Positions 1 through 38,634 of a stretch of 38,634 nucleotides of DNA are shown one piece after another; position 1 is the first letter of the stretch; each line of letters begins with the position of its first letter. The stretch comes from Pseudomonadota bacterium (GTDB taxonomy: Bacteria > Bdellovibrionota > Bdellovibrionia > Bdellovibrionales > JACTMU01). The stretch is from assembly GCA_014584465.1 (NCBI GenBank), contig JACTMU010000085.1, forward strand, positions 1-38,634. Direction: 5' to 3'. The position numbers and the translations under genes were made by a program. The notes beneath the pieces were generated by a model, which worked only from the letters and a program-made list of their open reading frames with translations, did no database searches and had not been told where the DNA came from.

Positions 1-139
1 GATTCCTTTTTTTGTAACTTCGTAACGATGGGTTTTGTTCACTTTTTTAATGATCCCATGTGTTTTAAGTATTTTTAGAAGACGACTTGTTTTTGATGAT
101 TTTTTTTATCTTGTTCTTGGTCGGATTCTTTATAAAGAT
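1..139. other. AT-rich non-coding edge
   Basis: T-rich sequence on the plus strand with runs of seven to eight T. I see no gene, RNA or convincing terminator here. It lies downstream of the small minus-strand gene that ends at 140. Confidence 0.4.
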
Positions 140-514
140 TTACCCGAATATCTTTGTTACGAAACCCATTGATATGGAACTTACCATTAATGATGACTTG
201 TAGAATTTCTCTATCTTCTGATACCCAACTTTCATTCTGGTAAGTGTGGGTTGAATAAGGTTAATGAAATTTTCTTGTACATTGGTTAGAGCTAAAGCTT
301 CAGCATAATGTTCAACAATTCGAGTAGAAACCTCAGCTAATGAAGTGGAATGTCTGATAATCTTATCTACCGATTTGAAAATGGTAGGCGAGGAAAAATC
401 CAAAGAACTTTTTGAGAAATCAGAAGAAATAAAAAAATGCTTTATGCCTTTATCCAAAAGCTGAAGACTGGAGACTGAAATCTGTACCTTCGCCGTGGTG
501 TCTTGGTGCGACAT
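140..514 (-). CDS. Small hypothetical protein
   Basis: About 124 residues; I do not recognise the family. The start at 514 (MSHQDTTAKV) is chosen because a strong Shine-Dalgarno, GGGGAGGGGAG, sits 7 nt upstream; the ATG at 538 has no such site. The protein is mostly polar with probable helices (the stretch around SLAEVSTRIVEHYAEALAL looks helical). It ends in a weakly hydrophobic segment, SSLMVSSISMGFVTKIFG. No signal peptide or catalytic motif is visible. It is oriented like the metalloprotease gene upstream of it, but about 230 nt and a hairpin separate the two, so co-transcription is uncertain. The good ribosome site argues that it is a real gene; no function can be assigned. Confidence 0.55.
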   Translation of the reverse strand: MSHQDTTAKVQISVSSLQLLDKGIKHFFISSDFSKSSLDFSSPTIFKSVDKIIRHSTSLAEVSTRIVEHYAEALALTNVQENFINLIQPTLTRMKVGYQKIEKFYKSSLMVSSISMGFVTKIFG

Positions 515-691
515 GTCAGGGCTCCCCTCCCCGACCATGAGAGGGAGGCCATCAATTTGTATCTTAAGAGTCTATCGACAGTGGTCCGAACTTCCATCAC
601 GGACAACTTCGTCTCTTTTGACTGATCTTTAGACTGGGCGCAAACAAGGTATCAATGAAAGTTCTGATCCAAAGAACCAGAGAAAGAGCAG

Positions 692-720
692 GGCCACCTT
701 TTTGACTCAAAAAGATGGCC
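692..720 (-). terminator. Hairpin after the metalloprotease gene
   Basis: GGCCA at 692-696 pairs with TGGCC at 716-720, and CTTTTT pairs with AAAAAG inside, with one mismatch between the two helices and a loop of four. It starts 25 nt beyond the metalloprotease stop codon. The stem itself carries the A/T tracts and no clean U-run follows it on the minus strand, so termination is likely but not certain. Confidence 0.45.
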
Positions 721-744
721 TTCAAAAAGTTTTCCAAGCAACAG

Positions 745-3700
745 CTATTGCGCCGTAGGTAGAATTGAAAGAATCTGTTCGTAATCGCTACTGCTGTGAA
801 AGCTAACAATACTATTAAAATTACTAATGTATTTTCGCAACATCTCAATTTCAACTTTCATCGCTGCGGTCATGGCCGGTGTTTCCTCATCTTCAAGACG
901 AGGCAACCCAGTTTCTCCATTGAGAAAATTTCTGATCGGAATGGCGCCCATCTTATAGGCGACTTGCTCTTCGTCAGACAAATCTGTGGGAACTCTTCCC
1001 GCCTCCAAAGCCGCTTCAATCATCAGCAATCGATTTGAAGGTATAAAGGACAAACCCAGGAAACTGTACAAATAGTTATGAACCAGATTCTTTCCTAAAT
1101 TGTATACCCTCATCTCCTCTTCGGAAAGATATGAGGTAGGTTTACCTGACTGAAGAACCTTAGCTACAGATTCAACCGTCGTACGTGGCAAATTTGAAAG
1201 AACTCTCTTTACAATAATGTGAGCAGTCATCGGCATAGATAAACCCAGAGACTGAAGCTCCAAAACCGTATCGGCGATTGGCGCACGCTCAATGCATTTC
1301 ATTGCAACTGTGTTCTCTTTTGAGGCGTAAAAACGTCGTGAACCACTCTTATGACCTACAAGCTCACGACTGAGACCCTCAGGTACAGATCGATAGACCT
1401 GAAAGTTCGCCAAAAGATCTCCCGTCGGTCCGATGTTGGTTGGATCAACCACAGATGAGTCGATGATTCGCAGCAACTCCTTTTGAAAGCTAAGAATTCC
1501 ATCTTCTTCCGTCAGCTCAAGAGCTTTTTTAAGATTTTGACTCATCGGCTCCTGAAAAAAGTGGGTGCTCAATACTCTCAATGGCACCTGGCGAACCAAC
1601 TTCTTCCCGTCCGGCATCGCAAAGAACAACTCACCTACAGCCTCATCCAATACGAGAGCTCTCAATGTCTCAAGAAGATCTTCCTTGCCCAAAAGGCCAT
1701 TGTGATCCAAGAAATTACCCTCAATGCGATCTAACGTACGTAGACCCGCCTTTCGGCTCAACAAAGTATGTGCTGCCAAAAGCTTGTCGACCCAAATTCC
1801 TTGCACATCAATTTGATCGGCGTAGGGATTGTCATTAGCTATGTCCTTTTTGGATTCAAAGGACTTTCCTGCCTCTGCCAAAACAACCTCAAAGGTCCCG
1901 TTATTGTCCTTAAACAGACGGCTGAAATAGGCAGAAACACGGTCGTCAAAACAGTTGATGGCCTCTTGGGCAAACTTGGGCAGTCGCAATGGTGCAACAA
2001 CGGGGTTCCCCTGTATATCGCCCTTCACTAAGCAATGCTGTGCAGGCGTCTTAAGAACACCGATTAGAAAGTCATTGGCCATATCGACGCTCTTTCTCAA
2101 ATCCGCTAAGAACTCGTCATTAGACCACTCTTGGCTGTCGGCAGGTACACCATACTGCTTCGAAATACGATCAAAGAGTTCGAAAAAAAGGCGCACACGT
2201 CCAAACACGTAGTCAATCCGAGATGCATATGAACTCTCAGAAAGCATTGAAAAGTTTCTTCGACCATTTCTAAAGTTGTTTCGCTTATAAGAAAGATCAT
2301 AACTCTCCATCAAATTGCTCATTTGCTCTACAAAGTTAGAACCTTCGTCGAATCGTGCACAAGAGGCATTCAAAGCAACATGTTCGTCCGTACAAAAGTC
2401 AAAGACTTTAAGCTTCACATCCTTGCTCCCTGTGACAGGATCAATCCCTTCGGAACTCGTTCGCTCCATCTTTCTCTGCTTGAGAAAATCAGCCAGGGTC
2501 GTCTCAACAGGTATAAACTTCCCATCCTCAGTTTCAACTTGACGAGCATAACCGAAGCGAAGAGCCGCAACATCATATTTTCCCAAAGTGTGAAGCTCAT
2601 TGAGAGTTCGGTAGCTGTAGTCCATCACCGAACTGTACGGCACATCCACAGGCTCTAGTCCTTTCTGAGCAAGTTCTTCTTTGGTATAGTAATTCTTCTT
2701 GTCATGAGAACCCGAAAAGTTATGTCGAAGACCAAGCGTATGTCCAACTTCATGAATGAGCGTTGGCGTCCACACCATTGGCATAACCACTTCAATGATC
2801 GACTGACGTTCGTCTTCAGTAAGGTCATTCCATGGTTTAAGATGATCTTTACCACCAAAAATCTTGTTAACCCCAGCGACAACTGCCATCTCAAAATTAA
2901 CATTTTCAGCGGTGTAAACATTATGACGTGCAAGAATGCTCTCTACATCCTCAAACTTAGGTGAAGCCTCCACTTTGAGAGTCTCCATCTCAGTTCTTAT
3001 TGCTTGCAATGTTTCTTTCGATAATGACCTCCCTATACCTGCCGAGTTCCACTTACTGCCACCAATCCCTACTTTTTCACTGGCTCCTTTGAGGCCCGAC
3101 AAACTCATCTTAGAAGATCCGGAAACACCCAAGAGCGAGCTCCAATCCACAGAGCTCGCTGCTTCATTACGATTTAACTCGATCATGATTTGACTCAACT
3201 CTGCTGATGAAATGGCACTGTCTCCACCTGCAGAAGCCAAAGCAGCGGCATTACCGTCCACTTTACCTGCACGTTTTGATTCCTCGATGATCTCCTCATA
3301 AGATCGTTTGATGAACTTCATCATTGTCCCAAGATACATCACCACACGACCATGAACAATTTCACCGGTCAAAGGATTAGTAGCCGAAGGACCATAGCCT
3401 ATCACATTGACAGATTGTGGATCCTCCACCAGCACAATCATACTGTTCCTAAGATCACCAGAAGACTTGCCATGGGCGTCTTTGAGAACAATTCGAAGAT
3501 CTGTCCCGGCCTCCTTGAATGCACCATTGATGGTCTCAATGCCCTTAAAAGTAGCTTCGCGTATCTTTGCATGTTCTGGCTTTGAAAACTCGTCACTGAG
3601 AAAATAGACTATCTCCTTTCTCTTCGGATTCCAACGATTCATAAAGACTTTTTCACCGCGAACCTCATCATTATTGTCGACGGAAAGTGCCCTTTTTTCC

Positions 3701-4425
3701 GTTGAAAAATATCCAAATTCACTTTCGTCGGTTTGAGGATAGATCACAGGCTCATAATCGCTGGACGCAATCGATGAAAGTTTGGTGAATGAGTAGTGGT
3801 TTCTAACGGAAAACGTAAGATCTGACAAAGATTCGATGTCCCAAATACACAGTCCATTTGTTTTGTAAGCAACCTCTAAGTCAAAGTTGATTGAGGTCTC
3901 GTCGATGTCAAAACCCGTAACCTTGGTCGCAGCCGTCTGAAAGCAGCCGTCAAAGAGATTCATAAGAGCAAGGGGAAAGAGATTCACCTCAATAAGATTC
4001 ATATCACTCAAATCTGGCTTGAAATAGGGTTTTTCATTCCATGAAATATCGTCATTTTTCTCTTCTTTGTTTGTGCATTCCCCATGATCATTCTCGGCAC
4101 AACGATAGGCATTGTGACTGATTGGAATTGCCATAACAGGTTTCTTATTCGTAGGGTTCTTTGAGAAACGAGGGTCTGTTTCAATCTCGTAGACCATAAG
4201 CGCTTTTTCAAGAAACTGAAATCTTACCAGCTTCTCCTGTCCCATCCAATGTGGCCGGGCCGCGGGAGAATGCCTTGCTGTTTCATTGACAGACGGTAAA
4301 TAAAGGTAGACACCCTCAATCAGACTCTTAGGAATGTCGTTCTCTTTTAAAAGAGTGTCGTATTCTCGTTTCTTAGTGCATCCACCCAGAACAGCCACCG
4401 ATAGCAAGATTGATAGTACTCTCAT
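745..4425 (-). CDS. Zinc metalloprotease lipoprotein (metzincin type)
   Basis: 1226 residues. The N-terminus is a lipoprotein signal with lipobox LGGC, giving a lipidated Cys16, so the protein should be anchored in a cell-envelope membrane outside the cytoplasm. Residues 558-568, HEVGHTLGLRH, form the extended zinc site HExxHxxGxxH with Glu559 as the general base. SSVMDY at 598-603 looks like the Met-turn of metzincins. This arrangement fits the DUF5117/DUF5118 family of large zinc-dependent proteases. An Ala/Ser/Gly-rich linker at about 393-465 separates an N-terminal domain from the catalytic core, and about 600 residues follow the Met-turn with no domain I can name. The start at 4425 has GGGAGGAG 5 nt upstream. 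The gene stands alone between a beta-barrel gene and a hairpin. Protease activity is strongly supported; the substrate is unknown. Confidence 0.9.
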   Translation of the reverse strand: MRVLSILLSVAVLGGCTKKREYDTLLKENDIPKSLIEGVYLYLPSVNETARHSPAARPHWMGQEKLVRFQFLEKALMVYEIETDPRFSKNPTNKKPVMAIPISHNAYRCAENDHGECTNKEEKNDDISWNEKPYFKPDLSDMNLIEVNLFPLALMNLFDGCFQTAATKVTGFDIDETSINFDLEVAYKTNGLCIWDIESLSDLTFSVRNHYSFTKLSSIASSDYEPVIYPQTDESEFGYFSTEKRALSVDNNDEVRGEKVFMNRWNPKRKEIVYFLSDEFSKPEHAKIREATFKGIETINGAFKEAGTDLRIVLKDAHGKSSGDLRNSMIVLVEDPQSVNVIGYGPSATNPLTGEIVHGRVVMYLGTMMKFIKRSYEEIIEESKRAGKVDGNAAALASAGGDSAISSAELSQIMIELNRNEAASSVDWSSLLGVSGSSKMSLSGLKGASEKVGIGGSKWNSAGIGRSLSKETLQAIRTEMETLKVEASPKFEDVESILARHNVYTAENVNFEMAVVAGVNKIFGGKDHLKPWNDLTEDERQSIIEVVMPMVWTPTLIHEVGHTLGLRHNFSGSHDKKNYYTKEELAQKGLEPVDVPYSSVMDYSYRTLNELHTLGKYDVAALRFGYARQVETEDGKFIPVETTLADFLKQRKMERTSSEGIDPVTGSKDVKLKVFDFCTDEHVALNASCARFDEGSNFVEQMSNLMESYDLSYKRNNFRNGRRNFSMLSESSYASRIDYVFGRVRLFFELFDRISKQYGVPADSQEWSNDEFLADLRKSVDMANDFLIGVLKTPAQHCLVKGDIQGNPVVAPLRLPKFAQEAINCFDDRVSAYFSRLFKDNNGTFEVVLAEAGKSFESKKDIANDNPYADQIDVQGIWVDKLLAAHTLLSRKAGLRTLDRIEGNFLDHNGLLGKEDLLETLRALVLDEAVGELFFAMPDGKKLVRQVPLRVLSTHFFQEPMSQNLKKALELTEEDGILSFQKELLRIIDSSVVDPTNIGPTGDLLANFQVYRSVPEGLSRELVGHKSGSRRFYASKENTVAMKCIERAPIADTVLELQSLGLSMPMTAHIIVKRVLSNLPRTTVESVAKVLQSGKPTSYLSEEEMRVYNLGKNLVHNYLYSFLGLSFIPSNRLLMIEAALEAGRVPTDLSDEEQVAYKMGAIPIRNFLNGETGLPRLEDEETPAMTAAMKVEIEMLRKYISNFNSIVSFHSSSDYEQILSILPTAQ

Positions 4426-4517
4426 GATTTCTCCTCCCGTCTCCTCATTTCTTTAAACCTCATGCCCTTATGACCAACAAATCTGATTTCAAAATTCCCA
4501 TGTTCCCCTGTTCAAAC

Positions 4518-5327
4518 TCAAAATGTCATTGAGAGATCCAAGTAGATCTCTGAACTCTCCTCACTCACAATTGAGATCCGATCACTCTCACCGTCAGGCC
4601 CCACAGTTCCTGTAAGTGTGTCTACACCCAACTCAATCCCCCACATAGGTGTGAACTGATATCCCGTAGCTAAGATGGTCCAGCTCTTGCTGGTTCCAAC
4701 GCCATTGAAACTCACCGTGTGAATCCAGCGGAAGTGCCCAGAAAAGCTCCAAGCGTCGGTCGCCTTAAAGACCACCGACGAGTAGGATCGATAGGAGTTG
4801 GGACTGTGGATCTCTCCATCTGTGACTTCATAGCGATAGCCTGCATACCGATAGATCAACTCCTCACTGAGCGTCCATCGCCCCAAGGTCTTTCCAAAGG
4901 TGAGCGTTGGACCAATGGATCCCACAAAATCCTTTCGTTGAGACTCTCGTGAAAGCGGGATGGAACCCTTAAGCGCAAATGTGAACTGATCCAGCCCCAA
5001 AAAGGTCGGAAGTCCAAGCGAACCCGAGTAGACCGCATCTCGCCAGTCGCCCTCGCCATTGTCTTCAAGAACATGGGTGTACTCCCTTTTGTAAGACATG
5101 AGAATCGACCCACCGAGCTTCGTCTCACTCTCATTGATCTGAAAAAGAGCCTGGTAGACACCCGCTGCATGCGTGGGCTTGGTCGAGTCGACGGACGCAG
5201 AGGTGGAGACGGTCAAAGTTGTTCCAACCTCTGTGGCAGCGTAACTAGAGTTACAAATCTCAAAAGTGATCAAAGTTGCAGCGATCGCGATCGAAAGATT
5301 GACTGAACGTCTCCCCAACCAATTCAT
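4518..5327 (-). CDS. Outer-membrane beta-barrel-like protein
   Basis: About 269 residues from the start MNWLGRRSVN at 5327; an in-frame ATG at 5369 would add 14 charged residues before the signal peptide. Residues 1-30 are a Sec signal peptide ending near NSSYAA. The rest alternates polar and hydrophobic residues in many short strands (for example YKREYTHVLEDNG and WSFSGHFRWIHTVSF) and ends in LDLSMTF. A C-terminal aromatic residue is typical of barrels inserted by the BAM complex. There is no lipobox. It lies upstream of the metalloprotease gene on the same strand with a gap of about 90 nt, so the two may share a transcript. A porin-like or surface structural role is an inference; I do not recognise a named family. 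Confidence 0.7.
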   Translation of the reverse strand: MNWLGRRSVNLSIAIAATLITFEICNSSYAATEVGTTLTVSTSASVDSTKPTHAAGVYQALFQINESETKLGGSILMSYKREYTHVLEDNGEGDWRDAVYSGSLGLPTFLGLDQFTFALKGSIPLSRESQRKDFVGSIGPTLTFGKTLGRWTLSEELIYRYAGYRYEVTDGEIHSPNSYRSYSSVVFKATDAWSFSGHFRWIHTVSFNGVGTSKSWTILATGYQFTPMWGIELGVDTLTGTVGPDGESDRISIVSEESSEIYLDLSMTF

Positions 5328-5657
5328 GAATCTCACCACTCCCTGTTTGCCGTCTCGACCGATGCCCAAAGCGATTTGGCTCGGCCCCTGACGATCGCTA
5401 GGGCAAGATTGGTGCCAAAAAGAAGCGTAAGCCTTTACTCTTCAGGCTTTTGGAGGTTCGATCCCCGAATTCAGCTTGGCCGAATTTGGAACAACTGACT
5501 GAAATCTTTAGGACTTTCTGTGCGTCTCTGGAACGAAATCTGACACCCGGCAACCGATTGCAATACGAAGTGTGCCTCCGACTCTCATTCCGAAATGACA
5601 CCAGATGCGTTGTCATATCTTCACGGTTCAGCCAAAAAGAGTTTCAAAATGTCTCCA

Positions 5658-5760
5658 AAAGGTGCCAGGTTCCGTTTGCTGGTCACAGTAAGTCAAATTC
5701 AAAATGATTCTCTCTGTGAACGTGCCTAGAGGCGTCCAGCATTTGGAACCTGGCACCTTT
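5658..5760. repeat. Nested inverted-repeat element, GGTGCCAGGTTCC type
   Basis: AAAGGTGCCAGGTTCC at 5658-5673 is the exact reverse complement of GGAACCTGGCACCTTT at 5745-5760. Inside, GCTGG (5678-5682) pairs with CCAGC (5736-5740), and TCACAG (5683-5688) pairs with CTGTGA (5714-5719). Three helices are thus nested around an AT-rich loop. This resembles mobile REP or MITE-type hairpins, or a structured RNA. No transposase is nearby. Confidence 0.7.
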
Positions 5761-5824
5761 CCCCTTGGAAAACGCACAACCCCTTTGTGCAGCAGTGAAA
5801 TAAGGTGCTATTCCTGAAAAGCTG

Positions 5825-5830
5825 TATAAT
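5825..5830 (+). promoter_or_regulatory. Possible -10 box for the hybrid kinase
   Basis: A perfect TATAAT lies 48 nt before the kinase start. There is no good -35 hexamer 16-18 bp upstream, so this is a weak call. Confidence 0.3.
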
Positions 5831-5878
5831 TCTCCTTACATTCTACCCTCGAGCTAGAAACAATTTGCACCACCCGGC

Positions 5879-7309
5879 ATGAAACTGTTAAAGAGCGAAT
5901 CTGAGTTTTATAAATATTTACTATTTATGCGAACCTCACCGATATTGAAAATGGGGTGCTTACTGAGCGACAATGACATGACTGTGATCACTGCCATAGT
6001 AACCCTATCCATCACCTCTCTGGTTGGTTACCTGCTCTGTCGCCTTAAGATTTTGACCAACGAGCTTTCCAGAGTCAGAGAGATCCTCAAAGTAAGCGAA
6101 GTCGAAGCCCTAAGGGCCGACAAGAAGCGAGCCGAAGAGGCCAATAGGGCAAAGTCCCTCTTTCTGGCAACCATGAGCCATGAACTGCGCAATCCTCTGA
6201 ATTCCATCATAGGAGTGGCAGATCTCATTCAACACTGCCACAACAAGAGAGATTTTGATCGCTATCTTCAAGTCATCCAGACTGCCTCAAAATCCCTTTT
6301 AGAATTGGTCAACGATGTCCTGGATTTCTCAAAAATCGAGGCAGATCAAATAAGGCTTGAACTCCAGCCCACCAACCTTTATGAGTTGATTGAACATCTC
6401 TACAACGTCTCTTACCCCATTGCCCACAATAAGAATGTTGAACTCACCTACCAATTTTCAAATGATGTTTCAACTTGGGTCTTGTCTGATTCAAAACGAT
6501 TGAAACAAGCCATATCCAATCTCCTCAGTAATGCTGTAAAATACACAGAACATGGAACTATTCATATCTCGGTCACCTTGGATCTGTCTCGCCAGTTTGA
6601 AGAAACTCAGACTGACACTCAGTGGATCCGATTTCAGATCTCTGATACGGGAATCGGAATCCCTGAGGACCTTCTACCCCATATATTTGACTACTATACA
6701 CGAGCGCCCGAAGTTTGTTCAAAGCGCCTTGAGGGATGGGGACTAGGTCTTGCCATTTCACGAAGACTTGCCACACTTATGGAGGGCGACATTGAGGTCC
6801 AAAGCAGAGTCGCAGAGGGAAGCACGTTTTCTTTTATAGCCCCATTTCAAACCTGCCCCTCCCAAACCCAGGCAGAGGCAACCACTCTTTGTGAGAAGCG
6901 ATTTTCAGGAGCTTGCCTTCATCCGATCTCAAGTGAGCGAAAGAGGATTCTCATCGTGGATGACAGCGATGACAACCGATTGATCATTCGCCGTTTCTTA
7001 TCTGAAAAACAGTGGGAGGTTCATTGCGCGACCAATGGTCAAGAAGCCCTCAACCTCGTTCTCAAACGCCCCTTCGATCTGATTCTTATGGACATGCAGA
7101 TGCCCCAAATGGACGGGTACGAAGCCACCCGAAAGATACGCGAATTGGAACAACAAAATCCTCAAAAATCTACACCCATTGTCGCACTTACTGGGAATGT
7201 GGCCACCGAAGACATTGCCAGGTGCCTCAACGCTGGATGCAATGGCCACATTGCCAAGCCTGTCCGTCAACAGCAGCTGCTTGAGATCGTCCATAGCCAT
7301 TTGATCTAG
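5879..7309 (+). CDS. Membrane hybrid sensor histidine kinase/response regulator
   Basis: 476 residues. One membrane segment lies at about 34-53, followed by a helical linker at 60-95 and a HisKA domain with the phospho-acceptor His101 in MSHELRNPLNSIIG. The HATPase domain has its N box at about 210-222 (NLLSNAVKYTEHG), a G1 box DTGIGIP at 256-262 and a G2 box GWGLGLA at 286-292. A C-terminal receiver at about 355-476 has the acidic pair Asp361/Asp362, phospho-acceptor Asp405 and Lys460. There is no periplasmic sensor domain, so the input is probably membrane-linked or comes from a partner. No DNA-binding output is present; a His-to-Asp relay to another protein is likely. The start is uncertain: neither the ATG at 5879 nor Met25 or Met34 has a clear ribosome site. 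It stands alone and no partner regulator is visible. Confidence 0.9.
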   Translation: MKLLKSESEFYKYLLFMRTSPILKMGCLLSDNDMTVITAIVTLSITSLVGYLLCRLKILTNELSRVREILKVSEVEALRADKKRAEEANRAKSLFLATMSHELRNPLNSIIGVADLIQHCHNKRDFDRYLQVIQTASKSLLELVNDVLDFSKIEADQIRLELQPTNLYELIEHLYNVSYPIAHNKNVELTYQFSNDVSTWVLSDSKRLKQAISNLLSNAVKYTEHGTIHISVTLDLSRQFEETQTDTQWIRFQISDTGIGIPEDLLPHIFDYYTRAPEVCSKRLEGWGLGLAISRRLATLMEGDIEVQSRVAEGSTFSFIAPFQTCPSQTQAEATTLCEKRFSGACLHPISSERKRILIVDDSDDNRLIIRRFLSEKQWEVHCATNGQEALNLVLKRPFDLILMDMQMPQMDGYEATRKIRELEQQNPQKSTPIVALTGNVATEDIARCLNAGCNGHIAKPVRQQQLLEIVHSHLI

Positions 7310-7427
7310 CCCCTGGCCATGGTCCACCAGCTGTCAATTCACTCTCCCAACAATCCACGGTAGGGATCGGCCCTCTTTTATGTTCCATTACCTTTTTACA
7401 AGGTCGCTTGCGAGGAGAATCGTCAAA

Positions 7428-7443
7428 TAGTGCCTAGCGCGAA
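7428..7443 (+). repeat. Solo terminal motif (TAGTGCCTAGCGCGAA)
   Basis: This matches the terminus of the palindromic elements at 27.5 and 34.7 kb with one mismatch. It lies in a 234-nt gap (7310-7543) between the kinase gene and the convergent CoA operon, where nothing else is evident. Confidence 0.6.
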
Positions 7444-7543
7444 ATCCCTAGAAAGCGCCCGAAAGAATGTTTCGCCACTCTCTATGTGTCCACCAGGAAA
7501 TGCAACTTCGCCTCTCATTTGGCTCCTCAACTCCCACAGAATG

Positions 7544-8407
7544 TCATGCCTTTTTTGTGTAGTCGTAGAAACCTGCGCCGCTTTTGCGGCCAAAGCGACC
7601 GGCGGCCACCATCAAACGAAGGATCTGCGGTGGAAGACGTCGCTCACCATACACTTTGTGCATCTGTTCACTTGTGTTGAGGATCGTGTCCAATCCGATC
7701 ATGTCGGCAAGTTCAAACGGGCCCATGGGGTGCCCCAACCCAAGCTTGATCGCCTTGTCGATCTCTTCGGCCGTGCTCACTCCCTCATCGAGCATACGAA
7801 AACATTCGGCCAAGAAGACTCCAAGCGCGCGATTGACGAGAAAACCTTGTCGGTCTTTGACAAAGATGGGCTCTTTGCCAAAAGCGAGAGCCAAATCAAA
7901 GGTCGCCTTTAAAACCTCTTTCGAGGTCAAAAGCCCTTCAATCACCTCGATCAACTTCATTTGAACGGGAGGATTGAACCAATGCATCCCCACCACTCGT
8001 GAGGGGTCCTTCACACTTGATCCCACCTGTGTGATGGGAATCTGCGACGTGTTGGTAGCCAAAATCACATCGGGCTTGGTCCACTGATCCAACTGCGAGA
8101 AGATCTCTTTCTTAACTTCGACCTTCTCCACGACCGCCTCAATGACAAAGTCTGTGTTGACGGAAGCCTCTTGAAGAGATGAGGTTGTTCCAATGCGCTT
8201 CATGGCCTCTGCAACTTTTTCTTGCGCAATGAGGCCCTTTTCGACTGCCTTATGAAGTCCACGCTCAATGGTGCTCAGTGCTCTCTTAAGAGCCTCTTCG
8301 CTGCTGTCCATAAGGGTCACTTCAAAGCCACTCTCAGCAGCAACTCGAGCAATGCCTGATCCCATGATGCCCGAACCAATGACGGAAACTCTTTTCACCT
8401 CTCTCAT
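7544..8407 (-). CDS. 3-hydroxyacyl-CoA (3-hydroxybutyryl-CoA) dehydrogenase
   Basis: 287 residues, the usual length of the single-function enzyme. It oxidises (S)-3-hydroxyacyl-CoA to 3-ketoacyl-CoA with NAD+ in the cytoplasm. The Rossmann motif GSGIMGSG is at 11-18 and Asp34 should bind the NAD ribose. The catalytic pair is His142 in VVGMHWFNPP and Glu154 in KLIEVI, with conserved Asn119 and Ser121. The C-terminal helical domain (LVNRALGVFLAECFRMLDEG, LGLGHPMGPFELAD) is intact. The start at 8407 has GGGAG upstream. This is the last gene of the minus-strand CoA cluster, 65 nt after an acyl-CoA dehydrogenase gene. The family is certain; chain-length preference cannot be read. Confidence 0.93.
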   Translation of the reverse strand: MREVKRVSVIGSGIMGSGIARVAAESGFEVTLMDSSEEALKRALSTIERGLHKAVEKGLIAQEKVAEAMKRIGTTSSLQEASVNTDFVIEAVVEKVEVKKEIFSQLDQWTKPDVILATNTSQIPITQVGSSVKDPSRVVGMHWFNPPVQMKLIEVIEGLLTSKEVLKATFDLALAFGKEPIFVKDRQGFLVNRALGVFLAECFRMLDEGVSTAEEIDKAIKLGLGHPMGPFELADMIGLDTILNTSEQMHKVYGERRLPPQILRLMVAAGRFGRKSGAGFYDYTKKA

Positions 8408-8472
8408 AAACCCACACTCCCTACAAAAATTTTCAGAAAATCGCCCATCGCCATTGAACCCATGATTTGCCG

Positions 8473-9615
8473 TTAGGCGTCCTTAAAGATTTCACGAGCA
8501 ATGATCAACTTCTGAATCTCTGAGGACCCCTCAAAGATCTGGTAGACCTTTGCCGATCTCATCAAGCGCTCGACGGGATACTCTCTCATGTAGCCATACC
8601 CACCCAAAATTTGAACTGCTTCCGTGGTGATCTGCATGCAGCTGTCTGCCGCAAAAGACTTTCCACAAGAGGCCTCAAAGGTGTTGGGTTTACCTTGATC
8701 GTAGAGAACCGCAGACTTGTGAACCAAAAGCCGAGAGGCCTCGATCTTCATCGCCATCTCCGCAAGCTTGTGAGCAATCACCTGATGTTTGACCAGAGGT
8801 TTACCAAAGGTTGTACGCTCCAAGGCATACTTCTTCGCCTCATCCAGAGCCCTTCGTGAAACGCCGATGGCACCTGCTGCAGAGGGAGGGCGAGTGCAGT
8901 CAAAAACTTTCATCGCAATGGAAAATCCATCGCCCTCTCTCCCTAAAAGATTCCTTGCGGGCACATGAACATCTTCAAAGTGAATCTCCACCGTATCGGA
9001 TGCCCTTTGACCCATCTTTCTCAAATGCTTCTTGACGGTCACCCCCTTGGAGTCCTTCTCAACAAGAAAGCACGAGAGCCTTTTGTGGTCATACTCGCTG
9101 CCAGTGACGGCAAAGACGGCATAAAATTTGGCAATGGTCCCATTGGTGATGAAGGTCTTCTCACCATTGAGAACGTACTCATCCCCCTTCTTTTGAGCCT
9201 TACATCGAAGAGCGAGCACATCGGATCCTGCCCCAGGTTCGGTCAAACAGTAGGCGCTGAGGTGGTGATCATTGATCATTCTCCCAAAATACTCCTTTTG
9301 TTGATCCTCGTTCCCCGAGACCAAAATGCAGTGAGCTGCCAATCGATTGACTCCAATCGAAGAAGCAATTCCTCCATCTCCATAAGCAAGCTCCTCTTGA
9401 ACGAGGGCCGAACCCATGCAACCCATCTCAAGACCACCATACTTTTCAGGAACGGTCATAAAGGGAAAGCCAAGATCCATCGCCTTTTCCAACAGTTCTG
9501 CCGGCATGGTCTCCTCTTCATCACACTTTTCCGCAATCGGAATGATCTCTCTCTTACAAAACTCCCTTGCCGCTTGCTGAATTATCTTTTGATCATCAGT
9601 CAATTCAAAATCCAT
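8473..9615 (-). CDS. Acyl-CoA dehydrogenase (MCAD/SCAD-like)
   Basis: About 380 residues from MDFELTDDQ. The start at 9615 is preferred to one 12 codons upstream because GAGGAGAGGGAG lies directly before it and the protein then begins like its family. It should introduce an alpha-beta double bond into an acyl-CoA using FAD and pass electrons to ETF. Visible signatures are the flavin-binding stretch CLTEPGAGSD, the NGEKTFITNG strand, and IFEGSSEIQKLIIAREIF near the C-terminus, where Glu362 occupies the catalytic-base position of medium- and short-chain enzymes. It begins 13 nt after the alcohol dehydrogenase stop. Among the four dehydrogenases here it looks most like a standard straight-chain enzyme. 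Confidence 0.93.
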   Translation of the reverse strand: MDFELTDDQKIIQQAAREFCKREIIPIAEKCDEEETMPAELLEKAMDLGFPFMTVPEKYGGLEMGCMGSALVQEELAYGDGGIASSIGVNRLAAHCILVSGNEDQQKEYFGRMINDHHLSAYCLTEPGAGSDVLALRCKAQKKGDEYVLNGEKTFITNGTIAKFYAVFAVTGSEYDHKRLSCFLVEKDSKGVTVKKHLRKMGQRASDTVEIHFEDVHVPARNLLGREGDGFSIAMKVFDCTRPPSAAGAIGVSRRALDEAKKYALERTTFGKPLVKHQVIAHKLAEMAMKIEASRLLVHKSAVLYDQGKPNTFEASCGKSFAADSCMQITTEAVQILGGYGYMREYPVERLMRSAKVYQIFEGSSEIQKLIIAREIFKDA

Positions 9616-9628
9616 AACTCCCTCTCCT

Positions 9629-10666
9629 CTACGACCTTGTCGGTTGAACAATAAATCTCACAGCACTTCCTGATGAAATCTTCAGTTGCTCCACGGCCTC
9701 CGGTGCCTCCTCCAACGAGAAGACCTTCGAGATGCTATCTGAAAAAGAGATCTTCTGATCAGAGACATACTTGAGGAGCTCCTGGGCACTCTTCTTGGAA
9801 TATCCAAACGAAGGGATGATGCTCTTTCCGCTGGAAGCCATTGCGATGATCGGACCAAAATCGGGCCTCTCCTGCCCCACTCCGACCAGAACCAATCGCC
9901 CCCCCTTTTTCAAAAGCCGGAAGGCGCTCTTGACCGTTTCAGCTCGCCCTACAAACTCGACCGCCAAATCGACCCCAGCGCCTCCGGTCAGCTCACCGAT
10001 GATCGCTTTGGGATCTTGTTTGGTGGGATCTACAGCATGAGCCCCAAGCTTTGTGGCTCGATCCAGTGCCTCCTGTGAGGTGTCCATTGCAATCACCTCA
10101 ACTTCAGGGACCCCTTTGAGAAGTTTGATGGCGTTGGTACCAAGACCTCCAACTCCAACGATCAGAACGCGCTCTTTAGGTTTCACCTCACCTCGGGCAA
10201 AGAGGGCATGATAGGCGACACCCACAGATTCCGCAAAGAGGGCCCTCTCTGAAAAATCCAATTGAGCCGGAGCCTTCATCACAACTCGCTCTGGAACTGA
10301 AATGAACTCGGCAAAGCCACCATGCACATTCATCCCATAGATCAGTGGCTTCACACAGAGCTCCTCAGAGCCGGCCTTGCACGCATAACACTCCCCGCAA
10401 AAGATTTGGGGAAAGATGATCACGGCATCTCCAGCAGAAACCGTGGAGACACCTGCACCCACCTGCTTCACCACACCCGAGATCTCATGACCTGGAATCA
10501 CCTTCGGAAGAGAGATGGGAATGTGGCCCTCACTCAAATGGACATCTGTTCCACAGACACCACAGGCACGAACTTCAATCAACACCTCACCTGATCCACA
10601 CGAAGGAGTCTCGACGGTCTCCACCGTCAGCCCCTTCCTTCCCTGATACAAAAACGCTGCCCTCAT
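9629..10666 (-). CDS. Zinc-dependent alcohol dehydrogenase (MDR family)
   Basis: 345 residues, normal for the medium-chain dehydrogenase/reductase family. The catalytic-zinc region is ACGVCGTDVHLSEGH with GHE downstream. The structural zinc loop has four cysteines (CGECYACKAGSEELC). The nucleotide-binding turn is VGVGGLGTNAIKL. It oxidises a secondary alcohol or a ring hydroxyl to a ketone, or the reverse, with NAD(P). In anaerobic aromatic and alicyclic pathways, Zn-MDR enzymes act on hydroxycyclohexene-carboxyl-CoA, which would suit this neighbourhood, but the sequence alone cannot prove it. The start at 10666 has AAAGGGGAT upstream. It is tightly placed between the amidohydrolase and an acyl-CoA dehydrogenase. 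The family is certain, the substrate unknown. Confidence 0.9.
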   Translation of the reverse strand: MRAAFLYQGRKGLTVETVETPSCGSGEVLIEVRACGVCGTDVHLSEGHIPISLPKVIPGHEISGVVKQVGAGVSTVSAGDAVIIFPQIFCGECYACKAGSEELCVKPLIYGMNVHGGFAEFISVPERVVMKAPAQLDFSERALFAESVGVAYHALFARGEVKPKERVLIVGVGGLGTNAIKLLKGVPEVEVIAMDTSQEALDRATKLGAHAVDPTKQDPKAIIGELTGGAGVDLAVEFVGRAETVKSAFRLLKKGGRLVLVGVGQERPDFGPIIAMASSGKSIIPSFGYSKKSAQELLKYVSDQKISFSDSISKVFSLEEAPEAVEQLKISSGSAVRFIVQPTRS

Positions 10667-10698
10667 GATGATCCCCTTTCCAGAGACGCTCTAAAAGT

Positions 10699-11550
10699 CT
10701 ATCGCAAATTGAGTTTCAAAGCCTGAATTGCGTTGGTTCGAACAATCTTCTCTTTGATCTTTGCATCAAAACCCAACTCATCAATCTCTTTGAGCGTGCG
10801 TTCAAAAGTCAATAGAGGAAAATCGGTCGCCCACAAAACTTTATCCTGTCCATAGGAGTTGCAGAAGTGAATGAACTCTTTGGGCCAATACTTTGGCGTA
10901 CGAGCCGAAGTCTCCACATAGACGTTGGGGTGTTTCCACGCCAAAATCATCATCTCTTCGGTCCAAGGTTGACCCAAATGACATCCAATGATGTTCAATT
11001 TTGGAAACGACAATGCCACCTCATCCAAATAGATGGGACGGCCTGGTTCTGACGGAAGAAGCGGCCCCGTGTGACCCACCTGAATGCAAACTGGAACATT
11101 CAATTCACAGCACTTCGCATAGATGGGCCAATACATCTTCTCATTGGGTGGAGATCCTCTCATCCCATCGCCATAGGCATAGGGCTCCAAACGAAGAATT
11201 CTCAAACCCAATGTCTCCACCATGTGCTTAAGTTCATCTAAGACATCCATGGGTTTTCCTCGAGGATCCAAGGTGCCACTTCCCACAAACCGATCTGGGT
11301 GCATCTTCACCCACTTCGACACCTGCTCATTGGTCACAATCATATTTTCACCATAACCAAACGCACTGATCACAGCGATCTCAACACCCGCCTCATCCAT
11401 CATCTTCAACATCGCCTTTTCATCATAACCGTCTTCTAAAAGATGAAGTGTCTTGTATTTCTTGAAGATGTGTTTGATCTCCTTAGGCCAAAGCTTCGCC
11501 GAAGCCGGTGGGTTGATCGTCGCCCATGCATCAATTGCTCCAATTGCCAT
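10699..11550 (-). CDS. Amidohydrolase-family TIM-barrel protein
   Basis: 283 residues from MAIGAIDAW. The start at 11550 is chosen because AAGGAGAG lies about 7 nt upstream, while a longer start at 11571 would include this ribosome site in the coding region. It belongs to the amidohydrolase-2/ACMSD-like superfamily, whose members hydrolyse or decarboxylate. The usual N-terminal metal motif HxH is replaced by IDAWATIN. Later metal-site regions remain: CIQVGHTGPL, IIGCHLGQPWTEEMM and ATDFPL. The IDAWA variant occurs, as I recall, in a subfamily found near acyl-CoA genes. It could be a CoA-ester hydrolase or decarboxylase, or a protein with an altered metal site. It sits 32 nt upstream of the Zn alcohol dehydrogenase gene. 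Confidence 0.8.
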   Translation of the reverse strand: MAIGAIDAWATINPPASAKLWPKEIKHIFKKYKTLHLLEDGYDEKAMLKMMDEAGVEIAVISAFGYGENMIVTNEQVSKWVKMHPDRFVGSGTLDPRGKPMDVLDELKHMVETLGLRILRLEPYAYGDGMRGSPPNEKMYWPIYAKCCELNVPVCIQVGHTGPLLPSEPGRPIYLDEVALSFPKLNIIGCHLGQPWTEEMMILAWKHPNVYVETSARTPKYWPKEFIHFCNSYGQDKVLWATDFPLLTFERTLKEIDELGFDAKIKEKIVRTNAIQALKLNLR

Positions 11551-11596
11551 TTTCTCTCTCCTTTTTTTCAAGTTCTATGTCTTATACCATTTCAAA

Positions 11597-11625
11597 CTAA
11601 CGTCCAAAATTTCCTAACGTCCAAA
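11597..11625. repeat. 12-bp direct repeat, period 17
   Basis: CTAACGTCCAAA occurs at 11597-11608 and again at 11614-11625, in the 111-nt gap upstream of the amidohydrolase gene. On the minus strand a TATAAG box follows, so this could be an activator site of an internal promoter. That role is speculative. Confidence 0.4.
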
Positions 11626-11661
11626 CTTCCATTTTGATCCACTCAGACAGCGGCTATTTCA

Positions 11662-12444
11662 TCAACTCTGGGGTCGCAGGGCTTGACTCAGTCCCTGGCG
11701 AAATTCCTCACTCTCACTGCTTGCCAAAAGCTCCACCTTCTCCAATTTCATATGATTTCGAAAGGCCTTGGCACGTTGAAGTGCCACCAGCTCCTTCGTT
11801 CTCTTATAAATTGCCATCGGACCCCCCAGCAACTTGCAAATGCGACGGTCCACCTCCTCGCCAAACGGATCTTTGATCACCGCACTGATCACTCCTTGCG
11901 CTAAAGCTTCCTCTGCAGAGATCTTCTTCTGAACCAAGAGAAGCTCCAAAGCCCTTTTACTCCCCATCAACTCCGGAAGCAGATAGGTGAGTCCGCCGTT
12001 AGGAAAGAGACCGATGTTCAAATATCCAGGCACGATCTCCGTTCCAGCTTTCGCCCACACAAGATCGCAGCAAAGAACTAAGGGCAGTGCAACCCCGATC
12101 ACCTTTCCATGAACGGCCGCCACAAAGATCTTGTCACTCTCGCGCATCAAGAAGAGGGCGTCGTAGATCTTGGACGAAAGCTCATCAAAAAATTTTCGCT
12201 TGTCCGTAGCCTCACCCATCTCCTTGATGTTGGCGCCAGCTGAAAAGATGGCCCCTGCCCCTTGGATCAAGACAAGGTGGACACCAGGATCTGCCGTCAG
12301 CTCCTGCACCGCTGACAAAAATTCTGATGCAAGATCCATTGAAAAAGCGTTGAGGCGCTTCTCATCTTGAAGTTCGAGAGTGGCCATCCCCTCACCTTTT
12401 GCAATGCGAACCCATCTCTTTGAACTCAATGAACTCCCTACCAT
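11662..12444 (-). CDS. Enoyl-CoA hydratase/isomerase-fold protein lacking catalytic Glu residues
   Basis: About 260 residues, crotonase superfamily. The first oxyanion-hole loop is present (FSAGANIKEM). The second, normally GGGxE, reads GKVIGVALPLVLCCDL, so the glycine run is lost and the position of the first catalytic Glu (rat Glu144) is Pro. The position of the second Glu (rat Glu164) is Tyr in GYLNIGLFP. It is therefore unlikely to be a standard hydratase; isomerase, hydrolase, dehalogenase-type or structural roles are possible. The start is uncertain: the ATG at 12444 lacks a ribosome site, and a TTG five codons later has TAGGGAG before it. Gaps of about 100 nt on both sides set it slightly apart within the operon. 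Confidence 0.85.
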   Translation of the reverse strand: MVGSSLSSKRWVRIAKGEGMATLELQDEKRLNAFSMDLASEFLSAVQELTADPGVHLVLIQGAGAIFSAGANIKEMGEATDKRKFFDELSSKIYDALFLMRESDKIFVAAVHGKVIGVALPLVLCCDLVWAKAGTEIVPGYLNIGLFPNGGLTYLLPELMGSKRALELLLVQKKISAEEALAQGVISAVIKDPFGEEVDRRICKLLGGPMAIYKRTKELVALQRAKAFRNHMKLEKVELLASSESEEFRQGLSQALRPQS

Positions 12445-12545
12445 TTTCAATTCAAAATGTTTCTCATAGATAATGAAATCAACACCCGCGCATCAAGCCC
12501 ACAATCCACACCACGACCCACACCGCGGCCCATTCGGTCGCGACA

Positions 12546-13682
12546 CTACTCGACCATCGTGCGTGAGATGATCTCTCGCATGATCTCCGACGTCCCGGCC
12601 CCAATTGTAAAGGCTGAGACATCCCGATAGAGTTTTGTGACCACATACTCATTCATGGCTCCATACCCCCCATGAAGCTGGAGCACCTCATTGGCAATTT
12701 TTTTCACGTTCTCCGACGAGAAGAGCTTCGCTGCAGACAACTCACGATTGGCATCTCCCTTGGTGTTGAGAACGTCACAGGCATGATAGGTAAGCTGTTT
12801 TGAAGCAACCATTGTGGCATAACAATCGGCCAAGCGGTGCTTCCATACCTGGTGAGAGAGGATCGGCTTTCCAAAGATCTCTCGAGAAGTTCCATAGTCA
12901 ACGGCGATCTTCAAAAGCTCCTCCATCACTCCATTGCCAAAGCAGGAGAGAACGAGTCTCTCGCCTTGAAAATGGTCCATGATGTACCCAAATCCATACC
13001 CCTCTTTACCCACAAGATTCTTGGCAGGAATTCGACAATCGTCAAAATAGAGCATTCCTGTGTCGGACGAACGAACCGCCATCTTATCCAACTTCTTGGC
13101 AGAATAACCTTTGGTGTCTGCCGGAAAGATCACCAGAGAGATTCCCTTGGGGCCTGCTTCACCGGTTCGAACCGCAAGCATAATGTAATCCCCAATGGAG
13201 CCATTGGAGATGAAGGTCTTTGCTCCATTGATGACAAAGTCATCTCCGACTCTTTTGGCCGTAGTCGTAATTCCGCCCACATTGGATCCAAAATCGGGTT
13301 CGGTCAGACCAAGACCCCAAACGGTCTCACCTCGCAATGCTGGCACCAAGTACTCTCTTCTCTGCTCATCGGAACCCACATCATCAATCACCTTGATCGA
13401 AAACTCCGCATGGGCCAAAATCGAGACGGAAACCCCCACAGAGTAGGAGCGAACCAACTCTTCACACAGAATCACCGTGTACCAGTAATCAAGACCTGAA
13501 CCACCATATTCTGGACCCACTCTCAAACCCAGAACACCAAGGTCGCCCAATTTCTTCAGGAGCTCGCGAGGATAACCTTCGTCCCTCTCCCACTCTTCAT
13601 GATAGGGGCGCATCTCCTTGGCCACAAACTGAGCAATCAGTTCTCGAAACTCCCTATGCTCTTTGGATTCAAGATATCCCAT
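12546..13682 (-). CDS. Acyl-CoA dehydrogenase (isovaleryl-CoA dehydrogenase-like base)
   Basis: 378 residues. The ATG at 13682 follows GGGGAGAG; a TTG one codon upstream is less likely. FAD-dependent alpha-beta dehydrogenation of an acyl-CoA, with electrons going to ETF. The flavin motif is LGLTEPDFGSN, followed by NGAKTFISNG. The C-terminal signature is IGAGTSEIMREII, so the MCAD-type Glu is absent. Glu241 in QGERLVLS instead matches the base of isovaleryl-CoA dehydrogenase. This suggests a branched, alpha-substituted or ring acyl-CoA. It follows the next acyl-CoA dehydrogenase gene by 29 nt, so the pair may act on successive intermediates; a heteromeric enzyme is possible but both carry a complete set of motifs. 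Confidence 0.92.
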   Translation of the reverse strand: MGYLESKEHREFRELIAQFVAKEMRPYHEEWERDEGYPRELLKKLGDLGVLGLRVGPEYGGSGLDYWYTVILCEELVRSYSVGVSVSILAHAEFSIKVIDDVGSDEQRREYLVPALRGETVWGLGLTEPDFGSNVGGITTTAKRVGDDFVINGAKTFISNGSIGDYIMLAVRTGEAGPKGISLVIFPADTKGYSAKKLDKMAVRSSDTGMLYFDDCRIPAKNLVGKEGYGFGYIMDHFQGERLVLSCFGNGVMEELLKIAVDYGTSREIFGKPILSHQVWKHRLADCYATMVASKQLTYHACDVLNTKGDANRELSAAKLFSSENVKKIANEVLQLHGGYGAMNEYVVTKLYRDVSAFTIGAGTSEIMREIISRTMVE

Positions 13683-13711
13683 CAAACTCTCTCCCCTCGA
13701 CTTCCTGTCAT

Positions 13712-14851
13712 TTATAGAAACTTTACAATCATGTTGCGATGAATCTGGTTGGTCCCCTCACCGATCTCTAGGAGTTTGCAATCCCGATAGTACCTCTCGG
13801 CAGGATACTCCTCAGTCAAACCATAACCACCATGAAGCTGCATCGCTTGAGCTGCAATCTTTGAAGCATTCTCCGTGGCAAACAACTTCGCCATCGAGGC
13901 CTCTTTGATGTGAGGTTTACCTGCATCGGCAAGTCGCGCGGCCCGATGGGTCAACAAACGTGCGGCATCAATCGTCGTTGCCATATCCGAAAAAGCCCAT
14001 GAAACACCCTGATTCTGAATCACTGGATGCCCAAACTGCTCCCGCTGCCGACAGTAACTCAAAGCTTGCTCCATTGCTGCTCTGGCAATTCCCACGGCAA
14101 ATGAAGCTGCCACAATTCTTCCGCCTGTCAGTGAATTGAGCGCATTGTAAAACCCGCGATCAAGTTCTCCCAAAATCTGACTCTTAGGAACCTTCACATT
14201 GTCAAAGCTCAGTTCCGTCGTTTCGGAGCATCGAACTCCCACGGTTTTGATTCGACGAGAGACTGAAAAACCAGGAGTCCCCTTATCCACAACAAAAAGC
14301 GTAATCCCCTTCATCCCCGCGGCCTTGTTCGTATAGGCGGTGATCACCACATAATCTGCAAAGGTCCCGTTGGTGGTAAAGATCTTCGTTCCTGTGAGGT
14401 GATAGTGGTCACCCTTGAGTTCAGCCTTCGTGGAGATGGCTGCAAGATCGGAACCTGCGCCAGGCTCGGTAATTCCCCAACACCCAATCTTCTCACCGCG
14501 AATTCCAGGGACCAAATAGCGCTGTTTGAGATCTTCATTCCCGAAGAGATAAAACGGAGTCAAAGCAAGGACCATGTGACAGTAGACCCCTAAAGTTAGC
14601 CCTGCCGAAATTGCACCAAGCTCCTCAAACATCAAAGAGAGTGTGACATGATCAAGACCCGAGCCTCCATATTTTTCAGGAAACGCCAAGCCCAAGTATC
14701 CTTGATCGGCCATCACCTTGAAGATCTCAAGAGGATAGGCCTCAGCCGCTTCAGCCTTTTCCGCCATCGGCACCAAAACCTCAGTCGCAAATTTTCGAAA
14801 ATGGGTTACAAAATCCCTCTGGTCATCCGTCAACGTCACATCGTTCATCAT
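13712..14851 (-). CDS. Acyl-CoA dehydrogenase
   Basis: 379 residues; start at 14851 with GAGGAGA about 10 nt upstream (a second ATG follows immediately). Flavin-binding WGITEPGAGSD at about 125-135, then TGTKIFTTNG. The position used as base by isovaleryl-CoA dehydrogenase is Gly (LTGGRIVAAS), while the C-terminal IGEGTNQIH supplies Glu365 in the MCAD/SCAD position. It therefore uses a different base from its two neighbours of the same family, which argues for different substrates and against simple gene duplication. It is separated from the upstream crotonase gene by 129 nt of repeats. Confidence 0.92.
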   Translation of the reverse strand: MMNDVTLTDDQRDFVTHFRKFATEVLVPMAEKAEAAEAYPLEIFKVMADQGYLGLAFPEKYGGSGLDHVTLSLMFEELGAISAGLTLGVYCHMVLALTPFYLFGNEDLKQRYLVPGIRGEKIGCWGITEPGAGSDLAAISTKAELKGDHYHLTGTKIFTTNGTFADYVVITAYTNKAAGMKGITLFVVDKGTPGFSVSRRIKTVGVRCSETTELSFDNVKVPKSQILGELDRGFYNALNSLTGGRIVAASFAVGIARAAMEQALSYCRQREQFGHPVIQNQGVSWAFSDMATTIDAARLLTHRAARLADAGKPHIKEASMAKLFATENASKIAAQAMQLHGGYGLTEEYPAERYYRDCKLLEIGEGTNQIHRNMIVKFL

Positions 14852-14918
14852 CTTCTATCTTCTCCTCGTTTCGAAAAAACATTCATGCAACACCACATCC
14901 ACAAAGCATCTGCTTCTA

Positions 14919-14983
14919 CTTCGCCAGAAACCTTCTCGTCGCTTCGCGCCAGATACCTTCTCGTCGCTTCGCGCCAGGCACTA
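14919..14983 (-). repeat. 25-bp tandem repeat ending in the solo terminal motif
   Basis: On the plus strand CCTTCTCGTCGCTTCGCGCCAG occupies 14931-14952 and 14956-14977, a 25-bp period, with a decayed third unit near 14919-14928. The last unit runs into TTCGCGCCAGGCACTA (14968-14983), the exact terminal motif of the 34.7-kb palindromic element. Its TAG (minus strand) is the stop codon of the crotonase gene that ends at 14981. Confidence 0.75.
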
Positions 14984-15757
14984 TGTGTACTTGGGCTTTC
15001 GCTTCTCACGAAATGAAGCTACGCCCTCTCGATGACACTCCGATTGAAGACACTGGGTCTGAGCGTAGGTCTCAAAATCAAACTGTTGCCATCGATTGCT
15101 GTCCATCGAGTGCACCAAAGCCCTCTTGGTAAAACTCAAGGCATATCGTGGACCTTCCGTAAAAACGGTCACATATTTCTCTAGTGCGCTTTCAAAATCA
15201 TCTGGATCGACTGCCTTGTGAATCAAACCAATTCTTTCAGCCTCTTCGGCCTTGACCAACTCCCCCGTGTAGAGCATCTCTGCAGCTTTGCTTATGCCAA
15301 CAAGTTTTGGGAGAAAGTAGCTGGACCCCATGTCACTTCCAGAAAGTCCCAGTTTAATGAATGGAAATCCAAGTCGTGCACTCTTTGAGGCCACACGAAT
15401 GTCAGAAGCCGTACAAAGTCCAAGACCACCACCAACGGCGTCACCATGAATGGCGGCAACCACAGGCACAGGAAGATCCACAATGGCATTGATCAAATCC
15501 AAATATCTCTCCACAATGACACCCCATTGAGTGGCATCTCGAGGTTTCATCTCTTTAATGTCGGCTCCTGCACAAAACTTCGCTCCCTTACCACGTAGAA
15601 CCAAGCAGTTGATCTTCTCCTTACAAAGAGCATAGAGCGCATCGATCATCTCCTCAACCACCACAAAGTTCATCGTGTTGAGCTCTTCTGGACGATTGAG
15701 TGTCAGTGTTGCGCGATTTCCCTCAATGGCCAACAAAATGGTCTCATATTTTTTCAT
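14981..15757 (-). CDS. Enoyl-CoA hydratase/isomerase-family protein
   Basis: 258 residues, the usual crotonase length. The ATG at 15757 is chosen over a GTG one codon earlier because AAGGAGGAG lies directly upstream. Oxyanion loops FCAGADIKEM and GDAVGGGLGL are intact. The canonical Glu144 position is Gly and the Glu164 position is Phe (FPFIKLGLSGSDMGSSYFLP), where an Asp in SDMG may take over. Variants with SxDMG are common among CoA isomerases and hydrolases of unknown specificity. The stop TAG is also the first three bases of a repeat motif (TAGTGCCTGGCGCGAA), so the extreme C-terminus (KRKPKYT) may have been set by that element. It follows acyl-CoA dehydrogenase 15795-16931 by 37 nt. Confidence 0.9.
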   Translation of the reverse strand: MKKYETILLAIEGNRATLTLNRPEELNTMNFVVVEEMIDALYALCKEKINCLVLRGKGAKFCAGADIKEMKPRDATQWGVIVERYLDLINAIVDLPVPVVAAIHGDAVGGGLGLCTASDIRVASKSARLGFPFIKLGLSGSDMGSSYFLPKLVGISKAAEMLYTGELVKAEEAERIGLIHKAVDPDDFESALEKYVTVFTEGPRYALSFTKRALVHSMDSNRWQQFDFETYAQTQCLQSECHREGVASFREKRKPKYT

Positions 15758-15794
15758 CACTCCTCCTTCTCTCTTTAACTCTTTATCTTCTTAT

Positions 15795-16931
15795 CTACTT
15801 CATAAATCCCTTGGCAATGATCTCTCGCATAACCTCAGTCGTTCCACCACCAATGGTCATCAGCCTCACGTCACGATAGTGGCGGGCGATCGCGTACTCT
15901 TCCATATAACCATACCCACCGTGCACCTGCAGCATTCGAGTGGCCACCTTTTCGGCAAGTTCACAGGCCAACAGTTTGGCCATGGCAATGAGTTCACTGG
16001 CGTTTTCTCCGTGATTGAGAAGATCCACGGCCTGATAGGTGAGGGCTCGGCAGGAGGTGATCTCCGCACGCAACTGAGCAAACTCATGTTGCCAAATCTG
16101 ATACTCTGCCACAGGTCTCTTAAAGATCATCCTCTCTTTGGCATACCTGAGCCCATCCTCCCACATCATCTGGCTCATTCCACAAGAGAGTGCTGCTCCC
16201 ACAAGGCGTTCAGCTTGAAAGTTGTGCATGATGTAGTAAAAGCCTCGGCCTGCTTCCCCCAACAGCGCACTTCGAGGAATGTGGCACTCCTCAAAATGAA
16301 TCTCGGTTGTGTCGGAGGTGCGATTGCCCAACTTAGAGAGTCGTCGTCCCACCGAATAGCCCTTCGTCTGAGTTGGCACTAGAAAGAGGGATAGCCCCTT
16401 GTGTCCCGCATTGGGGTCACTCTTGGCGACCACAATCAAAACATCCGCCGTCGCGCCATTGGTGATGAAGGTCTTGGATCCATTAAGAACGTAGTGGTCC
16501 CCCTCAAGACGAGCGGTCGTAGAGATTGAGGCCACATCACTTCCAAAACCAGGTTCGGTAATTCCAAGACCTGCTATCTTCTTTCCTAAAACTGCATCGG
16601 GTAGATACTCTCTCTTTTGCTCTTCATTCCCAAGTGCATCGATGAGTGGAGTCGCAATCTCAGCGTGCATCATCAAGCTGATCACCACACCCATCGACTG
16701 AGACCAACAGAGCTCTTCGGCCAATGCCATAGAGTATCCGTAATCAAGGCCCGCACCACCAAACTTCTCTGGCACACGAATTCCAAGAAGACCCTGTTCG
16801 GCGGCTTTGAGATAGAGCTCCTTGGGGAAAGATCCTTGCTCCTCCCACTCCTCCACATGTGGAAGAATCTCGCGCTCACCAAACTGGCGCACGCTCTTTC
16901 GAAACATCTTAAGCTCTTCGCTCTCTCTCAT
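15795..16931 (-). CDS. Acyl-CoA dehydrogenase (isovaleryl-CoA dehydrogenase-like base)
   Basis: 378 residues; the ATG at 16931 has AAGAGGAG 5-6 nt upstream. Flavin motif LGITEPGFGSD, then NGSKTFITNG. Glu241 in QAERLVGA is in the isovaleryl-CoA dehydrogenase base position. The C-terminal IGGGTTEVMREII has no MCAD-type Glu. It is close in layout to the dehydrogenase at 12546-13682 (same length, same base position), so these two may be paralogues acting on related branched or cyclic acyl-CoAs. It starts 11 nt after the BKACE stop. Confidence 0.92.
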   Translation of the reverse strand: MRESEELKMFRKSVRQFGEREILPHVEEWEEQGSFPKELYLKAAEQGLLGIRVPEKFGGAGLDYGYSMALAEELCWSQSMGVVISLMMHAEIATPLIDALGNEEQKREYLPDAVLGKKIAGLGITEPGFGSDVASISTTARLEGDHYVLNGSKTFITNGATADVLIVVAKSDPNAGHKGLSLFLVPTQTKGYSVGRRLSKLGNRTSDTTEIHFEECHIPRSALLGEAGRGFYYIMHNFQAERLVGAALSCGMSQMMWEDGLRYAKERMIFKRPVAEYQIWQHEFAQLRAEITSCRALTYQAVDLLNHGENASELIAMAKLLACELAEKVATRMLQVHGGYGYMEEYAIARHYRDVRLMTIGGGTTEVMREIIAKGFMK

Positions 16932-16942
16932 TGCAACTCCTC

Positions 16943-17815
16943 TTAGCGTCGTTTCAGACGCAAAACATCTCGGGCTTCATTCGCGTTCATCGGCGTCTTG
17001 CCTAGTGCATCGGCAATCATTCTCGCCTTTCGCACCAACTGGGCGTTGGACTCTGCAAGAACGCCTTTAGAAATAAAGACGCTGTCCTCAAGACCAACTC
17101 TCACACATCCACCCAACAAAATTCCACAAGCCGCCATGGCAAAGTGGTTGCGTCCACCGATTCCTGTAACTTGCCAGAGTGCCCCTTTGGGAAGTCTCTC
17201 TGTGAGAAAGAGAAGGGTCTTCATGTCCCCTTGAATGATCTGCCCCGGAATTCCGGTCACAAAGCTGTAGTAACGTGGCTCTTCCAAAAGTCCCATTTGA
17301 GAAAGCATCTCCACATTTTGTAACATTCCTACATCATAGATCTCAAGCTCTGGACGAACTCCCGACTCTTTAAAGAGTCGAGCCATATCTTCAAGCTGCT
17401 GATAACTTTGCCCCAAGGTGAAGTCCAAACTCCACTTTCCTTTTTTGGCATCATATTGACCCGTCATCGTGGAGCCACAACTGAATGAAGCCATTTCGGG
17501 TTTCAAATCAGAAACCACTCGAAGGCGTTCATCTCGAGCCAGGACTCTCGATCCCCCGGTGGTGAGGTTGATGATGAGATTGGTCTTTTCGCGAATGCCC
17601 GCCACTATCTCTGAAAAGATTGAGATTTCCGCTGAGGGTTTTCCATCTTTGGCGCGCGCGTGAATGTGCACAATCGCAGCACCGGCCTCTTCACACTCAA
17701 CTGCCGCCTGAACGATCTCTTCAGGAGAGATCGGAAGCGCAGGATTCTTCTCTTTTCCGTGACCCGCCCCCGTCAAGGCGGCCGTAATGATCAATCGATC
17801 CTCTGGTAGTGACAT
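16943..17815 (-). CDS. Beta-keto acid cleavage enzyme (BKACE, DUF849)
   Basis: 290 residues, full length for the family. BKACEs condense a beta-keto acid with acetyl-CoA and split it to acetoacetate plus a new acyl-CoA, using a divalent metal (usually zinc) in a TIM barrel; the founding member is 3-keto-5-aminohexanoate cleavage enzyme. Metal ligands are visible as His50 and His52 in VHIHARAKDG and Glu243 in VRVGLEDSVF. NLTTGGS at about 83-89 is the usual substrate loop. AAGGAG lies 7 nt before the start at 17815. It is embedded between crotonase and acyl-CoA dehydrogenase genes. It is one of the few credible C-C bond cleaving enzymes in this cluster; its keto acid cannot be named. Confidence 0.92.
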   Translation of the reverse strand: MSLPEDRLIITAALTGAGHGKEKNPALPISPEEIVQAAVECEEAGAAIVHIHARAKDGKPSAEISIFSEIVAGIREKTNLIINLTTGGSRVLARDERLRVVSDLKPEMASFSCGSTMTGQYDAKKGKWSLDFTLGQSYQQLEDMARLFKESGVRPELEIYDVGMLQNVEMLSQMGLLEEPRYYSFVTGIPGQIIQGDMKTLLFLTERLPKGALWQVTGIGGRNHFAMAACGILLGGCVRVGLEDSVFISKGVLAESNAQLVRKARMIADALGKTPMNANEARDVLRLKRR

Positions 17816-17830
17816 CTGTTATCTCCTTTT

Positions 17831-18616
17831 TCACTCTCCCTTAAATTCTGCATTTCGTTTTTCGACAAAGGCGCCCATTCCCTCTTTTTGATCACGACTG
17901 GTCCAATTCAAACAAACCGTGTTGATGGAATAATCGATGGCGCTTTCAAGATCGGTGGTCATCCATTTAAAGATGATCTCCTTTTGGGTCGAAAGTGCTT
18001 TGGGTGACTTTTTTGCAATGTGCTCGGCAAGTTTCATCGCCGTCTCATCAAGCTCTTCGTGAGGCACCATACGGTTGAGAAGGCCTCGTTCATAGGCTCG
18101 CTCAGCATCCCAAAACTCGCCGGTGTAACACATCTCACGCGTGTGAAAGACTCCTACCGTCTGCATCAAAACGGCAGCCTCTACAATTGCGGGAATACCA
18201 ACATTGATGTTCGGCAGTCCAAACTTAGACCGTGTGGATGCGACCATCAAATCGCAAGAGATTGCAAGTTCAAGTCCCGCACCCAAACAGAGGCCATCGC
18301 TGCACGCAATGTAGATCTTATCCGCCCGACGAACATGTCCAAAACATTTGTGAAGAAGACGGCCCACATCTCGAATCTGAAAAGGGGTGAGATCTTTGAC
18401 GTAATCCACATCGATCCCAGCGCTGAATCCCCGATCACAAAGTGACTTAAGAAGAACCACGCGCACCTCACGGTCGGCTTCAAACTCATCGACCGCCTCA
18501 ATCACCTCATTGAGCAAAACATCGTTGATCGCGTTGAGCACTTCGGGACGGTTCAAGTAGATTGTTCCAATGCGCCCCTGCTTTTCCAGTTTGATGGTCT
18601 TCATCGTCTTCGTCAT
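17831..18616 (-). CDS. Enoyl-CoA hydratase/isomerase-family protein
   Basis: 261 residues. Oxyanion loops are FSAGIDVDYV and GLCLGAGLELAISCDL, which keeps the first catalytic Glu (Glu144 equivalent). The second is Asn in FGLPNINVGIP, followed by AIVEAAVLMQTVG instead of the GGGTQRL motif. Crotonases with one Glu and this IPxxxEAA loop are usually of unassigned specificity and include ring-CoA hydratases and hydrolases. For the start at 18616 the best ribosome site is GTGAGG, 7-8 nt upstream; an ATG four codons later is an alternative. The stop TAA is 15 nt before the BKACE start, suggesting translational coupling. Confidence 0.9.
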   Translation of the reverse strand: MTKTMKTIKLEKQGRIGTIYLNRPEVLNAINDVLLNEVIEAVDEFEADREVRVVLLKSLCDRGFSAGIDVDYVKDLTPFQIRDVGRLLHKCFGHVRRADKIYIACSDGLCLGAGLELAISCDLMVASTRSKFGLPNINVGIPAIVEAAVLMQTVGVFHTREMCYTGEFWDAERAYERGLLNRMVPHEELDETAMKLAEHIAKKSPKALSTQKEIIFKWMTTDLESAIDYSINTVCLNWTSRDQKEGMGAFVEKRNAEFKGE

Positions 18617-18690
18617 CTCCTAACCTCACCTGATCTTAAAATTAAAGTTCCCTATTTTTTTTCCATTTTCCGCATTTCCAATCTATCGAG

Positions 18691-19494
18691 CTATCGAGCT
18701 TGGAAGTTCGGTTTTCGTTTCTCTGCAAAGGCCTTTGGTCCCTCTCGAGAGTCCTCGTTGCTTCGATTGATCTCGGCAAGGAGTTGTTCCAACCTCAGCC
18801 CCTCTTCAAGAGCCATGTTGGTCCCACGAAGAATCGACTCCTTCGCAGCTCGGAGTGCAAGCGGGCCCAGACTTAAAATCGACTCCACCACCTCTTCCGT
18901 CTTTTGAGTGAGATTCTGTGAATCTTCCACAAGATAGTTGATAAGTCCTATTTCAAGGGCCTCCTCGGCAGAGATCTTCTTTGCGGTGAGAATCATGTCA
19001 AGGGCGCGCGCCATACCCACAATTCGCGGAAGTCGTTGAGTCCCACCAGCTGCAGGGATGATCCCCCACATCGCCTCGGGAAGCCCAAAGAGCGAGGAGC
19101 GAGTGGCAATGCGCAGATCACAAGCCAGAGCGATCTCAAGTCCCCCACCCAAGCAGTGACCGTCGACCGATGCCACGATCGGCTTAAAGGTCTCAATGTT
19201 GTGGGTGATCCCGCCTATCCAGGGCTCTCGATCAAAACGATCTTTTCTCTGTTGAGGAGAAAGTGCCTTAAATTCACCCATCTCCTTCAAGTCAGCACCG
19301 GCTGAAAAACTCTTCCCACCAGCTCCGCAAATGGAAGCCACCCAAAGATCATCGCTGTCGCGAAACTCCCTCCAAGCTGCCTGCAGTGCCAGATCAGTTG
19401 CTCGATTGAGAGCATTTCGTGCTTCAGGTCGATTGATGGTGATCTGAAACCAGTGACCTCTCTTCTCAGTCAAAACAAATTGGTTCTTATCCAC
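18691..19494 (-). CDS. Enoyl-CoA hydratase (canonical active site)
   Basis: 267 residues beginning at a GTG (19494) with GAGGAGAG about 6 nt upstream. This is the only crotonase of the four with both catalytic glutamates: GGGLEIALACDL supplies the first and FGLPEAMWGIIPAAGGTQRLP the second. Oxyanion loop FSAGADLKEM is intact. It should add water across a trans-2-enoyl-CoA to give the 3-hydroxyacyl-CoA that the dehydrogenase at 7544-8407 oxidises. It starts 9 nt after the DUF35 gene stop and so belongs to the same transcript. Confidence 0.93.
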   Translation of the reverse strand: MDKNQFVLTEKRGHWFQITINRPEARNALNRATDLALQAAWREFRDSDDLWVASICGAGGKSFSAGADLKEMGEFKALSPQQRKDRFDREPWIGGITHNIETFKPIVASVDGHCLGGGLEIALACDLRIATRSSLFGLPEAMWGIIPAAGGTQRLPRIVGMARALDMILTAKKISAEEALEIGLINYLVEDSQNLTQKTEEVVESILSLGPLALRAAKESILRGTNMALEEGLRLEQLLAEINRSNEDSREGPKAFAEKRKPNFQAR

Positions 19495-19503
19495 AAACTC
19501 TCC

Positions 19504-20427
19504 TCATCTGCAAAATCCTTTGATATCGAGTATTGAACCCACACGATGCTCTTGAAATTGGAGTTTCACATGGTCCCCAATCTTTAATCCACGGTCCAAG
19601 ATGTAATGAAGAAATGAGCTCTTAAGTCCTTCCATTTCTACGAGCGCCCAACCCATTGCCTCTCGTGGAAGCCCCTCTCTCTCCTTATCACTAATGTAAA
19701 CAAGGCCCTTGAGCAAACCGTAGGGTTTTACATCAATCCAACTTTGATCTTGGCTCATGCAACTCTTACAATATCGGGTCGGCGGAAGATGAACCTCATT
19801 GCATCTCTTGCACTGAAGTGCCTTGAGCTTTTGATTCTTAAGTTGAGAGAAAAACTCACGCCCCACATCTCCCATCGTAAATGAGAAGGGGATCTTCACC
19901 TGCCCGGTCACCACCATCGGCTCAGCTGAAGGGAAAGACTCTTTCGAAATCTCACGGCGAAGATCTGGAGAACTCTCCTTTCGCCGAAAGCCTAAGACAT
20001 CTTTCATATGTCCCACACAAGTTTCGGCAAAAAGAAGCTCCACACGATCCCCAATCTGAGGCGTCTCCTCGCCATGAAGGACGTGATGCAAACAGGAGTG
20101 GGTTCCATCAAGCCGCACAAGCACCATTGTATGGGGTACTTTGCGCTGCAATCCTGTGGACGGATCCAAGATGGGTAGAAAAATTTCGGAACAGGCCTCG
20201 ATGGTTCCATTGGGACCAACTTCAACCCATCCCGACGTTCGCACGCAACAGCTTCCACAAAAGGGTCTAGGAGGCACATAAACCGATTTGCATGAAGGAC
20301 ATGCAACTCCAAAAAGTCTCCTCTCCTTCAAACGATCAAAAAAGAAGGAGAAGTGTTCTCCTCCGCAGTAGTTGTAGGTCAGTTCCATTGAAATTGGCAC
20401 AGAGTTCAACCGCTCCGATGGACTCAT
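19504..20427 (-). CDS. Tandem DUF35 zinc-ribbon/OB-fold protein
   Basis: 307 residues from an ATG at 20427 that overlaps the thiolase-fold gene's TGA as ATGA; AGAGAGG lies upstream. A start at 20472 would overlap by 49 nt and is less likely. Two DUF35 units are fused. The first zinc ribbon is Cys43, Cys46, Cys57, Cys60 (CPSCKSVYVPPRPFCGSC) with an OB fold to about 147. The second is Cys206, Cys209, Cys220, Cys223 (CKRCNEVHLPPTRYCKSC) with an OB fold to the end. DUF35 proteins usually carry one unit of about 130-150 residues and act as partners of thiolase-fold enzymes, as in ChsH2-Ltp2 of steroid side-chain degradation. Here one polypeptide could serve the two thiolase-fold proteins encoded just upstream. 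Confidence 0.88.
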   Translation of the reverse strand: MSPSERLNSVPISMELTYNYCGGEHFSFFFDRLKERRLFGVACPSCKSVYVPPRPFCGSCCVRTSGWVEVGPNGTIEACSEIFLPILDPSTGLQRKVPHTMVLVRLDGTHSCLHHVLHGEETPQIGDRVELLFAETCVGHMKDVLGFRRKESSPDLRREISKESFPSAEPMVVTGQVKIPFSFTMGDVGREFFSQLKNQKLKALQCKRCNEVHLPPTRYCKSCMSQDQSWIDVKPYGLLKGLVYISDKEREGLPREAMGWALVEMEGLKSSFLHYILDRGLKIGDHVKLQFQEHRVGSILDIKGFCR

Positions 20428-21590
20428 AGCTTTGAACCTCTCTTTGAACTTAAAATCATCACATCCGACCATGAGTAGACTCCGTAGCCTGTCACCAAGG
20501 CGACCTGAGCTCCTTCAACCTGACGTGCACCACCTTTGCCATGAATCTGAAGTGCCGCTTCGGCCGTACGTATCACTCCGCTGGCACCCACGGGATTGGT
20601 CGAGAGAACTCCGCCCGAGGGGTTGACCGGAAGTTCACCGGTCATCTCCGTCACTCCATCTTCAATCAGACGGCCACTTTCACCACGCCCACAAAATCCA
20701 AGAGCTTCGTACCAAGCAAGCTCAGCATAAGTCACTGGCTCATAGATCTCAGCCACATCGATCTGTTTTAAAGGCTCCGTGATTCCACTCTTTTGATAAA
20801 CCGTGCGTGCTGCATCCTCAAGAGTCTTCATCGACGAGAGCCGATCGGAGAGATCCCCCAAATAGGGACGATTGTGCCTTGTGGCCACAGCGCGAACCCA
20901 TGCCGGTCTTGCACATCTCTTCTGCGCCTCTTCACAACTTGCAATGATCAGCGCACAAGCACCATCACTTTGCGGACACATATCAAGGCGCCGAACGGGT
21001 GTCGCAAGATAGGGAGAGGCAAGTACCTTTTCGACGGTGATGTCGGCCATTTTGAGGTGAGCGTAAGGATTCCTCGAAGCATTCTTTCTCGCCTTGACGG
21101 CCACTCGAGCCGCCTGCTCCTCAGTAATTCCACGCGTCTTCATAAACTGAGAGATTGAAAGAGCAAAATTACTCACAGCGCCCGACGCAATTTGACGGTC
21201 CCAAAAGGGATCTGTCAGAGACATTCCCGTCTGAGTGTGTCCCTCGGAGTGCTTCTCCCATCCCACAAGAAGGACCTTATCATACTGTCCGGAAGCCACT
21301 GCCATGGCGGCCGCAATGGCTCCCGAGGTCCCCGAGGTTCCACCTGTGGCAATCTTGTAACTTGAAAAGGGTCCACCAAAAATGTCGGCCATGCAGTGGT
21401 CGGGAAAGGCTCGCCCCTCAAAGAGCTCCATATTGGTAAAGAGAACCGCATCAAGATCGCTAAGTTTCATCTCTGCATCTTGAAGTGCAAGACTCATGGC
21501 TTCTGCCACCATGTCAAACTGACTGAACTCATCGAGCTTCGAACCATGATGGGTTTGACCAGTGGCAATGATGGCAACTTCACGCGCCAT
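20424..21590 (-). CDS. Thiolase-fold lipid-transfer/retro-aldolase-like protein
   Basis: 388 residues from MAREVAIIATG; GGAGGT lies 5 nt before the ATG at 21590, which overlaps the preceding gene by 11 nt. The SCP2-thiolase fold is clear (GGTSGTSGAIAAAMAVASG, CPQSDGACALIIAS, EIYEPVTYAELAWYEALGFC, NPSGGVLSTNPVGASG). The nucleophilic Cys of true thiolases is replaced by Thr/Ser near residues 85-86, and the GHP histidine is Asn (TNPVG). It therefore should not catalyse ordinary thiolysis. Ltp2-type aldolases of steroid degradation also lack that Cys and need a DUF35 partner, which here is the next gene with a 4-nt overlap. A retro-aldol cleavage of a beta-hydroxyacyl-CoA is the best inference. 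Confidence 0.88.
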   Translation of the reverse strand: MAREVAIIATGQTHHGSKLDEFSQFDMVAEAMSLALQDAEMKLSDLDAVLFTNMELFEGRAFPDHCMADIFGGPFSSYKIATGGTSGTSGAIAAAMAVASGQYDKVLLVGWEKHSEGHTQTGMSLTDPFWDRQIASGAVSNFALSISQFMKTRGITEEQAARVAVKARKNASRNPYAHLKMADITVEKVLASPYLATPVRRLDMCPQSDGACALIIASCEEAQKRCARPAWVRAVATRHNRPYLGDLSDRLSSMKTLEDAARTVYQKSGITEPLKQIDVAEIYEPVTYAELAWYEALGFCGRGESGRLIEDGVTEMTGELPVNPSGGVLSTNPVGASGVIRTAEAALQIHGKGGARQVEGAQVALVTGYGVYSWSDVMILSSKRGSKL

Positions 21591-22530
21591 GATCCACCTC
21601 CAACAAAACCACCCCTTCACTCTGCCCACTGACTCCACTTTGTCCATGGGCAAGCCACCTCTCGCGTCTTGCGCGAGGATCACTCTCAATTAAAGAGAGA
21701 AGTGCGCCCAATCCCCTCACCATAAAGGGAGCCTTGGGTGGAAAAATTTGAGTCCCCTCAAAATGGAGATCTCTGAGGTGATCCTGATAGAACCCTCGCT
21801 GAAAACTTTGAACCTCTGAGAGGGCCACCTTTTCAAAAGAGGTGAGATCCTCCTCCTGAATTTCATGAAGCGCCTTCTTTACAACCTGCGAAAAGATGCC
21901 TCGAGCAAAGTCTCTCTTCCCAGGATAATGGACGTCGGTCAAAACAGCCGTCGAAAGAAAAGAGATCCGCTCCTTTTTACGATCAATGAGATCCGGGTTG
22001 TTGCTTAACAAAAAGGCGATCGCTCCGTCCAAACGCTCCTCAGGATCGCACAAGCTGCTCTCAATGGTCTCGCCTCGACGAACACTCTCTTGAATGAGGA
22101 GCGAAGCTTTTTGATCATATTTAAGAGGTTGAAGATAGAGGGGATCAAAGGTCCACTCCGACAACTTTTGCAAAGAGTCCACTTCAGACTCTTTGCAGTG
22201 GGCAACCACCAAGACCGTCTGATAGTTTCCCGAACGAATCGCCATATCGGCATGAATGGCCGCAATCAGTCCATCGGCGGCGACGCGTGCCTCGCCTTTC
22301 ATGATGGCACCGACGACTTCCGTAATTGCAATGTTGCTTGCCGTCCTTCCATCCCAAAGATCCACGGAGGAGGTGATGATGTAATCAACCTCTGAATGAT
22401 TCACATTGGCCGATTTGAGGGTCCCCTCAACAGCCTTAAGAACCAACTCCACCACTGTGGATCGACGATCTCTTTGAAAGGGTGTTGAGTGCCAACCAAT
22501 GAGGTGGGTGGGCCTTTGTTCAGTTGCCAT
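21580..22530 (-). CDS. Divergent thiolase-fold protein
   Basis: 316 residues from MATEQRPTHL; AAAAGGA lies 5 nt before the ATG at 22530. The N-terminal half resembles the thiolase fold (STVVELVLKAVEGTLKSANVNHSEVDYIITSS, VAADGLIAAIHADMAIRSGNYQTVLVVAHCK), and the end has a short SGVSGQSEGVVLLEV strand. No catalytic Cys-His-Cys pattern is visible and the protein is shorter than active thiolases (about 390). It is probably a non-catalytic or structural partner of the neighbouring thiolase-fold enzyme, giving a heteromer with the tandem DUF35 protein. It is the first gene of the 15-gene cluster and has the promoter and operator candidate just upstream. Confidence 0.75.
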   Translation of the reverse strand: MATEQRPTHLIGWHSTPFQRDRRSTVVELVLKAVEGTLKSANVNHSEVDYIITSSVDLWDGRTASNIAITEVVGAIMKGEARVAADGLIAAIHADMAIRSGNYQTVLVVAHCKESEVDSLQKLSEWTFDPLYLQPLKYDQKASLLIQESVRRGETIESSLCDPEERLDGAIAFLLSNNPDLIDRKKERISFLSTAVLTDVHYPGKRDFARGIFSQVVKKALHEIQEEDLTSFEKVALSEVQSFQRGFYQDHLRDLHFEGTQIFPPKAPFMVRGLGALLSLIESDPRARRERWLAHGQSGVSGQSEGVVLLEVDHGA

Positions 22531-22569
22531 GAAAATCCTTTTATTTTGCTGCATGTCAAACGTTCAAGA

Positions 22570-22598
22570 ATTTTAGAGCGACGCATTTGTCAAGTCAA
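22570..22598 (-). promoter_or_regulatory. Sigma70-type promoter of the CoA catabolic operon
   Basis: On the minus strand TTGACT (plus 22593-22598) and TAAAAT (plus 22570-22575) are separated by exactly 17 bp, about 40 nt before the first gene's ATG. It is the best promoter match I can find for the cluster. Confidence 0.7.
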
Positions 22599-22610
22599 CG
22601 AGAGTTGACT
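22593..22610. promoter_or_regulatory. Palindromic operator candidate over the -35 box
   Basis: AGTCAAC at 22593-22599 and GTTGACT at 22604-22610 form a perfect 7-4-7 inverted repeat. One half contains the -35 hexamer of the CoA operon. A dimeric repressor (TetR- or GntR-like) bound here would block that promoter and could also affect the divergent thioesterase gene. No such regulator is encoded in the window. Confidence 0.55.
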
Positions 22611-22720
22611 CCACCAATTGCGATTGAAGAACCAAGCGCAGTGTGACACAATTGAACTTGACGTACGCATAACCACGCTGGTGTCGCGACGACCATTCCG
22701 AATGGGAAGGACCATCAAAA

Positions 22721-23191
22721 ATGAAACGACGATCTGCAACAACAAGAGTCAAGAGTGAGCGCTCAAAGGCTGGAGGGCATCTGCTCAATTACCGTCAACG
22801 AGATCACTTCGGAGATTGGTTAGGATATAAGGTCATAAGGGTGTGGCCGAAAAGGCACCAAGTTGAAACCGAGCTTAAACTTCGAAAGGACCATCTATCA
22901 CCTGCGCTCAAGGTTCACGGAGGAGTGGTGGCCGCCTTTCTTGACTTTGCCTGCGGCTGCGCGGTCTTTACAACCATGAAACCGACCGACTTTTGCTCGA
23001 CCGTGGAGATCAAGGTCAACTTCCTCAAACCCTTGGAGTGTGGTGACACCATCTATGCTCTTACCGAAGTTCTCTTTCGTGGAAAGAAGCTCTGTGTGAT
23101 TCATGGAAGACTCTATCGTCGAGGAGACAAAAAGAAGATTCCTGTGGGTCTTGTCACTGCAACTTTCAACATCGTAACGTCGGAAAAGTAG
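22721..23191 (+). CDS. Hotdog-fold acyl-CoA thioesterase (PaaI-like)
   Basis: 156 residues; the ATG at 22721 has GGAAGGA 9 nt upstream. The core motif HGGVVAAFLDFACGCAV is the central hotdog helix of PaaI-type thioesterases, where His-Gly-Gly and the acidic residue (Asp of FLDFA) bind and hydrolyse the thioester. TVEIKVNFLKPLECGDTIYA supplies the following strands. It is transcribed away from the CoA operon across the shared operator region, so it may release CoA from stalled intermediates. The basic N-terminus (MKRRSATTRVKSERSK) is unusual and could be an extension. Its stop TAG begins the repeat-like motif TAGTGCTTGGCGCCAA. Confidence 0.85.
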   Translation: MKRRSATTRVKSERSKAGGHLLNYRQRDHFGDWLGYKVIRVWPKRHQVETELKLRKDHLSPALKVHGGVVAAFLDFACGCAVFTTMKPTDFCSTVEIKVNFLKPLECGDTIYALTEVLFRGKKLCVIHGRLYRRGDKKKIPVGLVTATFNIVTSEK

Positions 23192-23206
23192 TGCTTGGCG
23201 CCAAAC
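23189..23206. terminator. Short palindrome between convergent genes
   Basis: TTGGCGCCAA (23195-23204) is a perfect 10-bp palindrome between two convergent genes, and the flanking GTG and CAC can extend the stem. It begins at the thioesterase stop as TAGTGCTTGGCGCCAA, a variant of the palindromic-element terminus. It may act as a bidirectional terminator; there is no long U-tract. Confidence 0.4.
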
Positions 23207-23211
23207 ACACT

Positions 23212-25884
23212 TTAGATTGCCAATAGATCAAGGTCAACCTCGAGACACTTGGACATCGTCTCATAAAGCTCACTGTTTGAGAAGGGCTTTTCAAGGATGA
23301 AGTCGCAAAGTTCCCGAAGATCCACTAAATCCCTACGTTCCATCTTGATGTTTCCACCCGTGATCACCACCATCTTGATCCCTTCTTTGATTCGGTAATC
23401 TTGAATCTTTTGCAGAAGTTCGACCCCATCCAATTGTGGCATCATAAGGTCGGTGATCACGACATTGTATTTGTTAGGGGCGATCATCGAAAGTGCTTCC
23501 AATCCATCACCCGCAACATCGACGGTGAGACCAAAGGATTGAAGCTTGGCTCGAATGACCCGAGAGAGAGGCGCTTCGTCTTCCACCAAGAGAACATGGC
23601 CCTTCAAAGCACCTAACTTACTGTCAATGGATGCGTCTGGCAACTCATGGACACCTTGAGAAGACTCCAAGAGTGGAATTTCTATCGTACACGAAGTCCC
23701 GCGGCCAGGGGTTGATTCGACATGGATTTGCCCTCCCATAGATTGAATGATGGAAAGGACAATCCCCAAACCAAGCCCCGTTCCCTCCTCGGGTGGCTTG
23801 GTGGTAAAATTCGAATCAAATATTTTTTCAAGATGCTCCTTGGGAATACCACACCCGTTGTCGCTCACCCTAAGAATCAATTTCTCGTGATTCCCATTTA
23901 AGCTCTCAATTCGAATGAGTCCATCACGTCGATCATTGAGGGCATCCCTTGCATTGCTGAGGAGATTCATCAGAACCTGCTGAAGTCGTCCTGACCTTCC
24001 TTGAATCCAGCTCCTTTGAGCCCTAAGGTCTAGCTCAAAGCGCACGGACTTCTTGCGATAAATTGAACCCAGAAGCGAATGAATCTTGCGAATGGTTTCA
24101 TGTGCATCAAAACCACTCTCCTGATCCCCATCAGTTCGAGCGTAGGTTCTCAGACTTTGAACAATATCAGAAATTCGTTTCACTGAATCCCGTATAGCAA
24201 AGATTGGAAGTTTTGCATAATCTTCGTCTGCACAGTGATCCTCAAGAATTTCGACATAACCCTGAATGATGGCCAGGGGATTGTTGATCTCATGGGCAAC
24301 GGTCGCTGCGAGGATTCCCATAGATGCAAGTTTAGAAGTGTGCAACACCTGCTCTTGCATCTTCGCATTCTCCTTTTGAGCTCTTCGTTGTCGAGTGACC
24401 TCTTTGCAATGAAGTGCAATACCTTCAACGCCAGGAACATAGAGCATATTGATCATCTTCATCTCAAAAAAGATCCACTCTTGACCAAAGCCTTGTACTC
24501 GAACTTCGTCGAGCAGAAGTGGTGCAAGTGCACCTTGAGCAAGGCTCTTAAAACTTCGCCACACGGACTTGCGATCATCGGGGTGAATCATCTGCATAAG
24601 AAAACTTCCAACATAGAGCCATTGCGATTGCCCCGTGTACTCTCGAATTGCAGGGCTGATGTATTTGCATCTGCCTGCTTCAGAAAGAATCACCGTCACT
24701 TCAGAGGTATTCTCTGTGAGTGCTCGAAATCTTGCCTCGCTTTCACTCACGGCCAACTCCGACATTCGACGCTCTACGATCAGGGTTGCAAGCTGAATGA
24801 TACTTTGTAAAATCATGTTCGTCTTGGCAGTTGGCCTTCCTGTGGAAAAACCACAAAAGGTCAATAACCCAATGAATTTGGATTGCGACGAAATGAGAGG
24901 GAATAACCAAATGGAACGAAACTCTCCCACAGTGTTTAGCTCTCTAAACAACTCCCACTGAGGATGGTTGTAGATATCCTCAACAAGGAGAGGCTCTCTC
25001 TTCTGGATCAAAGTTCGAAAGGGCTCCTTGACATCCACTTCCATGCTAATCTCTTCAATGGCTTTAATAAGGGATGGATTCAACAGACCCACAGCTCCAA
25101 GTTTCATTTTGTTGCGCTTTCCATCCACATAGTGAACAAAAGCGCGAGAACCTGGGAGAACCTGCTCAAAGGATTCTATAAGCATCTCCAAAGAGGACCT
25201 CATCGTGTCGCCTTGAAGAACTTTTGAAAGTATCCTTTTCTGTGCCCGAAGGTTGACTTCGGCATCCGCGCGCCTTTTGGTTTCATGCTCTACTTTTTCA
25301 TTTTGTTGGGGAATCAGACGATGGCCCAAAATCGTGAGAAAGGAGACCGCAATCAGGGCAAAACCGAAGGCCATCCAAAAATCAAATCTCTGCGGACTCG
25401 AGAAGACATTAGGAAAAGCATAGCCTGTCAACTCCAATATGAAATAGAGGGCCACAACGAGAAAGTCCACGGCAAACCAGACAAGCGCTCCCCGCAGCTC
25501 CACAAAATTGATGGCCATCAATGGAACAAGCAGAAACCAACAAGCGCCTCCGGGGTTAAGACCACCTGTAAACCAGGTCGCAAAGGTCAGGACACCCATG
25601 ATGCAGAACATGAGGAAATGACCAATCCATTGGATACGCCCTGTCCTCGAAGCAAAATTGACCAAACCTAAAGCAAGTGCTGCCCAAACAAGAATGGTCG
25701 CGCCTAAAGTGAATTGTTCCATAAGGAAAAACTGGACCGTGTAGATCAAATCCATCCCAATGAGAATCATCAAAAAGATAGAGGAGATTCGACCTCTCCA
25801 CTCTTTGAGAAAACCCACACCAAAACTTCGCTCTTTCACAGTGAAAAGTTGCTCAAAGTATTTGAAAATCACTTGTCTAAACAC
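23212..25884 (-). CDS. Multi-domain membrane hybrid histidine kinase
   Basis: 890 residues. About six membrane segments lie between 33 and 190, forming a sensor I cannot name. A GAF-like domain spans about 225-375 (AFVHYVDGKRNKMKLGAVG; FPLISSQSKFIGLLTFCG). A PAS domain spans about 382-500 (FRALTENTSEVTVILSEAG; MIHPDDRKSVW). HisKA carries His531 in TVAHEINNPLAIIQG. The HATPase domain has an N box QQVLMNLLSNARDAL, a G1 box DNGCGIP at 675-681 and GTGLGLGI at 701-708. A C-terminal receiver has the acidic pair Glu768/Asp769, phospho-acceptor Asp812 in TDLMMPQLDG and Lys866. The start is a GTG at 25884; the ribosome site is weak. It lies convergent to the thioesterase and divergent from the aldehyde dehydrogenase, with no response regulator partner nearby. 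Confidence 0.92.
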   Translation of the reverse strand: MFRQVIFKYFEQLFTVKERSFGVGFLKEWRGRISSIFLMILIGMDLIYTVQFFLMEQFTLGATILVWAALALGLVNFASRTGRIQWIGHFLMFCIMGVLTFATWFTGGLNPGGACWFLLVPLMAINFVELRGALVWFAVDFLVVALYFILELTGYAFPNVFSSPQRFDFWMAFGFALIAVSFLTILGHRLIPQQNEKVEHETKRRADAEVNLRAQKRILSKVLQGDTMRSSLEMLIESFEQVLPGSRAFVHYVDGKRNKMKLGAVGLLNPSLIKAIEEISMEVDVKEPFRTLIQKREPLLVEDIYNHPQWELFRELNTVGEFRSIWLFPLISSQSKFIGLLTFCGFSTGRPTAKTNMILQSIIQLATLIVERRMSELAVSESEARFRALTENTSEVTVILSEAGRCKYISPAIREYTGQSQWLYVGSFLMQMIHPDDRKSVWRSFKSLAQGALAPLLLDEVRVQGFGQEWIFFEMKMINMLYVPGVEGIALHCKEVTRQRRAQKENAKMQEQVLHTSKLASMGILAATVAHEINNPLAIIQGYVEILEDHCADEDYAKLPIFAIRDSVKRISDIVQSLRTYARTDGDQESGFDAHETIRKIHSLLGSIYRKKSVRFELDLRAQRSWIQGRSGRLQQVLMNLLSNARDALNDRRDGLIRIESLNGNHEKLILRVSDNGCGIPKEHLEKIFDSNFTTKPPEEGTGLGLGIVLSIIQSMGGQIHVESTPGRGTSCTIEIPLLESSQGVHELPDASIDSKLGALKGHVLLVEDEAPLSRVIRAKLQSFGLTVDVAGDGLEALSMIAPNKYNVVITDLMMPQLDGVELLQKIQDYRIKEGIKMVVITGGNIKMERRDLVDLRELCDFILEKPFSNSELYETMSKCLEVDLDLLAI

Positions 25885-25962
25885 ATCAATCCCATAACCT
25901 TTCCATTCTCTATCCTATCGGCACAAAGAGCGACACTCCTCACACGACTACAGTCTGTTGCT

Positions 25963-26002
25963 CGGTCATTCGGTCGTTCGAGCGTCCCGTCGTTCTGTCG
26001 CA
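25963..26002. repeat. Degenerate 8-bp tandem repeat
   Basis: Five consecutive octamers are variants of one unit: CGGTCATT, CGGTCGTT, CGAGCGTC, CCGTCGTT, CTGTCGCA. They lie in the 250-nt divergent gap between the hybrid kinase and the aldehyde dehydrogenase. The rest of the gap shows no clear promoter. Confidence 0.45.
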
Positions 26003-26134
26003 AAATGCAACTGTAGCCAGGATCTGAAACTGGAAATGGTGATAAAAATCATTTGGCTCCTCCATCTGTTGACATTGTGCGCGATCATGTGCTGTGATTG
26101 GCCCCAGACCGACCCAATTGGGAGGAGAGGTGCT

Positions 26135-27514
26135 GTGACATCTATGGATCAGACTTTTGGCCAAATGAAGCAAAATTGTCAGAAGCTCAAAGAGCAATCG
26201 GCTCATCTTCGGATCCAAAAACTCTTAACTTTGAAAAAGGCGCTTAAGTCTTATCGAGAGAAGTTTTATCAAGCACTGCGTGATGATCTGCGTCGCCACC
26301 CACAAGAGACGGAGATCAATGAACTCCTCCCCTTGCGAGATGAGATCGGTTTTACATCGCACCATTTAAAACGGTGGATGAAACCCAAGCGGGTGAAAAA
26401 TCCTCTCTATTTTTGGGGTTCTCGAGGATACCTTCACTATGAACCCAAGGGTGTTACCCTGATCATTGGGCCCTGGAACTATCCTCTGTTGCTGACCCTC
26501 CACCCTCTCATTTCAGCGATTGCCGCAGGAAATCCCGTAGTTGTAAAACCATCGGAGCTCTCTCCCAACACCTCAAGTGTTCTCTCTGAATTGATCACTT
26601 CGACCTTTGATCCAAATGAGATTCGGGCTCTCCAAGGAGGAGTGGAAGCCTCGCAAAGACTCTTAGCACTTCCATTTGACCACATCTTCTTCACAGGCAG
26701 CACCCGGATCGGGCACTTGGTCATGGAGAGTGCTGCGAAGAACCTGACTCCTGTAACTCTTGAGCTTGGGGGAAAATCCCCAGTGATCATTGACACCTCG
26801 GCACCACTTTCCGATGCCGCAATGAAAATTGCATGGGGAAAATTCGTCAATGCGGGACAAACCTGTGTGGCTCCTGATTACATTTTAATTCACGAAAGCC
26901 AGCTCAGAAATTTCGTTGATCTACTGAAACTTCATATTGGCCACTTCTACAAGAACCAGTTTCAGAAAAGTCAGGAATACTGTAAAATCATTAATGAATC
27001 TCATTTTCAAAGATTGAAAGGACTTGTTGAAGCCTCTTTGACACGTGGGGCACGCCTTGAGTTTGGAGGGGAGTTCTTCCCTGCCGAACAGGTCATCTCT
27101 CCGACAGTCCTCACACAAGTTGAGAACTCTCACCCGATCATGCAGGAGGAGATTTTCGGCCCCATTTTGCCGATCATCCCCTATCGCAACCACAGTGAAG
27201 CTCTTGGCTTCGTCCGATCCATGACCAAGCCACTGGCTCTCTACATTTTTTCTCAAGATCCTCAGGCCACAAAACTCCTTCTGGAAGGAACCTCATCCGG
27301 CGGCGTCTGCATCAACAATGTGACCATTCACTTAGGCCATCACGGCCTTCCCTTTGGCGGAATTGGTGGAAGTGGTATGGGAAACTACCACGGCCATTTT
27401 GGGTTTAAGACCTTTTCTCACGAGAGAGCCGTGTTGCACTCACAACGATTCAACCTTTTAAAATTGATCTATCCACCCTACAGATCGATGCTCAGGTGGG
27501 TTCAAAAGATGTGA
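26135..27514 (+). CDS. Class-3 aldehyde dehydrogenase
   Basis: About 459 residues, normal for ALDH3. NAD(P)+-dependent oxidation of an aldehyde, often a fatty or aromatic one, to the acid. Numbered from MDQTFGQ (ATG 26144), the signature IIGPWNYP is at 107-114, the cofactor-loop motif FTGSTRIG at 183-190, Glu207 in LELGGKSP and the nucleophile Cys241 in NAGQTCVAPDY. A C-terminal hydrophobic/basic tail (NLLKLIYPPYRSMLRWVQKM) resembles that of membrane-associated fatty aldehyde dehydrogenases. The start is probably the GTG at 26135, because AGGAG lies 7 nt before it; the same site is too far from the ATG at 26144. The reading frame is open back to 25958 but without a ribosome site. It might feed acids to the CoA pathway, which is only an inference. 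Confidence 0.92.
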   Translation: MTSMDQTFGQMKQNCQKLKEQSAHLRIQKLLTLKKALKSYREKFYQALRDDLRRHPQETEINELLPLRDEIGFTSHHLKRWMKPKRVKNPLYFWGSRGYLHYEPKGVTLIIGPWNYPLLLTLHPLISAIAAGNPVVVKPSELSPNTSSVLSELITSTFDPNEIRALQGGVEASQRLLALPFDHIFFTGSTRIGHLVMESAAKNLTPVTLELGGKSPVIIDTSAPLSDAAMKIAWGKFVNAGQTCVAPDYILIHESQLRNFVDLLKLHIGHFYKNQFQKSQEYCKIINESHFQRLKGLVEASLTRGARLEFGGEFFPAEQVISPTVLTQVENSHPIMQEEIFGPILPIIPYRNHSEALGFVRSMTKPLALYIFSQDPQATKLLLEGTSSGGVCINNVTIHLGHHGLPFGGIGGSGMGNYHGHFGFKTFSHERAVLHSQRFNLLKLIYPPYRSMLRWVQKM

Positions 27515-27528
27515 AGCACTATTTAGTA

Positions 27529-27714
27529 CCAGCCACTATTTGAGTGGCTGGCGCGAAACCTCATTTCGAGTGAATTTGCATAAGTTTTTCTTAGACCGAG
27601 GCGAGCCGACGAAGGGCTAGCCAGAGGCGCTAACTCGAGGAGGCTCAACAAAGGTATAAGGAAAACTTATGATAAATTCACCGAAATGAGGTTTCGCGCC
27701 AGCCACTATTTGAG
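27529..27714. repeat. Palindromic element, copy 1
   Basis: The 16-bp direct repeat CCAGCCACTATTTGAG lies at 27529-27544 and 27699-27714, 170 bp apart. Between them a long imperfect palindrome folds back: AGTGGCTGG at 27543-27551 pairs with CCAGCCACT at 27699-27707, and pairing continues inward to ACC 27595-27597 with GGT 27653-27655. A 55-nt central loop contains GAGCC/GGCTC and the palindrome GGCTAGCC. It is about 90% identical to copy 2, and 27595-27671 is fully identical. It sits between the convergent aldehyde dehydrogenase and HTH genes and supplies or abuts the TAG stop of the latter. CCAGCCACT and AGTGGCTGG at 27529-27551 also form a separate 9-bp hairpin 14 nt after the aldehyde dehydrogenase stop. 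Confidence 0.85.
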
Positions 27715-28242
27715 CGCGAAGAAGAGAGCGGAGAGAAAGAGGGCCACAATGAGGGCGCCACCGATTTTGATGAGAACTCTTTTTTGAAAAGCAGCAGGAT
27801 CTCTCATGCGAAAATAGAGCCTCTCCACCCGATAACGATCCTCGGGGGCGACCTCTCGGCCAGGGTAGAGCAGAGTGAGCGGATCCACACTCAACTCAAT
27901 GGCCATTTGAACCCCAAGTCCGATCGTCATCGGCTGTCGATCGGCTTCAATCTCTTCAAGCTGAGAGATGGTAAGGCCCAATTGAGACGAAAACTCATCG
28001 CTTTCAATCAAGAAAAGTTCTCTTATGGACTTAAGTCGCGAGCCCGGCGTGGCCTCACCTCTAAGGATCTTAGATAGCTCCTGAGAGATCTCATTCACGG
28101 CCTCCCTAAACTCGTCACAATTCAGATTGTGAATCCGACAATATTCATTAAGGTCATGTTGCCCTTTTCGGAAATCAAGAACTGCAGAAATCCGACTGGA
28201 CCTCCTTGCCTTCCAAGCATTCAAATTGATCACATTTTCCAT
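27706..28242 (-). CDS. Membrane-anchored HTH (XRE-like) protein
   Basis: 178 residues from the ATG at 28242; upstream in-frame TTG starts are unlikely because they lie within or beyond the promoter. Residues 1-60 are helical and basic at the start. Residues 69-128 look like an XRE/Cro-type helix-turn-helix (LKSIRELFLIESDEFSSQLGLTISQLEEIEADRQPMTIGLGVQMAIELSV). A single membrane helix at about 158-176 ends the protein (IKIGGALIVALFLSALFFALK). The DNA-binding domain would therefore be held at the inner membrane by a C-terminal tail anchor, the same order as RodZ but with no periplasmic domain. The stop TAG coincides with the end of the palindromic element. The role is unknown; it may be a membrane-tethered regulator of itself or of the divergent genes. 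Confidence 0.75.
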   Translation of the reverse strand: MENVINLNAWKARRSSRISAVLDFRKGQHDLNEYCRIHNLNCDEFREAVNEISQELSKILRGEATPGSRLKSIRELFLIESDEFSSQLGLTISQLEEIEADRQPMTIGLGVQMAIELSVDPLTLLYPGREVAPEDRYRVERLYFRMRDPAAFQKRVLIKIGGALIVALFLSALFFALK

Positions 28243-28260
28243 GATTCTACCCCATCTTCT

Positions 28261-28289
28261 ATTATTGGATTTATAATGCGATAAGTCAA
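28261..28289 (-). promoter_or_regulatory. Promoter of the membrane HTH gene
   Basis: On the minus strand TTGACT (plus 28284-28289) and AATAAT (plus 28261-28266) are 17 bp apart. The predicted transcript would begin about a dozen bases before the ATG at 28242, which explains the short leader. Confidence 0.55.
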
Positions 28290-28618
28290 TTTTGAGAAGC
28301 AAATTCTTCTGCGTCTGACTCAATCTGAGACAGATTGAACTCGAAACTCATTTTCTACTCTGGTGTTACTAAGGCGCTCTGGTGGCGGCTTTCATGATTA
28401 TTTGCCCATTTCCAATTTCAGATCCGGGTTCTCACTTCAGATCCGGCTTTGAACTATTTTCTAAAATCGACGCCAAAATGGCGCTTGATTGCATGGCACT
28501 CCCCTTGAAACCCCTATCCCTTCTGAATCTGGTGGGCATGAGTTCTGATGACCTTGGCATAAAACTTGATCTTACCAAATAAGACGGATGGACATCTTAG
28601 ACATCCGAGGAGGAGATC
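28290..28618. other. Intergenic region with an 11-bp direct repeat
   Basis: TTCAGATCCGG occurs at 28417-28427 and 28436-28446, a 19-bp spacing that puts both copies on nearly the same DNA face, so it may be a regulator site. An open frame from 28382 to 28582 lacks a ribosome site and any recognisable protein. I see no strong promoter. Confidence 0.4.
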
Positions 28619-28831
28619 TTGGGCCTTTTGATCGTTTTCACAACAGTTGCACTCTTCACTTTTACTGGATCTACACCTTCCATTTTTCCAATCATCCATC
28701 TGGCCTACTTGCTTCTTGCGATGTTCTATCTGTTCGGAGTGAAACTCTACACGCGAAAAATTCTCCCTCGAGATGGGGGCGCTTCCGCCATCATAGCCAA
28801 TCGTGCCCTGCGGTTAAAGACCCAGATCTGA
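28619..28831 (+). CDS. Small membrane protein
   Basis: 70 residues from a TTG start (28619) with an excellent ribosome site, GAGGAGG, 5 nt upstream. Two hydrophobic segments (about 3-17 and 23-41) lie before a basic tail (KLYTRKILPRD), so it is probably a small inner-membrane protein with its C-terminus in the cytoplasm. I do not recognise the family. It is 109 nt upstream of pntAA on the same strand and may share its transcript. The strong ribosome site and the hydrophobic profile support it despite the TTG. Confidence 0.5.
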   Translation: MGLLIVFTTVALFTFTGSTPSIFPIIHLAYLLLAMFYLFGVKLYTRKILPRDGGASAIIANRALRLKTQI

Positions 28832-28940
28832 AATTGCAGCCTTGGCCCAAAGGACCTTGATTTTCCAGCTCTTTTGTACGACTCTTTTTTTACGACTTGA
28901 TTTTGCATATCGGAAATGATCGTAGAAGGGTGCGGCCAAC

Positions 28941-30068
28941 ATGAAAATAGGAGTTCCACGAGAACCATCTCCTGACCAACGCCTCAGTCTCGGACCTGAA
29001 CCGGCGAAGAAACTTCTAAAGAGGGGATTTTCAATTGCGATTGAGGCTGCCGCCGGGAATGCGGCCCATCTCCCACAAAGCTCATTTCCAAAAGAGGTCC
29101 ATTTTGTAGATCAAGAGACTGCCTTTAAAAGCGACATTGTCTTTAAAATTCATCGCCCCTCAGAACAAGAGATTCAGTGGATGAATGCCGGCTCGCTTCT
29201 GATTTGTTTAGGAGAGCCCTATCGCAAAGATGGTTTTTTTGAAAAGCTCGCTCAACGCAAGATCAACTCCATTTCACTTGAACTCATTCCACGAACCTCA
29301 CGAGCCCAGTCAATGGATGTCCTCTCCTCTCAGGCCAACATCGCCGGCTACCGAGCCGTACTTGAAGCCACCCAACATTTTGGACGTTATCTTCCAATGA
29401 TGATGACCTCAGCAGGAATGGCCCGGCCCGCAAAGGTCGTGGTCCTGGGTGTGGGTGTTGCAGGCCTGCAGGCAATTGCGACTGCCAAGCGGCTTGGCGC
29501 ACAAGTTGAAGCATTTGATATTCGCCCTGAGGTGAAAGAGCAGATTCTCTCTCTTGGAGCCAAGTTTATGGAGCTGGATCTGGGTGGCGAAGAGGGCTCA
29601 GGTGCAGGCGGCTATGCCAAGGAGCTTTCCGAAGAGGGAAAGCGCCGCCAACAGCAAGCCCTCACGGAACGCCTTAAGGGCGCCGACATTGTGATTTCCA
29701 CAGCCAACATTCCTGGACGACGTGCGCCGATCCTGATCACCGAGGACGCCGTTCAAGGGATGAAACCAGGTTCTGTGATCGTCGATATGGCCGCAGCCAA
29801 CGGCGGCAATTGCCCCCTCACCAAAGCCGACGAGGTCACTCGAATCCATGGAGTTATTTTGGTTGGCCACACCAATTACCCATCTCTGATGCCCACCGAC
29901 TCAAGCCAATTTTTTGGAAACAATTTGGTCAACCTTCTCGAAATTTTGACCCAAAAAGAAAATGAAAATATCAAACTCCATCTCAACCTTGAAGATGACA
30001 TCATCGCAGCCTCTTTGGTCACTCTCAATGGTGAGATACGTTTGAGCGAGGCCCAAAAGAAGAGTTAA
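28941..30068 (+). CDS. pntAA: NAD(P) transhydrogenase subunit alpha 1 (PntAA)
   Basis: 375 residues, the length of the soluble alpha-1 subunit in organisms where alpha is split, as in Rhodospirillum rubrum; in E. coli it is fused to the membrane part. It binds NAD(H) (domain I). The N-terminal half is the AlaDH/PNT N domain (MKIGVPREPSPDQRLSLGP); the C-terminal half carries the Rossmann motif VVVLGVGVAGLQAIATAKRL and RPEVKEQILSLGAKF. VDMAAANGGNCPLT and GHTNYPSLMPTDSSQFF are typical. It begins the order pntAA-pntAB-pntB, 43 nt before pntAB. The complex uses the proton-motive force to reduce NADP+ with NADH. Confidence 0.96.
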   Translation: MKIGVPREPSPDQRLSLGPEPAKKLLKRGFSIAIEAAAGNAAHLPQSSFPKEVHFVDQETAFKSDIVFKIHRPSEQEIQWMNAGSLLICLGEPYRKDGFFEKLAQRKINSISLELIPRTSRAQSMDVLSSQANIAGYRAVLEATQHFGRYLPMMMTSAGMARPAKVVVLGVGVAGLQAIATAKRLGAQVEAFDIRPEVKEQILSLGAKFMELDLGGEEGSGAGGYAKELSEEGKRRQQQALTERLKGADIVISTANIPGRRAPILITEDAVQGMKPGSVIVDMAAANGGNCPLTKADEVTRIHGVILVGHTNYPSLMPTDSSQFFGNNLVNLLEILTQKENENIKLHLNLEDDIIAASLVTLNGEIRLSEAQKKS

Positions 30069-30111
30069 GAGGATCGTGATCAAAGGATCGTGAGGGGAAG
30101 GAGAGTTCATT

Positions 30112-30390
30112 ATGTCGCACACAATGGTCGGAGTCTATGTCTTCACGCTCTCTTGTTTTGTAGGATATCATGTGATTTGGGGAGTGACACCGGCACTTCA
30201 CACACCGTTGATGGCAGTCACCAATGCGATCAGTGCCATTGTCGTGGTCGGGGCCATTCTCGTTGCTGGAGTTGACATTCCCGGTACGGAGGTTCTGGGT
30301 TTTTTGGCAGTAACTCTTGCAGCGATCAATATCTTTGGTGGATTTGTCGTCACCAATCGAATGCTTTCCATGTTTAAGAAGAAAAAGTAG
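30112..30390 (+). CDS. pntAB: NAD(P) transhydrogenase subunit alpha 2 (PntAB)
   Basis: 92 residues with three to four membrane helices ([38 protein letters not shown]-like; [19 protein letters not shown]), the membrane segment of alpha that forms part of proton channel domain II. The order and short length are typical of three-gene pnt operons. GAAGGAGAG lies before the ATG at 30112. The lysine-rich end KKKK faces the cytoplasm. It lies 13 nt upstream of pntB. Confidence 0.95.
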
Positions 30391-30403
30391 AGGAATTGAC
30401 AAA

Positions 30404-31792
30404 ATGAATTTTCATCCAGATGTGTTTGCGCTTGCTTACCTTATTGCTACAGTGCTCTTCATCTTTGGGCTGAAGGGTCTGGCATCGCCAAAGACGGCTC
30501 TTGGAGGAAACCGCGCAGCCATGGCCGGTATGGTGGTGGCTGTGGTTGCGACTTTGCTCGACCCCTCGATTCAGAGCTATGGATGGATCGCCGCAGGACT
30601 CGGGGTTGGTGGCGTCATTGGGACTCTCTTGGCTCTTAAGATTGCGATGACGGCAATGCCTCAACTGGTGGCAGCTCTCCACAGCTTCGTGGGGCTCTCT
30701 GCGGTTTTTGTAGCCATTGGAACCTATCTTTCTCATGTTGGAACTGGCGAGATTTCGGCGGTGCTGCTCGTGGAACTCTCATTAGGAAGTGCAATTGGGG
30801 CCATCACCTTTACCGGTTCGGTCATTGCATTTGGAAAACTTCAAGAGTTGATTGGCTCCAATCCACTCGTATTTCGTGGGCAACACATTTTGAATCTTCT
30901 TCTAGGACTTTCCATCGTTGGACTTGCCATCTACTTTACGACCAACCCCGTACTTGGCCCCTTCTTGGCTCTCACTCTCATCTCATTTCTTTTGGGCGTT
31001 TTGTTGATTGTGCCGATTGGGGGCGCCGACATGCCGGTCGTGGTCTCCATGCTCAACTCCTACTCGGGGTGGGCCGCCTCAGCCACAGGTTTTACGCTCG
31101 GAAACAACCTTCTCATTGCAACAGGTGCACTTGTGGGAAGCAGTGGGGCCATTCTCTCCTACATCATGTGCAAAGCGATGAATCGCTCCTTTTTTAGCGT
31201 CATCCTGGGTGGCTTTGGGGGCGACTCCGAAAGCGCCAGCACCTCGCAGACCGCCCATAAAGGGGTAAGAGCTGCGGCTGTTGAGGATGCCGCCTACATG
31301 CTTGAAAACTCCGAGCGAGTCATCATTGTTCCCGGATATGGGATGGCCGTGGCCCAGGCTCAGCATGCTGTGAAAGAGTTTTACCAGGTCCTGTCAGAGA
31401 AGGGGGTGGACGTCAAATTTGCCATTCACCCTGTCGCTGGTCGAATGCCAGGTCACATGAACGTTCTACTTGCTGAAGCTGACATACCTTACGATGCCGT
31501 CTTTGAGATGGATGAGATCAATGGGGAGTTTGCTTCAACCGACATCAGTTTGGTCATCGGGGCCAATGATGTCGTCAACCCTGCCGCAAAAAAAGATAAA
31601 GCAAGCCCGCTTTATGGCATGCCCATTCTCGATGCCTACCGATCTCGACAGGTCTTCATCCTCAAGCGTTCCATGAAGCCCGGCTATTCGGGTGTTGACA
31701 ACGAGCTCTTCTATTATGACAACACTTCCATCATCTTTGGCGATGCCAAGGCCACCATTGAAGGGCTTGTTGCGGCTCTTCGCGGAGAGTAG
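30404..31792 (+). CDS. pntB: NAD(P) transhydrogenase subunit beta (PntB)
   Basis: 462 residues from MNFHPDVFALAY; AGAGGA lies 9 nt before the ATG at 30404. Residues 1-260 carry about nine membrane helices of the proton-translocating domain II (GNRAAMAGMVVAVVATL; GADMPVVVSMLNSYSGWAASATGF). The C-terminal domain III binds NADP(H): VIIVPGYGMAVAQAQHAV, HPVAGRMPGHMNVLLAEADIPYD, IGANDVVNPAAK and VFILKRSMKPGYSGVDNELF are all conserved. No key residue appears missing. With PntAA and PntAB it forms the complete inner-membrane enzyme. Confidence 0.97.
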   Translation: MNFHPDVFALAYLIATVLFIFGLKGLASPKTALGGNRAAMAGMVVAVVATLLDPSIQSYGWIAAGLGVGGVIGTLLALKIAMTAMPQLVAALHSFVGLSAVFVAIGTYLSHVGTGEISAVLLVELSLGSAIGAITFTGSVIAFGKLQELIGSNPLVFRGQHILNLLLGLSIVGLAIYFTTNPVLGPFLALTLISFLLGVLLIVPIGGADMPVVVSMLNSYSGWAASATGFTLGNNLLIATGALVGSSGAILSYIMCKAMNRSFFSVILGGFGGDSESASTSQTAHKGVRAAAVEDAAYMLENSERVIIVPGYGMAVAQAQHAVKEFYQVLSEKGVDVKFAIHPVAGRMPGHMNVLLAEADIPYDAVFEMDEINGEFASTDISLVIGANDVVNPAAKKDKASPLYGMPILDAYRSRQVFILKRSMKPGYSGVDNELFYYDNTSIIFGDAKATIEGLVAALRGE

Positions 31793-31847
31793 AGCGCGGA
31801 GAGTGAGAGTAGAGAGTAGATAATAATGAAGGGGAGGACGCCTGCAC

Positions 31848-32693
31848 GTGGTTTGGGATATTGCACCTGAAATTTTCAATTTGGGTTCACTTCAAGTACG
31901 ATGGTACGGCCTTCTCTTTGCCCTTTCGTTTCTTTTAGGATTTAAGATTCTTCAGCGAATTTTCATTCTCGAAGCGCGCCCTCCAGCTGACCTTGATCGT
32001 CTTTTTTTGGCCATGATTCTGGGAACCACCCTAGGAGCTCGTTTAGGGCACTGCCTCTTTTACGAACCTGCATACTACCTAAGCCACCCTCTGGAGATCT
32101 TGAAAATTTGGAAGGGGGGACTTGCAAGCCATGGAGCAGCCATAGGAATTCTCTTTGCGCTCTACATCTTTGCTCGCAAAACCTCCTACGCGACTTGGCT
32201 GTGGACGGTGGACCGAATTGTCATTGCGGTAGCCTTAGGAGGTGGCCTCGTTCGTCTGGGAAATTTCATGAATTCGGAGATCATTGGAAAACCAACCAGT
32301 CTCCCTTGGGCGATCATCTTCAAGCGCGTGGACATGATTCCACGCCATCCAACCCAACTCTATGAATCTTTCTGCTACTTCTTGATCTTTGTGACCTTGT
32401 ATCTCCTTTACCACCGAAAGAAAGAGCTTACTTCTGAGGGGAGTTTGACAGGACTCTTTTTTATCTTGGTCTTCGGAGTTCGTTTTTTTGTCGAGTTTCT
32501 TAAAGAGGACCAGGTGGCCTTTGAGCGATCACTCCCCTTGAACATGGGACAACTCCTCAGCATTCCAGCCATTGCCTTTGGAATCTTTTTGGTTTTGCGC
32601 GCAAAACGAAAGGGACCTCCCTCAAAATCTGCCACCCAATCTGCTTCCACCAAAAATCCCAACACCCACAGACGTTCCTCTAAAAAAAACTAG
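31848..32693 (+). CDS. lgt: Prolipoprotein diacylglyceryl transferase
   Basis: 281 residues starting at a GTG (31848) with GGGGAGG about 10 nt upstream. An inner-membrane enzyme that moves diacylglycerol from phosphatidylglycerol to the lipobox Cys of prolipoproteins. About seven membrane helices. Conserved sites: GLLFALSF near the start, His95 in LASHGAAIG (E. coli His103), the Lgt signature RLGNFMNSEIIGKP with Arg136, Asn139 and Glu144, and HPTQLYE at 167-173. A basic tail (RAKRKGPPSKS) follows the last helix. It lies 55 nt after pntB across a purine-rich repeat (GCGGAGAGT twice). It would process the metalloprotease lipoprotein seen in this window. Confidence 0.96.
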   Translation: MVWDIAPEIFNLGSLQVRWYGLLFALSFLLGFKILQRIFILEARPPADLDRLFLAMILGTTLGARLGHCLFYEPAYYLSHPLEILKIWKGGLASHGAAIGILFALYIFARKTSYATWLWTVDRIVIAVALGGGLVRLGNFMNSEIIGKPTSLPWAIIFKRVDMIPRHPTQLYESFCYFLIFVTLYLLYHRKKELTSEGSLTGLFFILVFGVRFFVEFLKEDQVAFERSLPLNMGQLLSIPAIAFGIFLVLRAKRKGPPSKSATQSASTKNPNTHRRSSKKN

Positions 32694-32709
32694 GAAAGAA
32701 TTTGGAAAA

Positions 32710-32733
32710 GTGATTCATTTTGAGATGAATCAC
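32710..32733. promoter_or_regulatory. Perfect 9-6-9 inverted repeat
   Basis: GTGATTCAT (32710-32718) and ATGAATCAC (32725-32733) are exact reverse complements around TTTGAG. It lies 16 nt after the lgt stop and 51 nt before the HNH promoter. No U-run follows on the plus strand, but four T follow on the minus strand. It may be an operator or a weak terminator. Confidence 0.45.
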
Positions 32734-32784
32734 ACCAAAATGGTTCTTGGAGCGACTTTCACCTCCTCAAAGGTCCAAATGAGT

Positions 32785-32814
32785 CTTGACGTGGCTCGTA
32801 ATTCAACCTCATAA
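32785..32814 (+). promoter_or_regulatory. Promoter of the HNH endonuclease gene
   Basis: TTGACG (32785-32790) and CATAAT (32809-32814) are 18 bp apart, giving a predicted start of transcription near 32821 and a leader of about 40 nt. Confidence 0.5.
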
Positions 32815-32860
32815 TAGAAGGAGGGAATTTAACAAGGAGGTCGCCCACTTCAACCAAGTG

Positions 32861-33376
32861 ATGGCCAGAGTCTTGGTCCTTAATGCTAGCTATGAGCCTC
32901 TTACGATTGTCAGTTGGCGAAAAGCTCTCATCCTGTGGCTAACGAATAAAGTAGAGGTTGTCGAGTTTCACTCCATGTGGGTGCACAGCGCTTACCATCG
33001 TTTTCAACTTCCCAGTGTCTTAAAACTCAATCGATATGTAAAAGGTCAAAAAGATGGGCCCATTCGCTTCTGTAGAGAAAATGTCTATCTTCGCGATGGT
33101 CATCAATGCCAATACTGCGGTCAACGGGTCCCTCTATCCACACTCACTCTGGACCACGTCGTTCCCGTTTCCCACAATGGGGGTCACAACTGGAACAACG
33201 TTGTGACCGCCTGTCGCACATGCAACAACAAGAAGGGAAACCGCACGCCCGACCAGGCCGGTATGCCCCTTCTCACAAGACCCTACAAGCCTCGGTGGCT
33301 TCCCCAGAGAGAGTTTGCCTACCACAATGAGCAGATGCCCATCTCGTGGGGACCCTACTTGGGGGCTGTTCGGTAA
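32861..33376 (+). CDS. HNH endonuclease-family protein
   Basis: 171 residues from MARVLVLNASYEPL. The N-terminal block (YEPLTIVSWRKALILWLTNKVEVVEF; PSVLKLNRYV) is typical of a widespread bacterial HNH family. The nuclease core has zinc-type cysteines CQYC (83-86) and CRTC (118-121), the metal/catalytic motif LDHVVPVSHNGGHNWNNVV with Asp98 and His99, and NNKKGNRTP. It cuts DNA in principle, but members of this family are usually unlinked housekeeping-like genes of unclear role. The start is odd: AAGGAGG lies 20 nt before the ATG and a second AAGGAGGG lies at 32817, with no in-frame start at normal spacing; a GTG at 32858 is possible. It ends 22 nt before the convergent DUF2141 gene. Confidence 0.9.
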   Translation: MARVLVLNASYEPLTIVSWRKALILWLTNKVEVVEFHSMWVHSAYHRFQLPSVLKLNRYVKGQKDGPIRFCRENVYLRDGHQCQYCGQRVPLSTLTLDHVVPVSHNGGHNWNNVVTACRTCNNKKGNRTPDQAGMPLLTRPYKPRWLPQREFAYHNEQMPISWGPYLGAVR

Positions 33377-33398
33377 TTCGCTTATGGAAATATGTGGC

Positions 33399-33845
33399 CT
33401 ATTGCCACTTAAGAAGCATGTCGACTTCCACCTCTTGCTGACCCTCTTCAAGGACAAATTTGATCGTTTCCCACCTGGGTCGATTCCAAAGTGTCTCAGT
33501 GATGTTGCTGATTGCAAACATCTCCTTAGGACGCCCAAACCAACCTTTGTTGTGTTTACCATCATCGTTCTCATCATGAAAGATCGTAAGAGAATACTCT
33601 CCTGGCTCCAGACCCGAGATCCTCCACTCCGTGGAATCTGTGCTGGCCTCCCAGACACTCTCTTCACGAACCGGATTCTTCTCTTCATTGTAGTCCCCTT
33701 CGGCTCCATACAAAGAATAAAAGAGATGCCCGCTATTGCTTCGAGCTGGTGAAACTTTCACCTTCAGATCGGCTCCTAGCCCAATCGTTGGTGACAAAAA
33801 AGCCAACGCCAACAGATAACAGCAAAACATGGTCGTGATTCTCAT
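33399..33845 (-). CDS. Secreted DUF2141 protein
   Basis: 148 residues from MRITTMFCCYLL; GGGGAGGA lies about 8 nt before the ATG at 33845. Residues 1-24 form a Sec signal peptide ending near TIGLGA. The mature part is a DUF2141 domain, a small beta-sandwich: GEYSLTIFHDENDDGKHNKGWFGRPKEMFAISN is its hallmark, in which the Asp/Asn-rich loop could bind calcium. The protein should be periplasmic or surface-exposed. The function of the family is unknown. It is convergent with the HNH gene and has no operon partner. Confidence 0.85.
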   Translation of the reverse strand: MRITTMFCCYLLALAFLSPTIGLGADLKVKVSPARSNSGHLFYSLYGAEGDYNEEKNPVREESVWEASTDSTEWRISGLEPGEYSLTIFHDENDDGKHNKGWFGRPKEMFAISNITETLWNRPRWETIKFVLEEGQQEVEVDMLLKWQ

Positions 33846-34221
33846 AAACTCATTCCTCCCCTTTTTATTCTTTTGTTTCTGCGCACCCATCCTGCCCATT
33901 TGAAGGCCTCGATGTTTGAGATGCACAGAGTCTGCCGCAGGAATTGCGATCCAAGTGGCAGACCCCTCGCGCCAGTTCCTTTTATAGGAGACGATTCAAT
34001 ATGTCGATCATCGCAAACGAATTTGAATATTATTCAAAGTAAGGCGTGAAAAATGTCACCAGTTCGATCCCTTTCCTGAAGATTCGAGCTGAGTTCGTTG
34101 AGTTCTCCATTTATCCTCATTCACATTCTTGTCTTGATTTTGGTTGCGTTTTTACCAAAGATTGCGACTTGGTTGCCTGACCAAGTCTTTCGCGGATCAC
34201 AGTAATGCTACTCCATCACGT
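33846..34221. other. Intergenic region of about 375 nt
   Basis: It holds a fragment of the repeat terminus (TCGCGCCAG near 33967) and a perfect AT-rich palindrome TTTGAATATTATTCAAA (34022-34038). A 13-codon frame (34001-34042) has AGGAG 10 nt upstream but is too short to call. No RNA gene is evident. Confidence 0.4.
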
Positions 34222-34735
34222 TCAGTTGCAAAAGCGTAGAACTCCCAATTCACACAACGATTTTCTAAACACAAGATGATCTTCTTTTAGTCTTGAGTTT
34301 TCTTCTTCTAAAGATTCTATTTTCGCTTCTTCTGATTGGCATCGATGAACAAGCTCCTTAGTAGCTTCTACGAGAATCGGCGCAAAGGCACCATAAGCCA
34401 CGGCTTTGTAGCCATTAGAACCGGTAGAGACAAATTCGGGGAAGAATATTTGTTCCACGTCTTGAGCAATGAAACTGTATTTTGCTTCCTCATCTACTTG
34501 GTGTTTCCATTTATAATTTACTCCTTGTAACTGGGTCAATTTTTCCAGCATAGCGACGCTGTCTAATTTCGTTACATCTTTCTTCAGTCATTCATCAGAT
34601 GAACATATAAGGGAGGTGCTTGTCGGATTGATGGTGCAGATGCCGTTGGAGTCTGTGAATCCTGCAACATCGCCATCAGTGGATCTGACGACGTGGAGAA
34701 GATACATTGCTGATTCCGTTCCAAGCACTAACTAG
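34222..34735 (-). pseudogene. Broken tail-fibre protein with S74 chaperone domain
   Basis: The open part (34222-34551) encodes the C-terminal intramolecular chaperone (Peptidase_S74) of phage-tail-fibre-like proteins: KLTQLQGVNYKWKHQVDEEA, FIAQDVEQIFFPEFV and YGAFAPILVEATKELV, then a coiled coil. Upstream the same frame continues as GTESAMYLLHVVRSTDGDVA and FTDSNGICTINPTSTSL, then SSDE-stop-LKKDVTKLDSV. The family has SSDERLKK here, so CGA (Arg) has become TGA at 34588-34590. The 5' part is missing: the frame runs into the palindromic element at 34736. The gene is therefore both truncated and interrupted. S74 domains normally trimerise a surface fibre and then cut themselves off. Confidence 0.85.
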
Positions 34736-34907
34736 TAGTGCCTGGCGCGAAACCTGCTTTCGAGCGAATTCCCATAAGTTTTTCTTATACCGAGGCGAGC
34801 CGACGAAGGGCTAGCCAGAGGCGCTAACTCGAGGAGGCTCAACAAAGGTATAAGGAAAACTTATGGTGAATTCGCCGAAATGAGGTTTCGCGCCAGGCAC
34901 TAACTAG
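34725..34907. repeat. Palindromic element, copy 2
   Basis: The terminal inverted repeats TAGTGCCTGGCGCGAAACC (34736-34754) and its exact complement (34884-34902) bound a 167-bp element, flanked by the 11-bp direct repeat GCACTAACTAG (34725-34735 and 34897-34907). Inner stem pairing continues through CGAATTC (34765-34771) with GAATTCG (34868-34874) and CATAAG with CTTATG. The central loop is identical to that of copy 1. Compared with copy 1, three base pairs differ on both sides of the stem and remain paired. It lies exactly between two damaged genes and provides the stop codon of the heparinase-like one. Confidence 0.88.
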
Positions 34908-36879
34908 GGGCTTTTTTTGCACCCGATGCAATGGTGATCGTAGCCTTAGTATGCATACTCCACACCACATCAACAGAAGTGTTGGCCGATATTTCAACGA
35001 CGAGAAAGCGTTGTCGTCCTTCAAGAAGAGCAATGCCTCGTTGAACTTTGTTTATGCCTGCAGGTGCATAAGCCGCTGACAAATCCACAATCGCTTCTCC
35101 GCCAGAGTCCCTAGAGGCAAAATGGATGATCGGAGCGATGGCCTTATGATCTTGATTTAAATTATTGATGAGCAAAGTGTTCTGACCCTGTGTGCCGCAA
35201 CGGTAATACTCACCTCGTTCCGGATATCGCCAATAATTCTTCAAGTCATAGTTGTCACCCCCCAGTTCCATAGCCCAGCGCTGTCCTTCGGTGTCAAATA
35301 CGAAAGTACCTAAATCGAGATTGCCATGGCTGGTGCGATTATCGCCTCCCTTAAATCCAATAAAGGCGGCATTGGAATCAAGCCACTTCGAGCGAAAAAA
35401 AACCACCGGATATTTTCCTTTGAAATAGACGTCACGTGGTTGTTTGAGCATATCTTGGGAGGTTCCTGATGTATGAAACCAAAACAGATGATCAACGGTG
35501 GATTTGCTGGCGCTAACTCTTCCCAGCCAACTTAGAACTGCATGGTTGTAGCGTTGACCAATCCAGAGCATTATATCAGAAGTGGGGTACTCAGATGAAT
35601 CACTATAGTTGAAATGTTTTCCGGTAGGACCCGAAGAGTGCATAAAATATAATCCCATGGATGACAACCCAGGAAGAGAACTTAATCCAAAATCTGTTCC
35701 GAGCGCTGAGTTAAGTGAGGCCAACATCAAGACGGCATAGTCCGTCGCGTAACTCCAGTAGTTTGGTCCCTCTGGCCAGACTCCGTCGGGAGCATAAGTG
35801 GCAAAAGCCTTTGTGGAACGAGTAATATTTCGATAGAGAAGCCACCGAGCCAATTCGGGTTCTTCGTCAGCAACCGCAAGAGCTCCCGCAGCGATACCTC
35901 CATTACAAACCAAGCTCCAATTATTGGTGGTATTCGTCCAGCTGACGTTATTTTCAAAGTCTGCTTTTGCGGCTTTAAGCCCTTTTTCAACCAGTGCGGT
36001 TCTAATGGTATTCCGTTCCGCAACCGAAAGTATGTTGAAAAGCCAGTCATATCCGAGGGCAAAACCGTGACTCATTTCTGCCACATCGAGAAAATGTTTT
36101 GGATTCCAATCGGAAAACGCAGCGGCTGCAAGGAGTTCTTTGATGGCTCGATCTGCATAGTTTTTGTTTTCGGTAATTCGATAGATTAGACTCAAAATGC
36201 GGACTCTGTTTTTTACCGTTCGACTGACTTCAAGTAATTTTCCTCCAACTACCTTTTGTGTTGAAACGGGGGTATTCAGGAGTTCATCAGCTTGCTTCCG
36301 TAAATTTTCAAAGTAAGCCTTGGCTATAGCATTATTCTTGATGTGATTGTGAATCGTCACGAGCGCCTCTGGCGGGACAATCAATCGCGGATGTCCTGTG
36401 CGCAGGGTTGACAGCATTGTCAACTCATTCGGTGGGGTGTAGTTCTCTGCCTCAGTGACTGAATCGTCAGCAACGCCCCCTTCGTTTTCTCCACTGCCAT
36501 TATTGTCAGAAGCAGGTGATGATGGGCTGTCGCCAATGAATGGTTCATGGCTGGCGTTGTGATCATTGTCAGCAAGTGTCCCATTGTCATCATGATCATT
36601 ATCGGCAAGTGTCTCATTGTCATCATGATCATTATCGGCAAGTGTCTCATTGTCATCATGATCATTATCGGCAAGTGTCTCATTGTCATCATGATCATTA
36701 TCAGGCGATGACGGCGGACAAATTCCTTCGCAAAGAGAACCACTTGTGGTGCGACCGATGGAATTTATTGACGTCAGTGATTTGCCACAATTTTGATAAG
36801 AGACCAAGAGTATGAGCAATGTTGAAATGGTAGAGAGTGCAGTCATGAAAGAACGTTCTCTTTTCACTTTAAGGAACAT
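34900..36879 (-). CDS. Heparinase II/III-like protein, C-terminus probably truncated
   Basis: 659 residues; the ATG at 36879 has GGAG 5 nt upstream. The N-terminus has an export signal (MTALSTISTLLILLVSYQNCG) with a possible non-standard lipobox YQNC. Residues about 60-105 are an acidic tandem repeat (DNDHDDNETLA), then a Ser/Asn/Gly/Glu-rich linker. From GHPRLIVPPEAL an alpha/alpha toroid follows as in heparinase II/III and alginate lyases (DWNPKHFLDVAEMSHGFALGYDWLF; NWSLVCNGGIAAGALA; WPEGPNYWSYATDYAV), then the central beta-sandwich (FIGFKGGDNRTSHGNLDLGTFVFD). It should eliminate or bind uronic-acid polysaccharides outside the cell. The sandwich stops abruptly after VVWSMHTKATITIASGAKKAPS, at the TAG of the palindromic element, about 100 residues short of typical relatives. 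Activity may be lost. Confidence 0.85.
   Translation of the reverse strand: MFLKVKRERSFMTALSTISTLLILLVSYQNCGKSLTSINSIGRTTSGSLCEGICPPSSPDNDHDDNETLADNDHDDNETLADNDHDDNETLADNDHDDNGTLADNDHNASHEPFIGDSPSSPASDNNGSGENEGGVADDSVTEAENYTPPNELTMLSTLRTGHPRLIVPPEALVTIHNHIKNNAIAKAYFENLRKQADELLNTPVSTQKVVGGKLLEVSRTVKNRVRILSLIYRITENKNYADRAIKELLAAAAFSDWNPKHFLDVAEMSHGFALGYDWLFNILSVAERNTIRTALVEKGLKAAKADFENNVSWTNTTNNWSLVCNGGIAAGALAVADEEPELARWLLYRNITRSTKAFATYAPDGVWPEGPNYWSYATDYAVLMLASLNSALGTDFGLSSLPGLSSMGLYFMHSSGPTGKHFNYSDSSEYPTSDIMLWIGQRYNHAVLSWLGRVSASKSTVDHLFWFHTSGTSQDMLKQPRDVYFKGKYPVVFFRSKWLDSNAAFIGFKGGDNRTSHGNLDLGTFVFDTEGQRWAMELGGDNYDLKNYWRYPERGEYYRCGTQGQNTLLINNLNQDHKAIAPIIHFASRDSGGEAIVDLSAAYAPAGINKVQRGIALLEGRQRFLVVEISANTSVDVVWSMHTKATITIASGAKKAPS
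36561..36692 (-). repeat. 33-bp in-frame tandem repeat, four copies
   Basis: Four 33-bp units start at 36561, 36594, 36627 and 36660; the last three are identical and a partial unit follows to about 36705. Each encodes DNDHDDNETLA in the heparinase-like protein. The identity of the units suggests recent expansion by slippage. The Asp/Asn pattern could bind calcium. Confidence 0.9.
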
Positions 36880-37113
36880 CAAATCTCCATAATTCTATGC
36901 TTTAGTTAGAGTCTGCATCAGGTCTAAGAACAAACGTGAAATGGCAAATGAAGCGAACAGACGCATACTTGTTCAGAGTTCAAAGTACCATAAAAATGGG
37001 GGTATTTCAAAGATCATCGTTGAACATGTCTCAAGTTGAATCAACAGAATCTATCGCACTTTGAATCTAAGGGGTGTGAAAACACAACGAACTGAAGACC
37101 TCGCCCGCTCCCA

Positions 37114-38382
37114 TCATGGATTTTGTGGAGAGTAGGCGCACCGAAATCCACCGTACACACGTGTACTTGAAGAAGAATATCCTAAATTGAGACCATACAC
37201 GCCAACTGTCGCTTCACCATAATCATAGTAATGGCCACCACGAACGGCCCGACCGCCACTGTCACCATTTGTTCCCGGCCAATAGGTTCCGATCCCATGA
37301 ATCGATCTCAAAGACGTATCCAAACTTTTAAAACTGTCATCAAGCATGGACGCCGTTGCAGTTTGCAAATTATTTTCCAAATAAGCTGCATTCCCCGAAG
37401 CCGCGCGATCCGTTGGAATATACCAATTCACCCACTCCCATGCATTCCCTGCAAAGTCCCAAATGACTTCTCCGTTAGAGAGTGCGTGAGTACGCCTTTG
37501 TTTATCCCAAACAACATCTGAGCAGGTTTGCCCCGTACCAAAACAACCGTCATCATCAGTACTCGCAACTAATGTGTTGCTCGGATCATTGTCTGAATGA
37601 CCCGTATTGAGAACGCCTCCACTCCAGTTGCCAACCGTGATTTCTATGTTCCGTGCGATCGTCATCCACTCAGCGTTGTTAATAAGGTGATAGCCCGTCC
37701 CTAAATTACTGCATTCCGATACAGCATCAGCATGTGTGATGCTGACCCAAGGAATGCCCGCTATCTGTGATGTAGCTATACCACTGAGATTTTTCATCTC
37801 ATATTTCGCCACACAAAAATCCGAAGTTGTTCCCACAGCATTATTGTAAGGAATAGGAATATAGCCTGCAGGACATCCACTAGAGCCCCCATCAGACATT
37901 ATAAGGGCTCTCCACCCGCTTGAAGTACAACCTTCAAAGACTGTACCTGTCCAACGAATCGACCCCAATGTCGTTCCATCACATGTCGATGAGGAGCCTA
38001 TTTTAATGGAACTTGTTGTGTGAATTGCCCCATCAACATCCAACTTAGCTGTCGGATTGCTTGTTCCTACACCCACATTCCCCCCACTGACCACCATCTG
38101 ATCTGTTCCCACAGCAAGTCCGTTCGTGGGTAAAGTGAGAGCCCCACTTAACGTTCCTCCTGTCAAAGGTAGCTTGCTGCCGTCCGCAAGATTTGAGCAG
38201 ATCCAGCGACTGTTGCTGTTATCCCAAGAGAGTATTTGCCCCTCTGAACATGCAGCATTGTTTGGCTTGTACGCAAGATAGATACCTACACCATTAAGAA
38301 GTTCTGAAACATCAACGCCATCCTTGACTGAGGCCGTCACTGAAGGATCTGACTCGGTGGTGACGGGCGCATTGTTGCGCAA
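37114..38382 (-). CDS. Tail-fibre-like surface protein with FGE-sulfatase/C-lectin domain (downstream part of a frameshifted gene)
   Basis: 422 residues as an open frame, but its first codon (TTG at 38382) is not a true start: the preceding frame encodes the N-terminal part. Stalk repeats come first (TTESDPSVTASVKDG; LPLTGGTLSGALTLPTNGLAVG; VGVGTSNPTAKLDVDG, a typical tail-fibre block). From about residue 165 an FGE-sulfatase fold follows (GYIPIPYNNAVGTTSDFCVAKYEM; HLINNAEWMTIARNIE; VIWDFAGNAWEWVNW; AVRGGHYYDYGEATVGVYGL; GGFRCA). The catalytic cysteines of true formylglycine enzymes are not evident, so binding is more likely than sulfatase maturation. The last 35 residues look like the variable region of diversity-generating retroelement targets. 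No reverse transcriptase is in the window. Confidence 0.8.
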   Translation of the reverse strand: MRNNAPVTTESDPSVTASVKDGVDVSELLNGVGIYLAYKPNNAACSEGQILSWDNSNSRWICSNLADGSKLPLTGGTLSGALTLPTNGLAVGTDQMVVSGGNVGVGTSNPTAKLDVDGAIHTTSSIKIGSSSTCDGTTLGSIRWTGTVFEGCTSSGWRALIMSDGGSSGCPAGYIPIPYNNAVGTTSDFCVAKYEMKNLSGIATSQIAGIPWVSITHADAVSECSNLGTGYHLINNAEWMTIARNIEITVGNWSGGVLNTGHSDNDPSNTLVASTDDDGCFGTGQTCSDVVWDKQRRTHALSNGEVIWDFAGNAWEWVNWYIPTDRAASGNAAYLENNLQTATASMLDDSFKSLDTSLRSIHGIGTYWPGTNGDSGGRAVRGGHYYDYGEATVGVYGLNLGYSSSSTRVYGGFRCAYSPQNP

Positions 38383-38634
38383 TTCACGGCGCTACCATCA
38401 CTTGTACACCACTTCGACGCCGTAAGCGTTCCTACTTGTGGATCTGATTCTGATGTAAGATATCCAGCTGAAGCGTGATTTCCCCAACCCGAAACGGTGT
38501 TGAGCGTGGTCTTATCCACTGCACTCATGAATCCATCAGTTCCCGTTGTGGCTGCGGCATGAGTGTGCCCGCTATCAGACTTATTGTAAAAGTAATCATA
38601 CTCACCTCGATTGATGAGGCCGCCTGTCACACCA
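38337..38634 (-). CDS. Tail-fibre-like protein, upstream fragment (runs off the window)
   Basis: The frame is open to the window edge and continues beyond it, so the true start is not seen. It shows typical phage-tail-fibre stalk text: INRGEYDYFYNKSDSGHTHA, GFMSAVDKTTLNTVSGWGNH, AGYLTSESDPQVGTLTASKW and CTSDGSAVNC. After VNC the family motif continues in another frame as NNAPVTTESDP, which starts the next open frame. A one-base deletion near 38375-38390 would explain both frames. This frame ends at 38337 after shifted nonsense residues (MRPSPPSQILQ). Confidence 0.75.
   Translation of the reverse strand, partial: GVTGGLINRGEYDYFYNKSDSGHTHAAATTGTDGFMSAVDKTTLNTVSGWGNHASAGYLTSESDPQVGTLTASKWCTSDGSAVNCATMRPSPPSQILQ

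Follow-up and report, generated by a model that had tools for sequence, protein, structure and literature searches.

The window analysed here, a stretch of 38,634 nucleotides, contains two copies of a long palindromic element whose arms differ by substitutions that preserve pairing. The question raised by this locus is whether the folded form of the element is selected or whether its matched arms only reflect the way in which it spreads. A reading made from the sequence alone had argued for a selected fold, and had suggested a non-autonomous mobile hairpin (MITE or REP/RAYT-like) or a structured RNA. We find that the element is a MITE, and we think it probable that this 165-bp MITE carries a conserved core that is selected or recognised as a folded single strand, likelier DNA than RNA.

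Anatomy and decay of the element in its source genome

Both copies are evident in the sequence and their likeness is far beyond chance. The first search of the 3.75-Mb draft genome returned 40 scored places (best E 5e-93), and pattern searches of the genome find 134 matches to the ends of this family (family 1) versus 1 with a reversed-pattern control, and 122 matches to the core, 73 of them exact, versus 0 in the control. A second family has the same core, very different arms (AGGGGCTGTCCGGTAATTC...), 154 end matches and similar short target repeats. Alignment with other copies in the genome sets the limits of the MITE as AGTG to CACT. The wider limits of the sequence-only reading, 27529-27714 and 34725-34907, do hold the two copies but take in flanking repeats (Table 1). 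The inverted repeat AGTGNNTGGCGCGAAACC is found at both termini in 26 complete copies, 16 of which are flanked by perfect target duplications of 4-5 bp, mostly of the form ANNT. The direct repeats reported earlier, of 16 bp in copy 1 (CCAGCCACTATTTGAG, at 27529-27544 and around the right end) and 11 bp in copy 2 (GCACTAACTAG, at 34725-34735 and 34897-34907), are real, but each is a composite of a target-site repeat and an apparent right-end remnant of another copy. At 165 bp the element has no coding capacity (no internal ORF of 90 aa) and, as had been noted, no transposase is present among the window proteins scanned. With its terminal inverted repeats, target duplications, dispersed copies in high number and no transposase of its own, the element in the source genome is a MITE, a known kind, its autonomous partner being the one defining point left.

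Table 1. Positions of the two MITE copies, their flanking repeats and related features in the window
Feature	Position	Strand	Basis
MITE copy 1, family 1, AGTGGCTGGCGCG...CGCGCCAGCCACT	27543..27707	+	165 bp; sequence and genome search
MITE copy 2, family 1, AGTGCCTGGCGCG...CGCGCCAGGCACT	34737..34901	+	165 bp; sequence and genome search
Left target duplication ATTTG, copy 1	27538..27542	.	sequence and copy alignment
Right target duplication ATTTG, copy 1	27708..27712	.	sequence and copy alignment
Probable remnant of another copy's right end, CCAGCCACT, left of copy 1	27529..27537	+	inferred from comparing right ends
Conserved folded core, copy 1	27581..27670	+	models R1 and R2 match
Left direct repeat of copy 2, GCACTAACTAG (target-site repeat and probable end remnant)	34725..34735	.	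sequence
Right target-site repeat AACTAG, copy 2	34902..34907	.	sequence
Conserved folded core, copy 2	34775..34864	+	115 bits with model R1
Solo left end of family 2, GGGGCTGTTCGGTAATTCGCT, at HNH gene 3' end	33362..33382	+	locus L009, offset 125; ORF end

Numerous copies in the source genome are truncated, internally deleted, chimaeras of families 1 and 2, or inserted side by side. Long palindromes are unstable, and internal deletion is expected of them. Solo ends of 20-60 bp are also numerous (loci L058-L097); they retain the outer end but break off at various points within, which suggests that deletion is frequent or insertion incomplete. Element ends also form parts of genes in the window. 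The TAG stops of two minus-strand genes, 27706-28323(-) and 34900-36882(-), consist of the terminal CT of the element and the first A of its right target repeat (27706-27708 in copy 1, 34900-34902 in copy 2), and the last codons and TAA stop of an HNH endonuclease gene (32786-33376) come from the solo left end of family 2. The gene at 34900-36882 encodes a DUF4962/heparinase-like protein, in whose N-terminal part a short tandem repeat (window 36420-36815) encodes DNDHDDNETLA units.

The three pairing-preserving double substitutions on which the sequence-only argument was built are present: G-C at 27547/27703 versus C-G at 34741/34897, plus two T-A versus C-G pairs. The 26 complete copies show 27 compensated changes, 23 of them at only three stem positions (element positions 5, 6 and 29), which are alleles common to many copies. 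The three double substitutions are subfamily alleles, and two copies alone therefore cannot show selection on the fold. From two copies we could not decide between selection, inherited matched ends and arm-to-arm copying. The same 26 copies have 75 unpaired stem changes and 50 that are single but wobble-compatible, and since stem changes are mostly single, inserted copies decay much like neutral DNA. Further copies with non-pairing arm differences had been named in advance as evidence against a selected fold. Such differences do predominate within the source genome, but not between families or genomes.

A covarying core in elements with unrelated ends

It is the comparison between genomes, not the two window copies, that supports selection on the fold. 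A search of relatives with covariance models, which had been proposed from the sequence alone, recovered the core widely: model R1 has matches in 19 of 66 genera of the order (28 of 141 genomes), with arms that differ completely, and model R2 in 52 of 182 genera of the phylum (80 of 369 genomes). The core consists of a stem, GA/GAA, one pair, GC/AA, two pairs, GA/GA, one pair, GA/GA, one pair, GAA/GA and a hairpin, with ordinary pairs in place of the first GA/GA unit in the source-genome families. Its purine internal loops comprise C-RAGGCG / CAACGAA-G, GA/GA units split by single G-C pairs, and GAA/GA. Counted on 45 distinct core sequences, both-sided change occurs at 30 of 31 pairs, double-change cells number 416 versus 122 +/- 9 in shuffles, and the covariation score is 0.761 versus 0.185 after shuffling and no more than 0.177 when the structure is slid; the covariance model grew by iteration out of an initial structure, so that the alignment and the percentage of paired cells lean towards it. 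Such fitting alone, however, cannot produce whole arms of differing sequence that are complementary throughout. Many unpaired columns are nearly fixed, at 83-100% (95-100% for the AGGCG stretch, 83-100% for CAAC and 100% for the first G of GAA), while the single G-C pairs between GA/GA units switch between C-G and G-C. Hence the earlier view that the fold is selected finds its support in covariation between genomes and in the orthologous hairpins described below, and not in the two copies from which it was drawn.

An exact consensus pattern was scanned over 84,980 species, one genome each. It occurs in 53 stretches, and the records that contain them bear the names Omnitrophota (including Candidatus Velamenicoccus archaeovorus), Elusimicrobia, Actinobacteria, Acidimicrobiales, Gemmatimonadales, Colwellbacteria, Deltaproteobacteria and Pseudobdellovibrionaceae; because the pattern fixes the loops, these cross-phylum records are uninformative on loop conservation. 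Their arms, which lie outside the pattern, form long complementary stems of differing sequence, and sampled records score 57-85 bits with model R2 in 12 of 13 cases and 44 bits in the remaining one. Several cross-phylum elements are present in multiple copies in a single genome; their ends are constant and their flanks CTAG-like, which makes them MITEs with other kinds of ends. Elements of one genome (G032) whose ends resemble those of family 1 match the core model weakly. There was no match to the consensus core in a plasmid collection and none to the exact pattern in viral contigs.

The novelty lies in this core, which covaries, is common to differing transposon ends and phyla, is replication-polar in two Bdellovibrio-type chromosomes (see below) and has no counterpart in Rfam, where a match would have spoken against a new element (no gathering-score match in the window, and nothing at E up to 1 for six loci). 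We found no description of the core motif in the literature searched, of which coverage was incomplete, nor any specific description of a Bdellovibrio MITE or REP among open-licence papers, which is weak evidence. The interior of a MITE is commonly regarded as filler, but in these elements it is a structure that is conserved, covaries and recurs between unrelated ends in several phyla. The core alignment would be a new motif-database entry and can be used to seek the factor that recognises it.

Strand orientation and replication

We placed 35 modules of two complete Bdellovibrio-type chromosomes (G065 and G067) relative to GC skew in 20-kb windows and to neighbouring genes; the G067 chromosome begins with dnaA-dnaN-recF-gyrB-like genes. 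The module lies on the negative-skew strand in 32 of 35 cases (p 4e-7). Given that the copies of the two chromosomes are partly orthologous, we also merged orthologues, and the bias holds in 26 of 28 (p 3e-6). At loci where both neighbouring genes run against replication, the module follows replication in 6 of 6, although two of these loci are mutually orthologous (with weak local skew), which leaves five independent loci and a two-sided p of 0.06. Measured skew was used for these two chromosomes only; in four further chromosomes the strands split in the same way by map halves, if coordinates are assumed to start at the origin. A module on the negative-skew strand has its purine-loop strand as the leading-strand template, and the exposed lagging-strand template carries the complement. 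As single-stranded DNA the module strand is predicted to fold better than the complement (-15.6 versus -12.3 and -19.1 versus -14.5 kcal/mol), with an energy model that does not reproduce the inner helices on the module strand, and polarity may therefore keep the stabler fold off the exposed strand. These observations suggest a connection between hairpin DNA and the polarity of replication in Bdellovibrio-type genomes that can be tested.

An earlier comparison of the first Bdellovibrio-type loci had yielded a single syntenic pair between close species. In a systematic comparison, seven orthologous modules are found in G065 and G067, with flanks 71-93% identical, and in several of these hairpins both arms are altered together. 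One orthologous module breaks the orientation rule (G065:3619503 / G067:782873) and lies just upstream of tRNA-like sequence, as does the source-genome copy L006. In the source genome there is no orientation bias with 20-kb windows (22 versus 16, p 0.42) or with 3-kb flanks. Since these young MITEs are without bias, either selection builds the bias up or mobilisation differs.

Known systems and competing explanations

Bacterial MITEs such as the Coxiella QMITEs (PMC5896051; reviewed in PMC10969869) are likewise short and non-coding, with inverted ends, target duplications, many copies and a long hairpin. They differ in that the interior here is a conserved covarying module common to elements with unrelated ends across phyla; the review does not mention a conserved core common to MITEs with different ends. 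The Correia elements of Neisseria are MITEs whose interior is palindromic and whose end is TATAGTGG-like. Their core words resemble this core in a way that we take to be superficial, and a Neisseria gonorrhoeae copy gave no core match with model R2 (best E 0.14, arms only). In integrons, the R and L boxes of an attC site are recombined as a folded strand by the integron integrase; dispersed single sites and target duplications argue against such a site here.

In a further explanation, REP/RAYT- or IS200/IS605-type mobilisation of the folded strand by a Y1 transposase occurs at the replication fork. Each of the 8 host genomes searched has Y1_Tnp (IS200/RAYT-like) matches, which pass the family cut-off in 7 (G067 has ten and G065 six, in frames of ~190-315 aa), REP/REPIN and CGTC-tagged repeats are palindromic repeats near gene 3' ends, and IS200/IS605 elements, whose subterminal folded single-strand DNA is recognised (PMC5371812, PMC6006769), show the same replication-tied orientation (PMC5371812) as the Bdellovibrio-type chromosomes. 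However, an orientation linked to replication is known both in IS608 and, via the sliding clamp, in several families of transposons (PMC5371812), and so does not name the enzyme. IS200/IS605 elements carry their own transposase, unlike the window elements, which have target duplications and no orientation bias. CGTC-tagged families have 8-9 bp stems and terminal tags (PMC3733652), whereas our elements are 165 bp with long arms and lack the GTAG/CGTC tag arrangement. Within the eight Y1 loci read there is no core match and no REPtron arrangement, and DDE_Tnp_1 and DDE_3 loci read in eight host genomes (the source assembly being in 120 contigs) have no element-matching ends, so that the transposase or RAYT with matching ends, which the sequence-only reading had suggested looking for, did not appear among these loci. 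We therefore drop the REP/RAYT-like label, and regard Y1 mobilisation as improbable.

The module could instead act in RNA at gene 3' ends, as a terminator, stability element or protein-binding RNA, and be merely spread by MITEs. Structured RNAs typically show such fixed purine loops between helices that covary, and many copies do abut gene 3' ends; but copies occur in both orientations relative to genes, the strand follows replication rather than the neighbouring genes in the two Bdellovibrio-type chromosomes, and Rfam has no match. The structured-RNA reading is accordingly a minority possibility, with orientation data favouring DNA. We give a distinctly lower probability, if slightly above that of Y1 mobilisation, to an ordinary MITE with an unselected fold, in which the transposase requires matched ends and arm changes are copied across by replication template switching. 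The mostly single stem differences of the source genome, with doubles confined to a few shared alleles, agree with it, and hairpins with compensatory changes can arise and persist through template switching, without selection (PMC8794818). Yet arm copying would turn the purine loops into a perfect palindrome and so erase their mismatches, whereas the loops are the part best conserved across unrelated arms, and the core is common to several phyla; we therefore prefer selection on the fold.

Based on these data, we propose that a MITE carrying a selected, folded core would be moved in trans by a cut-and-paste transposase that recognises AGTGNNTGGCG ends and duplicates a 4-5 bp AT-rich target. 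Its core is a conserved hairpin module, with Watson-Crick stems free to vary and purine internal loops almost fixed, and it recurs in many genera and several phyla within hairpin elements whose arms and ends are unrelated. The module may be recognised or tolerated by some factor when folded and single-stranded, most likely as DNA during replication, and this factor would preserve it while arms and transposon ends are exchanged. Once inserted, source-genome copies decay neutrally and lose parts, and pairing would thus be kept in spreading lineages, not in each copy. More tentatively, and with rather less than even confidence, we suggest that the core is an ancient structured single-strand DNA element present across phyla and built of stacked purine pairs. 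It would move between transposon ends, be recognised folded at replication forks and, in Bdellovibrio-type genomes, be kept at fixed sites with a strand polarity that replication sets.

The core also occurs in other arrangements. Double-hairpin elements have two opposed cores within one outer palindrome (L162-L169 of G086, L131, L193, L198, L200, L226 and L227), and at two loci the core hairpin forms tandem repeats (L128 in G027 and L130 in G018).
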